Shown: in pieces, positions 1-64,000 of the stretch | Layout: every line of letters begins with the position of its first letter | Numbering within the stretch: the first letter of the stretch is position 1 | Origin: Chloroflexales bacterium ZM16-3 | Lineage (GTDB): Bacteria > Chloroflexota > Chloroflexia > Chloroflexales > Chloroflexaceae | Length of the DNA stretch: 64,000 nt | Direction of reading: 5' to 3' | Assembly: GCA_004138175.2 (NCBI GenBank) | Contig: RYFE02000003.1 | Coordinates: 62,001 to 126,000, forward strand | Notes under the pieces: model-generated | Database searches by the model: none | What the model was told of the DNA's origin: nothing | What the model saw: the letters and a program-made list of their open reading frames with translations, nothing else | Made by a program: the position numbers and the translations under genes

Positions 1-153
1 AATCCCGGCGACGAAGTCGAGGTACTGTTTCCCGTCAGTGTCGTAGAGGTACACCCCCTCGCCGCGCTCGATCACAAAGTCGGGGCGGGCGTAGGTCTGT
101 AGAATATACTCCCGGTCGGCCTGCACCACGGCCTCTGTCGTGTCGGCTGCCAT
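1..153 (-). CDS. argD: Acetylornithine aminotransferase-like protein, N-terminus (partial)
   Basis: Only the first 51 codons are inside the window; the gene runs off the left edge. The visible residues include LYDTDGKQYLDFVAGI, the typical N-terminal strand of class III PLP-dependent aminotransferases of the ArgD/acetylornithine type, which transfer an amino group in arginine biosynthesis. The start is ATG at 153, preceded by AAAGGA at a good distance. The PLP lysine is outside the window, so ornithine or GABA aminotransferase cannot be excluded. Confidence 0.7.
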   Translation of the reverse strand, partial: MAADTTEAVVQADREYILQTYARPDFVIERGEGVYLYDTDGKQYLDFVAGI

Positions 154-200
154 CGGCGATCCTTTCTTAGCGCACTGAGCGGAGTGATTGAGTCGCGGCC

Positions 201-311
201 CCGGCCCGTGAACGGGCGGGCTCCTATCGACGAAGGCCGCCTGCGCGGCCTCATACAGGCCGCGCAGGCGGCCTTTGCAGAACCGTAGCCCGCGGCTTTA
301 GCCGCCGGGCG
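201..311. repeat. Three-stem palindromic repeat, copy A
   Basis: Three successive hairpins: a short CCCGTGAACGGG-type stem, a 19-bp perfect stem (233-251 with 257-275, loop CATAC), and a GCGGCTTTAGCCGC stem. The same order and much of the same sequence recur at 14653-14764, so this is an interspersed repeat and not a private terminator. It lies between divergent argD and the KQ-motif gene. Confidence 0.75.
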
Positions 312-469
312 ATGCGGCACAGGGTGCCTTTTGCGCTACTGCGTTGTGGGGATTATAGCATCACTCGGCTGACGACCAACCACCTCTTGCGCACAAGAAA
401 CATATGTGCTACAATGACATTGCTCCTGCTGCAAGGCCGAGCGACAGAGCAGCGGGTGCCTTGGCGCGG

Positions 470-511
470 AATCTGCAATTTGCAATCTGCAATCTGCAAT
501 CTACAATCTGC
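470..511. repeat. Heptamer array, unit AATCTGC, six copies
   Basis: Six consecutive 7-bp units AATCTGC, with single changes in units two and five. A near-perfect inverted pair brackets the array (GGGTGCCTTGGC on the left, GCCAGGCACCC on the right). It lies in the leader region of the next gene. The same unit recurs in the aspS leader and inside leuS. Confidence 0.9.
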
Positions 512-608
512 CAGGCACCCCAGATACAGACGGGACGAACACCTACGATCAGTCGAGCAAAGCAGGCCGAACGCGCGCTACGGCCAGCGCCTTCGGCGAG
601 GAGATCAT

Positions 609-1289
609 ATGCCCACCCCCAAGCCCACCCCCAGCGAGCGCAGCGTCACCCGCACCTACCGCGCCGCGATCCGCCTTGGCGAGGACTTTATCACCCTTGA
701 GGAGACGATCACGCTGCCGCTTGAGGCAAGCGATGAGGATGTCCAGCGCGCTGTCGATCTCGGCTGGCGGATCTACGCGGCCCAGCGCGAGGCGGTGGCC
801 CAGCAGATCGCTGGCGCGCGCGAGGGCCATGGACATGCCACGCCGATCACCGTGCGCGACCCGGACGCACCTGCCAGCGACAAGCAGCGCAACTATATCG
901 CCGCCCTCCAGGACGACCTGAGCTGGACGAACGATCAGCTCGGCAGCTACGCCGGCGAGCAGAGCGTCGATCTGGTGACGATGACCAAGGGCCAGGCATC
1001 CAGCTTTATCGACAGCTTGAAGAAGGTTGCTGAGGAGCGCCCCCGCTACAGCGCCGAACACAGCCGTGCGCGGGCTGTCGCCGAGTCGTCCCCAGCCACG
1101 GGCCAGCCGGCCAGCGAGAAGCAGCTCCAGGCCCTGGCCCGGATCGCCCAGACCCGCGCCATCAACCTTGACGCGGAGACGAGCCAGCGCTTCGGGGTTT
1201 CTAGCGAGTCTCTGACCGACGATCAGGCCCGCGCACTGCTCAGCGAGTGGCAGGCACGCCCGCGTCCGCAGCGCATGGTGCAGAGCTAG
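609..1289 (+). CDS. Conserved protein with two KQ-helix repeats
   Basis: A 226-residue soluble protein. The start is ATG 609, with AGGAG just upstream; the frame is open further upstream only through repeat DNA. Two related modules begin with S(D/E)KQ: residues about 90-145 (SDKQRNYIAALQDDL, then TKGQASSFIDSL) and about 168-215 (ASEKQLQALARIA, then TDDQARALLSEW). Similar helical modules occur in uncharacterised Chloroflexota, phage and plasmid proteins, sometimes with DNA-processing factors, but no function is established. The stop overlaps that of the convergent hybrid kinase by two bases. Confidence 0.75.
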   Translation: MPTPKPTPSERSVTRTYRAAIRLGEDFITLEETITLPLEASDEDVQRAVDLGWRIYAAQREAVAQQIAGAREGHGHATPITVRDPDAPASDKQRNYIAALQDDLSWTNDQLGSYAGEQSVDLVTMTKGQASSFIDSLKKVAEERPRYSAEHSRARAVAESSPATGQPASEKQLQALARIAQTRAINLDAETSQRFGVSSESLTDDQARALLSEWQARPRPQRMVQS

Positions 1290-3883
1290 ACAATGGGCTG
1301 AATGAAGGAGTTGATGATCTGTAGCAGGTGGCGCATACCAATGGGCTTGCTGATATAGTCATTGGCCCCGGCCTCAAGGCAGCGCTCGCGGTCGCCCGGC
1401 ATTGCCAGAGCCGTCAGGGCAATGATTGGCGTGCCGCGCAGCTCGGGGAGCGTACGGATCTGACGGGTTGCTGCCAGGCCGTCGATCTGCGGCATCTGCA
1501 CATCCATCAGGATCATGGCCGGGTGGATGTCGGTCGCCAGTTGCACGGCCTCAGTGCCGTTGTGGGCCACAATAGTGCGCAGGCCGTGAAACTCAAGGTA
1601 GCTGCTGATCAGGTTGATTGAATCTTCGTTATCCTCGGCCAGCAAGATCAGCGGCCCGTCCTGGTCATCGTGAGCCTGAGGCTGCGCGGGTGTCTCGATG
1701 TCTTTGGGAATCGCCGCCGCCACCTCTGCCTCGACCTTAGGGCTACGCCACGGCAGGGTGACGGTAAAGCAGCTGCCCTGGCCGACCTCGGTGTTGACGG
1801 TGACGCTGCCGCCGTGCAGCTTCGCCAGGCTTAGGACAAGGTTCAGCCCGAGTCCGGTGCCCTCGTGGGCCCGCGAGAGGCTGCTGTCGACCTGCACAAA
1901 GGGCTGAAATAGGCGCGGCAGATGCTCTTCCGCAATGCCGATCCCCGTGTCCCAGACGCTGAACGAGACTATCTCGCGTTCGCGGTTGCCCACAACCTCA
2001 AGGCCAATATCGCCGCCCTCGGGCGTGAACTTAACGGCATTGCTCAGCAGGTTGACCAGGATCTGCTTGATTCGACGCCCGTCGGCGTAGATCAGGCTCA
2101 CGCCCGGGTCGAGCTGCTGCGTGAGCCGCAGACGCTTCTTCAGCGCCTGCTGGCTCACCAGGCGCAGGCTGGCCTCACAGACGGAGTCTACCTGGACGAG
2201 CTCGATATCGATCTCGACGCGACCGGCCTCGATCTTTGCCACATCAAGCACATCATTGATCAGCTCAAGCAGGTGTCGCCCGCTCTCCTCAACGCTGCGC
2301 AGCGCCTCGCTCTGGCTCGGGGTGAGCGCGCCGTAGAAGCCCTCTTGGCACATCTCGGTGCGTCCAAGGATGGCGTTGAGCGGGGTGCGCAGTTCGTGGC
2401 TCATGTTGGCGAGGAACTCGTCCTTGACGCGGACGGCGCGGGCCAGGTGGAGGTTCGCAATGCTCAGCTCGTGGGTGCGCTCGGCGACGCGCTGCTCAAG
2501 CTCATCGAGCGCCTGCTTCAGACGTTCCCGTGAGGTCTGTAGATCGGCCTCGGCCTGGGTGCGCTCCGTCTCAATGTCGATCTTATAGAGCGCGAAGGCC
2601 AGATCGCGGGCGACCTCGGCGAACAGGTTTTGCTCTTCCTGCTCAACCACAAAGCCGGGGGCGAGCCCGACAGACATTACCCCGTAGATCTTGCCACTGT
2701 AGGCCATCTGGATCACCAGGCGCGGCTCTTCGGCGCAGGATCGTTCGAGCAGGCAGTCCTTGCATCTCGTCGCTCTATGGATTGCGAGTGCGACGGTGTG
2801 TTCAAGCGCCTGTTGCGCGCACCATGGCAGGGTGTTGCTGGTGCCAATGGTGCCTAGATCCTGAGCGGTGTTGCTGGAAAACCCTGCGCTAGCGATGCCG
2901 ATGACGCCGCCCTGCGAATCGAGACGCGCGATCCAGGCGTTGCCATAGCCGAAGGTCTGGATCAGGCTCTCGCAGGCGTTCTGGATCAGCCTGTCGCGGT
3001 TGGCCTCCTCGACGATCAGGCGGTTGACTCGCCTGATCCCATTGAGCACCGCGTTCAGATGCCTGATCCGTTGTCGGGAGGCGATCCGCTCAGTGATGTC
3101 CTCCGCCGTCATCAGGATGGCCTGGTTGCCCTCGATCTCTAGCGCATCGAATGAGCAACTCGCCTGGAAGAGCGTGCCGTCTTTGCGGCGCATGATCACC
3201 TCTGCCTGATGTACGCTGCCCTCAGCGGACACCTTCTGCATCATGGCCGCATACGTGGCGGGGTCGGCATAAAGGGCGGCCATCGTGATCTGTCTCAGCT
3301 CGTCCAGCGAGTAGCCAGTGATCCGCAGGATAGAATCGTTGGCGACAAGGGTCTGTCCGTCAACCGTGCTTAGGCCGATGCCGATAGCGATGCGCTGGAA
3401 GAGCAGACTGAAGCGCCGCTCGGCCTCGCGTAGAGCGCGCTCAGCCTGTTGGAGGCGGCGCTCGGTCGCGATCCGCTCGATGGTCTGAATCACCACAGTT
3501 GGCAGCAGGTCGAGGAAGGTCTCGCTCTTGGTCAGGTAGTCGCGGGCGCCGAGCTTCATCATCTCGACGGCGATCCGCTCATCGCCGTTGCCGGTCATCA
3601 CAATGAAGGGGATCTGGCGCTGCTGGGCGGCCAGGGTCAGGATGATCTGGTTGGCCGTCATATCCTGTAGTCGGTAGTCGAGCAGAAGAAGCGGGTCGGA
3701 CAGCTCGGCGGCTCTGCGCAGGGCCTCGGCACCGCTCATGGCACCCTCGGCTACAAAGCCGTGGCGGGTGAGCCGCTTCTGGATGAGGCGATTAAGACCC
3801 TGATCATCGTCAACGACCAGCAATGTCAGCTGGCGGATGTTCACGTCTCGTGCGCCGGGTTGGGATGTGTCGCTGTCGTTCAT
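1286..3883 (-). CDS. Hybrid sensor histidine kinase/response regulator (REC-PAS-GAF-HisKA-HATPase-REC)
   Basis: An 865-residue cytoplasmic signalling protein. The N-terminal receiver (about 20-135) has VVDDDQ and LLLDYRL for the acidic pocket and phosphorylatable Asp. It is followed by a PAS domain (about 150-265), a GAF domain (about 285-440) containing a Cys cluster (CKDCLLERSC), and a coiled coil. HisKA has the canonical phospho-His motif NMSHELRTPLN, then HATPase (DTGIGI, GTGLGL) and a second intact receiver (LAEDNEDS, LMDVQMP). It is third in a minus-strand operon, 21 bp after the Rcp-like regulator, so phosphotransfer within the trio is likely. No membrane segment is seen, so it should sense a cytoplasmic or diffusible cue. 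The ligand is unknown. Confidence 0.9.
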   Translation of the reverse strand: MNDSDTSQPGARDVNIRQLTLLVVDDDQGLNRLIQKRLTRHGFVAEGAMSGAEALRRAAELSDPLLLLDYRLQDMTANQIILTLAAQQRQIPFIVMTGNGDERIAVEMMKLGARDYLTKSETFLDLLPTVVIQTIERIATERRLQQAERALREAERRFSLLFQRIAIGIGLSTVDGQTLVANDSILRITGYSLDELRQITMAALYADPATYAAMMQKVSAEGSVHQAEVIMRRKDGTLFQASCSFDALEIEGNQAILMTAEDITERIASRQRIRHLNAVLNGIRRVNRLIVEEANRDRLIQNACESLIQTFGYGNAWIARLDSQGGVIGIASAGFSSNTAQDLGTIGTSNTLPWCAQQALEHTVALAIHRATRCKDCLLERSCAEEPRLVIQMAYSGKIYGVMSVGLAPGFVVEQEEQNLFAEVARDLAFALYKIDIETERTQAEADLQTSRERLKQALDELEQRVAERTHELSIANLHLARAVRVKDEFLANMSHELRTPLNAILGRTEMCQEGFYGALTPSQSEALRSVEESGRHLLELINDVLDVAKIEAGRVEIDIELVQVDSVCEASLRLVSQQALKKRLRLTQQLDPGVSLIYADGRRIKQILVNLLSNAVKFTPEGGDIGLEVVGNREREIVSFSVWDTGIGIAEEHLPRLFQPFVQVDSSLSRAHEGTGLGLNLVLSLAKLHGGSVTVNTEVGQGSCFTVTLPWRSPKVEAEVAAAIPKDIETPAQPQAHDDQDGPLILLAEDNEDSINLISSYLEFHGLRTIVAHNGTEAVQLATDIHPAMILMDVQMPQIDGLAATRQIRTLPELRGTPIIALTALAMPGDRERCLEAGANDYISKPIGMRHLLQIINSFIQPIV

Positions 3884-3904
3884 CCAGCACCTCTGCGATT
3901 CCTG

Positions 3905-4378
3905 TTAGCTATGCCCGTTGAGCGAGGGCACCTGCACAATGCTGAAGAAGAGCCCGAGCTGACGGATCGCCAGGATAAACTTGTCGTAGTCTACCGGCTT
4001 TGTCACATAGTTGCTACAGCCCAGCAGGTGGCAGATCTCGATCTCGTGCGGGTCCTCGGTGGTGGTCAGCATTGTAACCGGCAGCTTGCGCAGCTCGGGG
4101 TCGGCCTTGATCTGGCGCAGCACTTCGACTCCGTCAACCTTCGGCATACGGATGTCGAGGAGCAGCAGGTAAGAGAGCCCGTGATCGCGCTGTGGCCCGT
4201 CGCCACGTCGAAAAAGAAAGTCGAGGATCTCCTGGCCATTGCCGAAGACCATAATCTTATTATGCATGCCGGCGCGGCGCAGGTTTTTCTGGATCAGGGT
4301 CGCATGTCCGTCGTCATCTTCGGCGATCAGGATAACCACTTCGTCCGTCACGGTAGCCTCTCTCTGTGGGTGGCTCAT
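3905..4378 (-). CDS. Single-domain response regulator, Rcp1-like
   Basis: 157 residues, receiver domain only. The acidic pair is in IAEDDD, the phospho-acceptor Asp in LLLLDIRMPKVDG, and the conserved Lys in VTKPVD. The extended loop after strand 3 (FLFRRGDGP) is typical of regulators paired with phytochrome-type kinases (Rcp1 family). Its ATG overlaps the stop of the upstream PAS kinase by four bases, indicating translational coupling. With no output domain it probably relays phosphate to the hybrid kinase or acts by protein contact. Confidence 0.9.
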   Translation of the reverse strand: MSHPQREATVTDEVVILIAEDDDGHATLIQKNLRRAGMHNKIMVFGNGQEILDFLFRRGDGPQRDHGLSYLLLLDIRMPKVDGVEVLRQIKADPELRKLPVTMLTTTEDPHEIEICHLLGCSNYVTKPVDYDKFILAIRQLGLFFSIVQVPSLNGHS

Positions 4379-6618
4379 AGCGCCTCCGGGAGCGCAACAA
4401 AGAACTGGCTGCCCACATCTGGCGTCGAGGTGACCCGCACCCAGCCGCCGAGCCGGTCAACAATGGTGCGCACAATCGTCAGCCCCAGCCCCTCGCCCTC
4501 GCTCTGGGCTGGCTCCAGGCGGTAGTAGAGCTCAAAGATCTTCTCTTGGTGCGCGGCGGCGATGCCGCGCCCGTTATCGGCCACGCAGTAGACGGCCATG
4601 CCCTCGGCGGTGCGCCCGGTAATGCTGATGCTGCCGGGTCGCTCGGGGGCGAGGTACTTCAGGGCGTTACCGATCAGGTTGGCGAAGACCTGCCCGATCT
4701 GGGTGGCGTCGCCGAGGCAGCGTGGCAGCGGGCCGAGATCGACGTGGACGCCGCCCTGCTTGATCTGGAAGTCAAGAGCAATAAGGGTCTCAGCGACAAT
4801 CTGGCCGACATCGAGCGGCTCGATGTTGAGCGCAGCGCGGCCCAGCCGCGAGAGGCGCAGCAGCCCTTTGAGCAAGGCGTCCATCTTGCTCACGCCAGTG
4901 AGAATGTAGCTGAGCGACTCGGGGATATCCTGCTCGGCGAGGAAGCTGATCTGGTCACGCTGGGCGGCGGGCAGATCGACCTCGGCGAGGGTGAGCTTCA
5001 GATCATCGAGCGATGCCTGAAGCTCGCGGCTGAACCCCTGCACATTAACCAGCGGCGAGCGCAGGTCGTGGGAGGCGACATAGACGATCTGCTCAAGCTC
5101 GCGGTTCTTGCGGGCCAGATCTCCGCTCAGGCGCGCGCGGGCGGCCTCGGCCTGCTTGAGCGCGGTGATATCGATCGCCAGCTCGAAGCGCACATCGCGC
5201 CCATCGGGCCAGCGGATGATCTGGTCGGTGATCAGCAGGTCGATGTTCAGGATGGGGTTATGGTGCTCCCAGGTGTAGGGCTGGCGGGTGCGCAGGATGA
5301 TCTCGTTGGTGCAGAACGGGCAGCGCTCCGCGAAGCCCTGGAACTCGCGGTAGCACATGCCGCCGATCGGGTTGCCGCCGAGCAGATCCTGGAAGACCTT
5401 GTTGGCGAAGAGCACCTCGTCGGTGGCCGGGTCGACGACATAGAGAACCGCCGGGAAGGCGTCGAAGATCGTGAGAAACTGCTTGTGCTGCTTCTGGACG
5501 GCGCGCTCGGCCTGGCGCTGCTCGGTGATGTCGCGGATGATCGTCACGATGTCCTCATCCTCGCCGACGACAAGCCGCGTCTCGAAGGAGTGAGTCGTGC
5601 CGTCGGGGTTCGGCAGGTCGTATTCGAATCGCTCCATCTGGCCGCTGCTGGCGGCGCGCTCAAGGGCCGCGGCGAAGGGCTCGCTGATCGTCGGCGGGAC
5701 GACATCGCGGTAGTGCTTGCCGAGGAACATCTCGGGCGGCATAATCAGCACCGCGTCGCGCGGGTTGTGGTAGTCGATGAACCGCCCCTGCGCATCGTGG
5801 CGGAAGACCCGGTCGGGGATGGCGTCGAGCAGGCTGCGGTAGCGGGCCTCGCTGCGGCGCAGATCCTCCTCGGCCCGCTTGCTCGCGGTGATATCGCGGG
5901 CGAAGACGACCATCATCGTCTCATCGGTATCAATAACCCGCACGCTCACCTCAACATCGAAGATCGTCCCGTCCTTGCGTCGGTGGCGCGTCTGGAAGCG
6001 GTCGTAGCCCTGGCGGATAATGCGTGCGCTGCGCTCTATGGTGTCCTGTGGGCGCTCAATAGCCTCAATGTCGGGGACGGACATGGACAGCAGCTCATCG
6101 CGGCTATAGCCAGTCATCGCGCAGTAGGCGTCGTTAACGGCGAGGAAGCGTACATCGCTGGCCCGCACGATCCAGAAGCCCTCTAGGGCCGACTGGACAA
6201 TCTTCTCGTAGGGCAGCAGCATCGGCTGATCGCGCTCGGCCACGTGGGTGCGCAGGAGCAGGCGCACCAGGGCCAGCAGCTGCGGCTCGCTGAATGGGGG
6301 GGCGAGCCACATATCGGTGTTGCTGCTGAGCGCATCCGCGACCTGCGCATCGGGCGGCGCGGAGGCGAGCAGGGCGCAGCGGGTCGTGCGGGTACGTGGC
6401 CCATCCCGCAGCGCCTGGCAGACGGCCAGCCCGTCGCCGCCGGGAAGTTCCTGGGCCACCAGGGCGACAGCCGGGCTGATCTCGGCGGCCAGGCGCAGAC
6501 ACGCGCCAACCGAGTCGGCCTCGGCGATACAAAAGCCCGCCGAGGCGAGCATCTGTGTCAGCGCGCTGCGGGCCGTCGCGTCGCCGTGGGCGAGGAGGAT
6601 GGTGGGCTGAGGCATCAT
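4375..6618 (-). CDS. PAS-PAS-PAS sensor histidine kinase with degenerate receiver
   Basis: 747 residues, soluble. The N-terminus (about 5-115) folds like a receiver, but the phospho-Asp position reads VALVAQELPGGDG, where Ala replaces Asp, so it is a pseudo-receiver. Three PAS domains follow. The third contains a Cys cluster (C422, C433, C436 in CYREFQGFAERCPFC) seen in a subset of PAS domains and suggestive of a metal or redox site. The HisKA motif ASHDLRSPL is of the phytochrome-like class, and HATPase motifs are intact (DNGRGI, GEGLGL). It is first of three genes and overlaps the Rcp-like regulator by four bases. The signal is unknown. Confidence 0.9.
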   Translation of the reverse strand: MMPQPTILLAHGDATARSALTQMLASAGFCIAEADSVGACLRLAAEISPAVALVAQELPGGDGLAVCQALRDGPRTRTTRCALLASAPPDAQVADALSSNTDMWLAPPFSEPQLLALVRLLLRTHVAERDQPMLLPYEKIVQSALEGFWIVRASDVRFLAVNDAYCAMTGYSRDELLSMSVPDIEAIERPQDTIERSARIIRQGYDRFQTRHRRKDGTIFDVEVSVRVIDTDETMMVVFARDITASKRAEEDLRRSEARYRSLLDAIPDRVFRHDAQGRFIDYHNPRDAVLIMPPEMFLGKHYRDVVPPTISEPFAAALERAASSGQMERFEYDLPNPDGTTHSFETRLVVGEDEDIVTIIRDITEQRQAERAVQKQHKQFLTIFDAFPAVLYVVDPATDEVLFANKVFQDLLGGNPIGGMCYREFQGFAERCPFCTNEIILRTRQPYTWEHHNPILNIDLLITDQIIRWPDGRDVRFELAIDITALKQAEAARARLSGDLARKNRELEQIVYVASHDLRSPLVNVQGFSRELQASLDDLKLTLAEVDLPAAQRDQISFLAEQDIPESLSYILTGVSKMDALLKGLLRLSRLGRAALNIEPLDVGQIVAETLIALDFQIKQGGVHVDLGPLPRCLGDATQIGQVFANLIGNALKYLAPERPGSISITGRTAEGMAVYCVADNGRGIAAAHQEKIFELYYRLEPAQSEGEGLGLTIVRTIVDRLGGWVRVTSTPDVGSQFFVALPEAL

Positions 6619-6715
6619 AGGCGTGGCATGGGATAGGTGGGACGGCGTGATCGTCAGATGCCCCCATTATACCGCTTGCACAAATGTCACGCTGATTGTT
6701 CACCGCGCTCTGCCC

Positions 6716-6745
6716 TTGTCGCCCGCCGATCTCCCAGGGTACAAT
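6716..6745 (+). promoter_or_regulatory. Sigma70-type promoter, predicted leaderless
   Basis: TTGTCG, 18-bp spacer, TACAAT. The -10 box ends only six bases before the ATG at 6752, so transcription should begin at or next to the start codon. No Shine-Dalgarno sequence lies in between, which fits a leaderless mRNA. Confidence 0.5.
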
Positions 6746-6751
6746 GGGCGC

Positions 6752-8803
6752 ATGAAGAAACGCGCCGCCACCCTGCTGCTCACGCTCGCGCTCGCCGCCT
6801 GCGCCCCGGCTGTCGCCGACCCGCCCCCGGCATCCCCGGCGGCGGACAGCACCCCCGCGCCGCCCACCGCATCCCCTGTACCGATCGCTACATCTCTGGC
6901 AATCAGCGCAACGCCGCCGCCTGCGCCTCCCACTTCAGCGCCTGTGCCCACCGCCGACCCGGCCGCCGCCGCCGCTGACGCCGCCGAGCTGGCCGCGCTC
7001 GACGCCGCGCCTCGGCTCGCCCGCGACCAGGTGGACCTCGCTCGTCAGCTCGGCTCATGTCGGGCCGATCCGGCGGCATGCCCGACGGTGGCCCGCACCG
7101 CGCCGCTCGATGTGCAGGTGGGTGAGGTGCGCAGCTTCTGGGTGGCCGACTTCGACACCAACGGGCAGCGCCAGATCCAGGCCGAGCTGCGCTATGTCGG
7201 CCCCGTGGTGCTGATGTATGTCGAGCAGGGCCTTGAGTATAGGCAGGCTGACCTTGAGCGGGCGGCGCAGACCTTCGAGCAGGAGATCTACCCGCACACC
7301 CGCGAGATCTTTGGCTCCGAGGTGCAGCCCGGCGTCGATGGCGATAACCGGCTGACCATCCTCAACGCTAACGACCCGAGCGGCACCGTGCTGGGCTATT
7401 ACTCGTCCCAGGACTCGTTGCCCGCCCAGGTTAACCGCTTCAGCAACGAGCGCGACATGTTCTTTATGAATGCTGACGCCATGGCCTTCGGTGGCAGCCA
7501 CTACCTTGATGTGCTGGCCCACGAGTTCCAGCATATGATCCACCAGAACCAGCAGCCCAACTCGGCGCTCTGGTTCAACGAGGGCTGCTCGCAGCTCTCC
7601 GAGGATCTGAACGGCTTCATCAGCGATGGCTTTACGACGAGCTACCTGTTCGACCCCGACACGCAGCTGAACACCTGGGGCAGCGCGCCGGGCAGTTCGG
7701 CCAAGCACTACGGCGCCGCGCACCTCTTTCTGCGCTACCTCTACGCCCAGTACGCCGGGAAGGCTCAGCTGCGCCCGCTTATCCAGGCCGATGCCGGCGA
7801 CGAGGTGGGTGCCTTTGTGGCGCTGGCCGATAAGACCCGCCCCGACATCGCCAGCTTCGGCCAGATCGTGGGCGATTGGGCGGTGGCTAACTTAATCGAC
7901 GACCCGGCTGTCGGTGACGGGCGCTACACCTACCAGACCGGCCACGATCTGCCCAACCTGCTGCCGATGAAGGCCGATCCCGCGCAGATCAGGGGCGGCA
8001 GGGTGAGCGATACGGTGACACAGTTCGGCGCTGATTATCTGGCTCTGCCGAAGGGTACCACGAGCATGGAGTTCGTCGGCGACACCAGCGTGCGACTGAC
8101 AGCTGAGCTGCCCAAGGGCCGCTACGCCTGGTGGAGCAACCGCAGCGATGATAGCCTGGCAACCCTCACCCGCGCCATCGATCTGCGCGGCCTGAGCGCG
8201 GCCACGCTCACCTTCGACACCTGGTACGAGCTGGAGAATGATTACGACTACGCCTTCGTCACCGTCTCGACCGACGGCGGGGCGACCTGGGAGACCCTGC
8301 CCGGTAGCCTGACCACCACCGATGACCCGCAGGGCGTGAATTACGGCAACGGTATCACCGGGGTGAGCGGCGCGCCCGGCAGCACCCTTGACGATGGGCC
8401 GCGCGGGGGCTGGGTGAGCGAGAAGATGGACCTGAGCCCCTACGCTGGCAAAGAGCTGCTGCTACGCTTCTGGCAGATCAACGACCAGGGCTTCAACGCG
8501 CCGGGCATGCTGATCGACAACATCGCCATCCCGGAGCTTGGCTTTAGCGACGATGTGGAGCAGGGGGCGGGCGACTGGCAGGCCGAGGGGTTTGTGCGGG
8601 TAGACGGCGATCTGGCTCAGCACTGGCAGTTGCGCCTGGTGATCACGGCGGCCGACGGGGCGCAGCGTGTGGAGGCTCTGGATGTGGGGGCCGACGGGCG
8701 GGCGACGGCGCGCCTGGCCCCCGGCGAGCGCGGCGTGCTTATGGTGATGGGGGCGACCCTGCACACCACCGAGGCGGCGGGCTACAGCGTGACAGCGCAG
8801 TGA
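6752..8803 (+). CDS. Secreted lipoprotein metallopeptidase (HExxH, InhA/M30-like)
   Basis: 683 residues. The start at 6752 gives a lipoprotein signal peptide with lipobox LAAC and Cys17, followed by a Pro/Ala/Thr-rich linker to about residue 90. The catalytic motif is HEFQH at 257-261, with downstream WFNEGCSQLSEDL supplying a probable third zinc ligand, as in hyicolysin/immune-inhibitor-like peptidases. The C-terminal third (TLTFDTWYELENDYDYAFV, GMLIDNIAIPE) resembles the beta-sandwich of immune inhibitor A. It is probably membrane-anchored and degrades external protein. Its stop overlaps the start of the next gene, another HExxH protein, so the two are cotranscribed. Confidence 0.8.
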   Translation: MKKRAATLLLTLALAACAPAVADPPPASPAADSTPAPPTASPVPIATSLAISATPPPAPPTSAPVPTADPAAAAADAAELAALDAAPRLARDQVDLARQLGSCRADPAACPTVARTAPLDVQVGEVRSFWVADFDTNGQRQIQAELRYVGPVVLMYVEQGLEYRQADLERAAQTFEQEIYPHTREIFGSEVQPGVDGDNRLTILNANDPSGTVLGYYSSQDSLPAQVNRFSNERDMFFMNADAMAFGGSHYLDVLAHEFQHMIHQNQQPNSALWFNEGCSQLSEDLNGFISDGFTTSYLFDPDTQLNTWGSAPGSSAKHYGAAHLFLRYLYAQYAGKAQLRPLIQADAGDEVGAFVALADKTRPDIASFGQIVGDWAVANLIDDPAVGDGRYTYQTGHDLPNLLPMKADPAQIRGGRVSDTVTQFGADYLALPKGTTSMEFVGDTSVRLTAELPKGRYAWWSNRSDDSLATLTRAIDLRGLSAATLTFDTWYELENDYDYAFVTVSTDGGATWETLPGSLTTTDDPQGVNYGNGITGVSGAPGSTLDDGPRGGWVSEKMDLSPYAGKELLLRFWQINDQGFNAPGMLIDNIAIPELGFSDDVEQGAGDWQAEGFVRVDGDLAQHWQLRLVITAADGAQRVEALDVGADGRATARLAPGERGVLMVMGATLHTTEAAGYSVTAQ

Positions 8804-9663
8804 TGGGCTCGCTACGGCGCATCCCGCGAGAGGCGCTCGGCCCGATCCTGCTGGCCTCGCTGCTGATCATCATGGCCGCGCTGCTGGCCCCGCCGCCGCG
8901 CCCTGGCATCGCGCCAGCCTCGGCGGTGTACGCCCCGGATGCGCCCGAGCGGCCGCTGGTGCCCGGCGCGGCCACACCTACGGCCATGCCCCTCTCGGGT
9001 GAGTACACCTCTGGCGGCGAGCTCGATATCGTCAGCGCCGAGGGGCTCTTCCCGGCCAGCGAGAAGGACGCCCTCGCCGCCGACATCGGGCAGGCGCTGG
9101 CCTATGTCAGCCAGCGCTTCGGCAGCGGGCCGACCGGCCGGATCTCCGCCTACATCGGCCTAGAACCAAGCTGCGGCATCCACGGCATCGCCTACACCGT
9201 CGAGCGCAGCGTGCAGGTCTTCACATGCCCCAGCCTGCCGCGCGCCCGCGCCGTGAACATCATAGCCCACGAGTTTGTGCATCAGCTGGCCCAGGATCGT
9301 TACGGCGACCGGCACCTCCAGGCCGACCTGATCCTGCTGGAGGGCGTTGCCACCTGGGGGGCGGGCGACTACTGGCTGGGCGGCGAGCCGAGCTTCGCCG
9401 CCTTTGTGCGGCCCTGGGCTGCCGCCGGTAGCACCCTGCCCCTGGCCACCAGCTATGTCGGTCGCCCGATCGGCGATATGAACACGCTCTACTACGAATG
9501 GGCTAGCTTCGTCGAGTTTCTGATCAAGACCTATGGGCGCGAGCGATTCGACGCCCTCTACGTCAGCGGCCACTCCGAACCTGGCTCCGCCGACTATCTC
9601 GGCGTCTATGGCAAGCGCCTCGATCAGCTGGAGGCTGAGTGGCGGGATTGGGTGCTCCGCTAG
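8803..9663 (+). CDS. Membrane-anchored HExxH peptidase-like protein
   Basis: 286 residues. The ATG at 8803 overlaps the upstream TGA (TGATG); a GTG at 8800 is the alternative. One N-terminal hydrophobic segment (about 10-30) anchors or exports it. The motif HEFVH at 156-160, followed about 16 residues later by LLEGVATW, is the gluzincin arrangement of Peptidase_MA-like proteins. The neighbouring lipoprotein peptidase suggests a shared extracellular proteolysis role. Substrate unknown. Confidence 0.7.
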   Translation: MGSLRRIPREALGPILLASLLIIMAALLAPPPRPGIAPASAVYAPDAPERPLVPGAATPTAMPLSGEYTSGGELDIVSAEGLFPASEKDALAADIGQALAYVSQRFGSGPTGRISAYIGLEPSCGIHGIAYTVERSVQVFTCPSLPRARAVNIIAHEFVHQLAQDRYGDRHLQADLILLEGVATWGAGDYWLGGEPSFAAFVRPWAAAGSTLPLATSYVGRPIGDMNTLYYEWASFVEFLIKTYGRERFDALYVSGHSEPGSADYLGVYGKRLDQLEAEWRDWVLR

Positions 9664-9685
9664 GGCTGTCGCCCTAAAAACCCAG

Positions 9686-9734
9686 ATTATTTGCCGAAAT
9701 GTGCCAGCTTCGCTGGCACATTTCGGCAAATAAT
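9686..9734. terminator. Long hairpin after peptidase gene
   Basis: A stem of about 22 bp, from ATTATTTGCCGAAATG to its complement ending AAATAAT, with a small TTCG-centred loop. It is preceded by CTAAAAACCC and followed by a short GGGGGCCG motif. The same framework with a different stem sequence lies at 43124-43220. Confidence 0.65.
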
Positions 9735-9761
9735 ACTCATTTCTGGGGGCCGCAGGCCCAA

Positions 9762-9809
9762 GGATGGTTATAAATAAGGAGGGCATAGCCCTCCTTATTT
9801 ATAACCATC
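9762..9809. terminator. Bidirectional hairpin overlapping the cyclase stop
   Basis: A perfect inverted repeat with arms GGATGGTTATAAATAAGG... and complement. The TAA stop of the minus-strand lycopene cyclase (9799-9801) lies inside the stem. It separates convergent genes. Confidence 0.65.
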
Positions 9810-11568
9810 CCATTGATCGCCACTCGGCGTAGCGCGCCCGCAGGCGTAGGCTGACCGCTGGCGCGAGCAGGTCGGCCAGCCCGGTGAGCGCAGACTCGAC
9901 GCGGCTCCCGGCCGCCCTAGCGCCGGCCGCCTCTGTGGCGGCGACGGTGAACCGCGCGTAGTCGCCCAGCCAGCGCAGAAAGTCTTGCGGGCCGAGCACC
10001 TGCCAGACGGCAGGCAGGATTCCTGGGTGGTGCCGCAGCAGGCTCAGCAGCATCGGGGGGTAGTCGCTCCAGCGCATGCGATCCTGGAAGAAGCGGGTCG
10101 CCGTATCCATGCCGACATCCTGGAGCACGCGCATAAAGATATTCTGGAGCCGGTTGACATCATCGGGCCGATTCCACGGCTCCATGAAGCGGCTGAAGAC
10201 CCAGTTGAGCGAGACGTTGGCCTGGAAGGTGCTGATCTGGGCCAGGTGCGTTGGTTCAAGCAGATCGTGGGCCAGGGCGTAGTTGAGCAGCCCGGTGGTG
10301 CGGCGCAGGTTGCGCACGTGCGAGCCGAAGCCGCAGAAGGTGAGCGGGCTCTGCTGGGCCGCCGAGTCGCCTACGGGGAGCACGCCGTGGAGCAGGGGCG
10401 CCTCCTGGGGGCGCAGGCTGTGGCGGGCGGGGATGTAGCCGTAGACCGGCCTGGCGTGGGCGAAATCTGGCCCTGGGCGTTTGTAGCTGGGCAGCAGGGT
10501 GAAGTATCGCTCGAACAGGTCGAGGATCGAGTAGGAGCGTGTGCTGCCGCGCTGGATGGCCGAGTAGTAGAAGACATAGACCGTCAGCTCATCTCCACGG
10601 CCGGGGAATCCCTCCCAGATCAGCTGCTCGCCGCCCTGCGCATCGGCCACGCTCGTCAGGATGTCGCCCAGGGTTGGGTCGTACTCCTGGGGGCCATCGC
10701 CCTGCACAAAGCCCTGGGCCACCGTGCCAACGGTGGGACAGACGGCGGCGAAGGGCTGTCCGGCGTGGCGCAGCAGGGCCAGCGGCGAGGTGCTGCCCAT
10801 GCCGTCGAGGAGCAGCCGGGCGCTGTAGCGCTCTATCTCTCCGCCGCGCCCGCGCTCTAGCTCAACCTCGACGCCGGGCCGGTCGCCCGCGTAGGTGCGC
10901 AGCTTGCGGAAGATCCGCCCGCTGAGCACGGTGCCGCCCGCCTCCTCCAGCTTGCGCCGCATAAGTTGCAGTAGCGCCGCCGAGTCTAGGGCCAGGTTCA
11001 GCACCTCGGGCAGCCAGAGGTCGGTGCTCGGGATGTCGCTGTGCGGGCCGCTGTGGTAGCGCACCAGCCCCTCGCGGTACTCGCGCATCACCACGACGTC
11101 CAGCTCGTCCCAGCTCACCACGCCCGTCTCGACGAGAGCCTCAAGCTCGGCCCGGCTAATATTCCACTCGCGGTGCGCGTTGCCCACCTCGCTGCGGTCG
11201 AAGACCATCACCCGCCTGCCGTAGCGCGCCGCCATCACTGCGGCGTGAAGCAGGCCAAGCCCAGCACCGGCGTAGATCAGGTCGAACGCAGGTGGCGGCA
11301 GCGGCTCGCTGGCGATCTCGTAGATCGTGGCGTCGTAGACGCCGCGCATAATCTGCTCCCATCCGGCCTCCAGGCGCATCATACGCTCCAGGTGGTCGAG
11401 GGCCCCCATCTCTACAAAGTGCTCGATGGTCTGCGGGTAGCGTGGCCTGAGCCGCTCGACCAGCGTGGCCTGGGCCTCGGTCAGCTCTCGGGCGATGATG
11501 ATCGGCCCGCCGTCCTCATCCTCGTGGGGCATAGGTAGCTCAAGATAGGCACGATCACGTGTCTTCAT
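9799..11568 (-). CDS. cruA: Lycopene cyclase of the CruA/CruP family (FAD-dependent)
   Basis: 589 residues. A dinucleotide-binding loop (YAGAGLGLLHA, 99-109) follows an extension of about 90 residues. The motif EWNISRAEL and the overall layout match CruA/CruP proteins, the flavoprotein lycopene cyclases of green bacteria and cyanobacteria. The likely reaction is redox-neutral cyclisation of lycopene ends to beta rings, at the membrane face, for gamma/beta-carotene. A prenyl diphosphate synthase at 21.3 kb could supply precursor. CruP-like paralogues lack proven cyclase activity, so the exact subfamily is uncertain. ATG at 11568. The stop lies in a hairpin shared with the convergent peptidase operon. 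Confidence 0.75.
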   Translation of the reverse strand: MKTRDRAYLELPMPHEDEDGGPIIIARELTEAQATLVERLRPRYPQTIEHFVEMGALDHLERMMRLEAGWEQIMRGVYDATIYEIASEPLPPPAFDLIYAGAGLGLLHAAVMAARYGRRVMVFDRSEVGNAHREWNISRAELEALVETGVVSWDELDVVVMREYREGLVRYHSGPHSDIPSTDLWLPEVLNLALDSAALLQLMRRKLEEAGGTVLSGRIFRKLRTYAGDRPGVEVELERGRGGEIERYSARLLLDGMGSTSPLALLRHAGQPFAAVCPTVGTVAQGFVQGDGPQEYDPTLGDILTSVADAQGGEQLIWEGFPGRGDELTVYVFYYSAIQRGSTRSYSILDLFERYFTLLPSYKRPGPDFAHARPVYGYIPARHSLRPQEAPLLHGVLPVGDSAAQQSPLTFCGFGSHVRNLRRTTGLLNYALAHDLLEPTHLAQISTFQANVSLNWVFSRFMEPWNRPDDVNRLQNIFMRVLQDVGMDTATRFFQDRMRWSDYPPMLLSLLRHHPGILPAVWQVLGPQDFLRWLGDYARFTVAATEAAGARAAGSRVESALTGLADLLAPAVSLRLRARYAEWRSMGWL

Positions 11569-11668
11569 GCGAGGGTTTACCTTCTCTCACGCGGCAAGAC
11601 AAAGGGCACGAGGGATAGAGCGCTCGTCTCTATGCCGCCGTGCCCCTGGCTCGCCCTGATAGTGTGCG

Positions 11669-11953
11669 TCACAGTCCAGTGATACCGTTGCCGCCCTTAC
11701 CTGCGCGGCGGATACGCTCAATCGTACCCCATCCGGGGCGGGCCTGCGTGCGGTTTGGCGCAAGCCCCTGCGATACAAGCTTGGCCGCGTCGCGCCAGCT
11801 CGCCACAGGCTCGGCGGCGCTGTCGTCGGGCATGAGCGCGGCTCCCTCGGCCACCTGGCTCATAATTGCTGCGACTGCGGCGGCGACCTCCTCGTTTGTC
11901 GGGTCGGCTGATCCGGGCGTGGCAATGATCTCGATCTGAAATGGTTTGCTCAT
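11669..11953 (-). CDS. Small protein resembling acyl-CoA carboxylase epsilon subunit
   Basis: 94 residues. An N-terminal strand (FQIEIIATPGSA) is followed by the helix TNEEVAAAVAAIMSQV and a C-terminal WRDAAKLVSQGL...WGTIERIRR. This layout resembles AccE/epsilon proteins that bind the carboxyltransferase beta subunit of acyl-CoA carboxylases. A carboxyltransferase gene exists at 53.3 kb but is not adjacent. The start is one base from the stop of gatD, so the two are cotranscribed. The family assignment is tentative. Confidence 0.45.
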   Translation of the reverse strand: MSKPFQIEIIATPGSADPTNEEVAAAVAAIMSQVAEGAALMPDDSAAEPVASWRDAAKLVSQGLAPNRTQARPGWGTIERIRRAGKGGNGITGL

Positions 11954-11954
11954 G

Positions 11955-12755
11955 TTAGGCTCGCATAATGCGGCTCGTCATCGTCTGCTGGGCGCGCAGC
12001 TCCAGCGACGCGTCGAGGGGGGCGATTGTCACATCGGCGCCGTAGCGGCGGCGCATGGCCATGTCGATCATCTGGTCGGTGAGCTGCGGGTTCTTCGGCA
12101 GCAGCGAGCCGTGCAGGTAGCAGCCGATGGTGTTGCGGTAGGCCGCGCCGCCGTGCCCGTCCTCTCCATTGTCGCCGTGGCCTGCCAGGACACGCCCGAG
12201 GCTGCGCACCCCCGGCCCATGGTAGGTGCGACCGCTGTGGTTCTCGAAGCCCACCAGCCTGATGGGGGTTGGGGGTTGGGGGTTGGGGGCTGGGTCTTTC
12301 GTGCCAGCCTCCAACCCCCAACCCCCAACCCCCAGCTCAACCACAATATTCCCGATCAGGCGCTTGCTGCCGCCGACCGTGTGGACATCGAGGGCGCCCA
12401 GCCCCGGCAGGCGCTCGCCGGTGTGGGTGATGAAGTAGTGGCCGAGCAGCTGGTAGCCGCCGCAGATCGCCAGCAGCACCAGCCCGTCGTCGATCGCGGC
12501 GCGCAGCCCCGGCCCCTGGCGCTCCAGCAGGTCGCTGGCGATCAGCGACTGCCCGCTGTCCTGCCCGCCGCCGAAGAAGGCCAGGTCGAACGCGGCCCAG
12601 TCCACCACATCCCCCGGCTCCACCGGCGTTACCTCTAGGTCGATCCCGCGCCACAGGCAGCGCTGGCGCAGGGCGATCACGTTGCCGCGATCTCCATACA
12701 CGCTCATCTCGGCAGGGTAGAGGTGGGCGAGGCTCAGGCGGTAGGTGTCTGTCAT
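11955..12755 (-). CDS. gatD: Lipid II isoglutaminyl synthase glutaminase subunit GatD-like (CobB/CobQ-type GATase)
   Basis: 266 residues from ATG 12755 (MTDTYRLSLAHLYPAEMSVYGDRGNV, the usual GatD N-terminus). The nucleophile Cys is in LLAICGGYQLLG, with a C-terminal His in GCYLHGSLL and the family motif GFENHSGRTY. GatD releases ammonia from glutamine for amidation of lipid II with MurT, but no murT gene is adjacent. Residues about 141-164 (GGWGLEAGTKDPAPNPQPP) are encoded by an inverted pair of GGGGGTT/AACCCCC heptamers inserted just before the GFENH motif. A 35-bp direct repeat covers the start codon and gives a second in-frame ATG at 12827. Confidence 0.8.
   Translation of the reverse strand: MTDTYRLSLAHLYPAEMSVYGDRGNVIALRQRCLWRGIDLEVTPVEPGDVVDWAAFDLAFFGGGQDSGQSLIASDLLERQGPGLRAAIDDGLVLLAICGGYQLLGHYFITHTGERLPGLGALDVHTVGGSKRLIGNIVVELGVGGWGLEAGTKDPAPNPQPPTPIRLVGFENHSGRTYHGPGVRSLGRVLAGHGDNGEDGHGGAAYRNTIGCYLHGSLLPKNPQLTDQMIDMAMRRRYGADVTIAPLDASLELRAQQTMTSRIMRA
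12264..12335. repeat. Inverted heptamer arrays (GGGGGTT / AACCCCC) inside gatD
   Basis: The left arm has three GGGGGTT units plus GGGGGCT. After about 13 bp (12292-12303) the right arm is its complement, with three AACCCCC units. The region is translated in frame within GatD and could form a long hairpin. The AACCCCC unit recurs in rimO. Confidence 0.9.
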
Positions 12756-12863
12756 GCGTTTTCGTAGGGGCGCATCGCGATGCGCCTTGTGATGTTGCTG
12801 CCGCTTCCAGCGGCTATTACTGGTCATGCGTTTTCGTAGGGGCGCATCGCGATGCGCCCCTAC
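12752..12863. repeat. 35-bp direct repeat with GTAGGGGCGCA palindrome at gatD start
   Basis: A 35-bp sequence beginning TCATGCGTTTTCG occurs at 12752-12786 and again at 12824-12858. The second copy extends into a complete 28-bp palindrome (12836-12863, arms GTAGGGGCGCATCG and complement). The first copy contains the gatD start codon. Confidence 0.85.
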
Positions 12864-12872
12864 ACCTTTATG

Positions 12873-14147
12873 CTACGCTCGCACGCTATAGTCGCCCGTG
12901 GCAACCCACTTAAAGGTGGTCAGGGCCACCAGCCCAAGCGGGCCGCGCCAATGTAGTTTTTGGGTACTGACGGCCACCTCGGCGCCGAGGCCGAACTGCG
13001 CCCCGTCGTTGAACCGCGTGCTGGCGTTCACGAACACTGCCGCGCTGTCCACCTCGCGCACAAAGCGCTCGGCCGCCGCCGCATCCTCGGTGAGGATGGC
13101 CTCGCTGTGGCTACCGTAGGCCGCGATATGGTCAAGCGCCACATCGAGCCCGTCCACCACACGCACCGACAGGATGAGGCCCATAAACTCAGTGCCGAAG
13201 TCGTCTTCCCCGGCAGGCGTGATCGTCCACCCGGCGGCACCGGGCGCATCGGCCAGGATGCCGAGCGACTCCTCATCGCAGCGCAGCTCAACCCCGGCGG
13301 CGCACAGCGAGTCGGCCACCATCGGCAGCAGGGCCGGGGCGATCTCGCGCTGCACCAGCAGCGTATCGAGGGCGTTACAGACGCTTGGCCGCTGCACCTT
13401 AGCGTTATGGATGAGCGGCACGGCGCGCTCCAGGTTCGCCGTGGCATCGGCGTAGATGTGACAGACGCCAATGCCTCCGGTGATCACCGGGATGGTAGCA
13501 TTCTCTAGGCAGAAGCGGTGCAGGCGACCGCCGCCGCGCGGGATGATCATATCGACATAGCGATCCATGCGCAGCAGCCCGCGCACCAGTTCGCGGTCGG
13601 GGTCGGTGATGCTCTGCACCGCGTCGATGGGCAGCCCGCAGCGACCCAGAGCCTCGCTGATCGCATCGGTGATCGCGACCACACTGCGGGCGATATCGCT
13701 GCCGCCGCGCAGGATCGCGGCGTTGCCCGTCTTCAGGCAGAGGGCGGCGATATCCACGGTGACATTCGGGCGGGCCTCATAGATCACGCCCACCACGCCG
13801 ATGGGCGTGCGCCGCTTGTGCAGGCGCAGGCCGTTGGGCAGGTCGGCCGCATCAAATATCTCGCCCACCGGGTCGGGCAGCCCGGCCACGCTGCGCGTAT
13901 CGGCGGCGATCGCCTCCAGGCGCGCGAGGGTCAGCAGCATACGGTCGAGCAGCGCGGGGCTGGTGCCAGACTCGCGCGCCGCATCCATATCCTCAGCGTT
14001 GGCCGCGAGGATCGCCTCCTGCCGCTCGATCAGGACATCGGCGATGACTAGAAGGGCCGCATCCTTCTCAGCGCGGCCCAGACGGGCCAGATGCCGGGCT
14101 GCCACCTTCGCCCGCCGCCCGATCTGCTCAAGGTCGGTACTCATCAT
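12873..14147 (-). CDS. proA: Glutamate-5-semialdehyde dehydrogenase (gamma-glutamyl phosphate reductase)
   Basis: 424 residues, the usual length. It reduces gamma-glutamyl phosphate with NADPH to glutamate semialdehyde in proline synthesis. Family signatures include [20 protein letters not shown] and the catalytic Cys in [10 protein letters not shown]. The start ATG at 14147 overlaps the TGA of the upstream membrane protein gene (an adjacent ATG at 14144 is the alternative). No proB is present in the window. Confidence 0.95.
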
Positions 14148-14473
14148 CGCTCCTTCGTGCGCGCCCGCTCCTCCGCCACCATCTGCTGGGCGCGGCGCAG
14201 CTTCTCGCGCATCTCACCGCTCGTGTAGGCCCGCACCATCAGCAGCAGGCTCGCGCCGATCATCGCCACCCCGGCGATGCTAATCGCCTGAATGATCTGG
14301 CTGCCCAGGCTGATCTCGCTGAACCAGTTTCCGAGGGCGAAGAGGGCAAAGGCCACAGCGCTACAGATGAACGCGGCGCGCCGAAAGGATCGTGCGGGCA
14401 CCCTGCGGGCCTGTGCGGCAAGCAGGACCGCTATCATCAGCGTGGCAAGCGCTCGGGTAAGAAATAGGCTCAC
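14144..14473 (-). CDS. Small membrane protein, unknown
   Basis: 109 residues with three hydrophobic segments (about 5-20, 33-50, 58-80) and a charged helical C-terminal tail ([21 protein letters not shown]). The GTG start at 14473 is preceded by GGAG at eight bases. It overlaps proA by four bases, so the two are translated together. I do not recognise a family. Confidence 0.6.
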
Positions 14474-14598
14474 GTCGCATCTCCGGTGTTGAGATCCACT
14501 GCACCTTCATTGTACCATCAGTGGCGTCGCAGACTTGCCAGTGGTGACACGTCGGCATACAATGGTCTCGCCCCTTTTGCGTATGGTTTGAGAATACG

Positions 14599-14619
14599 GC
14601 ATTTTGCATTTTGCATTTT
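14599..14619. repeat. Heptamer array, unit GCATTTT, three copies
   Basis: Three exact GCATTTT units directly left of the MITE-like element. On the right side of the element the same unit reappears (ACATTTT GCATT, 14801-14812), as if the element had inserted into a longer array. Confidence 0.85.
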
Positions 14620-14795
14620 GACAATACCGCAGAAGTCACGCTGTCACCCTGTGCGCCCGGCCGTAAACGGCCGGGCTGAGTCTACGAAGGCCGCTGAAGC
14701 GGCCTCGGACAGGCCGCTTCAGCGGCCTTCGTAGACTCAGCCCGCGGCTTCAGCCGCCGGGCGGGTGCCGACAGCGTGACTTCTGCGGTATTGCC
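14620..14795. mobile_element. MITE-like element 1 with nested palindrome
   Basis: Perfect 24-bp terminal inverted repeats (14622-14645 and 14770-14793) with core CAATACCGCAGAAGT. The same ends bound an unrelated core at 49214-49338. Inside lies palindromic repeat copy B (14653-14764), including a perfect 30-bp stem (14676-14705 with 14711-14740). No coding capacity, so any movement would need a transposase in trans. Confidence 0.7.
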
Positions 14796-14825
14796 ATTCT
14801 ACATTTTGCATTGATAAAGGTGCTC

Positions 14826-16157
14826 ATGTACGACCTCCTCATCCGTGGCGCAGATGTGCTCCAGATCGACGGCGAGACCGCCCGCGTGCTGCCCGGCCAC
14901 GACATCGCCATCCGCGACGGCCGTATCGCCGCCGTCGCCCCCGCGATCAGCCCCGGCCTTGCCGACGATCTGATCAATGCGGGCGGGATGCTCGCCCTGC
15001 CCGGCCTCGTCAACGCCCACACCCACGCCGCCATGGGCCTCTTCCGTGGCGTCGCCGAGGATGTGCCGATCGATGTCTGGTTCAACCAGCGCATCTGGCC
15101 GATGGAGACGAACCTCACAGATGAGGATATCTATTGGGGGACGCTGCTGGGCATCGCGGAGATGATCGAGGCTGGCGTCACCTGCTTCGCCGACCACTAC
15201 TTCGCCATGGACGAGGTCGCCCGCGCCGTGGACGAGTCCGGCGTGCGCGCACTGCTGGCCTGGGCCGTCTTCAGCGGCCCCGACGAGGAGCGGCAGCTTC
15301 AGCGGACGCTGGCCTTCGCCGAGCGCTGGCAGGGCGCGGCCGATGGGCGCATACGCACCTGCCTCGGCCCGCACTCGCCCTACACTTGCACTCCCGCCTT
15401 CCTGGCCCGTGTTGCGCAGGCGGCCCGTGCGGCAAGCCTCGGCATCCACATCCACCTCTCGGAGACAGCCGAGCAGGTCGCGCAGAGCCTCGCCATCCAC
15501 GGGAAGACTCCGGTGGCCCTTGTTCGCGACGCCGGTCTCTTCGCGGTGCCATCCCTAGCCGCCCACGTGGCCCACCCGACCGCCGATGATAGCGCGATCA
15601 TGGCTGCGCACGGCGTGGCTGTGGCTGCCTGTCCCAAGACGGAGATGAAGCTGGGGGTCGGCGTGACGCCGGTGGTGGATCTGATGCGCGCGGGGGTTGA
15701 TGTCGGCATGGGGAGCGATGGTGCGGCCAGCAACAATAGCTATGACATTCTGGAGGCGGCCCGGCTGATCGCGCTGCTGGAGAAGCACTCTCGGCGCGAC
15801 GCGACGGTGCTTCCGGTGGGCGCGGCCCTCAGCTTGGCTACGTCCGGCGGGGCGCGCTGCCTCGGCCTGGGCGGGGCCGTCGGCGCGCTGCGCGAGGGCC
15901 TTCAGGCCGACATTGCGCTGCTGCGCCTGGACTCGCCGCATATGCAGCCTTCCCACGACATCCCGGCGGCCCTGCTCTACAGCGCCTGCCCGTCCGATGC
16001 GGATACGGTGATCGTCGCCGGGCGCGTGCTGATGCGCGGCCGGCAGCTGCTCACCATCGACAAAGATCGCGTGCTGCGCGAGGTGATTGCCCGCGCTGGC
16101 CGGCTCACCCAGCGCCGCGCCGGCGAGCAGATGGCCACCTACCCCGCGGCGGAGTAG
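14826..16157 (+). CDS. mtaD: 5-methylthioadenosine/S-adenosylhomocysteine deaminase
   Basis: 443 residues, amidohydrolase superfamily. The metal ligands HTHAAMG, the His in LGIHIHLSE, and the Asp in MGSDGAASNNSYD match the MtaD family, which deaminates methylthioadenosine or S-adenosylhomocysteine to the inosine forms in methionine salvage. Start ATG 14826 with AAAGGT four bases upstream; an in-frame TTG at 14811 is less likely. The MITE-like element ends 30 bp upstream, so promoter control may depend on it. Confidence 0.9.
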   Translation: MYDLLIRGADVLQIDGETARVLPGHDIAIRDGRIAAVAPAISPGLADDLINAGGMLALPGLVNAHTHAAMGLFRGVAEDVPIDVWFNQRIWPMETNLTDEDIYWGTLLGIAEMIEAGVTCFADHYFAMDEVARAVDESGVRALLAWAVFSGPDEERQLQRTLAFAERWQGAADGRIRTCLGPHSPYTCTPAFLARVAQAARAASLGIHIHLSETAEQVAQSLAIHGKTPVALVRDAGLFAVPSLAAHVAHPTADDSAIMAAHGVAVAACPKTEMKLGVGVTPVVDLMRAGVDVGMGSDGAASNNSYDILEAARLIALLEKHSRRDATVLPVGAALSLATSGGARCLGLGGAVGALREGLQADIALLRLDSPHMQPSHDIPAALLYSACPSDADTVIVAGRVLMRGRQLLTIDKDRVLREVIARAGRLTQRRAGEQMATYPAAE

Positions 16158-16162
16158 AGCCG

Positions 16163-16366
16163 CTACCGCCGCCGCCAGCGCATCAGGCCATACTGGGCTG
16201 CACAGAGGATCGCACCGATCACCAGCAGGGCGGCGATTCGCATCGGCCATCCGGCATGGCCGACCCACAGCTCAAGCAGGACGGCACCCAGGCCGATGGC
16301 CAGCCCCATGATCGCCGCCTCAGCGTAGATTTGGCTCACGCTTCCCTCATTCGTCGTTGCTGACAT
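16163..16366 (-). CDS. Two-helix membrane protein
   Basis: 67 residues. Two hydrophobic segments (about 14-33 and 41-60) and a basic C-terminus (MRWRRR). The start overlaps the end of the upstream small membrane gene by 20 bp, so they form a pair. It resembles tiny accessory membrane proteins but no family is recognised. Confidence 0.5.
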   Translation of the reverse strand: MSATTNEGSVSQIYAEAAIMGLAIGLGAVLLELWVGHAGWPMRIAALLVIGAILCAAQYGLMRWRRR

Positions 16367-16526
16367 CGCGGCCCTGCCCCAGCGAGTAGGTGTTCGTATC
16401 GGTTGTCGGCGGCTCGGTGGCCTTCTGCACGATCACCCCGAGCTGGATGAGCATCCAGAAGACACCCCACCCCACGGCGAATAGCAGCAGGATACCGCCG
16501 ATAATCATCAGAATGAGCAGAGTCAT
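16347..16526 (-). CDS. Small single-pass membrane protein
   Basis: 59 residues from ATG 16526, which has AAGGAGA upstream. One long hydrophobic segment (TLLILMIIGGILLLFAVGWG, continuing to about residue 33) and a short polar tail. It overlaps the next membrane protein gene downstream. Function unknown. Confidence 0.55.
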   Translation of the reverse strand: MTLLILMIIGGILLLFAVGWGVFWMLIQLGVIVQKATEPPTTDTNTYSLGQGRDVSNDE

Positions 16527-16607
16527 CGCGATCTCCTTGTTTTGTCTCAACAGGGCATCGCCCTCGTTGACATGCCCTAACTAGCCTCCCTGATTGTACG
16601 TCTATCA

Positions 16608-17468
16608 TTAGGGTTTTGTCGCAGGTGCCCAGCTGATCATCGCCGCGTGGGTCGGCTGGGCGCGTAGCGAGAGCAATCCATCCTCTCTTGGCACCAGCAG
16701 ATCAGCCGCCGCCGCCGCGATCCGGGCGTCGCGCTCGGGCTGCGGGGTCAGGCGCAAGCGGTGGCGGATCTCGTCGACCGCATCGCCCATGTCGGTGAAG
16801 CGGAACGAGCCAGGGATGGCCAGCAGCTCTAGCGATGCGTAGATCCCCAGCTGATGCAGGCAGGCCAGCGCCTCGATGGCGGCAGGCAGCGGCAGCCTCG
16901 GCGTCCCGTGGACACGCTCCCAGAAGGCTGTCAGGGCGTAGCCGGGATGGCGCAGGCCCAGATAGAGGTGGCAGCTCCGCCGCGCCGCGTGATCCATCGC
17001 CGTGAAGAAGGGGCCGACCTCGGCCACGCCATACACGACGTGGGCCGAGATCACCACATCGCCGCTGATCGGACGCTCGGGCGGCCAGCGCTCGGCCAGC
17101 ACGCGCACATTCCGCAGCCCCTCGGCCGCGATCAGCTGCTCCATCTCGCCGCGCATCGCCGCCGAGGGCTCGATGGCGATCACCTCGCGCACCGCCGCCG
17201 CGAGGACAGGCAGGTAGCGCCCGGTGCCCGCACCAATATCGAGCACCGTGTCGTCGGGGCGCAGGCGTGGCAGCAGGGCGCGCATAAAGCTATCGGGCTG
17301 GGGCTGGCGCTGGCTCGCCGCCGCGAAGCGACCGGCCCGCCCGGCCCACGGGTCGGCGTGCCGACCGAACTCTGGGTCGGTCGCCGCCTCACCCTGTGCC
17401 CGCTCCTCCTCGTACATCCGCCGCCAGATCGCCAGCCAGTCTTGGCCTCCTGCCCGCACTCCGCTCAT
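16608..17468 (-). CDS. SAM-dependent class I methyltransferase
   Basis: 286 residues. Motif I is VLDIGAGTGRYLPVL and a following acidic residue is in VIAIEPSAAM, typical of class I methyltransferases. The N-terminus WLAIWRRMYEEERAQG and the rest do not reveal a substrate. It stands alone between a small-membrane-protein pair and a divergent RodZ-like gene. Confidence 0.75.
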   Translation of the reverse strand: MSGVRAGGQDWLAIWRRMYEEERAQGEAATDPEFGRHADPWAGRAGRFAAASQRQPQPDSFMRALLPRLRPDDTVLDIGAGTGRYLPVLAAAVREVIAIEPSAAMRGEMEQLIAAEGLRNVRVLAERWPPERPISGDVVISAHVVYGVAEVGPFFTAMDHAARRSCHLYLGLRHPGYALTAFWERVHGTPRLPLPAAIEALACLHQLGIYASLELLAIPGSFRFTDMGDAVDEIRHRLRLTPQPERDARIAAAAADLLVPREDGLLSLRAQPTHAAMISWAPATKP

Positions 17469-17518
17469 GCCCGCTCCTTCGCATCACGATGGCCTGAAAA
17501 GGCCGCACCCTGCCAGTA

Positions 17519-17527
17519 TGGTATAAT
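17519..17527 (+). promoter_or_regulatory. Extended -10 promoter element
   Basis: TGGTATAAT, an extended -10 box without a good -35, lies 132 bp upstream of the RodZ-like start and in the gap between divergent genes. Confidence 0.45.
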
Positions 17528-17658
17528 ATGGCAGATGTAGCAAGACAATCAAATCTATAGGAATGAGCAGCGGTGCGGTCGGTTCTGGCTGTCGCCGCCT
17601 CTGTCAACGAGCGAAGGCCGCCTCACACTGTGAGCGCGCCTATGAGGGTTCGCAAATC

Positions 17659-18498
17659 ATGAGTGAGTTAGGTGCGCGGCTTCGTCAGGCGCGAGAGAGC
17701 CAGGGGCTCTCGCTGGCCCAGGCGTCTGTCGACACCCGCATATTACAGCAGTCGCTCATCGCACTGGAGGAGGGGTCCTACCAGCTCCTCCCCGGCGATG
17801 TCGTTATTCGTGGATTCATTCGTAACTACGCCCAGTACCTCGGGCTGACCGCCGATGAGCTGATCGAGCTCTACCGGCGCGAGCGTGGGGCCACCGATAA
17901 GATTCGGGTTGTCCCGGCCACAAACCCGCCCGGCAGCCGCTCGTATGTCCTGCCAAGCTTTTTTGGAGTATTCTTTGTCACCGTGGCCCTGATCGGCATG
18001 GCCTATGTGGCCCTCAACGCGGTCGGGCGCATCGGCGATGGTGGTATAGCCAGCGTAGCCACATCTGAGCCGACTGCCACTGTGCCTCCGCCCTCGCCTC
18101 TGCCCTCGCCCACCGCCGGGCGCGCCCCTGCTATCGCTGCTGCTCCTACCTTGCCTGTGCTGGCCTCAGCTCCAGGTACGCCTACCAACGGCCCGGCGGG
18201 CGGAGTCTCGTTCACTGCGACGCAGACGGCCACCTCCGCCGCGCCGATCATCGTTGAGCTGCGCATCGCCTCTCTGCGCGGTGATGAGAACTCCTGGGTG
18301 CGCGTCCAGTCCGATGGCAATACGATCTACGAGGGCACGATGATCGCTGGTCAGCGCCAGACGTTCGAGGCCCAGCGGCGCATCCTCATCCGCGCCGGTA
18401 ATCCGCCCAATGTGATCGTCACCGTCAACGGCCTTGAGCAAGGGCCGATCGGCCAGGTGTCTGGCCAGCCGGTGAACTGGCCCTGGCCGCCGAACTGA
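17659..18498 (+). CDS. RodZ-like helix-turn-helix membrane protein
   Basis: 279 residues. An N-terminal Cro/HTH_25 domain (SELGARLRQARESQGLSL through FIRNYAQYLGL, about 1-75), one membrane helix (about 97-122), a Pro/Ala/Thr-rich linker and a C-terminal beta domain (about 190-279, ELRIASLRGDENSWVRVQSDG) of the DUF4115/RodZ type. RodZ links MreB to the wall machinery. Here it may have that role or be a related membrane regulator. The start at 17659 was chosen because the HTH domain begins there; upstream sequence in the same frame is not family-like. Confidence 0.8.
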   Translation: MSELGARLRQARESQGLSLAQASVDTRILQQSLIALEEGSYQLLPGDVVIRGFIRNYAQYLGLTADELIELYRRERGATDKIRVVPATNPPGSRSYVLPSFFGVFFVTVALIGMAYVALNAVGRIGDGGIASVATSEPTATVPPPSPLPSPTAGRAPAIAAAPTLPVLASAPGTPTNGPAGGVSFTATQTATSAAPIIVELRIASLRGDENSWVRVQSDGNTIYEGTMIAGQRQTFEAQRRILIRAGNPPNVIVTVNGLEQGPIGQVSGQPVNWPWPPN

Positions 18499-18542
18499 TA
18501 TGTTGTCCGACTATAGGCGATGGGTTGGGGTAAGATTTTTTT

Positions 18543-18563
18543 AGAGAGGGTATGACCCTCTCT
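18543..18563 (-). terminator. Hairpin with T-tract on the minus strand
   Basis: AGAGAGGGT and its complement form a stem. Read on the minus strand it is followed by a run of seven T residues, an intrinsic terminator shape. No minus-strand gene ends here, so it may block antisense transcription into the RodZ-like gene. Confidence 0.4.
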
Positions 18564-18594
18564 GACCCCCTCAACACACGTATACCTCACACCT

Positions 18595-19092
18595 ATGGCA
18601 AGTGAAAATAGCTTCGATATTGTCTCCGACTTCGATCATCAGGAGCTGGTCAACGCTGTCGACCAAACCCAGCGCGATGTCCAGACCCGCTACGACCTCA
18701 AGGACACCAAGACGAGCCTGACTCTTAGCAAGACCGAGCTGGTGATTGAGACCGACAACGAGATGTCGCTCACCAGCGTGCGCGACATCCTTGAGACGAA
18801 GGCGCTGCGTCGCAAGCTCTCGCTTAAGATCTTCAGCTATGGCACCGCACAGGACGTTAGTGGCGGTCGGGTGCGCCAGGAGATCACACTCCAGAAGGGC
18901 ATCAACAGCGACCTGGCCAAGAAGATCGCCAAGCAGATCCGCGACCAGTTCCCCAAGATCCAGCCGCGCATCCAAGGCGATACCCTGCGCGTCGTCAGCA
19001 AGAGCCGCGATGATCTTCAGGCAGTGATCGCCTTTATGCGCGAGCACGAGGGCGAGATCGAGGTGCCTCTCCAGTTTGAGAACTTTCGCTAA
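18595..19092 (+). CDS. yajQ: YajQ-family nucleotide-binding protein
   Basis: 165 residues, full length for the family. It begins MASENSFDIVSDFDHQELVN and contains QTRYDLKDTKTS and the C-terminal QFPKIQPRIQGDTLRV. YajQ/DUF520 proteins bind nucleotides or RNA, and some bind cyclic di-GMP as regulators. It lies upstream of rimO. Confidence 0.92.
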   Translation: MASENSFDIVSDFDHQELVNAVDQTQRDVQTRYDLKDTKTSLTLSKTELVIETDNEMSLTSVRDILETKALRRKLSLKIFSYGTAQDVSGGRVRQEITLQKGINSDLAKKIAKQIRDQFPKIQPRIQGDTLRVVSKSRDDLQAVIAFMREHEGEIEVPLQFENFR

Positions 19093-19149
19093 TTATCATA
19101 TAGGCAAGGTTTCAGAGTACTTCTCGCTTGTCGATGCGCTCGGCCTATG

Positions 19150-19176
19150 CCCTGTACCCTGTGCCCTGTACCCTTG
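19150..19176. repeat. Heptamer array, unit CCCTGTA
   Basis: CCCTGTA, CCCTGTG, CCCTGTA and a partial fourth unit in the short gap upstream of rimO, ending about ten bases before the start codon and taking the place where a ribosome-binding site would be expected. Confidence 0.85.
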
Positions 19177-19185
19177 TCATAGAAG

Positions 19186-20577
19186 ATGAAATATCATATT
19201 GTCACCCTTGGCTGTCCCAAGAATGCCGTCGATAGCGAAGGCATGGATGGCATTCTCGCTGGCGATGGCCACACCCAGGTCTCAGGCATCGATGACGCCG
19301 ATGTGATCATTGTCAATACCTGTAGCTTTATCGCCGCCGCCCGCGATGAGACCCTGAGCGTGCTCGGCGAGCTCGGCGCTCAGAAGCGCACCGGCCAGCG
19401 CCTGATCGCTGCCGGCTGCATGGCCCAGAGCCACGCCGCACTCGTCTCCGGCGTGGACGGCGTGGACGGCACCCTCAGCACCCAGCAGTGGATGCGGATC
19501 GGCGAACTGGTGGGGCAGGGCCAGCGAACGACCAACGACGAACGACCAAAGAATGGGCGCGACATCCCGGTGATCGGCCTTGAGCCAGTCTCATCCAACC
19601 CCCAACCCCCAACCCCCAACTCATACGCCGACTGGCGCACGGCCCAGATCCGGCGCACCCGCAGCGCGCCCTCAGCCTACCTAAAGATCTCCGATGGCTG
19701 CAACCTGCGCTGCGCCTTCTGCACTATCCCCAGCTTCAAGGGCGATATGGCCTCAAAGCCGGTCGGTGGCATCCTCGCCGAGGCCCAGGAGCTGGCCTCT
19801 CGCGGCGTGCGTGAGATCGTCCTCGTCGCCCAGCACCTCACCGACTATGGCCGCGACCTGAAGATTACGGATGGTCTGGCCACCTTGCTCAATGAGCTCT
19901 GCCAGGTGCTGCCCGAGAACGTCTGGCTGCGCCTGATGTACGCATACCCGCACGGGATCTCCGAGCGGCTCATCCAGGTGATGGCCGAGCGCAGGCAGGT
20001 GCTGCCCTACCTCGACATGCCGCTCCAGCACGCTCACCCCGACACGCTGCGCCGCATGCGCCGCCCGCCAGACACCGATCGCACGCGCGGGGTCATCCGC
20101 GACCTGCGCGCCGCCATGCCCGATATCGCGATGCGCTCGACCTTTATCGTCGGCTTCCCCGGCGAGACGAGCGCCGAGTTCAAGGAGTTGCTGGCCTTCC
20201 TCGACGAGGTGCGCCTTGATCGGGTCGGTGCCTTTCGCTACTCGCAGGAGCCAGGCACGCACGCCGCAACCCTGGCGGGCCAGGTGCGCCCCCAGGTGAT
20301 CGAGAAGCGCTGGCATGAGCTCATGCAGCTCCAGCAGGGGATCTCGCGCGAGCGCAGCCAGCGCTGGCTTGGGCGAACTATCGATGTGCTTGTGGAGGGC
20401 CGTGGGATCGCCGATGACGGACGCCCGCTTGCGCTGGGTCGGTCGTTTCGTGACGCGCCCGAGGTCGATGGCCAGGTTTTTGTATGGGGGGAGCCGCCTA
20501 TAGGGGAGATTGTGACGGTACACGTCACGCAGGCGACGGATTATGATCTGTGGGGGGAAGTGAATGTTGAACGCTGA
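19186..20577 (+). CDS. rimO: Ribosomal protein S12 methylthiotransferase
   Basis: 463 residues. The N-terminal UPF0004 domain starts YHIVTLGCPKNAVDSEGM. The radical-SAM cluster motif is CNLRCAFC. The phrase EIVLVAQHLTDYGRDL is the RimO form, and a C-terminal TRAM domain follows. It adds a methylthio group to Asp of S12 using two Fe-S clusters. Residues about 113-145, between the two domains, are encoded by heptamer arrays (RTTNDERPKNG from GAACGAC-type units, then SSNPQPPTPNS from AACCCCC). The last few codons also fall inside an ATTCAAC-type inverted array. Confidence 0.92.
   Translation: MKYHIVTLGCPKNAVDSEGMDGILAGDGHTQVSGIDDADVIIVNTCSFIAAARDETLSVLGELGAQKRTGQRLIAAGCMAQSHAALVSGVDGVDGTLSTQQWMRIGELVGQGQRTTNDERPKNGRDIPVIGLEPVSSNPQPPTPNSYADWRTAQIRRTRSAPSAYLKISDGCNLRCAFCTIPSFKGDMASKPVGGILAEAQELASRGVREIVLVAQHLTDYGRDLKITDGLATLLNELCQVLPENVWLRLMYAYPHGISERLIQVMAERRQVLPYLDMPLQHAHPDTLRRMRRPPDTDRTRGVIRDLRAAMPDIAMRSTFIVGFPGETSAEFKELLAFLDEVRLDRVGAFRYSQEPGTHAATLAGQVRPQVIEKRWHELMQLQQGISRERSQRWLGRTIDVLVEGRGIADDGRPLALGRSFRDAPEVDGQVFVWGEPPIGEIVTVHVTQATDYDLWGEVNVER
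19525..19617. repeat. Two heptamer arrays in frame inside rimO
   Basis: The first array (19525-19550) has GAACGAC/CAACGAC/GAACGAC/CAAAG units. The second (19597-19617) has three AACCCCC units. Both are read through in frame, between the UPF0004 and radical-SAM domains. Confidence 0.9.
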
Positions 20578-20625
20578 ATATGACATTCAGCATTCAACAT
20601 TCAACATTCAACATTCAACATTCGC
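20562..20625. repeat. Inverted heptamer array, unit ATTCAAC, at rimO 3' end
   Basis: An 18-bp left arm (20562-20579) complements 20585-20602. The right side then continues as ATTCAGC and four ATTCAAC units up to 20619. It encodes the last codons and stop of rimO and touches the stop of the convergent BlaI-type gene at 20626. Confidence 0.9.
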
Positions 20626-21045
20626 TCAGGCACCCGTGCGGCTCTGGATGGCTGTCTGAAGCCGCTTAAGCTCGGTGGGGTTATTGCGGGCCAGGTAGTC
20701 GATCATATACTCGATGGCCGTGTCGCTATAGTCGTCGAGCAGGCCGTCGAGCACCTGACGCACCACCATGGTTACGAAGTCCTCCTCCGAGATGGCCGGG
20801 GCGTACACGTAGGCGAGGCCCTCGCGGTGGCGGTTGAGCACCCCCTTCTCGGCCAGGCGGCTCATGGTCGTCATCACGGTGGTGTAGGCGATCTCGCGCT
20901 GGGCCGAGAGACGACGGTGAACCTTCTTGACGGTGCTGCGCTCTTCCTGCCAGAGGATCTGCATGATCTCAGTCTCAAGTGGGCCGAGCACCTTCACGAG
21001 GCCGTCCTTCGCCGGGCTGAAGCGGAAACGCATGTTGAGCGGCAT
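20626..21045 (-). CDS. BlaI/MecI-family transcriptional repressor
   Basis: 139 residues. A winged-helix domain (about 15-85: LGPLETEIMQILWQEE, AYTTVMTTMSRLAEKGVL) and a dimerising C-terminal helix region. The family represses genes until a BlaR-type sensor triggers cleavage. No M56 peptidase partner is adjacent. AAGGAG precedes the ATG. It is divergent from the prenyl synthase gene and might regulate it, but I do not see a clean BlaI operator. Confidence 0.85.
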   Translation of the reverse strand: MPLNMRFRFSPAKDGLVKVLGPLETEIMQILWQEERSTVKKVHRRLSAQREIAYTTVMTTMSRLAEKGVLNRHREGLAYVYAPAISEEDFVTMVVRQVLDGLLDDYSDTAIEYMIDYLARNNPTELKRLQTAIQSRTGA

Positions 21046-21316
21046 TACTGCACTCCTTTCAAGTTGGGGGCTGCGACTTGCAGGCTTTCTGCGCGGGGCA
21101 ACTGTGTGTGTTCGCTGCTTGCTGCCCTTGCTCCTACGGCCTTACATATGGCCCAGTGTACTAGTCGAGCCTCCATCCGACAATGGATTTTGATTACGGC
21201 CCGGTTACAAAAGGACGCGTACGGATTGGGCTCGTAGCCCATTGAGATGCGGAAAATACTATCGGTACTCGTACTATGACAAACGGTATTGTGTAAGCCG
21301 TTTAGATGACAGCACA

Positions 21317-22360
21317 ATGACACAATCTGACACCAAACCTGATACGCGTCAGCGTATCCAGGCCGCCATGCACGCGGCCTTCCCCCAAGCCGAGGATCGG
21401 GTCGCCCGCTTCTATGCGATGCAGGAGTACCACCTTGGATGGCGCGACCCGCAGCTCGCGCCGACCGAGTCTGACCCCGGCAAGCTCATCCGCCCGCAGC
21501 TGGTGCTGCTCGCCTGCCGCGCTGCTGGCGGCGACCCGGCCCAGGCGCTGCCGCTGGCCGCCGGTATCCAGCTGCTCCACGACTTCACGCTCATCCACGA
21601 CGATATCGAGGACGATAGTGACACGCGCCGCGGTCGGCCGACGCTCTGGCACCTTTGGGGCCTCGCACAAGGGATCAACGCTGGCGATGGGATGTTTGTG
21701 ATCGCGCACCTGGCGATTCACCGCCTCGTTGGTGTCGGGGTGCCCGCCGAGCGCGTGCTGCGCGTCCTCCGCCACTTCGACGAGGTGATCCTGCACGTCT
21801 GCGAGGGCCAGTTCCTCGATATCAGCTTTGAGGGCGATCTGTCGATCTCCCCCGAGGATTATCTGGCGATGATCGGCCGCAAGACGGCAGCCCTGATCGA
21901 TGGCTCGGCGGCTCTCGGCGCGATGGTCGCCGGTGCCGATGACACCACGGTCGCCGCCCTCGGCACCTTCGGCCGCAGCCTTGGCCTGGCCTTCCAGATC
22001 GAGGACGATATTCTCGGCATCTGGGGCGACCCTGAGCTCACCGGGAAGCCGCGCGCGGCCGACCTCTACCGGCGCAAGGTCAGCCTGCCCGTCGTCCACG
22101 CCCTGCGCCACGCCGCCGGTGCAGATGAGCTGGCGGCGATCTATGCGCAGCCCGCGCCCGACGACGCTGCGGTGAACCGCGCTTTGTCCATCCTCGACGC
22201 CGCTGGCTCGCGCCAGTACTGCGCTGCGATGGCCGCAGATCACCACCACGCTGCCCTCGCCGCTCTAGACGCGCTCGGCACCGGCGGCTCGCCCGAGGCG
22301 GCGGTCGCCCGCGCCCAGATCCGCGCCGTCGCCGAGAGCCTGCTTGGCCGGCAGTCGTAG
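21317..22360 (+). CDS. Polyprenyl (geranylgeranyl-type) diphosphate synthase
   Basis: 347 residues. Both Asp-rich motifs are present: the first as LIHDDIEDDSDTRRG and the second as FQIEDDILGIWGD, which bind the Mg-diphosphate of allylic and isopentenyl substrates. The short distance before the first motif and FTLIHDDIED suggest a C20-class product, usable for carotenoid or chlorophyll side chains. The start ATG 21317 gives a natural N-terminus; an upstream in-frame start at 21242 is less likely. Its end overlaps the glycosyltransferase frame by 17 bp. Confidence 0.88.
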   Translation: MTQSDTKPDTRQRIQAAMHAAFPQAEDRVARFYAMQEYHLGWRDPQLAPTESDPGKLIRPQLVLLACRAAGGDPAQALPLAAGIQLLHDFTLIHDDIEDDSDTRRGRPTLWHLWGLAQGINAGDGMFVIAHLAIHRLVGVGVPAERVLRVLRHFDEVILHVCEGQFLDISFEGDLSISPEDYLAMIGRKTAALIDGSAALGAMVAGADDTTVAALGTFGRSLGLAFQIEDDILGIWGDPELTGKPRAADLYRRKVSLPVVHALRHAAGADELAAIYAQPAPDDAAVNRALSILDAAGSRQYCAAMAADHHHAALAALDALGTGGSPEAAVARAQIRAVAESLLGRQS

Positions 22361-23609
22361 TGCCGTAAGGGCGCAGCAGCACCGCGCTGCTGCGCCCTTA
22401 CGCATCGCCTTCCTCACCGGCGAGTATCCGCCGCAGCCCGGCGGCGTCGGCGACTACACCCGCCAGCTGGGCCGCGCCCTCGCCGCCGAGGGCCATCAGG
22501 TGATGGCGCTCACGATAAGGGACGGCTGTTTCGTGATCTACGACCAGATCATGGATCGGCCCGACCTTGCGGAGCCGTCCTTTGTCACCCTCCAGAGGGC
22601 GCGCGATTCCCGCCCGCTCACATGGTCGCTGCGCTCCTGGCGCTATATCCGCGCTGCGATCCACGTATGGCACCCCGACTGGCTGCACATCCAGTACCAG
22701 ACCGGGGCCTACGCCATGCGGGCCAGCATCAACCTGCTCCCCCGCTATCTGCGCCTCTTCCCTGATCGCCCGCGAATTGCTGTAACCTTCCACGACCTGC
22801 TGGTGCCCTACCTCTTCCCCAAGGCCGGCCCCCTGCGCACGTGGGTCAACCGTCGCCTCGCCGCCGACTCCGATGTGGTGGTCTCCACGAACGCCGCTGA
22901 TGCGGCGCGGCTGGCAGCGATGAAGCTGCGTGGCCCGACCCTGGCGACGATCCCGATTGGCTCGAATATCGCCGTGGCCCCGCCCCGCAAGTATCGCCGT
23001 GCGGCCTGGCGCGAGCGCCTCGGCGTTCGCCCCAATGAGCTTCTGGTTGCCTACTTCGGCCTGCTCTCGCGCAGCAAGGGCGCCGACCTGCTCCTGGATG
23101 CGCTGTCCACCCTCGATAGCACCACGCCCTGGCGGCTGCTGATCATCGGCGGGGCCGCCACCGCGCCCCAGGATGTCGCCTTCGCCGTAGAACTAGACTC
23201 TCAGATCGCCCGCCTCGGCCTGGCATCAAAGGTCATCCGCACCGGGCACGTCGACTCTACCACGGTCTCGGCCCACCTGCTGTCCGCCGACTGTATGGCT
23301 CTGCCCTTCCGCGACGGGGCATCCCTTCGGCGCGGCAGCCTGCTCGCCGCCCTCGCCCACGGCTGCCCGCTGCTCACCACCGCCCCCGCCGACCAGGAGA
23401 CCGCCGCCGTGCTTGGTGATGGGCTCGCAGCCCTGCTCGTACCTCCTGGCGATAGCGCCGCGCTGGCCGCTGCCCTCGTCCGCCTCGCCGCCTCCCCCGA
23501 CCTGTGCGCCGCTCTTGCTGACGCCGGGCGTGTGGCCGCCGCCCCTTTTGGCTGGCCACAGATAGCCCGTCAGCATGCCCAGATCTACTCCTCGTTTGCC
23601 GCAGGGTAA
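22344..23609 (+). CDS. Glycosyltransferase, GT4-like
   Basis: Up to 421 residues. The N-terminal Rossmann domain begins IAFLTGEYPPQPGGVGDYTRQ, the family signature for GT4 retaining enzymes. The C-terminal half has YFGLLSRSKGADLLLDAL and the nucleotide-binding loop LLAALAHGCPLLTT. The donor and acceptor are not evident. The only in-frame start before the conserved domain is TTG 22344, overlapping the prenyl synthase by 17 bp. The first 20 or so residues are encoded by a repeat palindrome, so the original start may have been replaced. Confidence 0.8.
   Translation: MAGSRSAVRAQQHRAAAPLRIAFLTGEYPPQPGGVGDYTRQLGRALAAEGHQVMALTIRDGCFVIYDQIMDRPDLAEPSFVTLQRARDSRPLTWSLRSWRYIRAAIHVWHPDWLHIQYQTGAYAMRASINLLPRYLRLFPDRPRIAVTFHDLLVPYLFPKAGPLRTWVNRRLAADSDVVVSTNAADAARLAAMKLRGPTLATIPIGSNIAVAPPRKYRRAAWRERLGVRPNELLVAYFGLLSRSKGADLLLDALSTLDSTTPWRLLIIGGAATAPQDVAFAVELDSQIARLGLASKVIRTGHVDSTTVSAHLLSADCMALPFRDGASLRRGSLLAALAHGCPLLTTAPADQETAAVLGDGLAALLVPPGDSAALAAALVRLAASPDLCAALADAGRVAAAPFGWPQIARQHAQIYSSFAAG
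22365..22401. repeat. GTAAGGGCGCAGCAG palindrome at glycosyltransferase start
   Basis: A 37-bp inverted repeat with arms GTAAGGGCGCAGCAGC and complement. It encodes the first residues of the glycosyltransferase. Related arms occur at 42302-42340 and 54913-54987. Confidence 0.85.
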
Positions 23610-23721
23610 GGCGCAGGCTATACTGTGCCCGTATTGTTCCCGTTAGCTCCACAAGTGCAAACTCAGAGCCGCAAGCCGTTCATCTCACTGAAAGACTCTG
23701 TGCGCACCGGGAAGATCTAGC

Positions 23722-25728
23722 GTGCAACTGCCGAGTACAAACATACGGCGTATCTTCTCTTATGCCCTGGTGGCTGGCCTGGCCCTGGGTCTGCTGATCG
23801 TTGGCTTCGTGCGAGTCGCCGATCTGAGCGTTGGTATCTCGTTCGAGGGGGCCGTGATGATGGCCCTGCTCATCGGCGCGCTCATCGGCCTCTGCTTTAT
23901 GCTGGCGATCAAGCTGTCGCTCCGCCAGGCGGTCGCCTCGTTGCATCAGTATGCCATCGACCTTTCCGAGACCTCACTCCCTCCGCCGGTGTCGCATCTC
24001 ATGGGCGATGAGGTGATCTATATGCGCGACACGCTGGCCCAGGCTATTGCGAGTGTGCCGCGCTCTGGCAGCTATCCCGAGATCGCCCAGCGCCTGGCGC
24101 TGGCCTCCGATACCTCTGCTGCGCTCGCCGTCGCGGCCAGCCATATCGCAGACCATATCCAGATCCAGGGAGCCCTGCTGCTGCAGCTCGATGGCGAGCG
24201 CGACCTGCTCTACCCGGCGGCTACCTGGGGCCAGGCTAGCCTCCCCGATGATGTCACCCTTGATATGCACAAGACGGCGATCGGCCGTGCGCTCCAGGAG
24301 CGGCGCACGGCCTTCTATAGCGGCGCGCAGGTGCGTGACCTGCTGCCGCTCCAGGTTGGCCCCGAGTCGATGACGCTGTTCTGCTTCCCGCTCATGGTGC
24401 GCGGACAGCCCTTCGGCATGCTCTGCCTGACGAGCCTCGGCGCCGATATGCGTCTCAGCGATGATCAGCGGGCATATGCTCGCTCGCTTGCCGATATGCT
24501 CACCCTGGCGATCCAGAGCAATATGCACCGCGCGCTGTTCGACCGCGAGAATGATCGGCTGTCGGCCTTTGAGCAGCTGGGCACGATGCTCGATAACAGC
24601 GAGCGCTTCGAGGTGGCCCTTGAGCAGGTGCTCCGCGTCGCTGCGCGGGTGACTGACTCGATGCACGGAACCCTGCTGCTACTTGAGCCAGACGAGAGTC
24701 GTGTGCGCTATCGGATCACGCTGAAAGAGGGCGATGTCTTGCCGCTCAGCGTGACCGCTGGCGCTATCCTCAAGCATGGGCTGGCCGGTTGGGCACTGCG
24801 CGAGCGGCATGCCGATATTATCGACGACACCGAGCGTGATACGCGCTGGCTACCGGTGCCCGGCCTCGGCGAGATGCGCTCGGTGCTGGTGGTGCCGCTG
24901 CTCTACGGCGAGCGTGCCCTCGGTGTGCTGACACTCGCCGACCCCATTCCCCGCCACTATAGCCTGCGTAGCCTGGCCCTCGCCTCCGCCCTTGCCGCCT
25001 ACGCCGTGAATATCCTTGCGCGCATGCAGTACCATGCTATGGTCGAGAGCGGCAGCGTGGCCATGGCCCGTAGGCTCTTCGAGGGCTGGATCAGCACTGG
25101 CGATCTTGGTCGCCTGCTGGCTGACGGGGCGGCTATTGAGCGCGCCCTGGCATCGCAGACCCGCTTCGCCGTCGTGGTCTTCGTCGGCCTGAGCGGGCTT
25201 GATCGGCTTGGCGAAAGCCTGTCTGCTGATCAGGTGCTGTCCCAGGTGATCACGCCCTACCTTGATGAGCTGAGCGCGATCATCTATGATCACCATGGCT
25301 ATGTGGAGCACTACGACGACGGCAACTTCATGGCGGTCTTCGGCTTTCCGAGTATCTACGGTGATAGCCGCATGGTTGCGATCAAGGCCGCTCTGGAGAT
25401 CCAGACGGTCGCCCGCCGCCTGCGTGGTCGCTGGCGATCCCAAATCGGCTGTGACCTGATGATGAGCGCTGGCCTTGCGCCTGGCAATCTTACGTCGGGG
25501 CTGGTGGGCACGGATCGCCATCAGAGCTACATGCTGATAGGTGACGCCATCCGTGAGGCGCGCCGACTTCAGCAACTTGCCCGCGCCGATGAGGTGCTGG
25601 TCTCGGATACCCTGGTCGATAGCCTTGGCTCCGAGAGTATCTTTCAATTTGAGTCGCTTGCGCCCTTTCACTTGGGGAGTGGCGACGGGATGCGGACGGT
25701 GTATCGGCTCGCCGCAGGGCGCGCGTGA
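23722..25728 (+). CDS. Membrane GAF-GAF protein with class III cyclase-like domain
   Basis: 668 residues from GTG 23722. Two membrane helices at the N-terminus (about 14-33 and 44-66), a GAF domain (about 125-275), a second GAF (about 285-440), and a class III adenylate/guanylate cyclase-like domain (about 475-620, VVVFVGLSGLDRL, HGYVEHYDDGNFMAVFG). In active cyclases the first region carries a metal Asp (FADI) and the second a GDG motif. Here the first Asp aligns with Gly and the second is shifted, so catalysis is doubtful. It is followed 42 bp later by a GAF sensor kinase, which suggests a shared pathway. Confidence 0.8.
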   Translation: MQLPSTNIRRIFSYALVAGLALGLLIVGFVRVADLSVGISFEGAVMMALLIGALIGLCFMLAIKLSLRQAVASLHQYAIDLSETSLPPPVSHLMGDEVIYMRDTLAQAIASVPRSGSYPEIAQRLALASDTSAALAVAASHIADHIQIQGALLLQLDGERDLLYPAATWGQASLPDDVTLDMHKTAIGRALQERRTAFYSGAQVRDLLPLQVGPESMTLFCFPLMVRGQPFGMLCLTSLGADMRLSDDQRAYARSLADMLTLAIQSNMHRALFDRENDRLSAFEQLGTMLDNSERFEVALEQVLRVAARVTDSMHGTLLLLEPDESRVRYRITLKEGDVLPLSVTAGAILKHGLAGWALRERHADIIDDTERDTRWLPVPGLGEMRSVLVVPLLYGERALGVLTLADPIPRHYSLRSLALASALAAYAVNILARMQYHAMVESGSVAMARRLFEGWISTGDLGRLLADGAAIERALASQTRFAVVVFVGLSGLDRLGESLSADQVLSQVITPYLDELSAIIYDHHGYVEHYDDGNFMAVFGFPSIYGDSRMVAIKAALEIQTVARRLRGRWRSQIGCDLMMSAGLAPGNLTSGLVGTDRHQSYMLIGDAIREARRLQQLARADEVLVSDTLVDSLGSESIFQFESLAPFHLGSGDGMRTVYRLAAGRA

Positions 25729-25770
25729 GTTGAGCTTCCCGGCAGCTGTACGTTTGCGGAAGGCGGTAGG

Positions 25771-27987
25771 ATGATGGGTAAGGGCCTCTCTGTGGCAGCC
25801 TCCAGCGGAGATGCGTTGATCGTTGACCTTCGTACCATGGCGCTGCTGCGGATCGCCTCGGTGATCGAGACGGCGGCGACCCTTGATGAGTTGCTGATGC
25901 TCGGCCTCGCCGAGTTCTCGCAGCTGCTCGATATTCCCTTTAGTGGGGTGCTTTTTGTGAGTGAGGACGGTGCGACCGCCCGCATGGTGAATGTCCACCC
26001 GCCGCGAGTCAGCCTGCCGAATCCAATCACTCTTGCCGAGACCCCGTTTCTGCTCCAGGTTGTCGCTGAGCGCCGGGTTGTTCAGATCGGCGATCTGCAT
26101 GGCGAGCCGTTTGGCCCGCAGGCCAGCGCAACGACCCGGCGACTCATTCAACTTCTCGACCGCGAGCATATCAGCTCTCTGCTGATGATGCCTCTTGTCG
26201 CCCAGGATAAGGTGATCGGTGTTCTGATCTTCGCGACGGTGGGGCAGACGCGCCAGTTCTCCGAGAGCGAGGTGGCCCTGGCCCGCCTGATGGCGGGCCA
26301 GATTGCTGCTGCGATCACCTCATTCCGCATCACTGAGCAGGCCGAGCGCCGCACTGCCGAGCTTGCCACGCTCAATGAGATCGCCGCCGCTGTCACATCC
26401 TCGCTTAATGCGCGCGATGTCTATCACTTAGTGATGCAGAAGCTCAACGAGTACTTTCAGGTCGATGCTGGCTCGCTGCTGATGCTCGACGCTGAGACCG
26501 ACGAGCTTGTCTTTGTGATGACGCTGGAGGCTGGCGAGGAGAAGCTCTTTGGCGTGCGCGTCCCACAGGGCCAGGGGATTGTCGGCCTGGTTGCCCAGTC
26601 GCAGCGCTACGAGATCGTCCACGATGTGCAGAGCGACTCGCGAGTCTACGTCAAGGTGAGCGAGTCGGTGAACTACGAAGTTCGCATGATCCTCTGCGTG
26701 CCGATCATTGTTAAGAATCGGACAATCGGGGTGATCGAGCTGCTCAATAAGCGCGACGGCGTCTTCACCGAGGAGGATGCCGGTCGCCTGATGCGGATGG
26801 CGGCCACCATTGGTGTCGCTATCGATAACGCGCGCCTCTTCCAGGAGGTGACGACGGTGCGCGATCGCTTCGAGGCCATCCTGAACTCGACCAACGACGG
26901 CATTCTGATGGCCGACATGCACGGGGCGGTGGTGACGGCGAACCCCATGGCCGCTCAGCTCTTCACCTCCCGGAAAGAGGCGCTGATCGGTCGCCAGGTC
27001 GACGATCTGCTGACGGAGCTGAGCGCGCGCGCGCTGGCTGTGAGCAGCCCCTCCTGGCTCAACGATGATGACGCCGTCGAGCAGGTGGTTGAGCTGGAGC
27101 TGAGCAGCCCGCAGACCCGCTTCATTCGCCACTACACTCTGCCGGTGCGCGAGGTGAGCGGTGCCGAGATCGGACGGCTTGCCCTGTTCCAGGATATCTC
27201 TAAGGAGCGCGAGCTGGCCCAGCTGCGCGAAGACTACACCGGGATGCTCATCCACGACCTGCGTGCGCCACTGACTGCGATCATGAACGGGATCATGATG
27301 GTTAAGCGCGGCCTCGGCGGGCCGATCTCCGACCAGCAGCAGGAGCTGCTCGGCATCGCCCACCAGGGTAGCCAGACGATGCTGGAGATGGTCAATACGC
27401 TCCTCGACATCTCGAAGATGGAGCAGGGACATATGGCGCTTGAGGTGGAGCCGCTCTCGCCCTATGCCCTGATCGACGACACCCTCGACCGCCTGATCGT
27501 CTCTGCCCGCGACCAGCATGTGCAGCTTGATCAGCAGCTCTCGGTTGGACTGCCCCTGTTTGAGGCTGATCGGGAGAAGCTCGTGCGCGTGCTCCAGAAC
27601 CTTCTCGATAACGCGATCAAGTTCTCGCCCCTTGGTGCGACTGTGACGCTGGGCTCTGTCTCTTTACATATCGCCGAGGGCATAACCGGCGCGGTGGATG
27701 GTCTGCCCCTGAACCCACCTGCCATGCCCTCCGGTGACTGGCTGGCCTTCTGGGTGCGCGACCAGGGGCCGGGCATTCCGCCACAGTACCACGAGCGTAT
27801 TTTTGAGAAGTTTGGCCAGGTGCGGGGCCGGAAGGTGCGCGGCACCGGGCTGGGATTAACATTTTGTAAGCTCGTTATCGAGTCGCATGGCGGTAAAATC
27901 TGGCTACAGAGCGCCGAGGGGAAGGGGAGTATCTTTGCGCTTGCGCTACCGCTCAATCAGGAGCAGCGGACGGCTAGCCCATCCTGA
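25771..27987 (+). CDS. GAF-GAF-PAS sensor histidine kinase
   Basis: 738 residues, cytoplasmic. GAF domains at about 35-180 and 205-350, PAS at about 365-480, HisKA with LIHDLRAPLTAIMNG near 495, and HATPase with DQGPGIP and GTGLGLTF. Start ATG 25771 (or the adjacent ATG 25774), with GGTAGG upstream. No receiver is attached, and no response regulator gene is adjacent. It lies between the cyclase-like GAF protein and a membrane kinase. Signal unknown. Confidence 0.9.
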   Translation: MMGKGLSVAASSGDALIVDLRTMALLRIASVIETAATLDELLMLGLAEFSQLLDIPFSGVLFVSEDGATARMVNVHPPRVSLPNPITLAETPFLLQVVAERRVVQIGDLHGEPFGPQASATTRRLIQLLDREHISSLLMMPLVAQDKVIGVLIFATVGQTRQFSESEVALARLMAGQIAAAITSFRITEQAERRTAELATLNEIAAAVTSSLNARDVYHLVMQKLNEYFQVDAGSLLMLDAETDELVFVMTLEAGEEKLFGVRVPQGQGIVGLVAQSQRYEIVHDVQSDSRVYVKVSESVNYEVRMILCVPIIVKNRTIGVIELLNKRDGVFTEEDAGRLMRMAATIGVAIDNARLFQEVTTVRDRFEAILNSTNDGILMADMHGAVVTANPMAAQLFTSRKEALIGRQVDDLLTELSARALAVSSPSWLNDDDAVEQVVELELSSPQTRFIRHYTLPVREVSGAEIGRLALFQDISKERELAQLREDYTGMLIHDLRAPLTAIMNGIMMVKRGLGGPISDQQQELLGIAHQGSQTMLEMVNTLLDISKMEQGHMALEVEPLSPYALIDDTLDRLIVSARDQHVQLDQQLSVGLPLFEADREKLVRVLQNLLDNAIKFSPLGATVTLGSVSLHIAEGITGAVDGLPLNPPAMPSGDWLAFWVRDQGPGIPPQYHERIFEKFGQVRGRKVRGTGLGLTFCKLVIESHGGKIWLQSAEGKGSIFALALPLNQEQRTASPS

Positions 27988-28080
27988 CGCCCATCCCACT
28001 CGCATAGCTGTGGGCGCTGCAATATATTTCAGAGAAAATGCTTTACAGATATGACGGCTTTTAGGGGCAGAATGATCTGT

Positions 28081-28109
28081 TTGAATGTGCTTTGGCAATC
28101 ATCTATAAT
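28081..28109 (+). promoter_or_regulatory. Sigma70-type promoter upstream of membrane kinase
   Basis: TTGAAT, 17-bp spacer, TATAAT, about 115 bp before the kinase start. The 237-bp gap upstream of this gene suggests an independent transcription unit for the kinase and the Calx-beta protein. Confidence 0.6.
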
Positions 28110-28224
28110 TCAGTAGACTCCCATCCCACCTATTACACACTGTAAGAGCAGAGTCCTCCCCACAGCTGCATCAGAGGTTGTCATCCCACACTCCCCTACG
28201 CCTCTACAGCGCATAGGTTGATGC

Positions 28225-31098
28225 ATGCGTCATTTCTACCATAAGCTGCGCTCTCAGATTCTCTATATGATCATCTTGCCGTATTTGGCGCTGATGATCC
28301 TGGTGATGCTGGTTGGCTCCGGCATCGCTATTACACTTGTGGCCGACAACTGGCAGGAGCGGTTTAATAACCAGCTTGGCCAGGTGGCGCGTAACTTCAC
28401 CGAGTCTTTCGCGCAGCGCGAGATTGGCAATATCACCTACCTTGGCCAGATTGCGTTTACCGCTGCGAACGAGGCCAACGGCGCGCCAGCGATCGTCAAT
28501 GCGATACGTGACCACAATACCGATGGTCTTGATCTCGCAATGAAGGGGCTCTGGCAGGTCGGCCTGAATAATGAGAACGTCGATCAGGATCGCCTGATTA
28601 TATTCGACACGAACGGCGTGTCGCTGCTCGACTGGGAGCGCAGCGCAGCAAATGCGAGCGATCCTATCCGCTATTTCGGCACGAACCTGGCGGATCTGCC
28701 GCTGGTGAAGGCGGTGCTCAGCGGTAAAGAGACACCAATCGCTGGCAGCGACCGCCTCGGCGATAAGTACAGCGGCCTGATCGCCTTCCGCTCAAAGAAC
28801 AGTGAGGATAACCTCTACTTCTTCACCGTTGCCCCAGTCTACGTGCAGGTTGGCGATGATCCTAAGGGCACGCTGGTTGGCGGCCTGCTTGTGGCCCAGC
28901 GCCTCGATACGCTGCTCCAGTTTCTTCAAAGTAAGAGCCAGGCCGCAATCAGCACGATCTATGATGTCAACGGCGTCGCACGCTCCACGACGCTCACAGG
29001 CGTCGATCTCATGGATCTCGACCTGGGCGATACCTTGATCAATCAGGTGGCGGCGCTGAACACGCCGGTCGCCGGTACTGTGGAGTCTAGCGGTGGGCAG
29101 CGATCAGGCGAGGTTGATGACCCCTGCCTCGATATCGGCAACCTCAATGGTCGCCTGATTACGCCCCTGGAGTCCACCCGGCTGCCGACATGCTCGGTGA
29201 ATACGACGGCGGTACTCTCTAATCGGGAGTATCAGGTCGTCTATGCGCCGCTGCTGATCCGCGGCGTTCTGTCGGGCTACTTCGCGGTCGGCCTCTCGCG
29301 TGACTTTGTGGTGAGTGCCTGGTCGAGCAGCCGCTGGGCGGTGCTCAGCGTGACCGCTATGCTGGCCATGGCCGCCGTCTTCCTCGGCTACTATGTCGCC
29401 CGCCGGATAACCCGCCCCCTCGGCGATCTGGTCGATACGGCGGCGGCGGTCACCTCCGGTGACCTCGCCCGCCGCAGCCATGTGCCCGATGTGAACGAGC
29501 TTGGCCAGCTCTCAACTGCCTTCAACCAGATGACGGAGCATCTGCTGCGGCTCTACACCGCCAGCCGAGAGCTTAACCGCACGATCGAGATCGATGCTGT
29601 GCTGTCCGTCGTCAGCGCGGCATCGGCATCGTTTGTGCCCGACACCGAGGTGCTGGCACTGATTGCCGCCGATGAAGGCTACCTCTTTCGCACCCGGCCC
29701 GAGGCGCCGGATCATCTGCGCGCTTTGATTGGCCAGCAGATTCCCGCCACTCATCCGCTCCTCGCCAATCTTGCCGCACAGGGCGACCCGGAAAGCCATC
29801 TCTTCCCGATCCTCGACGCAGAGATGCGCTCGCAGGTTGGCCTGGGCTCCGCCGCAGGCGTACAAATGCTCTACACTGCCCCGCTCTTCCGCCAGCGCCG
29901 CTTCTCTGGGGCACTGCTCTTCGCCCTCACCAGCGCCGACACGCTCGATGAGTCGCAGCAGCAGAGCCTTGCCGTGATAGCGAATATGGCCCAGGCGGTG
30001 CTCTCGAATGCGGTGCTCTATGCCCAGGTTCAGCAGGATGCCAAGCAGCGTCAGGCTATCCTGACATCGATCAGCGACGGCGTGGTGGTCTGCGATGATC
30101 AGGGCCAGATTGTGCTGCTGAATCGCGCCGCTGAGCAGATCCTCGATATCTACGACTGGCAGCAGGCACGGCTGCGCTTCGCCGACCTGCCCCTTGAGCA
30201 GGTCTCACAGCGCCGCGAGGTGTTCGGCCAGGGCAACGATGAGCAGTTCCAGCTCGGCGACAGGTTCATCACCCTCTCACGGGCGCCCGTCGTCGCCGAG
30301 GACTCCCAGGCGCTCGGCGAGGTGATCATCCTCCACGATGTCACTGAGGCAGTGGCGATCGATAAGGCGAAGACCGACTTTATCGCTACTATCTCGCACG
30401 AACTGCGCACGCCGCTGACCGTGATCCGTGGCTTCACCGAGCTGCTGCTGCGCGGTCGGGGCGATGAGGAGCTGACGGCCGATCAGTCCGATCTGCTAGG
30501 GCAGGTCCGCGCCCGCGCCGTCGATATGACCAATATGGTCAATAACGCAATCCTGATCGCCGATATTGAGTCCGGACAGCTGCGCACTGAGCTACAGCCC
30601 CAAGATGTCGAGATGGTGCTCAGCATGGCGATCGCGCCGATCCGCCAGGGGTTTGAGGCGAAGGGACTGGAGCTGAATCTGGATCTTCCTCCCGATTTGC
30701 CGCCGGTGCTGGCCGACCGTGAGCAGCTGAAGCGCATTTTTAGCCAGCTTCTCGATAACGCTATGCGCTATACGGACACTGGCGCGGTGACGGTGCGGGC
30801 CTCCCTCAACGACCAGGGTAACATTCAGGTTGATGTTATTGATACAGGCAGAGGCATCACGCCTGAGATGTTGCCGATGCTCTTCAAGCGATTCCAGCGT
30901 GTTGAGGGGAATAACTCTGCGCAGCGCGGCGGCGGCCTCGGCCTCGCCATTACCCGCCAGCTGATCGACCGCCATAGCGGTAAGGTCAATGTTGTGAGCA
31001 CGCCCGGTCAGGGAAGCACCTTTACGGTTACGCTCTTGCAGGCTAATGAACACTCACTCGCAGTCGCACAATCGAACGGAACCGCGGCGGCGACGTGA
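28225..31098 (+). CDS. Transmembrane sensor histidine kinase (dCache-like, HAMP, GAF, PAS, HisKA, HATPase)
   Basis: 957 residues. Membrane helices near 15-38 and 372-395 flank an extracytoplasmic sensor of about 330 residues (dCache-like, with YFFTVAPVYVQ). A HAMP segment follows (RRITRPLGDLVDTAAAV), then GAF (about 460-610), PAS (about 615-715), HisKA (SHELRTPLTVIRG, His near 725) and HATPase (DTGRGI, GGGLGLAI). It should sense a small external ligand. Its last 53 bp overlap the start of the Calx-beta surface protein gene, implying joint expression. Confidence 0.92.
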   Translation: MRHFYHKLRSQILYMIILPYLALMILVMLVGSGIAITLVADNWQERFNNQLGQVARNFTESFAQREIGNITYLGQIAFTAANEANGAPAIVNAIRDHNTDGLDLAMKGLWQVGLNNENVDQDRLIIFDTNGVSLLDWERSAANASDPIRYFGTNLADLPLVKAVLSGKETPIAGSDRLGDKYSGLIAFRSKNSEDNLYFFTVAPVYVQVGDDPKGTLVGGLLVAQRLDTLLQFLQSKSQAAISTIYDVNGVARSTTLTGVDLMDLDLGDTLINQVAALNTPVAGTVESSGGQRSGEVDDPCLDIGNLNGRLITPLESTRLPTCSVNTTAVLSNREYQVVYAPLLIRGVLSGYFAVGLSRDFVVSAWSSSRWAVLSVTAMLAMAAVFLGYYVARRITRPLGDLVDTAAAVTSGDLARRSHVPDVNELGQLSTAFNQMTEHLLRLYTASRELNRTIEIDAVLSVVSAASASFVPDTEVLALIAADEGYLFRTRPEAPDHLRALIGQQIPATHPLLANLAAQGDPESHLFPILDAEMRSQVGLGSAAGVQMLYTAPLFRQRRFSGALLFALTSADTLDESQQQSLAVIANMAQAVLSNAVLYAQVQQDAKQRQAILTSISDGVVVCDDQGQIVLLNRAAEQILDIYDWQQARLRFADLPLEQVSQRREVFGQGNDEQFQLGDRFITLSRAPVVAEDSQALGEVIILHDVTEAVAIDKAKTDFIATISHELRTPLTVIRGFTELLLRGRGDEELTADQSDLLGQVRARAVDMTNMVNNAILIADIESGQLRTELQPQDVEMVLSMAIAPIRQGFEAKGLELNLDLPPDLPPVLADREQLKRIFSQLLDNAMRYTDTGAVTVRASLNDQGNIQVDVIDTGRGITPEMLPMLFKRFQRVEGNNSAQRGGGLGLAITRQLIDRHSGKVNVVSTPGQGSTFTVTLLQANEHSLAVAQSNGTAAAT

Positions 31099-34000
31099 CG
31101 GCCTCGTATGGCTCGTCCTGCTCGCCCTGCTTATTGCGCTCCTCCCGATTGGGTGTGTCGCCGATCTAGCGCTGCGCTTCGTTACGCCGTCGAATGCGCC
31201 ATTTAAGGATGTTGGCTCATCATCCGGTCTCAGCTCCTACCTGCCCTTCCCAGCCCAGAGCTATGCCGCCCCTGACCCGAACATGCCCAATATCCGCGAG
31301 ACGGAGATAACTCGCCGCGAGCAGACTCCGGTCGGCCTGCGCGGCGCTGTCACGGTTGCCCAAGTTGTGGAGGTCGCTCCGCCAGTATCGCAGATCGACC
31401 CGCCGACCCCGACGCCAACGGCTGTTGCTGCGACGCGTCCCACCGCAACGAAGGAGCCCTCTCCCACTGATGTGGCCGGCGGTGCGAACCGGAGCCCCAC
31501 CCCGACGGATGTGGTGCTTATCTCTGGCTCCACGGCGACCAGCGGCCCTACGCTGACGCCCTCGCCGCCGACCCCGCGTACGCCGACAGCGACAACCACC
31601 ATCCTGCCGACGAATGGGATAGCGACGCCAACTCGTACGCTGGTGTCGCTGCCCACTAAGACGAGCACGGGACTGCCGATCAGTACCCTGACACTGGTTC
31701 CTGTCGTCTCGCCGTCGCCGACTGTCCCGCTGGTCAATACGCCGACCCTGCCGTTGGTCAATACGCCGACCCTGCCGCTGGTGCCTACGGCGACGGAGGC
31801 ACCGACCGTTGCTCCGACGGATGTTCCCACGGATACGCCGACGGAGATACCAACCAACACCCTTATGCCAACGCTCTCGCCGACGCCGACACAGGTACCT
31901 CCGCCGCCACCTACATCTACACCAACCCAGACACCTGTGCCGCCAGTCTTGAGCATTGCTGTGGAGCCGCTGTTTGTCAGCGGCGTTAAGGAGGGCGATG
32001 CCGGTATCACCACAACGGTTACGCTGAACATAAGCCTGAGCAGCACCAGCCTCCAGCCGGTCACGGTGAACTACAGCACCGCAAATGGCACGGCGACGAC
32101 CGCAAACAGCGACTATCTGGCCGCCAGCGGCACGATCACCTTTGCGCCAGGCCAGACACTTAAGCCAATCACAGTTGTAGTAAATGGGGATGCGGTCGCC
32201 GAGCTGAACGAGACGTTCACCGTCGCCTTGAGCGCCCCGACCAATGCGACGATTGGCACACCGTCAGCGACGATCACTATCCTCAACGATGATCGGCCGA
32301 GGGTGAGCATCAGCCCCGCCTCAGTGACGGTGACAGAAGGCACCTCGGCAACGGGCACGACGCCCATGGTCTTCACGGTGACGCTGCTCGACCCGGCCAG
32401 CGCGGCGGTGAGCCTGAGCTATGCGGCAGCCGGGTCGGGCACGAACCCGGCGATGATCGGCACGGATGTGACAACTGCGAGCGCGAGCGGCACCCTCATC
32501 TTCCCGGCGGGATCCACCGCCGGCACAACCCAGACGATCACGCTCCAAGTGGTGCAGGATAACATCGTTGAGCCAAATGAGACCTTGACCGTCAGCATCA
32601 CCGCGCCCGCACCGGCCAGCGCCCAGATTGTAACCGGCAGCGCCACCGGCACGATCACCGACGATGATTTCTCAACCATCACCATTGACTCGCCATCGAT
32701 CACCGAAGGGGATAGCGGGACGAAGGTCTTGACCTTTACGGTGAGCCTGCCCGCTCCAGTGCCGACTGGCTACACTGTGACGGTCAACTATGGCCCCACG
32801 GTTAATGGGACGGCGACGGCTGGCTCAGATTATGTCGCCCTCGCCGCTGGTTCGGTTGACATCACGTCGGGACAGCAGACAGGGCAGTTCGTGGTGACGA
32901 TCAATGGCGACACAACCTACGAGCTAGGTGAGACCTTCACCATCTCGCTGACCAGCGTGAGCGTGGGCGGCTTCTCTGCTCCGATTATCGGGGCGACTGG
33001 CACGGGTACGATCACCAATGACGACACGCTGACTGTCAGCATTGATTCGCCCTCGTGGCAAGAGGGATATGCTAACTCCACGCAGAACTTTACGGTGAGC
33101 CTGAACGCCCAGGCATCGGCGATTACCTCTGCGGTGACGGTGAACTATAGCGGTACTGTAGACGGATTAGCCACCGCTGGCTCGGATTATATCGCGCTCT
33201 CCGCTGGCCAGGTGACGATTGCTGCCAACTCCATTAGCCAGGTCATCCCGGTGACGATCATTGGCGACACGATCTATGAGCCGAATGAGGACTTTAGCAT
33301 TACGCTAACCGGGGCGAGCGCCGGGGTGACTCTGGGGACAACCCTTGGAACCGGCACGATCCTCAACGACGACTTCCCAACCATCACGGTGAGCAGCCCA
33401 TCGGTTGCCGAGGGCGCTGCTGGCATAACAACCACGCTCAACTTTGTCGCGACCTTCACACCACCCACGACATCGGGGGGGGTGCTGACCTACAGCACCG
33501 TCAATAGTGGTAAAGCAATAGCCGGATCAGACTATGTGCAGGTGACAAATGCCACAGTATCATTTCTCGCTGGTGCCACTACGGTCAACCTGCCGGTAAC
33601 GATCAACGGCGACGATCTGATTGAGCCAGATGAGACTTTCTCAGTGGAGCTAACCGGGGTCGGCTCACCTGCCAGCGGTATCGGAACTATCCAGAATGAT
33701 GATGCGACGGGTCTGGCGGGCTTTAATAAGATAGCGGAGATAACCTCCGTTGCATCTCCCGTTATAGGGGTGCGCTACACGATCACAGTTACTAACCCTA
33801 ACACCTTCATGAGTCTTACAGTTACCGATAACCTCGCTCCGGCCTATACGATCATATCGGTTAGTTCGACTCCGGCTGGGGCGACCTTCACGGGTAATCA
33901 GGTGACTTGGGGGCCGAATAATTTGGCTCTTGGCGAGGTGCTGACAATTACGATTGACGGCACATATACTCCAGCAACATGTCAGACCTTCTATAACCCT

Positions 34001-34723
34001 GGGGTTCAACTTGATATTAATGTCACATCTACCTTTATGTCGCCACCAATGGCCCCGGTGACTATCGGCCCGACTGGTCCGTGCATACTGCTGCGCCTGC
34101 CCACCCCCTTCCTGCGTGCGCCTTTCTTACCGCTGATATTGAATATGAACAGCGGCGCGGCCCCCACGCCGACCGCTATGCCCACGCGCACGCCAACTGC
34201 CACCGTGCGGCCCACGAGCGCACCGACGGTGACGAGTACGCCGACGATCACGCCAACCGCCACGCCGACTCTTACGCCGACGATCACGCTCACACCCACG
34301 CCGACGGATACGCCAACGGAGACAGCGACGCCGACGAAGAAGCCAAAGCCTCGCTCGACGAGCACGGCGGTGCCGCCGACGAGTACGCCGGTGCCGGTGC
34401 CGCCGACGAGTACGCCGGTGCCGCCGACGAATACGCCGGTGCCGCCGACGAATACGCCGGTGCCAGCGCCGACGAGTACGCCGGTGCCGCCGACGAGTAC
34501 GCCGGTGCCGCCGACGAGCACGCCAGTACCGCCGACGAGCACGCCAGTGCCGCCGACGAGCACGCCAGTGCCGCCTACGAGTACGCCGGTGCCGCCGACG
34601 AGCACGCCAGTACCGCCGACAAGCACGCCGGTGCCGCCGACGAGCACGCCGGTGCCGCCGACGAGCACGCCGGTGCCGCCGACGGACGTGCCCCGCCCCA
34701 CCCGCGAGCCGGTGACAAATTAG
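31046..34723 (+). CDS. Secreted surface protein with Calx-beta repeats and Thr/Pro-rich stalks
   Basis: 1225 residues. An N-terminal hydrophobic segment (about 20-40) follows a basic start. Next come a Thr/Pro-rich stalk (to about 305) and about five Calx-beta domains (about 310-890), each ending in a variant of ITNDD/ILNDD, with acidic calcium-binding loops. A DUF11-like domain follows, then the hydrophobic FLRAPFLPLILN segment common near the C-terminus of Chloroflexota exoproteins, and a tail of repeated PVPPTST units. It is probably a long, calcium-stabilised adhesin or sheath protein. It overlaps the sensor kinase gene by 53 bp. The ATG at 31046 is the only convincing start. Confidence 0.82.
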   Translation: MNTHSQSHNRTEPRRRRDGLVWLVLLALLIALLPIGCVADLALRFVTPSNAPFKDVGSSSGLSSYLPFPAQSYAAPDPNMPNIRETEITRREQTPVGLRGAVTVAQVVEVAPPVSQIDPPTPTPTAVAATRPTATKEPSPTDVAGGANRSPTPTDVVLISGSTATSGPTLTPSPPTPRTPTATTTILPTNGIATPTRTLVSLPTKTSTGLPISTLTLVPVVSPSPTVPLVNTPTLPLVNTPTLPLVPTATEAPTVAPTDVPTDTPTEIPTNTLMPTLSPTPTQVPPPPPTSTPTQTPVPPVLSIAVEPLFVSGVKEGDAGITTTVTLNISLSSTSLQPVTVNYSTANGTATTANSDYLAASGTITFAPGQTLKPITVVVNGDAVAELNETFTVALSAPTNATIGTPSATITILNDDRPRVSISPASVTVTEGTSATGTTPMVFTVTLLDPASAAVSLSYAAAGSGTNPAMIGTDVTTASASGTLIFPAGSTAGTTQTITLQVVQDNIVEPNETLTVSITAPAPASAQIVTGSATGTITDDDFSTITIDSPSITEGDSGTKVLTFTVSLPAPVPTGYTVTVNYGPTVNGTATAGSDYVALAAGSVDITSGQQTGQFVVTINGDTTYELGETFTISLTSVSVGGFSAPIIGATGTGTITNDDTLTVSIDSPSWQEGYANSTQNFTVSLNAQASAITSAVTVNYSGTVDGLATAGSDYIALSAGQVTIAANSISQVIPVTIIGDTIYEPNEDFSITLTGASAGVTLGTTLGTGTILNDDFPTITVSSPSVAEGAAGITTTLNFVATFTPPTTSGGVLTYSTVNSGKAIAGSDYVQVTNATVSFLAGATTVNLPVTINGDDLIEPDETFSVELTGVGSPASGIGTIQNDDATGLAGFNKIAEITSVASPVIGVRYTITVTNPNTFMSLTVTDNLAPAYTIISVSSTPAGATFTGNQVTWGPNNLALGEVLTITIDGTYTPATCQTFYNPGVQLDINVTSTFMSPPMAPVTIGPTGPCILLRLPTPFLRAPFLPLILNMNSGAAPTPTAMPTRTPTATVRPTSAPTVTSTPTITPTATPTLTPTITLTPTPTDTPTETATPTKKPKPRSTSTAVPPTSTPVPVPPTSTPVPPTNTPVPPTNTPVPAPTSTPVPPTSTPVPPTSTPVPPTSTPVPPTSTPVPPTSTPVPPTSTPVPPTSTPVPPTSTPVPPTSTPVPPTDVPRPTREPVTN
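34369..34690. repeat. 21-bp tandem repeat encoding PVPPTST
   Basis: About fifteen in-frame copies of a 21-bp unit (GTGCCGCCGACGAGCACGCC plus one base), coding a seven-residue Thr/Pro stalk. Copy number is likely to vary between strains. Confidence 0.85.
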
Positions 34724-34759
34724 GTGCCAGGAATCTCTTGACGAAGGCGCGCGCTCACC

Positions 34760-34793
34760 GATGCCTGAGCCGGATCTATCCGGCTCAGGCATC
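34760..34793. terminator. Hairpin between convergent genes
   Basis: A stem GATGCCTGAGCCGGA with its complement and a four-base loop, between the Calx-beta gene and a convergent membrane protein gene. It is followed by a partial extra copy of the arm (AGGCATTAGGCATC). Confidence 0.65.
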
Positions 34794-34798
34794 AGGCA

Positions 34799-35203
34799 TT
34801 AGGCATCTTGCTTTGGCGCAGGGAAGAGGAAGCGCATCCCAAACTCAAGGGCCAGGGGGATGAGCAGCAGGCTCAGCAGTGGTGCCCAGATTGGGCTGAG
34901 GGCGAAGAAGAGCACTGCGGGCGGGATGGCCAAGATGATCGCGAAGATCGCCATGCCCAGGCTGCCCCAGCCCACCGCCACAACCACCCCGATGATCGTA
35001 AGCCCGACGATAAAGCCATCGGCGCAGGTGTTTAGGGCGAAGCCGGTATAGCACGAGTAGAGCGCCGAGGGGCCGGCGATATCGAAGGGCACTCCCTCGG
35101 TGTCGAAGAACGTCGGCAAGGCGTAGCGGCGTAGCATGTAGAGAATCGCGCCCACCGCGATCACCAGGTAGGCGCGCACGATCCGGTTCTGAAATATTGG
35201 CAT
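34799..35203 (-). CDS. Membrane protein, unknown
   Basis: 134 residues. Hydrophobic segments near 10-24, 62-82, 84-101 and 104-122. One loop contains two Cys residues (SCYTGFALNTC). Family not recognised. It lies between two hairpins, downstream of leuS on the same strand, and so may be its own short unit. Confidence 0.55.
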   Translation of the reverse strand: MPIFQNRIVRAYLVIAVGAILYMLRRYALPTFFDTEGVPFDIAGPSALYSCYTGFALNTCADGFIVGLTIIGVVVAVGWGSLGMAIFAIILAIPPAVLFFALSPIWAPLLSLLLIPLALEFGMRFLFPAPKQDA

Positions 35204-35210
35204 AGCATTT

Positions 35211-35257
35211 CAGGCACACGTAGAGACGCCCCAGCGGGGCGTCTCTACGTGTGCCTG
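35211..35257. terminator. Long hairpin downstream of leuS
   Basis: A 22-bp perfect stem (CAGGCACACGTAGAGACGCC... and complement) with a three-base loop. It lies 18 bp past the leuS stop on the minus strand and just ahead of the next gene. Confidence 0.7.
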
Positions 35258-35275
35258 CCCCTGTTGGCTTGCGGT

Positions 35276-38200
35276 CTATCCGACGACGACATTTACCAGC
35301 TTGCCGGGCACGACGATCACCTTGCGGATGGCCTTGTCGCCAACGTGGCTCTTGACCCGGTCGCTCTCCATGGCCAGGGCGCGCAGCTGATCTTCGCTGG
35401 CGCCAACGGGCACCGTCAGCTTATCGCGCACCTTTCCGTTCACCTGTAGCACTACCTCGATCTCATCCTCGGCGGCCATAGCCAGGTCTGCCACCGGCCA
35501 TGCCTGTTGGTGGACGCTGTAGGCGTGGCCGGTGCGTGACCACAGCTCCTCGGCCATATGCGGGGCCACCGGGGCGATCAGCAGCATCAGCGTCTCGACC
35601 GCATCGGCCCACGCCGACGTGCCCGCCAGCCCGCCGTCGCGGGCCTTGTACATGGCGTTGGTAAACTCCATCAGCGCCGAGATGATCGTGTTGAACTTAA
35701 ACTCGGCGATGTCATGCTCAACGCGGATGATCGTCTGGTGGGTGACGCGGCGCAGCTGGCGCTCGCTAAACTCGCCAGACTGGCTGACCTCGTCGCCAGT
35801 GCTCAGCACGATCCGCCAGACCCGATCCAGCCAGCGGCGCACGCCGGGCACGCCGTCGGTGTTCCAGGGCACCGCCGCTTCGAAGTCGGAGATGAAGCAC
35901 TCGTAGCCGCGTAGGGCGTCGGCCCCGTGACTCGCCACCACCTCATCGGGCGTGATCACATTGCCCTTCGACTTTGACATCTTCTCGATGACGATCTGGC
36001 CATCCACCTCGCGGGCGGGGGCCAGGATCAGGCCCTGGTTGCGCAGGCGCTGGAAGGGCTCAACGAAGGGCACCACGCCCAGGTCGTACAGCACCTTCGT
36101 CCAGAAGCGCGCGTACAGCAGGTGCATCACCGCGTGCTCGGCCCCGCCGACGTACATGTCCACCGGCAGCCAGTAGTCCAGCTCCTCAGGCTTCGCGATC
36201 TGGCCGGGGTTCTTCGGGTCGGTGTAGCGCATGTAGTACCAGGACGAGCAGGCGAAGGTGCCCATCGTGTCGGTTTCGCGGCGGCCCGTGCGACCATCGG
36301 GCAGAGTGACACGCACCCAGTCGTCGATCAGCGCCAGCGGCGACTCGCCAGTGGCCGTGGGCTCGTAGCTCTCGACGCCGGGCAGGGTTATTGGCAGCTG
36401 CTCGTTGGACAGGGGCATCTCCAGGCCATCCTCGGCGTGGATGATCGGGATCGGCGTGCCCCAGTAGCGCTGTCGGCTGATCAGCCAGTCGCGCATCTTG
36501 TAGTTCAGGCGGCCCTGTCCCTGGCCCCGCTCCTCCAGGTAGGCGATTGTCTTGCTGATTGCCTCGTTGCCGGGCAGGCCGTTGATCGGCCCGGAGTTGA
36601 TCGGGGTGCTGTACTCGCTATGGTAGATTAGATCCTTATAGGCCGGTACGGTGGCCAGGTAGGCCATAAAGCTAGGCAGGGCGTCGATCTTCAGCTCGGT
36701 GCGGATGCGGCCCGTGATCTGCTCATCGGCGTCCGCCGAGTCGAAGGCGATCACCGCGTCGGGGAAGATCGCCAGCCAGCCTGAGCCGACCACCTCCGTC
36801 CAGCCATCGGTCAGGTGGGGCCGCACCAGATCAGCGTAGGCACGGGCCTGGGTGCCAGTCAGTTCAACCGTTAGGGCACCGCCCTCGTCACTGAACGTGT
36901 AGCCTGCGGCGCGCAGCATCTCGGGCAGGGCCGTGTCGTAGGAGCCGGGGTGCAGCAGCGAGCGAGCCGCGTCGTCGCTGCGGGCGATCACCGGGATGAT
37001 CGGCAGGCCAAACTTCAGAGCGAAGGCGAAGTCGCGCTCATCGTGGGCAGGCACGGCCATGATCGCGCCGGTGCCGTAGCCCATCAGCACATAGTCAGCC
37101 ACCCAGATCGGGATGCGCGCACCGTTCACCGGGTTCACCGCATAACCGCCAGTGAAGATGCCGGTCTTCTCCTTGTCCTCCACGGGCGTCACGATGGCGC
37201 TCTTGATCTTCGCCTCGGCCACATAGGCATTCACAGCGTCGCGCTGGGCGGCGCTGGTCACGCTCGGCACCAGGGGGTGCTCGGGCGACAGCACCATAAA
37301 GGTGGCCCCCCACAGCGTATCCGGCCGGGTGGTGTAAACAATAATTTTTGATTGCAGATTGTTGATTGCAGATTGATTCTGGCTAGAATGCTCGGCTGCA
37401 ACCTGCAATCTAAAATCTGCAATTTCAAAGATCACCTCGGCGCCCTGCGAGCGGCCGATCCAGTTGCGCTGCATCGTCACGATCCGGCTCGGCCAATCGA
37501 CCGTGTCCAGGTCGCGATCCAGCCGGTTGGCGTAGGCCGAGATGCGGAAGAACCACTGCTTCAGCGTCTTCCGCTCAACCAGCGCGCCGGAGCGCCAGGC
37601 GGTGCCATCGGGCAGCACCTCCTCATTCGCCAGCACCGTCTTATCTACCGGGTCCCAGTTCACTGTGGCCTCGCCCCGGTAGGCCAGGCGGAAGCGCTTC
37701 AGGAAGTCCTGCTTCTGTAGCGGGGTGTAGGCGTTCCAGGTATCGGCGCTCACCTGCTGCTCCGACATGGCCAGGGCCAGCTTGCCGGTGCCGTGCTCGG
37801 CCAGTTCGGCTTCCAGTTCGGTGATCGGGCGGGCCTTATCGGCGCGCATATCGTACCAGGAGCCATACAGACGCAGAAAGATCCACTGCGTCCAGTGGTA
37901 GTACTCCGGCGTCGAGGAGTTAATCTCGCGGCTCCAGTCGTAGCTCGCGCCGATCAGGTTCATCTGCCGCTTGTAATTGTCCGCGAAGCGGCGGATCAGC
38001 ACCGCCGGGTTGGTCTTCATCTTGATCGCCGCATTCTCGGCGGGCAGGCCGAAGGCGTCCCACCCCATCGGGTGCAGGACGTTATAGCCCTTCATGCGGT
38101 AGTGGCGGGCGACAACGTCGGTAGGCACGTAGTTGCGGCAGTGGCCCACGCTCAGCCCCTCGCCGCTCGGGTAGGGGAAGAAGTCTAAGATGTAGTACTT

Positions 38201-38320
38201 CGGGCGCTCGTCGGCCGGTGCCGTCCGGTACAGGTCGTCGGCTGCCCAGCGATCCTGCCACTTCTTCTCAATGGCGGACGGGTCGTAGCGCTCGGTCTTA
38301 TCGGGCTTTGCGTCGCTCAT
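35276..38320 (-). CDS. leuS: Leucyl-tRNA synthetase
   Basis: 1014 residues, longer than usual. The class I signatures are present: FPYPSGEGLSVGHCRNYV (HIGH-like GHC) and MSKSKGN (KMSKS). The editing CP1 domain includes IVYTTRPDTLWGATFMV. Just before this strand, residues about 298-327 (EIADFRLQVAAEHSSQNQSA and following) are encoded by an inverted pair of AATCTGC-type heptamers, in frame. Start ATG 38320 with AAGGAG upstream, chosen because the family N-terminus (YDPSAIEKKWQDRW) follows. A leader ORF ends four bases before it. Confidence 0.95.
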   Translation of the reverse strand: MSDAKPDKTERYDPSAIEKKWQDRWAADDLYRTAPADERPKYYILDFFPYPSGEGLSVGHCRNYVPTDVVARHYRMKGYNVLHPMGWDAFGLPAENAAIKMKTNPAVLIRRFADNYKRQMNLIGASYDWSREINSSTPEYYHWTQWIFLRLYGSWYDMRADKARPITELEAELAEHGTGKLALAMSEQQVSADTWNAYTPLQKQDFLKRFRLAYRGEATVNWDPVDKTVLANEEVLPDGTAWRSGALVERKTLKQWFFRISAYANRLDRDLDTVDWPSRIVTMQRNWIGRSQGAEVIFEIADFRLQVAAEHSSQNQSAINNLQSKIIVYTTRPDTLWGATFMVLSPEHPLVPSVTSAAQRDAVNAYVAEAKIKSAIVTPVEDKEKTGIFTGGYAVNPVNGARIPIWVADYVLMGYGTGAIMAVPAHDERDFAFALKFGLPIIPVIARSDDAARSLLHPGSYDTALPEMLRAAGYTFSDEGGALTVELTGTQARAYADLVRPHLTDGWTEVVGSGWLAIFPDAVIAFDSADADEQITGRIRTELKIDALPSFMAYLATVPAYKDLIYHSEYSTPINSGPINGLPGNEAISKTIAYLEERGQGQGRLNYKMRDWLISRQRYWGTPIPIIHAEDGLEMPLSNEQLPITLPGVESYEPTATGESPLALIDDWVRVTLPDGRTGRRETDTMGTFACSSWYYMRYTDPKNPGQIAKPEELDYWLPVDMYVGGAEHAVMHLLYARFWTKVLYDLGVVPFVEPFQRLRNQGLILAPAREVDGQIVIEKMSKSKGNVITPDEVVASHGADALRGYECFISDFEAAVPWNTDGVPGVRRWLDRVWRIVLSTGDEVSQSGEFSERQLRRVTHQTIIRVEHDIAEFKFNTIISALMEFTNAMYKARDGGLAGTSAWADAVETLMLLIAPVAPHMAEELWSRTGHAYSVHQQAWPVADLAMAAEDEIEVVLQVNGKVRDKLTVPVGASEDQLRALAMESDRVKSHVGDKAIRKVIVVPGKLVNVVVG
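37341..37427. repeat. Inverted heptamer arrays in frame inside leuS
   Basis: GCAGATT, GTTGATT, GCAGATT and GATTCTG on the left; TGCAACC, TGCAATC, TAAAATC and TGCAATT on the right, complementary to the left. The unit matches the AATCTGC arrays upstream of the KQ-motif gene and aspS. Confidence 0.88.
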
Positions 38321-38324
38321 AATG

Positions 38325-38420
38325 TTATTGGCTCCTTGAGGAGTGAGCACAGAGGAAATATCTTGCGGCTCGTCTGACAAAGGTATGGGCGCAAAGGCCA
38401 CAAAGGTCAGGTTCCGACAC
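38325..38420 (-). CDS. Leader ORF upstream of leuS (31 codons)
   Basis: GTG at 38420 is preceded by AAAGGAGGTG at nine bases, one of the strongest Shine-Dalgarno sites in the window. The frame runs 31 codons (three Leu codons) and stops four bases before the leuS ATG, passing across the leuS ribosome-binding site. This suggests a regulatory leader peptide or translational coupling. It is not strongly Leu-rich, and I see no clear T-box. The peptide has no recognised homologue. Confidence 0.45.
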   Translation of the reverse strand: MSEPDLCGLCAHTFVRRAARYFLCAHSSRSQ

Positions 38421-38532
38421 GGTGCTCACCTCCTTTCCGGAGCTACAGCTGAAACCTGTCAGGCGCAGATCGGCGCGCTGACAGGTTCATGTCGTTGATC
38501 GTTCATCCGCTTGCCGTAGGCAACTGTGCGGT

Positions 38533-38541
38533 ATTATAGCA
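38533..38541 (-). promoter_or_regulatory. Extended -10 element for leuS
   Basis: On the minus strand TGCTATAAT forms an extended -10 box about 210 bp before leuS. The predicted leader contains a strong hairpin with arms CCTGTCAG and CTGACAGG, and the leader ORF. Confidence 0.5.
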
Positions 38542-38613
38542 CAGCTACGCCATGGATCGCTCCGTCAGAGGTCGCACCCGGCGGGTAACTTGACATAGTA
38601 AAGAGGTGCTTCT

Positions 38614-38952
38614 GTGAGTGCCAACGCCCTGCTTGCCCTTCTCGCCGCCATCGTTAGCGAAGTTATTGGAACCACCGCGCTCAAGTTTTCCGATGGCTTC
38701 AGCCGCCCCCTGCCGAGCCTGATCGTCGTGGTCGGCTACGCCCTATCTTTCTACCTGATGTCCCTAAGCCTGCGATCCATCCCGCTCGGCACCGCCTACG
38801 CGATCTGGTCGGGCCTGGGCACCGCCGCCACGGTGGCCATCGGCGTGCTGCTCTGGAAGGAGTCACTCGACCCGGCCCGCGTCATCGGCATCGCCCTGAT
38901 CATCGCCGGCGTGCTGGTACTCAACTTTCTGTCGAAGAGCGCAGCCGCGTAA
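38614..38952 (+). CDS. Small multidrug resistance (SMR/EmrE-type) transporter
   Basis: 112 residues with four hydrophobic helices. The essential membrane Glu is Glu16 (IVSEVIGTTALKFSDGF). YAIWSGLGTA in helix 3 is typical of proton-driven drug exporters of the EmrE/QacE branch. GTG start with AGAGGTG upstream. It is transcribed divergently from leuS as a single gene, with a hairpin directly after the stop. Confidence 0.9.
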   Translation: MSANALLALLAAIVSEVIGTTALKFSDGFSRPLPSLIVVVGYALSFYLMSLSLRSIPLGTAYAIWSGLGTAATVAIGVLLWKESLDPARVIGIALIIAGVLVLNFLSKSAAA

Positions 38953-38995
38953 AAAGGTGGATGGCGAGGGCAAAGCCCTCGCCATCCACCCTTTT
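38952..38995 (+). terminator. Rho-independent terminator of SMR gene
   Basis: A stem of about 19 bp (AAAGGTGGATGGCGAGGGC and complement) followed by a T tract, overlapping the stop codon region of the transporter gene. Confidence 0.75.
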
Positions 38996-39010
38996 ACATG
39001 CACGCCCTTC

Positions 39011-39055
39011 GCATTCGTGCCCTCCGTGCCCTCCGTGTCCTCCGTGTCTATCGTG
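39011..39055. repeat. Nonamer array, unit CCCTCCGTG
   Basis: About four 9-bp units (CCCTCCGTG, CCCTCCGTG, TCCTCCGTG, TCTATCGTG) between the SMR gene and the Pmp-like remnant. Same style as the heptamer arrays but with a different period. Confidence 0.7.
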
Positions 39056-39083
39056 ATCCAAACGCCCGCCGCAGCCCGCTCTG

Positions 39084-39209
39084 GAGGATATGGATCGTCC
39101 CACCCGCGCCGTTGTTCGCGTCATTGTCGATGAACTGGCTCCCGCTGATGTTTACGGCCCCGCCCTGCGAGTAGATCGCCTCGCCGCCATAGTCGTAGGC
39201 GTCTCTCCC
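39084..39209 (-). pseudogene. Remnant of a Pmp/right-handed beta-helix protein
   Basis: A short open stretch reads GGEAIYSQGGAVNISGSQFI and then NNGAGGTI, the repeat pattern of polymorphic outer-membrane or beta-helix surface proteins. It has no start, signal sequence or full domain and sits beside a 9-bp repeat array, so it looks like the tail of a lost gene. A spliced sequencing gap cannot be excluded. Confidence 0.45.
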
Positions 39210-39226
39210 GACGCGGTACGATTGTC

Positions 39227-41023
39227 CTATGGCGCTACTACCACCTCGCCAAGCTCGGCTTGTCCGCCGATCAAGTTGCCGTCCTCTGCCCATGCGGGCA
39301 GGTGGATGTTATCTTTCTCGGGGCGGTACAGTCCGACGATCAGCCGGTACGGGCCGGGCGACAGACCCTCGGGCAGTGCGATCCGGTGCTGGTCAGCCAC
39401 CCAGTCGCCCGGCGTCCAGTAGGTGAAGGGCAGGGTCGCGTCGCGGGGCCGGCTCTCGCTGCGGGCCAGCGTCTGATCTGCGGCATCGCGCAGCTCCAGA
39501 AACACCGTCCAGCTGCGCGGGATGGGCTCCAGGCTATGCCATGTCAGGGTGATCGGCAGCTCCGCGCCGGGGGCGACCGGGCCATCGAGACGCCAGCCGC
39601 GCAGCACCACGCCCCGCTCCCAGTCATTGGCGAAGCGGATGTAGATCGGCGTGCCAAGGCTCGCCTGTGCCTGCGCCTGCGGCAGGGCCGCCCATGTGTA
39701 GGCCGGCGCGATCACGCCGAAGGGCATGTAAAGAGCGAGGGCGATGAGGATAATGCTGAATGCTGAATGTTGAATGTTGAATGCTGAGTGCTGGGTAGGA
39801 TTAATCCTATCTATACCTCTGGCGAGCAGGATGCCAACCGCCCCGATTGCCGGGAAGAGCATACGCCCCTGCCATGCCACCAGCCCGGTCGTCGCCGCAA
39901 AGGACAGAACCCAGACCAACGCCATCGCCAGCGCGATCAGCGGCCCGGCCCACAGCCCCTTGACTCCCGACTCCCGACGCCTGACTGCCCAACCCCCAAC
40001 CCCAGCCCCTCCCACCAGCAGCCCGTAGATCCACAGCGCCCAGGCGGGCGGCGTCACGCTCATCCAGCCGAATCGCGCCCAGAACGAGCCAAACAGCTGC
40101 CCGAGCGCCCCTGCCCACGCCGCCGGGTCGCCCCAAGCGAAGGGCTGACCGGCGAACTCCGCGCTGAACATGCTCGCCCCGAAGAGATCGCCATAGAGCT
40201 GCCAGTTGCGCAGGTACCACCAGCCCGCCACGAGCGCCGAGGTCAGCCCCCAGGCCAGCGTATACCCCGTCATACGGCGCAGGTCGCCCCGCGCGGCCCG
40301 CCAGCTGGCCCAGATCAGCAGCGGGCCGAGCAGCAGCGCGCTCTGCTTGGTGAGCTGGGCCAGGCCGAAGAGCAGCCCGATGACGACGAACCCCGGCCAG
40401 TTGGGCGTAGATCTCCTAGCCAGCGCCAGGCAGCGCCAGAGGATCGCCGTGCCCAGAGCGGCCAGCAGCGGGTCATTGCTCACCAGGGCGCAGCTGAAGA
40501 TGAACTGCGGGTTGAAGGCCACCAAGGCGGCCGCCAGCAGCGGGGGAGATCGCCGCCCCGGCCAGAGGGCGCGGGCGGCCAGGTAGGTACACAGCACCGT
40601 GGCGGCCCCCCAGAGGGCCGAGACGGCCCGGGCTATGCGCCAGACCAGCGTACTGCCTTGCCAGGGCCAGTACTCGCGGCTGCCGCGCATAAACGCCGCA
40701 GCCTGATCGCCGCCAGCCCAGACGAACGCCCGGTTGGCAGTCAGCACAATCTGCCGGTCATCGGCGGGGAGCCATGCCACCGCAGGCGCGTCCAGCAGGT
40801 AGGCCATGGGCGGCTGATGGCCCTCGCCGGGCACATCGCTCTCTGTCGGGGTGGTGCGCTGCACCGGCAGCCGCCACTCGCGGGCCAGAAACAGCACATA
40901 GGCCAGGTGTCCAGGCTCATCAGGCCCCTCTCCCAGCGGCACATTCGCGTTATAGACGCCGCAGAGAGCAAGGAAGAGTACGAGCAGGCTGAGGATTGGC
41001 CAGCGCTGAGAGAGTCTCATCAT
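39227..41023 (-). CDS. GT39-like integral membrane glycosyltransferase
   Basis: 598 residues. The start NVPLGEGPDEPGHLAYV carries the acidic motif of PMT/ArnT-type enzymes that use lipid-linked sugars. Many hydrophobic helices follow to about residue 440. The C-terminal 150 residues form a soluble domain (ITLTWHSLEPIPRSWTVFL, GPYRLIVGLYRP). Two in-frame heptamer arrays fall within it, at residues about 341-354 and 410-423 (TQHSAFNIQHSAF). Start ATG 41023 or 41020. It follows pheS on the same strand, separated by an octamer array. Confidence 0.8.
   Translation of the reverse strand: MMRLSQRWPILSLLVLFLALCGVYNANVPLGEGPDEPGHLAYVLFLAREWRLPVQRTTPTESDVPGEGHQPPMAYLLDAPAVAWLPADDRQIVLTANRAFVWAGGDQAAAFMRGSREYWPWQGSTLVWRIARAVSALWGAATVLCTYLAARALWPGRRSPPLLAAALVAFNPQFIFSCALVSNDPLLAALGTAILWRCLALARRSTPNWPGFVVIGLLFGLAQLTKQSALLLGPLLIWASWRAARGDLRRMTGYTLAWGLTSALVAGWWYLRNWQLYGDLFGASMFSAEFAGQPFAWGDPAAWAGALGQLFGSFWARFGWMSVTPPAWALWIYGLLVGGAGVGGWAVRRRESGVKGLWAGPLIALAMALVWVLSFAATTGLVAWQGRMLFPAIGAVGILLARGIDRINPTQHSAFNIQHSAFSIILIALALYMPFGVIAPAYTWAALPQAQAQASLGTPIYIRFANDWERGVVLRGWRLDGPVAPGAELPITLTWHSLEPIPRSWTVFLELRDAADQTLARSESRPRDATLPFTYWTPGDWVADQHRIALPEGLSPGPYRLIVGLYRPEKDNIHLPAWAEDGNLIGGQAELGEVVVAP
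39754..39795. repeat. Heptamer array, unit TGCTGAA/TGTTGAA, in frame in GT39 gene
   Basis: Six consecutive 7-bp units (TGCTGAA twice, TGTTGAA twice, TGCTGAG, TGCTGGG). This is the complement of the ATTCAAC/ATTCAGC unit at 20.6 kb. Confidence 0.9.
39962..40004. repeat. Heptamer array, units GACTCCC then AACCCCC, in frame in GT39 gene
   Basis: GACTCCC twice, GACGCCT, GACTGCC, then AACCCCC and AACCCCA. It encodes VGGWAVRRRESGVKG in the membrane enzyme. Confidence 0.85.
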
Positions 41024-41027
41024 ACAT

Positions 41028-41169
41028 CACTGAGGCACTGAGGTAGTGAAACACTGAGGCTGGTGGCTCGCTACGCTCGCGCTTTGCTAAAGTAGGCTCC
41101 ACGATCTACAGTGTTTCAGTGTTTCAGTGTTTCAGTGTTTCAGTGTTTCAGTGCCTCAGTGCCTCAGTG
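41028..41169. repeat. Octamer array flanked by 16-bp inverted repeats
   Basis: Five TTTCAGTG units followed by two CCTCAGTG units (41114-41169). The last 16 bp are the exact complement of 41028-41043 (CACTGAGGCACTGAGG). The array ends at the base before the pheS stop codon. Confidence 0.9.
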
Positions 41170-42219
41170 TTAGCCGAACTGTTCGACGAAGCGCACATCG
41201 CCGGAGTAGAAGTTACGCAGGTCGTCGATGCCATACTTCAGCATGGCGATGCGCTCGGGGCCGAAGCCACCGGCGAAGCCGCTGAAGACCTCCGGGTCGT
41301 AGCCGCCATTCCGCAGCACATTCGGGTGAACCATCCCGCAGCCGCCGATCTCCAGCCAGCCCGAGTGCTTACAGATCCGGCAGCCCTTTCCGGCGCACAG
41401 AAAGCAGGTCACGTCCATCTCAACACTTGGCTCGGTGAAGGGGAAGTAGCTCGGGCGCAGCCGGATCTTCGTGCCGGGGCCGTACATCCGCTCGGCGAAG
41501 AAGGCCAGCGTCCCCTTTAGGTCTGCCATTGTAATGTTGTGGCCCACCGCCAGGAACTCAAACTGGTGGAACATCATCTCGCTGCGCGCCGTCACCTGCT
41601 CGTTGCGGTAGACCTTGCCGGGCAGCAGCACGCGCAGCGGCTCGGGCGCGTAGCGGTGCATGGCGTGCATCTGGCCGGGCGATGTGTGGGTGCGCAGCAG
41701 CACCGCCGGTGCCTCCGGCGGCATCTCGACATAAAATGTGTCCTGCATATCACGGGCCGGGTGGTCGGGCGGGAAGTTCAGCTGGCTGAAGTTCATGTCA
41801 TCCAGCTCGACCTCGGGGCTCTCCCATACCTGGAAGCCCATCTCGGCGAAGATTGCCTCAACCTGGCGCAGCACCTGCGTTGTCAGGTGCAGGTGGCCGA
41901 GGGCTGGCGCGTGGCCGGGCATCGTCACATCGATCCGGTCGGCGGCGAGCTCTGCGTCCTGGGCGGCCTGCTTCAGCCCGGCCTCGGCGGTCTCGAAGGC
42001 GGCCTCAAGCTGCTCCCGTAGCGCGTTTAGCCGTCGGCCTAGCTCAGGCCGCTGCTCGGCCGGCACGCTGCCCATGCTGCGCAGGGCGCGGGTGAGCGCG
42101 CCAGCCTTTCCGGTGTACCGGCTCTTCCAGTCGGCCAGGCCAGCCAGGTCGCTCGTGGCGGCGAGGTCGGCCAGAGCCTGGGACTCAAGGTTCGTCAGCT
42201 CATCGGTGATTGTCATCAT
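41170..42219 (-). CDS. pheS: Phenylalanyl-tRNA synthetase alpha subunit
   Basis: 349 residues. An N-terminal coiled coil is followed by the class II core with HTSPGQMHAM, and a Cys cluster (CFLCAGKGCRICKHSGW) ahead of GGCGMVHPNVL, as in many PheS proteins. It charges tRNA-Phe with PheT, whose gene is not next to it here. Start ATG 42219 or 42216, with GGAGAG upstream. The order trmH-like, pheS, GT39 differs from the common pheST pair. Confidence 0.93.
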   Translation of the reverse strand: MMTITDELTNLESQALADLAATSDLAGLADWKSRYTGKAGALTRALRSMGSVPAEQRPELGRRLNALREQLEAAFETAEAGLKQAAQDAELAADRIDVTMPGHAPALGHLHLTTQVLRQVEAIFAEMGFQVWESPEVELDDMNFSQLNFPPDHPARDMQDTFYVEMPPEAPAVLLRTHTSPGQMHAMHRYAPEPLRVLLPGKVYRNEQVTARSEMMFHQFEFLAVGHNITMADLKGTLAFFAERMYGPGTKIRLRPSYFPFTEPSVEMDVTCFLCAGKGCRICKHSGWLEIGGCGMVHPNVLRNGGYDPEVFSGFAGGFGPERIAMLKYGIDDLRNFYSGDVRFVEQFG

Positions 42220-42301
42220 CCACGTCTCTCCATTCGCCTGGGGCTGCGGGCCTACGGGCCAATTATACGTGTTCACGCCGCGCTGTGCCTACATCTCCAG
42301 T

Positions 42302-42340
42302 AGGGATGCAGCGTGCTGCGTCCCTGCTGCGCCCTTACGT
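42302..42340. repeat. Partial GTAAGGGCGCAGCAG-family palindrome
   Basis: GGGATGCAGC with its complement forms a hairpin, followed by TGCTGCGCCCTTACG, one arm of the palindrome found complete at 22365-22401. It lies between pheS and the trmH-like gene and overlaps the stop of the latter. Confidence 0.6.
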
Positions 42341-43120
42341 CCGCCCGCGACTCCTTTGGCGCAGCGCCTCAAACATAATGATGCTGCCCGCCACACCGGC
42401 GTTGAGCGAGTCGGCGCGGCCGAGCATCGGGATTGCGATATGGTGCGTGGCCATGCCGAGGCCCTCGGGGCTCACTCCGTGGGCCTCCGAGCCGATGATC
42501 AGCGCGGCGGGCTGGCGCCAGTCGGCGGCGTAGTAGGGCATCGCCGCCTCTGCGCTGGCGGCGTAGATCAGCGGGGCGTCGAGCAGCTCCATAACCAGCT
42601 CATCCCAGCTCAGGTCGTTGCGCAGGGGCAGGCTGAAGTGGGCACCCATAGCGGCGCGCGCCACCTTAGGGCTATAGATGTCGGCGCAGCCCTGCGAGCA
42701 GAGCACTGAGCCTACACCAGCCGCCTCGGCCGAGCGCAGGAGGGTGCCGAGATTGCCAGGGTCCTGGATTGCGTCGAGCACGAGGCGCAGGCCGGGGCGC
42801 GGGGCGATCTCGGGCCAGGCGACGGCGGCCACGACACCTTGGGGGCTGCGGGTATCGGCGGCGGCGGAAACCGCCACCTCACCGGCCTCATAGCAGCCGG
42901 GCCGGTCGGCCAGCTGGTCAAGCAGTGCCTCACCCGCCAGCGTGCCGCGCAGCTGGTCGGGATTGTACAGGGCCACCCGCAGATCCGCCCCGGCGGCGAG
43001 CGCCTCTGCTACTAGGCGCACGCCCTCGATAACGAAACTGCGCTCGCTGCGCCGATCCCGTGGGTCGGCGCGCAGCGAGCGCAGGTACTTGACGTAAGTA
43101 TTACTTGCGCTAGAGATCAC
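42335..43120 (-). CDS. TrmH-family (SpoU) RNA 2'-O-methyltransferase
   Basis: 261 residues. An N-terminal substrate-binding part (SFVIEGVRLVAEAL) and a SPOUT knot with motifs LDAIQDPGNLGTLLRSAEAA, IIGSEAHGVSPE and LNAGVAGSIIMFEAL. It methylates a ribose in rRNA or tRNA; the exact target is not evident. The GTG start lies next to hairpins that close the upstream infC operon. Confidence 0.88.
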   Translation of the reverse strand: MISSASNTYVKYLRSLRADPRDRRSERSFVIEGVRLVAEALAAGADLRVALYNPDQLRGTLAGEALLDQLADRPGCYEAGEVAVSAAADTRSPQGVVAAVAWPEIAPRPGLRLVLDAIQDPGNLGTLLRSAEAAGVGSVLCSQGCADIYSPKVARAAMGAHFSLPLRNDLSWDELVMELLDAPLIYAASAEAAMPYYAADWRQPAALIIGSEAHGVSPEGLGMATHHIAIPMLGRADSLNAGVAGSIIMFEALRQRSRGRT

Positions 43121-43123
43121 AGC

Positions 43124-43220
43124 TCTAAAAACCTACATTATTGTGCGGACATATGCCAGGGACGCTAGCACATGTCCGCACAATAATAAAGAAGATCGGG
43201 GGCCGAAGCCTCCGATCTTC
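43124..43220. terminator. Double hairpin closing infC-rpmI-rplT
   Basis: First stem ATTATTGTGCGGACAT (43137-43152) with its complement (43172-43187); second stem GAAGATCGGGGG (43191-43220). Preceded by CTAAAAACC, as at 9675, with the same layout but different stem sequence. It lies between rplT and the next gene on the minus strand. Confidence 0.65.
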
Positions 43221-43231
43221 TGCCACCGAGA

Positions 43232-43600
43232 TTAAGATGCGCTGGCGGCTGGCTTGACCGAAGCGGCGGCGACAATGTCGCTGAATGCCTTCGGGTCGCG
43301 CACGGCGATATCGGCGAGGATCTTGCGGTCAAGGTTGATCCCGGCCATCTTCAAGCCGTTGATCAGGCGGCTGTAGGTGGTGCCATTAAGGCGGGCCGCC
43401 GCATTGATGCGCTGGATCCAGAGTCGGCGGAAGTCACGCTTTTTGTTGCGCCGGTCGCGGTAGGCGTAGGCGAGGGCGTGCATGACCGCCTCGTGGGCGA
43501 CCCTATAGTGCCGCGAGCGCGCGCCGCGGAAGCCCTTGGCCTGATCGAGTAGCTTGCTGTGGCGCTTCCGCGCCATCATGCCACGCTTGACACGAGCCAT
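43232..43600 (-). CDS. rplT: 50S ribosomal protein L20
   Basis: 122 residues, with the expected start [20 protein letters not shown] and FSRLI-type core ([19 protein letters not shown]). It binds 23S rRNA early in 50S assembly and often represses its own operon. Last gene of infC-rpmI-rplT. Confidence 0.98.
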
Positions 43601-43821
43601 AGTTTACGATCCTCCAAAGAATAGGCAGGTCAGGGGGTGGCAAACCGAACCCTGAGCTTCGCCTTACTGTCCAGATGTTGCAGCAGGAACATCTTCACAT
43701 GAAAGCCGACACCTTCGTGTCGAATTCAGTATGGTGATGCCTGGCTCTCTACGATCTTGTTTTGTCCGTCTGCGAATGACACCTGGGCTGTAGCAATAGA
43801 TTTGCTCTATCTGCCTACGTG

Positions 43822-43849
43822 CCTGTCCCCTGTGCCCAATACCCTGTCC
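43822..43849. repeat. Degenerate heptamer array, unit CCTGTCC
   Basis: CCTGTCC, CCTGTGC, CCAATAC, CCTGTCC in the unusually long (256 bp) gap between rpmI and rplT. Similar to the CCCTGTA unit upstream of rimO. Confidence 0.65.
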
Positions 43850-43856
43850 CGTCATC

Positions 43857-44057
43857 CTACTTCAGGCCGTAGGGCAGTGCAACCGCGATGTGGCTGCTGC
43901 TTGTCAGTGACATCGGCTGATCCTTGCCGTACCGGCGCTGGGATCGCTTCGGTCGGCGGCGCTTGTTGCCGCGCACGCCCTGCTGCTGCATCACCTTGCC
44001 GGTCGCCGTGATCTTAAACCGGCGCTTGGCACCCTTGTGGGTCTTCATCTTCGGCAT
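43857..44057 (-). CDS. rpmI: 50S ribosomal protein L35
   Basis: 66 residues, MPKMKTHKGAKRRFKITATG, full family length with basic C-terminal half. It follows infC by 18 bp. The 256-bp spacer to rplT is much longer than usual and contains a heptamer array. Confidence 0.97.
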   Translation of the reverse strand: MPKMKTHKGAKRRFKITATGKVMQQQGVRGNKRRRPKRSQRRYGKDQPMSLTSSSHIAVALPYGLK

Positions 44058-44075
44058 AGCTGTTCCTGTGTCCCT

Positions 44076-44813
44076 TTACTCTTTGCCGTCGAGTTCTTCG
44101 TCGTCGAGTTCCTCATCGTCGAGTTCCTCGTCATCGAGTTCTTCGTCGTCAAGCTCCTCGTCGTCGAGCTCCTCGTCATCGAGCTCCTCGTCGTCAAGCT
44201 CTGGCTCAGCGCTTGCTTCGCTGCCGCTTGTCGCCGCCGCAGTCTTTGCCAGCCTCGGCTGCTGGGCCTGGGCCTTCTGCGCCTGCTGTGCGGCCTTGAT
44301 AACCTTGGCGGTGGGCGCGAGCAGCAGCGAGAGCACGCGGCCCTCCATCAGCGGCTTCTGCTCAACTACCGAGATATCGCGGAGCTGCTCTGCGATCTGC
44401 TCTAGCATCTTCCGCCCAATGTCGGGGTGGGCCATCTCGCGCCCGCGGAAGCGCACATTGAACTTAACCTTGTCGCCTCGCAGCAGGAAGCGCCGCGCCT
44501 GGTTGGCCTTCACCGTCATGTCGTGATCGTCGGTCTTGGGCATCAGGCGGATCTGTTTGAGCTCAGCCTGCTTCTGGTTCTTGCGCGCCTCGCGTTCTTT
44601 CTGACTCTGCTCGTAGCGGAACTTGCCGTAGTCGAGCAGACGGCAGACGGGCGGCACAGCGTTAGGAGCCACCTCAACGAGGTCAAGGCCGCGCTCTTCT
44701 GCAAGAGCGACTGCCTCGCGCACAGACACAATTCCGACCTGTGTCCCGTTCTCGTCGATCAGGCGAACCTCACGCGCGCGGATACGGTTGTTGATGCGAA
44801 ACCGGTCTCTAAT
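44076..44813 (-). CDS. infC: Translation initiation factor IF-3 with ATT start and acidic tail
   Basis: 245 residues from ATT at 44813, which has AAGGAG at seven to eight bases, the rare start by which infC classically self-regulates. An in-frame GTG at 44852 is less likely. N-domain (FRINNRIRAREVRLID), linker, and C-domain (MTVKANQARRFLLRGDKVKF) are normal. After about residue 170 comes an Ala/Gln-rich segment and then seven LDDEE repeats, an acidic tail not found in standard IF-3. It prevents subunit joining and proofreads start codons. It heads the infC-rpmI-rplT operon. Confidence 0.95.
   Translation of the reverse strand: MRDRFRINNRIRAREVRLIDENGTQVGIVSVREAVALAEERGLDLVEVAPNAVPPVCRLLDYGKFRYEQSQKEREARKNQKQAELKQIRLMPKTDDHDMTVKANQARRFLLRGDKVKFNVRFRGREMAHPDIGRKMLEQIAEQLRDISVVEQKPLMEGRVLSLLLAPTAKVIKAAQQAQKAQAQQPRLAKTAAATSGSEASAEPELDDEELDDEELDDEELDDEELDDEELDDEELDDEELDGKE
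44090..44194. repeat. 15-bp tandem repeat encoding LDDEE in infC
   Basis: Seven head-to-tail 15-bp units with small third-base changes, coding the acidic tail of IF-3. The silent variation between units implies the acidic peptide itself is retained by selection. Confidence 0.9.
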
Positions 44814-44974
44814 AGCGCGACTCCTTCGTCTGTCAGATGCAGCAAGCTCCACAGCATCGGCTACCAGCCCGAAAAAAACCGGCGATGGCCGTTGCGTTTG
44901 GAAGGTGCTGCTGCCCTGGCGTTCCTGGCAGGGCTACAGGTGGTCGTAAGGCGACCATCCGATACCGAAGCGTC

Positions 44975-45003
44975 ATTATAGCAGTCAGCTAGACGCTGGT
45001 CAA
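44975..45003 (-). promoter_or_regulatory. Sigma70-type promoter for infC-rpmI-rplT
   Basis: On the minus strand TTGACC, 17-bp spacer, TATAAT with an extended TGC. It predicts a leader of about 155 bases. The leader contains a GCCCTGCC/GGCAGGGC-type stem and a weak stem followed by a run of seven T residues, possible sites for attenuation or L20 control. Confidence 0.75.
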
Positions 45004-45027
45004 ACGGAAATCCCGCCTCATAGCGGG

Positions 45028-46317
45028 CTACCTTTCCGCGTTGATCTCGGCTGCTGCCCGCCGCCCCAGCTCGACGGCGAAGTTCGTGCCGCGATCCCAG
45101 GGGTAGACCTGGCTCATACTGGCCCAGTGGAGCCCGCGCAGCGGCGTGGTGATCGGCGGGATGTTGCGGCTATGATTCAGCGGTACGATCGGCTGGGCAT
45201 ATGGCTCGCGGTGCAGCCAGTGGGCGCGCACCCAGCTGCGCTCGAACGCCGGGTTTACCCGCTTCAGCGCAGGCAGGAATCGCTCAAGCAGCTCGTCCTC
45301 GCTCAGTCGGAAGTACTCGTGATCCGGCTCCAGGTAATCTCCACAGTAGACCAGCCGGTCTCCGCCATAGTGCTCGGCCCCGATAAAGTTTGTGTGCTCA
45401 ACCAGGGCCAGGAAGGGGAACTCGCCCTTGGGCGGCATCAGCCAGTAGACCGTGTCGAGCAGCTTTTGGCGCAGGGCCAGGGTCAGCACGACGGCACCCA
45501 TCGAGCGCAGCTGCTTCAGCTGTCCCAGGTAGCTGGCGGGCAGCTGTGGTGCCAGGCGCGACAGTAACTGCGGCGATCCGGTGACGAGCAGCTGGTCAAC
45601 CGTGATCGCCGGTGCCCCCGGCGTGATCAGCTCCCAGCGGCCATCCTCCAGCTGATGGGCGGCGCTCGCCGCCGCGTTCAGATGGACTCTGGCTCCCTTA
45701 GCTTCAACCGCCTTCTGAAGCGCATCGACGAAGCCCTGGAATCCGCCCTGGAAGTAGCCCAGCTTGAAGCTGCGCGCCTTAAAGCGCGACCAGAGCCATG
45801 CCATGTTCACCTCGTCGGCGTGGGGGCCGAACTTACCTTCAAGCAGCGGGCGGATGAGCGTCGTGTAGGCTGGCTTGCCCATCCAGCGCCGTGTCCAGCT
45901 GGCGGCGGTGGTGCCCTCTAGCTGCCGCCAGTTATTCGTCACATACTTGAGATAGGCGATGGCCATCCCGAATCGCACTCGGTCGAGCGGCGGGAGCCCT
46001 GGGAAACGCAACACCGGCAGCACGCCATCCAGAGCGTAAGGCCGATCCTGCCACCACTGCGCCGTTACCGCGCTGCGGAAGAATAGCTCACGCGTAAAGC
46101 CGATCTCCTCTGTCAGCTTGATGATCGCCGCGTCGGTCTGAAAAATATGGTGGTAGAAGCGCTCCAGGGGCCAGTCCCAGCGCTCGTCGCGGAAGCCGGC
46201 AGCCAGCCCGCCCGCCACCTGGTCGGCCTCAAAGACCGTCACCTCGTGGCCGCTGCGGGCAAGGTCATAGGCCGCTGATAGACCGGCGATGCCGGCACCA
46301 ACAATCGCAATCTTCAC
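45028..46317 (-). CDS. FAD-dependent amine oxidase-like oxidoreductase
   Basis: 429 residues. The Rossmann loop is IVGAGIAGLSAAYDLARSG with GGLAAGF, typical of the amine oxidase, protoporphyrinogen oxidase and phytoene desaturase superfamily. Substrate unclear; the residues PLERFYHHIFQTD recall a subgroup near membrane-lipid or glycan loci. GTG start, overlapping the stop of the upstream membrane gene by four bases, so the two are coupled. Confidence 0.8.
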   Translation of the reverse strand: MKIAIVGAGIAGLSAAYDLARSGHEVTVFEADQVAGGLAAGFRDERWDWPLERFYHHIFQTDAAIIKLTEEIGFTRELFFRSAVTAQWWQDRPYALDGVLPVLRFPGLPPLDRVRFGMAIAYLKYVTNNWRQLEGTTAASWTRRWMGKPAYTTLIRPLLEGKFGPHADEVNMAWLWSRFKARSFKLGYFQGGFQGFVDALQKAVEAKGARVHLNAAASAAHQLEDGRWELITPGAPAITVDQLLVTGSPQLLSRLAPQLPASYLGQLKQLRSMGAVVLTLALRQKLLDTVYWLMPPKGEFPFLALVEHTNFIGAEHYGGDRLVYCGDYLEPDHEYFRLSEDELLERFLPALKRVNPAFERSWVRAHWLHREPYAQPIVPLNHSRNIPPITTPLRGLHWASMSQVYPWDRGTNFAVELGRRAAAEINAER

Positions 46318-47411
46318 GGTAGCACTCCAGGGGCGACATCGTCGCGCTCAGCATCCGGTGTCTCAGGGATAGGCACCTCTTCCGGGTGCTCTTTGATCTG
46401 CGCGGCCCGCTCCATATCGCGCCAGCCGATGCTCTCGTGCAGCATATAGATTGCGCCGAGCACCGTGATCGGAAGCCAGAGTGCCACGTGGAGCACCAGG
46501 GTGTAGCCGGTGGCGATGGCCTGCGCGACGCCAAACTGGGTGAGTACGGCGATCCCCGGCGCATCAAAGGTGCCGACATAGCCTGGAGTCGAGGGGATGG
46601 TGGTGAACAGGTTGACCACCGCCGTCATCAGCATTAATACCGGGAAGGAGACATTGAAGTCGAAGGCGTGCATCACAAACCAGTACTTGAGCGTCTCGCC
46701 CAGCCAGATAACCGTTGATGTGAGGAAGATAACTGCCAGCTCGCGGGGGCTGCGGAGCGACTGGAGGCCGACGATGAATCGATCAAAAAGGCCGTGGACG
46801 CGCGGCCTGATCGCCGTGGGAATAAACATATCAACCGCCAGCGTGTAGAGTTGGCTCATGCGCGTGGGCTGGGCCGCCAGCAGCATAAAGATCAGCAGCG
46901 CCACCCCAAACAGGATGCTGAAGCCGATCACTAGCCAGCGGTAGTCTGGCGGCAGCGGGGCGAAGGGTAGCGTGGCGAATACGAAGAGCAGCATAACCAA
47001 GCCATCGAAGAGCCGCTCCAGCACCACTGTAGCGAGGGAAGCGCTCATCGGCACCCCCTCTTTGCGGCGCAGCACATAGCTGCGCAGCACCTCGCCAGCC
47101 CGCGCCGGGTAGACATTGTTGCCCATATAGCCGATCACCACCACCGGGAAGAGCCGGTGCGTCGGGATCGGCTTGATATGCGTAAGCATCGCATGCCAGC
47201 GCCACGTCCGAACCCAGACCACAACCCCGTAGATGCCAACGCCTGGCACAAGCCACCAGTAGTTTGCGCTGCGGAGGGTCTGCCAGAACTTCCCGAGATC
47301 GAGGCCCTGGAGCGCAATGCTGATGAAGACAGCGCTTATGAGGAGGCCAATCCATAACTTCCAGCTACGCAACCCGCACCCTCCTGCTATCGGATAATGA
47401 CGGCTCATCAT
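46314..47411 (-). CDS. UPF0104/LPG_synthase_TM-family membrane protein
   Basis: 365 residues with about eight membrane helices. Conserved features of the AglD/lysylphosphatidylglycerol synthase membrane domain are VVIGYMGNNVYPARAGEVLRSYV and TTIPSTPGYVGTFDA. Such proteins lie near glycolipid or isoprenoid-lipid genes and may act as flippases. It is coupled to an amine oxidase-like gene. Start ATG 47411 (or 47408) with weak GGCGGT upstream. Confidence 0.82.
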   Translation of the reverse strand: MMSRHYPIAGGCGLRSWKLWIGLLISAVFISIALQGLDLGKFWQTLRSANYWWLVPGVGIYGVVVWVRTWRWHAMLTHIKPIPTHRLFPVVVIGYMGNNVYPARAGEVLRSYVLRRKEGVPMSASLATVVLERLFDGLVMLLFVFATLPFAPLPPDYRWLVIGFSILFGVALLIFMLLAAQPTRMSQLYTLAVDMFIPTAIRPRVHGLFDRFIVGLQSLRSPRELAVIFLTSTVIWLGETLKYWFVMHAFDFNVSFPVLMLMTAVVNLFTTIPSTPGYVGTFDAPGIAVLTQFGVAQAIATGYTLVLHVALWLPITVLGAIYMLHESIGWRDMERAAQIKEHPEEVPIPETPDAERDDVAPGVLP

Positions 47412-47461
47412 ACCGCCGGGCAATAGCCCTTGTCAAAGCAGCAGGCCACTCAGGCTGCCGC

Positions 47462-47490
47462 TTGCAAAATAAGAACAATAGTGCTATACT
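47462..47490 (+). promoter_or_regulatory. Promoter for small 54-residue protein
   Basis: TTGCAA, 17-bp spacer, TATACT with extended TGC. It lies 93 bp upstream of the small gene and on the divergent side of the membrane protein gene. Confidence 0.6.
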
Positions 47491-47582
47491 GGAGTGGGGC
47501 GAATACAAACAGTACGGCGGCATGATCGCCGTCATCGGGACGACACCACCACCACGGGCGAGGCCCGGAAAGGCGGACGACG

Positions 47583-47747
47583 ATGTATGAGAAAGAGATC
47601 GTCTACGACCCAGAGACGCGAGACTTTGCGATGTACCTCGATGGCGAGCTTGTGGGGTTTGCCCGCACCTACCAGGAGGCTGAGGTCACGCTTGATGAGA
47701 TCGTCTTCGAGTTAATCAGTGGGCAGTACGTTCGCGAGGCTGCATAG
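47583..47747 (+). CDS. Small conserved protein (54 residues)
   Basis: MYEKEIVYDPETRDFAMYLD and then GELVGFARTYQEAEVTLDEI, ending REAA. Start ATG 47583, with AAAGGCGG upstream. It looks like a compact alpha/beta protein with the pattern YDPETRDFAMYLDGELVGFA, seen in short hypothetical proteins. No function is known to me. It stands alone under its own promoter. Confidence 0.6.
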   Translation: MYEKEIVYDPETRDFAMYLDGELVGFARTYQEAEVTLDEIVFELISGQYVREAA

Positions 47748-47887
47748 ATCATGTGGTGATCCCGTTCCTTCTGCATACCTGGCATACGCTCGATAGATGA
47801 GTCTACAGCCATACGCCAGCACACCTGTCCCCTCGTGTATAATGTAGGTCACTCCTATGACATTGAACTTTTAAGGGTGGTGTTGTG

Positions 47888-48118
47888 ATGGCAGAGCAAA
47901 GCGGATGGCTGGGGCGGCTACGCACGGTGGTGGAGCGTGAGTACGAGCGGCGTATCCGCGCTGCCAGCCTGGTGACAGAGTACGGGGCGGCGCACGGGTC
48001 GCATCATAGCCACGATGATGATGAGGGCGATGCCGCCGAGATTATGAATCTCCCGCGTGGCGCACGGCGCCCAACCCCTCATCATGAGGACGCCTCTGTC
48101 GATCCACATGACCATTAG
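47888..48118 (+). CDS. Small His/Asp-rich protein
   Basis: 76 residues. An N-terminal helix (WLGRLRTVVEREYERRIRAA) is followed by a His/Asp-rich stretch (HGSHHSHDDDEGD) and a tail HHEDASVDPHDH. The His clusters suggest metal binding, but this is inference. ATG 47888 with AAGGGTGG upstream; a TATAAT lies at 47838. A hairpin terminator follows. Confidence 0.6.
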   Translation: MAEQSGWLGRLRTVVEREYERRIRAASLVTEYGAAHGSHHSHDDDEGDAAEIMNLPRGARRPTPHHEDASVDPHDH

Positions 48119-48167
48119 TAACTCAATCCTGCTCAATGTGCCTTGATGGCATACTGATGATGTGAAT

Positions 48168-48204
48168 GAGGGCTTGCACAACCTGTGCAAGCCCTCTTGT
48201 CATT
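48168..48204 (+). terminator. Terminator after His/Asp-rich gene
   Basis: A 13-bp perfect stem GAGGGCTTGCACA with its complement, three-base loop, followed by TTGTCATTT. Confidence 0.75.
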
Positions 48205-48388
48205 TAATGCAGATGGTAGTATACTTGTTACATATAAGTAATCTTATTGCACACGACAACACACTCCCTTCCTTAGGGGGTAGTGTGAATCTTAGCATGG
48301 CCTGAGTTGATCGTCTCTGTATGTATTGCAACAAATGTACATATATGATACGCTCAGGCCAAGCATCAAACCTACTGTGGAGCATCCC

Positions 48389-49087
48389 ATGGATGTCCAG
48401 CTTGAGACTACGACGCGAACAAAGTCCGAGGTCACGTATGTACGCATGGGTGTAGCGCATCCCGAACGAGCTATCCTCATCTATTGGGGTATCTCTCTCG
48501 TCCTGGCGGCACTTGTACTTCGCAACTGGCTTGGATCGTGGAATGTCCCTGCGACGTTCTCGCATCCAGGGCTTGTGGCATACCTTATCCTCACCTTCGG
48601 CCTGAGTCAGGTGCTTTATGTGCTGGTTGCGCGGCACGATGATCGTCCGATATTGCCCTGGTCAACCCTGATCTTCGCGCTTGGCAATGGCCTCTGTGAG
48701 ACATTCTCATTTGCTGCTGTATACTGGCTTGGCTCGGTGATCGGCTCATGGGTGGTCGGGATGTTCGCTTCCGCTGCCGCCGCGAGCGCTGCTGGCTTTG
48801 TACTCGGATTGATCTTCTTCTCTATCTACGGTGGCCTTATTCATGGGCTCTTCTGGCTTCGCTTGCTGCCACCGCACTTCGATGAATCGCCGCGATCACA
48901 ATCGATTCGCAAGTTTCGCCCTATGGCCGAGGTTGCTCTTGTGATTGGCTGGTGTCTCTGTCTCTGGCTGTTCCAGGACATCTGGACGGTCATCTTCTTC
49001 CATACACTTGTAGATGTGGGATTGATGCTGCGGGTTCGCCCCGTGCTGTTCCATCGTCATTCCGGGCGCATGGCTGCGGATGCCTAA
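48389..49087 (+). CDS. Polytopic membrane protein, unknown
   Basis: 232 residues from ATG 48389 (GGAG seven bases upstream). About six hydrophobic segments; one contains GGLIHGLFW, and another VIFFHTLVDVG, a layout vaguely like CPBP-type membrane proteases but without their EE motif. It lies in a more AT-rich stretch than its surroundings. Confidence 0.6.
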   Translation: MDVQLETTTRTKSEVTYVRMGVAHPERAILIYWGISLVLAALVLRNWLGSWNVPATFSHPGLVAYLILTFGLSQVLYVLVARHDDRPILPWSTLIFALGNGLCETFSFAAVYWLGSVIGSWVVGMFASAAAASAAGFVLGLIFFSIYGGLIHGLFWLRLLPPHFDESPRSQSIRKFRPMAEVALVIGWCLCLWLFQDIWTVIFFHTLVDVGLMLRVRPVLFHRHSGRMAADA

Positions 49088-49151
49088 ATTCTGTGCTCAC
49101 TATGGTGGGCAACTAGCGTAAGTCGTACGAGTTACATTTGACCAGCCCACC

Positions 49152-49200
49152 TCAAGGGCCAGGGCAGCAGTAATTGGCTCACTGCTGCCCTGGCCCTTGA
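49152..49200. terminator. Hairpin after membrane protein gene
   Basis: A 20-bp stem TCAAGGGCCAGGGCAGCAGT with its complement, nine-base loop, no T tract. Probably a terminator or a repeat. Confidence 0.6.
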
Positions 49201-49207
49201 ATGTGCC

Positions 49208-49344
49208 TAAAAAGGCAATACCGCAGAAGTAACCCTGTGAAGTGTTCTGTCATTCTGAGCGCAGCGAAGAATCCCGGCCGGGACGCTTCGCTGCGCTCAG
49301 CGTGACATGGGTGACAGGGTTACTTCTGCGGTATTGCCTAAAAA
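49208..49344. mobile_element. MITE-like element 2 with different core
   Basis: Perfect 25-bp terminal inverted repeats (49214-49238 and 49314-49338) starting GGCAATACCGCAGAAGT, the same ends as element 1. TAAAAA on both outer sides (49208-49213, 49339-49344) may be a target duplication. The core holds a different palindrome (GTCATTCTGAGCGCAGCGAA with complement), not the one inside element 1. Confidence 0.72.
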
Positions 49345-49361
49345 GCCTTGACACTTCCTGC

Positions 49362-49390
49362 TTGACACGCGCTTCAGTGCATGATACCAT
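49362..49390 (+). promoter_or_regulatory. Candidate promoter for lipoprotein gene
   Basis: TTGACA, 17-bp spacer, TACCAT. A second TTGACA lies 14 bp upstream. The distance to the lipoprotein start is about 210 bp. Confidence 0.45.
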
Positions 49391-49599
49391 CTATCTTAAC
49401 TCCCCTTATGTAAAATAAGAACGTATATACTTTTTTATCGATTGGTACTGTGCTGATTTGTGACCAAAGGATACCATCCTACGCTGAGTCGTAAATGGTA
49501 AACATGTGGTAAAATCGCAGAGGTATATTGTGTTGACGCAACGTCCTGCGTCTTGGGTCACAGATCGCGCTAAGGGTACGCGAAGAAAATCGAGCGATT

Positions 49600-50304
49600 G
49601 TGCGAAGCGTTCGGATGGTTCGATGGGCAAGGCAGTGGCACCTCTTCCTGGGTAGGTATCGGCTGGTTGTTGCTCTCATGGTTGCCCTTATGTCGGTGAT
49701 GCTCAGCGGCTGTATGGAGGCTCTCCAGGATGGGCAGGGCACCAGTGGTCTTCCGCCCTCAGCCCTTCCATCGGTAACCAACACCATTGCTCCTACCCCT
49801 GCCGCTATCGTTGAATCTGAAACACCTGTCGTTGTCTCGCCAGAGATAGTTCCTACTGAGGTTGTCGCTCCTGAACCTACCTTCGCGCCGCTGGAGACAG
49901 CAACGGTTCCGATTGAGCAGCCAACTCCGACGCTTGAAGCAACTCTTGTCTTGCCCACGCAGCCGCCTCTTACGAATGAGCAGCGCTGGCGGGCGCAGGA
50001 AATTAATCGAAATGTCTTTGATCCTCAGCGTGTCTATACGACTGCGAGTAGCGAACTCTGGTGGTACGACCCGATCAATCAGCAGCATGTTATTATAGGT
50101 ACATTCACTGGTGATTTCCTTGCGCAGGCTCGGTTTACCCTGCGTAGCCAGGGAATTGATGCCTTAGAAGTGCCGTATCAGGTAAATAAAAGCTATGGCC
50201 TCACGGCCCTCTCGCCAGCAATTGTCGCGAGGATTGCTGCTGCCGGAGGCGGGGACTGGATCGAGACCTATGTCTTTGTTACGCCGAGCGTCGCGCCCCA
50301 ATAG
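49600..50304 (+). CDS. Lipoprotein, unknown
   Basis: 234 residues. A basic N-terminus, a hydrophobic segment and lipobox LSGC near residue 38, then a Pro/Thr/Glu-rich linker (to about 125) and a small globular end (RVYTTASSELWWYDPINQQH, QVNKSYGLTALSPAIVARIA). Start GTG 49600 or ATG 49615; both keep the lipobox. Function unknown. A hairpin terminator follows at 50452. Confidence 0.6.
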   Translation: MRSVRMVRWARQWHLFLGRYRLVVALMVALMSVMLSGCMEALQDGQGTSGLPPSALPSVTNTIAPTPAAIVESETPVVVSPEIVPTEVVAPEPTFAPLETATVPIEQPTPTLEATLVLPTQPPLTNEQRWRAQEINRNVFDPQRVYTTASSELWWYDPINQQHVIIGTFTGDFLAQARFTLRSQGIDALEVPYQVNKSYGLTALSPAIVARIAAAGGGDWIETYVFVTPSVAPQ

Positions 50305-50451
50305 CTGATCTCTGGTAGAGGTTTCATTAGCGGGCATGCGAGTTTCACTATTCTCCCCCATCCAGCTTCTTGGCTTTCAGAAGATAGCGGGTCGCGATCC
50401 CGTAGGGAACCCGACTCCTCAGCATCGTCATCTCAATCAGCATGTCTTTTG

Positions 50452-50486
50452 GCGACCGGTCCTGTCTGGATCGGTCGCTTTATTGT
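50452..50486 (+). terminator. Terminator after lipoprotein gene
   Basis: Stem GCGACCGGTCC with GGATCGGTCGC (one G-T pair), five-base loop, followed by TTTATTGT. Confidence 0.75.
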
Positions 50487-50504
50487 ATCTCGTACAAATG
50501 TGTG

Positions 50505-50533
50505 ATTGCAGTATAGCACGAACGTGCTATACT
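50505..50533 (+). promoter_or_regulatory. Promoter with palindromic operator in the spacer
   Basis: Arms GTATAGCACG and CGTGCTATAC, separated by AA, form a perfect palindrome at 50511-50532. It begins at the last base of a TTGCAG -35 and covers most of the extended -10 TGCTATACT. A regulator bound here would block polymerase. It lies 64 bp upstream of the next gene. Confidence 0.6.
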
Positions 50534-50596
50534 ATGTATTAACTGTCGCCAATCGCCGCATGAATGCGCCACTGACGGCTGTCGGAAGGAATGATT

Positions 50597-51505
50597 GTGA
50601 GCAGCAGATACCTCGACATGGTCCGCGGGCAGCGGCGCCGTAACAGTGGCGGCTGGCAGTTCACCGCCAAGTCGCTTCTTGCTGTCCTTGCCTTTGTGGC
50701 AATGGTTGGCTCTGCCGTCTACTGGTGGGGTGTCCAGAGTGAGCTTACCAGTAATAAGATTGTTGCGATTGCTTTTACCGCCATTCTTGTCCTTGCCCCG
50801 CCAAGCCTGACCTCATTCTTGATTCCTTGGTCGCCTGGTGGAATGCTGCTCCAAAAGATCAATGCACGCACATGGGGCTATAGCGTTATTATTGCCGCAT
50901 CGCTTTACCTACTTTATTACTCATTTGAGATCCAGTATAGTTGGTGGGCTATCCAGCCGGTTGTCGCAAATAGCGGGCTGATTCTTCAGCAGGTGATCAT
51001 TGGCATTATCGGGTTTATCATTATCCCCGCCCTGCTCTGGACGCCTGTTACGAGCGAGGAGTTGGTTGAGCAGGTGCGCCAGGCGCACCTGGTGCGCCGC
51101 TATGAGCTCCAGACCCAGGCCGATATAGCCATCCTACGTGCTACGCTGCTGCGTGCCCAGGAGAAGGCGCTGATCGGCTTTGCGAACTTGACGGTCCAGG
51201 AAAGAGAAGAACTCGCTGCTGTGATGCGTGGTCTGGTGAAGGGAATCGATGGCACCCTGCGCGATATCGGCGAGAGCGTGAAGACGGTTAGCGGTGCCGC
51301 TGTGCCGTTCAGTAGCCTCGATGATAACGATGATATCCGTGGCTACCTCGATTATATCCACGAGAGCCTGACCGATAACGCGCTACTCCCGCGCCGCACC
51401 GGGCAGACGGAACGGGTTGTCACGCAGCCGCAGTATGCGGAAGAATACTACGACGACTCTAGCTATGACGACCGTCGTCCGCGCCTGCGCGATGGTCGTC
51501 GCTAG
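50597..51505 (+). CDS. Four-helix membrane protein with cytoplasmic coiled region
   Basis: 302 residues from GTG 50597, chosen because GGAAGGA lies six bases upstream; the ATG at 50591 would touch it. Hydrophobic helices near 21-43, 54-78, 92-112 and 127-150. Next comes a helical region (ELVEQVRQAHLVRRYELQTQ) and a disordered acidic/basic tail (EEYYDDSSYDDRRPRLRDG). Family not recognised. Its promoter carries a perfect palindrome, so it is probably regulated. Confidence 0.6.
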   Translation: MSSRYLDMVRGQRRRNSGGWQFTAKSLLAVLAFVAMVGSAVYWWGVQSELTSNKIVAIAFTAILVLAPPSLTSFLIPWSPGGMLLQKINARTWGYSVIIAASLYLLYYSFEIQYSWWAIQPVVANSGLILQQVIIGIIGFIIIPALLWTPVTSEELVEQVRQAHLVRRYELQTQADIAILRATLLRAQEKALIGFANLTVQEREELAAVMRGLVKGIDGTLRDIGESVKTVSGAAVPFSSLDDNDDIRGYLDYIHESLTDNALLPRRTGQTERVVTQPQYAEEYYDDSSYDDRRPRLRDGRR

Positions 51506-51619
51506 CGCCCTTTGTTGCTTTCTTGGTGAGACAAGGTTTCAGGCGGCAGGGTTTGCGCATTGGGACGCCTTGCGCTACGCCAAACGGTAAAGCTCTCTGA
51601 AACCATGCCTGAGGGCCAT

Positions 51620-51865
51620 ATGCGCGGGTACCGCTACAGCACTGATCGTCGTCTGCCTGAGCGTGATATGCTCGACCTGTCTGATGCGCTTGCCCTTCAG
51701 ATCCACGAATCCCTCGGCTCGCGGGTCTACCTCTTGCCCCGCACCGATGTGGCTGAGTTGATCCGTACCTATGTGGACGACCTCAGCCCTGAGGATCAGC
51801 ACGATATCTCGTGGATAATCTGGCACCTCTTCCAGGATGCCCGCGAGATGGAAGACGCGGGCTGA
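51620..51865 (+). CDS. Small protein, unknown (81 residues)
   Basis: MRGYRYSTDRRLPERDMLDL and then QIHESLGSRVYLLPRTDVAE, ending DAREMEDAG. ATG 51620 with GAGGG upstream; ATG 51605 is an alternative. The helical acidic C-terminus (LSPEDQHDISWIIWHLFQD) suggests a binding module. It is about 100 bp upstream of nadD and likely in the same transcript. Confidence 0.55.
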   Translation: MRGYRYSTDRRLPERDMLDLSDALALQIHESLGSRVYLLPRTDVAELIRTYVDDLSPEDQHDISWIIWHLFQDAREMEDAG

Positions 51866-51960
51866 CTGCCCTACAGATCGCTCATATGGGGCTGCTGATC
51901 GCGCAGGTGTGGTATACCTCCTGCGCGTCTTGGTGTCTTTATCTCAGAGGGCTGGTTGCT

Positions 51961-52575
51961 GTGACGAGCGTAGCGCGAATCGGAATCTACGGGGGCACCT
52001 TCGACCCCATCCATATCGGCCACTTGGCGATCGCCGAGGATGCGCGCCACACCCTTGGTCTCTCCCAGGTGCTCTTTATACCAACTGCCCGTCAGCCGCT
52101 CAAAGATGAGGTGCAGGGGGCGACGCCCTTACAGCGCCTGGAGATGGTGCGGCTTGCCTGCGCCACAAATCCGCACTTTGCTGTGTCTGATCTAGAGCTG
52201 CGCCGCCCTCCGCCATCCTATACGATCGACACACTGCTCGCACTGCGGGCTGATCTCGGCTCCGCCATAGATCTGGTGTTTCTGCTCGGCGTGGATGCCG
52301 CCCGCGATCTGCCGCGCTGGTATCGCGCCACCGAGATCATCCGGCTGGTTCGCCTGGCCGTCATCAGTCGCCCTGGCTATAGTCTGAGCCTTCAGGCGCT
52401 TGAGACCAACATGCCCGGTATCAGTGAGCGCTGTGTCACAATCGATGGCCCGCGCCTCGATGTCTCCAGTAGTGATCTGCGCGCCCGCCTGTTTGCCGGT
52501 CGCCCCGTACGCTACCAGATCCCCGACCCGGTGATCGACTATATTGCCGCGCACGGATTGTATCGAGAGCTGTAA
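51961..52575 (+). CDS. nadD: Nicotinate-mononucleotide adenylyltransferase
   Basis: 204 residues from GTG 51961, with GAGGG upstream; upstream in-frame starts would add non-family residues. The nucleotidyl-transfer motif is GGTFDPIHIGHL, with later SSSDLRARL. It makes NaAD from NaMN and ATP in NAD synthesis. rsmG follows three bases later. The usual partner rsfS is absent. Confidence 0.95.
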   Translation: MTSVARIGIYGGTFDPIHIGHLAIAEDARHTLGLSQVLFIPTARQPLKDEVQGATPLQRLEMVRLACATNPHFAVSDLELRRPPPSYTIDTLLALRADLGSAIDLVFLLGVDAARDLPRWYRATEIIRLVRLAVISRPGYSLSLQALETNMPGISERCVTIDGPRLDVSSSDLRARLFAGRPVRYQIPDPVIDYIAAHGLYREL

Positions 52576-52578
52576 ATA

Positions 52579-53292
52579 ATGGACACCCCCGAGTATATGC
52601 TTGCCCAGACCTGTGCATCCTGGGGACTTCCGCTGGACGCCGGTCAACTCGCCCAGTTTGCCGCCTACGCTCGCGATCTGCGCACTTGGAATGAGCGGGT
52701 GAACCTGACGGCGATCAGCGAGCCGGTTGAGATCTACCGACGTCACTTTCTCGACTCCCTCAGCCTCGCCCGCTTCTGGGGAGATGATCCTGGGAGCCTG
52801 GTGGATATCGGCAGCGGGGCGGGATTCCCCGGCCTGCCGCTGAAGATCCTGCGGCCAGCGTTGCGCCTTACCCTGGTCGAGTCGGTCGGGAAGAAGGCCG
52901 ATTTCCTGCGGTATATGGTGGGCGAGCTAGGATTCAATGGGGTGCGGGTGGTCGCCGCTCGGGCTGAGGATGTCGGTCGCGACCGTGCCGAGCGGGCAGC
53001 GCACGACCTCGTCACGGCCAGGGCTGTGGCCGAGATGCGCATCCTGGTCGAGTACTGCCTGCCGCTGTTGCAGGTTGGCGGGCGGATGCTTGCCGCAAAG
53101 GGGGCCGCCGCCCACGATGAGGTGGCGGCGGCGGCACGGGCGATTGCGTTACTTGGGGGTGATCTCGCAGGCGTGGAGTCGGTAGACATCCCTGGCCTAG
53201 ACGCACACGCGGTCGTGATTATCGATAAGGTGCGACCGACCGGGCCGCGCTACCCACGGGCACCCGGTGTGGCGAGCCGGAAGCCGCTGTAG
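52579..53292 (+). CDS. rsmG: 16S rRNA 7-methylguanosine methyltransferase
   Basis: 237 residues. Motif I is LVDIGSGAGFPGLPLKIL, typical of RsmG/GidB, which methylates G527 of 16S rRNA. NERVNLTAI occurs near the N-terminus. It follows nadD almost directly. The TAG stop lies in a hairpin shared with the convergent carboxyltransferase gene. Confidence 0.95.
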   Translation: MDTPEYMLAQTCASWGLPLDAGQLAQFAAYARDLRTWNERVNLTAISEPVEIYRRHFLDSLSLARFWGDDPGSLVDIGSGAGFPGLPLKILRPALRLTLVESVGKKADFLRYMVGELGFNGVRVVAARAEDVGRDRAERAAHDLVTARAVAEMRILVEYCLPLLQVGGRMLAAKGAAAHDEVAAAARAIALLGGDLAGVESVDIPGLDAHAVVIIDKVRPTGPRYPRAPGVASRKPL

Positions 53293-53320
53293 GTGCGGAG
53301 CGGGCCGCACCTACAGCGGC
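53283..53320. terminator. Bidirectional hairpin between rsmG and carboxyltransferase
   Basis: A 16-bp perfect stem GCCGCTGTAGGTGCGG with its complement and six-base loop. The rsmG stop is within the left arm. Confidence 0.7.
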
Positions 53321-53326
53321 TGGATA

Positions 53327-54880
53327 TCACAGCGGGATATTCCCGTGCTTCCGTGGTGGCAGGCTCTGGCGCTTGGTGCGGGCGATCCGCAGAGCCTTGA
53401 TCAGGGCCGGGCGCGTCTCCTTCGGCTCGATGACTGAGTCGATGTAGCCACGCTCCGCTGCGACGTAGGGGTTGGCGAAGCGGCCCTGGTAGTCCTCCAC
53501 CAGATCAGCCATTCGGGACACCGGATCCTTCGCCTCGGTCAGCTCCTTGCGGAAGATGATCTTCACTGCCGCGTCCACGCCCATCACTGCGATCTCGGCT
53601 GTAGGCCAGGCGAAGTTGAAGTCGGCGCGGATGTGCTTGGAGGCCATCACATCGTAGGCTCCGCCGTATGCCTTGCGGGTGATCACCGTCAGCTTCGGCA
53701 CCGTGGCCTCACAGTAGGCGTAGAGCAGCTTCGCGCCGTGGCGGATGATCCCGCCGTACTCCTGCTGCGTCCCCGGCATAAAGCCCGGCACATCTACAAA
53801 TGTCACTAGCGGAATATTGAAGGCGTCGCAGAATCGTACGAAGCGGGCGGCCTTCGATGAGCTGTCGATGTCCAGTGTGCCAGCCATATGCGCTGGCTGA
53901 TTTCCTACCACGCCTATCACATGGCCGTCGAGGCGGGCGAATCCGATCACGATGTTGCGCGCCCAGAATGGCTGCACCTCGAAGAAGAAGCCATCGTCCA
54001 CCACCGACTCAACCACCGTGACCATGTTATACGCCTTGCGCGGGCTGTCGGGGATGAGCGTCTGGAGCGATTCGTCCATGCGCTCCGGGTCGTCGCTGGG
54101 CGTAACGTAGGGCGGGTCGTCCATGTTGTTCGCAGGCAGGAACGAGAGCAGGGTGCGCAGCTGCTCGAAGCTCTGGGCCTCATCCTCGGCGGCAAAGTGG
54201 GCCACGCCGCTGCGCGCGTTGTGGGTCATCGCTCCGCCTAGCTCCTCGAAGCCCACCTCCTCGCCCGTGACCGTCTTGATCACATCGGGGCCGGTGATGA
54301 ACATCTGGCTGCTGCCCTTGACCATCAGGATGAAGTCGGTCATAGCGGGCGAGTAGACGGCACCGCCCGCGCATGGGCCGGCGATCACCGAGAGCTGCGG
54401 CACCACCCCGCTGCTCAGCACATTGCGGTAGAAGATCTCGGCGTAGCCGCCCAGGCTCACCACACCCTCTTGGATGCGTGCGCCGCCGCTGTCGTTGATG
54501 CCGATGCAGGGCACGCCCATACGTACTGAGAGATCCATAATTTTGCAGATCTTCTCGGCGAAGACCTCGCCGAGTGACCCGCCGAAGACTGTGAAGTCCT
54601 GGGCGAAGAGGCAGACTGGTCGGCCTTCGATAGTGGCGTGTCCGGTGATCACGCCGTCGCCGAGGGGCTTACGCTTCTCCATGCCGAAGGCAGAGGTGCG
54701 GTGGACGGCGAAGGCGTCAAGCTCGACGAAAGACCCCGGATCGACCAGGGTGTCGATCCGCTCGCGGGCAGTGAGCTTCCCTCTCTCGTGCTGGCGGGCC
54801 TCAGCTGCACTGTCGTTATGGAGCGACTGAGCCCGGCGGCGGCGCAGTTCCTCGATCTTCTCGGCGGTGGTGTGTGACAT
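53327..54880 (-). CDS. Acyl-CoA (propionyl-CoA-type) carboxylase carboxyltransferase subunit
   Basis: 517 residues, the length of PccB/AccD-type fused carboxyltransferases. Signatures: [20 protein letters not shown], then [17 protein letters not shown], and the second crotonase half [34 protein letters not shown]. It transfers carboxyl from biotin to acetyl- or propionyl-CoA, for fatty acid synthesis or a 3-hydroxypropionate-type cycle. Start ATG 54880 gives the expected [16 protein letters not shown]. The biotin carboxylase partner is not in the window. Confidence 0.93.
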
Positions 54881-54912
54881 GGTGGTGGAGATCCTTCCGG
54901 ATACGATTGCAA

Positions 54913-54987
54913 GAGGGGCGCAGCAGTCGCCCTGCAAGTGCTGTACTTTTGCAGGTGTGCGTTTGGGGCGACTGCTGCGCCTTTACG
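54913..54987. repeat. GGCGCAGCAG palindromic repeat upstream of carboxyltransferase
   Basis: Outer arms GGCGCAGCAGTCGCC and complement around a smaller TGCAA/TTGCA stem. The arms match the GTAAGGGCGCAGCAG family at 22.4 kb. Confidence 0.7.
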
Positions 54988-55798
54988 CTTCCGATTCTGG
55001 GTGTCCGTTCGGTTTCGGTTGGCGAGATGCCCGGCTCCCTTGGCTGATCACACGCCAGGCAAACCGGGGCACCGCGTTTATGATCCGCCGCCAGCGGCTC
55101 GGCTGATGCGCCAGCCTGTAGGCCCACTCCAGCCCTGCGCGGCGAATGAGCGCCGGGGCAAGCGGTACCCGTCCAGAGAGATAGTCGAGCGTCCCGCCGA
55201 CTCCGATCGCCAGCGGCACCTGGAGCGCTGGCTGGTTGCGGGCGATCCAGATCTCCTGCTGCGGGTGCCCGTAGGCCACCAGTAGTACATGCGGGCGGGC
55301 GGCGGCGATCATCTGGCGCAGAAATGGCTCGTGGCGCGGGTGTGGCGAGCCGGCGAATGTCCCGGCGACGATCAGCCCTGGGTGGAGGGATCGCAGTGCC
55401 TCCGCAGCCTCGGCGGCGACGCCGGGTGCCGCGCCAAGCAGGAACATTCGGTAGCCCCTGGCCACACACAGCCCCGCTAGCTGTTTGGTCAGATCGACGC
55501 CCGTCACGCGACAGCGCAGCGGCGTGCCCAGATAGCGGGCCGCCAGGATCAGCCCGAACCCGTCGGCTGTGGCCAGGTCGGCTTCGGCGAGCGCCGTGCG
55601 GAAGGCCGGGTTTGCCTGGGCCTCGATCACAAACTCCGGGTTCACTGTGGCGAGCTGGTGTGGCCCGCCTGCGGCGATCATCGCGTCGATCTGCGTGATC
55701 GCCTCGTCCGCCGTCAGATCGTCGATGGGGACCCCGAGGATCGTGATCCGTCGGCGGTCATACGCCGACGTGTGTGGGCTTGAGGGTAAGAGACTCAC
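54983..55798 (-). CDS. WecG/TagA/CpsF-family glycosyltransferase (GT26)
   Basis: 271 residues from GTG 55798 (start uncertain; upstream in-frame sequence contains a TATAAT and is probably promoter). Family motifs: VNPEFVIEAQ, ADGFGLILAARYLG, VGGTLDYLSGRVPLAP, and RRAGLEWAYRLAHQPSRW. It adds N-acetylmannosamine or a similar sugar to an undecaprenyl-linked acceptor in cell-surface glycan synthesis. It is divergent from aspS. Confidence 0.85.
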   Translation of the reverse strand: MSLLPSSPHTSAYDRRRITILGVPIDDLTADEAITQIDAMIAAGGPHQLATVNPEFVIEAQANPAFRTALAEADLATADGFGLILAARYLGTPLRCRVTGVDLTKQLAGLCVARGYRMFLLGAAPGVAAEAAEALRSLHPGLIVAGTFAGSPHPRHEPFLRQMIAAARPHVLLVAYGHPQQEIWIARNQPALQVPLAIGVGGTLDYLSGRVPLAPALIRRAGLEWAYRLAHQPSRWRRIINAVPRFAWRVISQGSRASRQPKPNGHPESEA

Positions 55799-55880
55799 GG
55801 CAATAGTATGCGTCACAAAGATACAAGTTGACGGAATGGAGAGCATTATAGCGCAGAACAGCGCCCGCACATCGGCATGC

Positions 55881-55886
55881 TATAAT
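55881..55886 (+). promoter_or_regulatory. -10 box for aspS
   Basis: TATAAT, about 70 bp upstream of aspS, without a clear -35. A minus-strand TATAAT at 55845-55850 serves the divergent glycosyltransferase. Confidence 0.45.
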
Positions 55887-55908
55887 GCGGCGCGTACTTT
55901 ATGCTGTT

Positions 55909-55943
55909 AATCTGCAATCTGCAATCTGCAATCTGTAATCTGC
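55909..55943. repeat. Heptamer array, unit AATCTGC, five copies, in aspS leader
   Basis: AATCTGC three times, AATCTGT, AATCTGC, then AATCAGGAGC carrying the ribosome-binding site. It lies between the -10 box and the aspS start and would be transcribed. Confidence 0.9.
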
Positions 55944-55957
55944 AATCAGGAGCTACT

Positions 55958-57718
<1,761 letters not shown>

Positions 57719-57721
57719 GAC

Positions 57722-57747
57722 AGCTTCCCGGAAATTTCTGGGAAGCT
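57722..57747 (+). terminator. Hairpin after aspS
   Basis: Stem AGCTTCCCGGAAA with complementary TTTCTGGGAAGCT, directly after the aspS stop. Confidence 0.6.
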
Positions 57748-57854
57748 TATGCGACCCGGGGGACGACTGCTAACGCGGCCAGTCGTTCCTCGTCGGTCGT
57801 CCAAACCTGATACGGGATTCCGGCTACGTGTACTAGTACTATTGGGCGGCCGAT

Positions 57855-57900
57855 GATGCCCGGATCACTGCGCTAATCAGTGATCCGGGCATCGTTGTCT
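57855..57900 (+). terminator. Second hairpin downstream of aspS
   Basis: A 16-bp perfect stem GATGCCCGGATCACTG with its complement, seven-base loop, and T-rich GTTGTCTT. Confidence 0.65.
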
Positions 57901-58034
57901 TGTGAGGAAGTAGTGAGGGGATCCGTGGGCAGTGTGCTCGCTAGTGCGCTATACTAATAGAACCCTCTCCTCAGTCTGTACATCTGCGCGCTACCCCGCT
58001 GAGGCGGCGGAGCCGTCGCAGGGAGGTCGATCCG

Positions 58035-59015
58035 ATGTCGAAGCGCATCTTGATCGTCGATGATGACCCCGATATCCGCCGCATTGTTACGCTTGCACTC
58101 AGCGATGACTCGCCGTACCTGGTGAACGCTGTGTCCTCGGCAGAGGCGGCGCTCTTGCATATCGCACGCCAGCCCGTCGATCTGCTCTTCACGGATATCC
58201 AGATGCCGGGGATGAACGGGCTTGATCTGGTGCGGCGGGTTCACGAGCTCGACCCGAACACGGCTGTGATTGTTTTTACCATCAGCCCCGAGGATCTGAC
58301 CCCCGACCGCGCCGCTGAGCTGAATGTCGATTGCCTGCTAGCGAAGCCGGTGGAGACAGATCGGCTGCGCTCAACGGTCGATATGCTCCTGAACCCGACT
58401 CGGCAACTGCCGCGCCCCTCGCAGCGAGCAGGCCGTTTGGTCGAGGACGTGGCCGTACCCATTTCGGCGATGCCTGAGGTGATGGCGCGCCCCGTCGCTC
58501 CACCTTCGGTCACGACGGGGCCGCTCAGCCAGCGCCTCTCGGCCCTGCGCGCAAAGAAACAGACAGGCACCCTTAGCGACGGCCCGGTCGCGATGCGCCT
58601 GACGCCTAACCGGACTGGTAGTAGCGGCCACAGCTACTCCGACGCACAGATCGAGCAGATGCGGCTGGCCCTCAAGGATCTGGCGATGGAGCCGGATGTG
58701 GCCTGCGCAGTTCTGTCCGATATCAGCGGGATGGTGCTGACCCACTGGAGCCGCGAGCGCGATATCAATGTCGCTGTCGTGGCCGCTCTGGCGGCGGGGA
58801 ACACCCTTGCCATGGCGGAGATCAGCCGCAACCTGGGCCAGCGCCAGCCGGGCCGCCTGGTGATCCACGAGGGGCAGGATCTGAGCATCATGATGGCAAC
58901 AATGGACGACCTGTTGCTGCTGATCGCTATCGGCCCCCAAGCCTCGCTTGGCTGGGCGCGGATCGCTGTCATGCGCGCCTGCGAGGATGTCCAGCTGATT
59001 GCCCGAGGTGGTTAG
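58035..59015 (+). CDS. Receiver-Roadblock/LC7 fusion protein
   Basis: 326 residues. The N-terminal receiver (about 4-118) has the full acid pocket (LIVDDDPDIRR), phospho-Asp in LLFTDIQMPGMNG and Lys in AKPVE. A Pro/Ser/Arg-rich linker (about 120-205) leads to a Roadblock/LC7 domain (about 210-320, AVLSDISGMVLTHWSRERD, MMATMDDLLLLIAIG). Roadblock proteins of the MglB type regulate small Ras-like GTPases in gliding bacteria, so this may link phosphorylation to cell polarity or motility. No GTPase gene is adjacent. Confidence 0.82.
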   Translation: MSKRILIVDDDPDIRRIVTLALSDDSPYLVNAVSSAEAALLHIARQPVDLLFTDIQMPGMNGLDLVRRVHELDPNTAVIVFTISPEDLTPDRAAELNVDCLLAKPVETDRLRSTVDMLLNPTRQLPRPSQRAGRLVEDVAVPISAMPEVMARPVAPPSVTTGPLSQRLSALRAKKQTGTLSDGPVAMRLTPNRTGSSGHSYSDAQIEQMRLALKDLAMEPDVACAVLSDISGMVLTHWSRERDINVAVVAALAAGNTLAMAEISRNLGQRQPGRLVIHEGQDLSIMMATMDDLLLLIAIGPQASLGWARIAVMRACEDVQLIARGG

Positions 59016-59028
59016 ATCCCGCTGAGGT

Positions 59029-59057
59029 TTGACACCCCCCGCCGACTTTGTTATAAT
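59029..59057 (+). promoter_or_regulatory. Consensus sigma70 promoter for rplU-rpmA-rpmE
   Basis: TTGACA, 17-bp spacer, TATAAT: a perfect consensus. The transcript would have a leader of about 125 bases with small GC stems before rplU. Confidence 0.9.
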
Positions 59058-59187
59058 GGGGAAGGTTCAGGGCGGTTCAGCCGCTCTATTTTCTTGTTGT
59101 CAAAAACCATTTGATGTAGCAGCACCGGCGTGGCGGTTGGCGCAGCCGTAACGTGATCTGTTGCACCGCTGCCCAAGGAGCATGGAC

Positions 59188-59499
59188 GTGTACGCGATTA
59201 TTCGTGACCGCGGTATGCAGTACCGCGTTGAGAAGGGCCAAGTCGTCAACATCGACTTGCTAGATGTCGAGCCGGGAAGCCAGATCGAGCTGAGCGAGGT
59301 GCTGCTGATCGGCGACGGTGACGTGGTGCAGGTCGGTGCCCCGCTAGTGAGCGGCGCATTGGTAAAGGCAGAGGTGCTGGGCGTGAAGAAGGGCGAGAAG
59401 ATTATCGTCTTCCGGTACCGCAACAAGAAGCGCTACCGCCGCCGCACCGGCCACCGCCAGCGCTACACCGAGATCAAGATCAGCGATATTGTCGCGTAG
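59188..59499 (+). CDS. rplU: 50S ribosomal protein L21
   Basis: 103 residues from GTG 59188 (MYAIIRDRGMQYRVEKGQ), the exact size of typical L21. AAGGAG lies seven bases before GTG but only one base before the ATG at 59182, so GTG is the better start. It binds 23S rRNA near L20. First gene of rplU-rpmA-rpmE under a consensus promoter. Confidence 0.97.
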   Translation: MYAIIRDRGMQYRVEKGQVVNIDLLDVEPGSQIELSEVLLIGDGDVVQVGAPLVSGALVKAEVLGVKKGEKIIVFRYRNKKRYRRRTGHRQRYTEIKISDIVA

Positions 59500-59549
59500 G
59501 CTGCCCTGCCAGCGCACTGTTCTATACCTAAAACTTCGGAGAAACAACG

Positions 59550-59837
59550 ATGGCACATAAAAAGGGAATGGGTAGCTCGCGCAATGGCCGCGACAGCAAG
59601 CCGAAGATGCGCGGTGTGAAGCGCTACGGCGGCGAGCTGGTCGTGCCGGGCAACATTATTGTCCGCCAGTGCGGCACCAAGATCAAGCCCGGCAAGAATG
59701 TCGGCCTCGGTCGCGACTACACTATCTACGCGATGGTTGAGGGTCACGTCCAGTTCAAGCCATACTCGCGCGATCAGAAGATCGTCAGCGTGATCCCAGT
59801 TGAGACTCCGGTCGAGGCGGTCGCCGCCGCCGACTAG
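59550..59837 (+). CDS. rpmA: 50S ribosomal protein L27
   Basis: 95 residues. Begins [20 protein letters not shown] with the [16 protein letters not shown] core. The N-terminal tail reaches the peptidyl transferase centre. The mature N-terminus follows directly; no cleavable extension of the Firmicutes type. Confidence 0.98.
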
Positions 59838-59909
59838 CTGCTGTCTCTAGGAACCTATCGGGAGGTAACCCGGCAGCGGCCGACCCCTCCCAGAAGATGG
59901 AGCACTACG

Positions 59910-60209
59910 GTGAAGAAGGGTATTCATCCCAATTACAATACCGATGGGGTCGTCTGTACGACCTGCGGCACCCACTGGAAGATTGGCTCGACTCGGTCTG
60001 GCATGCGCGTTGAGATCTGCGCGAACTGTCACCCGTTCTATACGGGCGAGCAGCGTATCGTTGATACCGCTGGACAGGTCGATCGCTTCATGCGTCGGCT
60101 GAGCGCGGCCCAGGATCGCCAGGCCAGCATCGAGAAGCAGAAGAGCTCCCGCAGCGTGCCGGAGCCCAAGAAGAGCCTGCTCAAGGAACTCTACGGCGAC
60201 GAGGCTTGA
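59910..60209 (+). CDS. rpmE: 50S ribosomal protein L31 (zinc form)
   Basis: 99 residues from GTG 59910. Zinc ligands CTTCGTHW and CANCHPFY are all present (C+ type), then FYTGEQRIVDTAGQVDRF. The C-terminus has a Lys/Ser-rich extension (IEKQKSSRSVPEPKKSLLKE) beyond usual L31. Third in the operon. Confidence 0.95.
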   Translation: MKKGIHPNYNTDGVVCTTCGTHWKIGSTRSGMRVEICANCHPFYTGEQRIVDTAGQVDRFMRRLSAAQDRQASIEKQKSSRSVPEPKKSLLKELYGDEA

Positions 60210-60218
60210 TCTCGATCA

Positions 60219-60275
60219 TAGCGTCGCACACAAAGAGACCGGCCCCAGGGGCCGGTCTCTTTGTGTGCGACGCTA
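60219..60275. terminator. 28-bp bidirectional hairpin between rpmE and WYL gene
   Basis: A very long perfect stem (TAGCGTCGCACACAAAGAGA... and complement) with a one-base loop region. The stop of the convergent WYL gene (60273-60275) is inside the right arm. Confidence 0.75.
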
Positions 60276-61241
60276 TCTGTAACGATCCGCCATACGGGCG
60301 CTGTGGGAGGCTACCTCGGCGCGCAGATCCGGCGGCGCGACCACCTCGATGTCTGCGCCCCAGCTGAGCACCCAGGGCATTACCTCGCGGATTCCGCCGA
60401 TCGTCATCATGAGGTCGCAGCCGCCGTCATCGCGCTCGACCAGGTGCTGGCTGTGGTGCCAGACGCTCTCGCGCACCCGTGGAGCTGCCTCGGCGCTGAA
60501 TCGCAGGTGGATATCCACCTCGGCGTCGTCCATCACCCCCCAGGCGTTGGAGAGGAAGGCGTAGGGGTCGAAGTCGTCTGGGATTGTGTAGTGCTCGTCG
60601 AGCAGATCCGCCCGTTCGATCCGCTCGATTTTGAAGGTGCGGATCGCCCCGCGCAGCCGGTCGAATCCGATCACGTAGGCGCCCGGTGTGCTGCGGGAGA
60701 CCTCGACGAAGTAGGGGGCGACCTCGCGCTCGGTGCTCTCGCGGTTTGGCGCTCGGTAGCGCAGCAGCACCAGGCGTCGATCCGCCCACGCCCTAGTCAG
60801 CGCCTCTAGGTTGCGGATGTAGTTGGAGCGCACCGGGCGCGACCGCACCACATCGGCGGCCTGGGCAATATGGGACGAGATCGTCTGGTCTGGCAGACCA
60901 GACGCCAGCTTGTCGAGGGCTGAGACGATGTGTGGGTTGTGCTCGTCGCTGTGGTGGGTGAGCAGCCGTGCGGCGAAGTAGAGGGCGATCGCCTCGTTGA
61001 GGTTCAGCCGCACCGTTGAGAGGTAGGTGGCCCGGTCGATGCCAAACCGCCCCCGCTCCTCCCAGACCGGCACGCCCATCTCGTGGAGGGCCATGAGGTC
61101 GCGGTAGATTGTGCGGCGAACCACCCCGCAGTCGTTGGCCAGATCGATCACGCGCAGGCCACCGGGGGTGTTGTAGAGCCGGTGTTCGATCCGCCGCAGG
61201 CGGGCGGCCTTACTGTGGATCCGATCATCGTCCTCGGCCAC
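60273..61241 (-). CDS. WYL-domain transcriptional regulator
   Basis: 322 residues. N-terminal winged helix (about 10-65, ARLRRIEHRLYNTPGGLRV, RRTIYRDLMALHEMGV), then a WYL-type sensor (about 145-230, with RLVLLRYRAPN and GAYVIGFDR) and a WCX C-terminal part. WYL regulators respond to nucleic-acid or nucleotide ligands, many in DNA damage or defence contexts, but no defence genes are adjacent. GTG start with GGGGCGG upstream. It follows a small membrane gene by 14 bp. Confidence 0.85.
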   Translation of the reverse strand: MAEDDDRIHSKAARLRRIEHRLYNTPGGLRVIDLANDCGVVRRTIYRDLMALHEMGVPVWEERGRFGIDRATYLSTVRLNLNEAIALYFAARLLTHHSDEHNPHIVSALDKLASGLPDQTISSHIAQAADVVRSRPVRSNYIRNLEALTRAWADRRLVLLRYRAPNRESTEREVAPYFVEVSRSTPGAYVIGFDRLRGAIRTFKIERIERADLLDEHYTIPDDFDPYAFLSNAWGVMDDAEVDIHLRFSAEAAPRVRESVWHHSQHLVERDDGGCDLMMTIGGIREVMPWVLSWGADIEVVAPPDLRAEVASHSARMADRYR

Positions 61242-61255
61242 GACCGCCCCTGTGG

Positions 61256-61447
61256 CTAGAAGATGAAGTAGGTGGCGATCATGCCGACGAAGAGCAGCCC
61301 GCCCCAGAGGGTGATCATCAGCAGGTCGCGCCGGACATAGGCGTAGTCGCGGGAGTAATTTGGCGGCTCGATCACTCTGGCCGGTGAGCGGCGCTGCTGC
61401 GTGCGCACCGGCTGTCGGCGGCGCTGGCTACGGGTTGTGGTGGGCAT
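61256..61447 (-). CDS. Small single-pass membrane protein
   Basis: 63 residues. A basic Arg-rich N-terminal half (RSQRRRQPVRTQQRRSPARV) and one C-terminal membrane helix (LLMITLWGGLLFVGMIATYF). Probably cytoplasmic-N, membrane-C orientation. Cotranscribed with the WYL regulator, 14 bp downstream. Function unknown. Confidence 0.6.
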   Translation of the reverse strand: MPTTTRSQRRRQPVRTQQRRSPARVIEPPNYSRDYAYVRRDLLMITLWGGLLFVGMIATYFIF

Positions 61448-61577
61448 CGCTGTCTCCCTTGCTTCCTATTGCACACGGCCGCGTACGACCGGGATACGGC
61501 ATACTCAGGGCATTATACCATCTTCTGGCGGCGCGCCCATGCCATCTGTCGCTGGTGGCCAGCCTTGGGGCAGGCGG

Positions 61578-62435
61578 CTACGCGGTGATCCGCACTCCGT
61601 TCTGTGAGGGGTCGCGTAGCAGCACGCCACCTTCCGCATCCTCGGCGGCGATCCCGGCCTCGCGCACTCGGCTCAGCACGACGTCCAGCGCCTCAGACCC
61701 GGGCAGTCTCACGGTGAAGTGGCGCAGCCCTGCCGCGCCTGTCGGTGGCGGTGGCGCGCCTACGCCGGCCCATGTGTTCAGCCCCAGGTGGTGATGGTAG
61801 CCGCCAGCGGAGACGAACATCGCCGCCGGGCCGTAGCGCGCCATCACCTCGAAGCCGAGTACCCCGCAGTAGAACGCCTCTGCCGAGGGCAGGTCTTTTA
61901 CCTGGAGGTGGACGTGGCCAACCGTGGATCCGTCTGCCATTCCTGCCCATGGCGCGGTGTCGCCCTGGAGCTCGCCGAGGATGCCGTCGATGTCTAGCGG
62001 ATTGGTGGCCATGAGTACCTCACGCTGGTTGTAAGACCATGTTGAGCGCGGCCGGTCGGCGTAGATTTCTAGCCCGTTCCCGTCTGGGTCATCCAGATAG
62101 AGCGTCTCGCTCACCAGGTGGTCGGATGCGCCGCTCAGGGGGTAGCGCGTTTCGGCGAAGCGGCGGATCACCCTGGCCAGGTCGCGGCGGCTCGGCAGGA
62201 GCAGGGCGATGTGGTAGAGCCCCGTGGATCGCGGGGGCTTTGGCCTGGCCCCTGGCCGCTCGTCGAGGACGAGCAGGGTTGTCTCGCCTGCCTTGAGCCC
62301 CACCGACCCGTCGGCGCGGCGCTCAACCTGCATGCCTAGCACGCCCTCGTAGAAGCTTAGGGCGCGTCCCATATCGGCCACCACCAGCCGGGCCGGGCCG
62401 AGCGCCGTATGTGGGTCAATCACAAATGGTTCCAT
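61578..62435 (-). CDS. VOC-family dioxygenase-like protein (CatE-type)
   Basis: 285 residues with two glyoxalase/VOC modules (about 12-125, LVVADMGRALSFYEGVLGMQ; about 155-285, HVHLQVKDLPSAEAFYCGVL). The metal ligands include His in HVHLQV and HHLGLN. The layout matches CatE-like catechol 2,3-dioxygenases, though the natural substrate is uncertain. Start ATG 62435; upstream in-frame sequence is not family-like. Confidence 0.8.
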   Translation of the reverse strand: MEPFVIDPHTALGPARLVVADMGRALSFYEGVLGMQVERRADGSVGLKAGETTLLVLDERPGARPKPPRSTGLYHIALLLPSRRDLARVIRRFAETRYPLSGASDHLVSETLYLDDPDGNGLEIYADRPRSTWSYNQREVLMATNPLDIDGILGELQGDTAPWAGMADGSTVGHVHLQVKDLPSAEAFYCGVLGFEVMARYGPAAMFVSAGGYHHHLGLNTWAGVGAPPPPTGAAGLRHFTVRLPGSEALDVVLSRVREAGIAAEDAEGGVLLRDPSQNGVRITA

Positions 62436-62530
62436 TGTGCTGTGTGCTCGCTTTCTGCCCGGCGAATCGGGCTTGCCTTTTCTCAGCGCATCATCGCACG
62501 CGGGCGTAAACAGAACATCAACAGGGCAGC

Positions 62531-62559
62531 TTGCGCGGCCTCGCAACTGCCGCTATGAT
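62531..62559 (+). promoter_or_regulatory. Promoter for purK, predicted leaderless
   Basis: TTGCGC, 17-bp spacer, TATGAT; the -10 ends eight bases before the purK ATG. No Shine-Dalgarno site is visible. Confidence 0.45.
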
Positions 62560-62567
62560 AGCGCCCT

Positions 62568-63698
62568 ATGATTCGACTAGGTATTTTTGGGGGCGGCCAG
62601 CTCGCCCAGATGCTCACCCAGGCCGCCGTCTCCCTCTGCGTGGAGACGGTGATTTTCGAGCGCAGCGCCGACAGCCCTGCCGGACGGCTCACCCAGGCCG
62701 AGATCGTCGGCGCGTGGGACGACCCGGCCCTGCTCGCTCTGTTCGCTGCCCGCTGCGATATTGTCACCCTTGAGAATGAGTTTGTCGACGCGGCGATCCT
62801 GGCGGGCCTGGAGGCGCGCGGGCTGCCGGTCTTCCCCGGCGCGGCGACGCTCGCGCTGATCCAGGATAAGCTGCTTCAGAAGGAGCGCATTGCGGCGGCG
62901 GGGATCCCGGTGCCCGCCTTCAGCCGGGCTGATGCGCCCGAGGATCTCTCCGCCGTGGCTGGCGATCTGGGCTGGCCGCTGCTGCTCAAGGCCCGCCGCA
63001 ACGGCTATGATGGCTACGGGAATGTCACCCTGTGCAGCCCAGGAGATGTGGCACCGGCATGGGAGAAGCTCACCCGTGGTGGCAGCCCGCTGCTCGCCGA
63101 GGCATTCGTGCCCTTCGTCCGCGAGCTGGCGGTGATGGTGGTGCGTGGGCGAGACGGCGAGACGCGGGCTTACCCGGTGGTTGAGACCGTCCAGCGGCAG
63201 CATATCTGCCACATCGTGCGCGCCCCGGCGCCGATCTCGGCGGTCGAGGCAGACGCGGCCACATCCCTGGCGGTTGCCGCCGTAGAGGCGGTTGGCGGCG
63301 TGGGTATCTTTGGGGTCGAGCTGTTTGCCCTGGAGGATGGTAGCATCCTCTTCAACGAGCTTGCGCCGAGGCCGCACAACTCCGGGCACTACACGATCGA
63401 GGGCTGCGTGGCCTCGCAGTTTGAGAATCATCTGCGGGCCGTGCTCGGCTGGCCTCTGGCACCCACGGGGCTGCGCGCCCCGGCGGCGGTGATGGTGAAC
63501 CTGCTGGGTCGGCGCTGCGGGCCGGTCGGCCCACACGCGCTGCGGGCCGCCCTGGCCGTGCCAGATGCCCATCTGCACCTCTATGGCAAGCGCGAGTCGC
63601 GGGTCGGTCGAAAGATGGGCCATGTCACCGCCCTGGGGGCAACCCTCGCCGAGGCGGAGGAGCTAGCGCTGCGCGCCGCCGACCTCGTAGATATCTAA
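62568..63698 (+). CDS. purK: N5-carboxyaminoimidazole ribonucleotide synthase
   Basis: 376 residues, ATP-grasp enzyme. Begins IRLGIFGGGQLAQMLTQAA, with GYDGYGN in the ATP lid and FNELAPRPHNSGHYTIEGC at the metal site. It forms N5-CAIR from AIR, ATP and bicarbonate in purine synthesis. purE follows 33 bp later. Confidence 0.97.
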   Translation: MIRLGIFGGGQLAQMLTQAAVSLCVETVIFERSADSPAGRLTQAEIVGAWDDPALLALFAARCDIVTLENEFVDAAILAGLEARGLPVFPGAATLALIQDKLLQKERIAAAGIPVPAFSRADAPEDLSAVAGDLGWPLLLKARRNGYDGYGNVTLCSPGDVAPAWEKLTRGGSPLLAEAFVPFVRELAVMVVRGRDGETRAYPVVETVQRQHICHIVRAPAPISAVEADAATSLAVAAVEAVGGVGIFGVELFALEDGSILFNELAPRPHNSGHYTIEGCVASQFENHLRAVLGWPLAPTGLRAPAAVMVNLLGRRCGPVGPHALRAALAVPDAHLHLYGKRESRVGRKMGHVTALGATLAEAEELALRAADLVDI

Positions 63699-63731
63699 GC
63701 GTCCAAACACAGCACTATTTCGGGGGTCTGA

Positions 63732-64000
63732 ATGATCGGGATTGTGATGGGGAGCGACAGTGATCTGCCGACGATGCAGGGCGCGGTCGATGTGTGTCGG
63801 GAGTTCGGGGTGGAGTACGAGCTGCGGGTGGTCTCGGCGCACCGCACGCCGCAGGACATGGCCGAGTACGGGATGACGGCCCACGCTCGTGGCCTGCGGG
63901 TGATCATCGCCGGGGCGGGCGGGGCCGCGCACCTGCCGGGTATGCTCGCCGCCTACTCGCCCCTGCCGGTGATCGGCGTGCCCGTGCAGAGCAAGGCGCT
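63732..64000 (+). CDS. purE: N5-CAIR mutase, N-terminal part
   Basis: Partial; 89 codons before the window ends. [20 protein letters not shown], then [13 protein letters not shown] and [18 protein letters not shown] are the PurE class I signatures. It rearranges N5-CAIR to CAIR, using the purK product. Confidence 0.95.

What the first reader, a model, noticed from the sequence alone, without database searches (positions are those of the whole stretch)
37341..37427. In-frame heptamer hairpin inserted in the leuS editing domain
About 30 residues beginning EIADFRLQV and ending NNLQSK, just before the conserved strand IVYTTRPDTLWGA, are encoded by an inverted pair of AATCTGC-type arrays. The enzyme is essential, so the insertion must be tolerated at a surface loop. 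It shows the arrays invade coding DNA without breaking the frame.
Basis: partly seen in the sequence, partly recalled or inferred. Interest (0 to 1): 0.6.

Follow-up and report, generated by a model that had tools for sequence, protein, structure and literature searches.

The report
Hairpin repeat inside an essential enzyme
A hairpin made of seven-letter DNA repeats sits in frame in a probably flexible surface loop of a bacterium's leucyl-tRNA synthetase, and close relatives have either no insert or an unrelated hairpin of exactly the same length at that spot, so the loop looks like a tolerated slot whose repeat has been exchanged during evolution.

Summary
Confirmed. The leuS insert is 81 nt (window 37346-37426, minus, residues 299-325): an inverted pair of degenerate GATTGCA/AATCTGC arrays, in frame in the editing domain, folding far better than shuffles (z about -5). 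Of 30 LeuRS loops read, 22 have 7 residues there. Three (own genome, a congener, a species of another genus) carry the heptamer hairpin; two congeners carry an unrelated near-perfect GTAAGGGCGC palindrome of exactly the same length (+20 residues). The leuS tree without the loop rejects either insert type as one clade. The heptamer inserts share irregular units and a loop core seen with heptamers nowhere else among 18 matches in 61 genomes, and are more alike than silent sites. So the slot was refilled or exchanged, not filled once.

Period-7 arrays are genome-wide: 85 loci in 460 kb, 14 inside predicted genes. At 10 of 11 mapped in-gene sites the sister genome has an array or palindrome (4 same word, 3 other, 3 palindrome) against 16 of 615 random gene intervals; once the loop is inverted.

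Inverted heptamer arrays, in-frame palindromes and replacement of repeat classes are each published; their combination in protein genes is a new variant. The exchange mechanism is unresolved.

The parts
35276..38320 (-). leuS, leucyl-tRNA synthetase, 1014 aa, intact frame
37346..37426 (-). 81-nt in-frame hairpin insert, residues 299-325 (net +20 residues against the 7-residue loop of most relatives read)
37399..37423 (-). 5' arm (coding sense) of degenerate GATTGCA-type heptamers
37376..37398 (-). loop between the arms; the core pattern GCAGCCGAnCATnCnnnCC, which covers most of it, has heptamer arms only at leuS of G000, G001 and G015 (3 of 18 matches in 61 genomes)
37351..37375 (-). 3' arm (coding sense) of AATCTGC-type heptamers
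12263..12334 (-). companion case: TGGGGGT/CCAACCC heptamer hairpin in frame inside a CobB/CobQ-like glutamine amidotransferase gene (11955-12755); its 10-nt loop 12294-12303 is inverted in sister G004
19595..19620 (+). companion case: CCAACCC array in a linker of a MiaB/RimO-type (UPF0004, Radical_SAM, TRAM) gene (19243-20577); a further degenerate array at 19527-19549
39752..39793 (-). companion case: AATGCTG array in frame in a 598-residue frame (39227-41023) with only a weak, below-cut-off DUF2142 match; sister G004 has an AAAAGGT/ACCTTTT array pair at the same place

Best explanation
The segment is a passenger: an in-frame copy of a genome-wide class of inverted heptamer arrays (DNA hairpins) that is translated as about 27 residues and tolerated because it only lengthens a beta-hairpin turn at the start of the LeuRS editing domain. 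It stays in frame because its total length is a multiple of three and neither strand of the word GATTGCA/AATCTGC contains a stop codon. Shown: the hairpin, the frame, the empty and alternative states in relatives, the conflict between insert type and gene tree, and the same pattern (same site, same or different hairpin) at other in-gene sites. Inferred: surface exposure, neutrality, translation into the mature enzyme, and that one slot has been re-occupied or exchanged several times, probably by short-tract recombination between species or by hairpin-templated copying rather than by a sequence-specific transposase.
For: Of 30 loops read, 22 are 7 residues long, 5 are 27, and 3 have other lengths. 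The three heptamer inserts share irregular units and loop core; the core pattern has 18 matches in 14 of 61 genomes, and only the 3 at leuS of G000, G001 and G015 have heptamer arms. Insert identity 80.2, 84.0 and 86.4% exceeds four-fold silent-site identity 67.7, 59.5 and 56.3% for the same pairs. The leuS tree without the loop rejects {G000,G001} (p-AU 5.7e-10), {G003,G004} (8e-58) and {G000,G001,G015} (4e-57); at least 4 state changes on the 13 labelled of 14 rows. Array density: 85 loci in 460 kb; among periods 4-15, period 7 and its multiple 14 stand far above the rest. In-gene sites mapped to G004: 10 of 11 occupied versus 16 of 615 random gene intervals; all 11 length differences are multiples of 3 (one site, C1 61417, is at a gene end and is no test of frame). 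Loop confidence and position.
Against: No protein-level or fitness data. The heptamer arms keep pairing (z -5.1, -6.1 and -4.1 in the three LeuRS) although the protein need not care, so selection on, or active maintenance of, the hairpin is not excluded. Stop-free words are not enriched in genes (11 of 14 versus 52 of 71, p = 1.0), so the frame argument explains tolerance, not choice. Exact +20 in both insert types is unexplained. G000+G004 has only 81/77 support (0.80 and 0.19 in the DNA and protein trees). The palindrome pair G003-G004 shows no excess over silent sites (76.5 against 73.2%). G015's leuS lies on a 3957-base contig, though its flanks group with G026 at 100/100.
Confidence: 0.72

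Rival explanations
1. Independent insertions: different hairpin elements have landed separately in each lineage in one of the few tolerant loops; no exchange between species.
For: The loop is permissive: three relatives have 13-, 16- and 35-residue loops that do not fold better than shuffles (z -0.44, 0.96 and 0.07). Different words at one site occur elsewhere. The start GTAAGGGCGCAGCAGTCGC of the G003/G004 palindromes is also seen in other G004 copies, so these two could be separate insertions of one family.
Against: Heptamer inserts of G000, G001 and G015 share irregular units and a loop core not found with heptamers elsewhere, so they probably have one origin, yet they are not a clade. Both insert types give exactly +20 residues.
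Confidence: 0.3
2. In-place hairpin turnover: slippage, template switching and recombination between the arms rewrite the hairpin at a fixed site, converting one word or palindrome into another without excision.
For: Perfect loop inversion between sisters at the amidotransferase gene (10 of 10 nt). Intermediate words inside arrays such as GGGAGTC-GGGAGTT-GGGGGTT. Exchanged sites of equal or near-equal length: C1 196683 (91/91), 313023 (82/82), 16369 (100/97), and 202832 (113/113, where the words are only one base apart). A perfect 31-bp stem in G003 with a different interior from the likewise long stem of G004.
Against: Only 1 of 11 comparable loops is inverted, 2 are the same and 8 are unrelated. 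Drift cannot easily turn a heptamer array into the GTAAGGGCGC palindrome; at 8 of 33 sites with arrays in both genomes no unit is shared, and in 7 of these the nearest units differ at 2-3 bases, as for random pairs. Other exchanged sites differ in length by up to 450.
Confidence: 0.3
3. The segment is a functional LeuRS extension under selection.
For: Insert more similar between genera than silent sites; always +20 residues in five genomes.
Against: Sequence is unrelated between the two types; G002 of the same genus has the 7-residue loop; low-confidence loop in the model.
Confidence: 0.06
4. RAYT-type (Y1) transposase mobilises the arrays.
For: G000 has 4 Y1_Tnp matches, 3 over the family cut-off.
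Against: G004 (1341 pattern hits) and G001 (647; a 94%-complete draft) have no Y1_Tnp match, while G012 has 11 matches and 5 pattern hits. GTAG/CTAC feet are not consistent: 4 of 47 hairpins against 3.5% expected.
Confidence: 0.06

Closest known systems
Heptanucleotide stem-loop P6b of the Nostoc trnL (tRNA-Leu UAA) group I intron (PMC4476775; outline with abstract and passages seen)
   Same: Seven-nucleotide repeats on both sides of a hairpin; one repeat class has replaced the other at the same site repeatedly and independently.
   Different: One intron, no protein; here in-frame in protein genes, genome-wide, and also exchanged with non-heptamer palindromes.
GGGAATC / GGGGA(T/C)T heptamer arrays of Xanthomonas and Nostoc (PMC4692102; passages seen)
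   Same: Dispersed heptamer arrays; 70 and 75 convergent inverted pairs in two Xanthomonas genomes; 11 and 7% overlap genes at least partly; 83% of repeats in the same gene context between the two.
   Different: The paper treats one word per genome; here many words per genome and different words at the same orthologous site.
GTAG/CGTC REPs inside genes (PMC3733652; section 15 and passages seen)
   Same: REP dimers or groups encode 20-30 residues inside genes, including tRNA synthetases; different REPs lie at about the same site of recB in two Xanthomonas species; GTAG repeats reported in Chloroflexi.
   Different: The heptamer insert has no GTAG tag and array number does not track Y1 transposases; the palindrome of G003/G004 looks closer to this kind but starts GTAA.
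Rickettsia palindromic elements (RPE; mentioned in PMC3733652 passages, otherwise recalled)
   Same: Palindromes in frame within genes that likely encode functional proteins.
   Different: Sequence-defined families of about 100-150 bp (recalled); no homology test done here.

Membership tests
Dispersed heptanucleotide tandem repeats (STRR-like) | Seven-base period, many dispersed copies | tested here: met
   Among periods 4-15 in 356 kb: period 7, 102 runs; its multiple 14, 62; others 0-13. 557 pattern hits versus 14 for the reversed control in G000. The leuS copy itself is degenerate and below the run threshold.
Dispersed heptanucleotide tandem repeats (STRR-like) | Same word as the cyanobacterial STRR families | not tested
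   No STRR sequence was compared.
GTAG REP | GTAG/CGTC tag at the foot of a 20-40 bp palindrome | tested here: not met
   Feet of the leuS hairpin are TTTGAAATTG and CAAAAATT. Only the GTAG/CTAC tag was counted genome-wide: 4 of 47 hairpins, 3.5% expected at random. G003/G004 inserts start GTAA, related copies GTAG or GTAA.
GTAG REP | Associated RAYT (Y1) transposase | tested here: not met
   No Y1_Tnp match in G001 and G004, both rich in arrays; 4 in G000.
Rickettsia palindromic element | Sequence homology to RPE families | not tested
   Only the window was scanned against Rfam at gathering cut-offs: 0 matches; whether Rfam holds RPEs was not checked.
In-frame palindromic insert in a protein gene (as for RPE and intragenic REP) | Open frame, length multiple of three, absent in orthologues | tested here: met
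Intron or intein | Conserved catalytic core; removal from RNA or protein | tested here: inconclusive
   81 nt with open frame and no Rfam match in the window argue against it; removal itself cannot be tested here.

The most novel reading that the evidence does not exclude
Certain positions, including codons of essential genes, are hairpin slots: some process recognises DNA hairpins by shape and swaps one hairpin for another of unrelated sequence in place, sometimes keeping the length, so that a species' set of slots is older than the repeats that fill them.
Probability: 0.2. Interest if true: 0.82.

Novelty: new variant of a known kind. Interest (0 to 1): 0.52.

Why it matters
Orthologous in-gene sites give a clean assay for how bacterial hairpin repeats spread and turn over: the protein frame constrains each event and the gene around it dates it. 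Repeated replacement of one palindrome by an unrelated one at the same codon would be hard to explain by sequence-specific transposition and points to a structure-driven process that can be tested. It also warns that short low-complexity blocks in proteins of these bacteria may be DNA-level passengers rather than protein features.

Tried and rejected
Hairpin loop = native loop codons: a PSSM of 22 native 21-mers against the inserts gives shuffles as good in 32 of 2000 (G015), 102 (G001), 1006 (G000), 578 (G003) and 130 (G004) at any phase, and 15, 40, 411, 207 and 65 of 2000 in frame. For the amidotransferase loop p is 0.09-0.84 in forward orientation against four native loops. Suggestive in G015 at best; not claimed.

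RAYT mobilisation: not supported. Enrichment of stop-free words in genes: none. Terminator role by gene orientation: intergenic arrays tandem 47, divergent 13, convergent 9 against intergenic bp 39238, 19349, 5582; no clear signal. Recombination tract around leuS in G015: third-position identity to G000 within 40 alignment columns of the insert 0.637 against 0.596 overall, so no visible tract beyond the insert. Loop inversion as the general rule: 1 of 11. Description of such arrays in Oscillochloris: none seen in the listings (open-licence papers only; one search listed 8 of 21,939).

Limits of the counts. Gene calls are my own codon-usage script, not a standard gene finder. One search gave readable loci for 30 of its 61 genomes (its cap), best matches first, so more distant relatives are under-represented. 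One search mapped 11 of 15 in-gene and 38 of 68 intergenic array sites, and 615 of 750 and 239 of 500 control intervals; leuS is not in these counts because its arrays fall under the threshold. Intergenic sites: 29 of 38 occupied in G004 (16 same, 7 other word, 6 palindrome) against 52 of 239 controls, but intergenic spacers are short, so co-location there is weaker evidence. 'Other word' uses the commonest heptamer; by the stricter test of any shared unit, 8 of 33 sites with arrays in both genomes share none, and one of those is one base apart. That G004's genes stay open at these sites was seen only for the amidotransferase, methylthiotransferase, cyclase and leuS genes; elsewhere only the length was checked.

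Full report
What is there. leuS runs on the minus strand at 35276-38320 and encodes an intact 1014-residue LeuRS. Residues 299-325 are encoded by an inverted pair of degenerate heptamer arrays, arms 37351-37375 and 37399-37423, 88% complementary. The coding strand folds at -34.6 kcal/mol as RNA and -21.4 as DNA, z -5.12 and -5.05, none of 200 shuffles as good. The Pfam editing-domain model covers residues 285-451.

Where it sits in the protein. Most relatives have 33 residues from NWIG to TTRPDTLWG; here there are 53. The extra residues lie between two strands, 290-300 and 325-330, of an AlphaFold model (mean pLDDT 87.1, 39-sequence alignment), with mean pLDDT of 65 and 48 for residues 301-310 and 311-320; short helices are drawn there at low confidence. 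T. thermophilus LeuRS (1h3n) has a short turn at this place (alignment). Surface exposure is inferred; no coordinates were measured.

Relatives. All 61 genomes searched have a LeuRS match; 30 gave a readable locus (the cap) and all 30 loops were read. The loop is 7 residues in 22, 27 in five, and 13, 16 and 35 in one each. The five are G000 (own), G001, G003 and G004 of the genus and G015 of another genus. G002 of the same genus has 7 residues; G005's match begins at residue 473, past the loop. G000, G001 and G015 have the heptamer hairpin. G003 and G004 have instead a near-perfect GTAAGGGCGCAGCAGTCGC... palindrome with stems of about 30 bp (G003 -70.9 kcal/mol, z -14.3; G004 -70.4; stem of 30). 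Both kinds give exactly 27 residues. Among 38 distinct segments from loci L025-L084, mostly Bacteroidota, the same stretch is 34 long in 35 and 36, 42 and 60 in the others.

History of the slot. A codon tree of 14 leuS genes without the loop puts G000 with G004 (81/77) and G001 with G003 (100/100); holding G000+G001, G003+G004 or the three heptamer carriers together is rejected (p-AU 5.7e-10, 8e-58, 4e-57), and the three states need at least four changes on the 13 labelled rows. The first trees agree in topology, with weaker support for G000+G004 (0.80 DNA, 0.19 protein). The heptamer inserts nevertheless look to have one origin: they share irregular units and a loop core. The core pattern has 18 matches in 14 of 61 genomes; all 18 were read, and only the three at leuS of G000, G001 and G015 have GATT/AATC heptamers within 60 nt. 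Only exact matches to the 15 fixed bases were sought. Insert identities of 80.2, 84.0 and 86.4% (G000-G001, G000-G015, G001-G015) exceed four-fold-site identities of 67.7, 59.5 and 56.3%; the palindrome pair G003-G004 shows no such excess (76.5 against 73.2%). So the heptamer insert is younger in common descent than the gene around it, or conserved by something other than the protein; the flanks of G015 show no clear transferred tract.

Genome-wide context. Among periods 4-15 in 356 kb, 102 runs have period 7 and 62 have 14; others 0-13. In 460 kb (C1, C13, window) I find 85 array loci; 14, in 12 genes, lie wholly in predicted genes although genes cover 82-87% of the sequence, so genes are avoided but not spared. 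Forty-seven hairpins pair an array with an inverted partner over loops of 1-175 nt. The 12 host genes include a class III cyclase, a MiaB/RimO-type enzyme, a CobB/CobQ-like amidotransferase, porphobilinogen deaminase, an MgsA-type ATPase, a 2-oxoacid dehydrogenase acyltransferase, an ABC transporter and an AMP-binding enzyme; one has no Pfam match and one only a weak one. The GATT pattern has 557 hits in G000 (control, pattern read backwards: 14), 1341 in G004 (control 3), 1348 in G005 (control 118) and 0 in G002, and is found in 42 of 61 genomes; in some distant genomes the control outnumbers it. GTARGGGCGCAGC has 46, 437 and 9 hits in G000, G004 and G002.

Same site, other hairpin. Sister genome G004 was aligned to G000 over C1 and the window part of C51. 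Of 11 mapped in-gene array sites, 4 have the same word in G004, 3 another word, 3 a palindrome of at least 11 bp and 1 nothing; 16 of 615 random mapped gene intervals have an array or palindrome. Four further in-gene sites could not be mapped. All 11 length differences are multiples of three, one of them at a gene end. In the cyclase gene one site carries AATCTGC-type arrays in G000, G004, G001 and G005 but not in G002 and G003; a second site carries GGGAGTC arrays in G000, AATGTTG in G004 and G003, a GTGGCAG-like stretch in G001 and nothing in G002, and was not readable in G005. Intergenic examples with conserved flanks are C1 16369 (AATCTGC to CAGGGGA) and 196683 (AATCTGC to a GTAAGGGCGC palindrome). 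In the amidotransferase gene the 10-nt loop is the exact reverse complement in G004, the only inversion among 11 comparable loops.

Mechanism. Most likely the insert is a tolerated passenger in a turn that accepts extra residues. What moves and exchanges the hairpins is not shown. Y1 (RAYT) transposases do not track array number. Loop inversion and perfect stems with differing interiors fit recombination or template switching at hairpins (inference; inversions associated with palindromes are known from the chloroplast trnH-psbA spacer, PMC2903610, search listing only). The conflict of insert type with tree fits exchange between species or replacement in place.

Known relatives of the phenomenon. 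Inverted heptamer arrays, including intragenic ones, are published for Xanthomonas and Nostoc (PMC4692102, passages). Replacement of one heptanucleotide hairpin class by another at one site is published for the Nostoc trnL intron (PMC4476775, abstract and passages). REP dimers of 20-30 residues inside genes including tRNA synthetases, and different REPs at about the same site of recB, are published (PMC3733652, one section and passages). What I have not seen (listings; open-licence papers only) is the combination: many heptamer words and unrelated palindromes alternating at the same codons of protein genes. Hence: new variant of a known kind.

Noticed in passing
window 12294-12303 (gene 11955-12755, minus): 10-nt hairpin loop inside a conserved amidotransferase gene is the exact reverse complement of that in sister G004, frame kept.
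   Followed up: yes
L130:12127-13635 (G000 C1 312127-313635): A protein with molybdopterin-dehydrogenase FAD domains and 2Fe-2S domains in one frame has heptamer arrays between its domains (residues 298-312 and 400-423); arrays may mark a gene fusion point.
   Followed up: no
G002 (same genus) versus the other five members: G002 has no match to the GATT heptamer pattern while the other five have 95 to 1348, a natural comparison for what starts or stops the arrays.
   Followed up: no
L191-L196, cyclase residues 1005-1090: At one codon position different species carry different heptamer arrays; in G000 the insert itself looks duplicated in tandem.
   Followed up: partly
window 34356-34684 and 44087-44201: Longer tandem repeats (21-base and 15/45-base units) of a different kind from the heptamers.
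   Followed up: no
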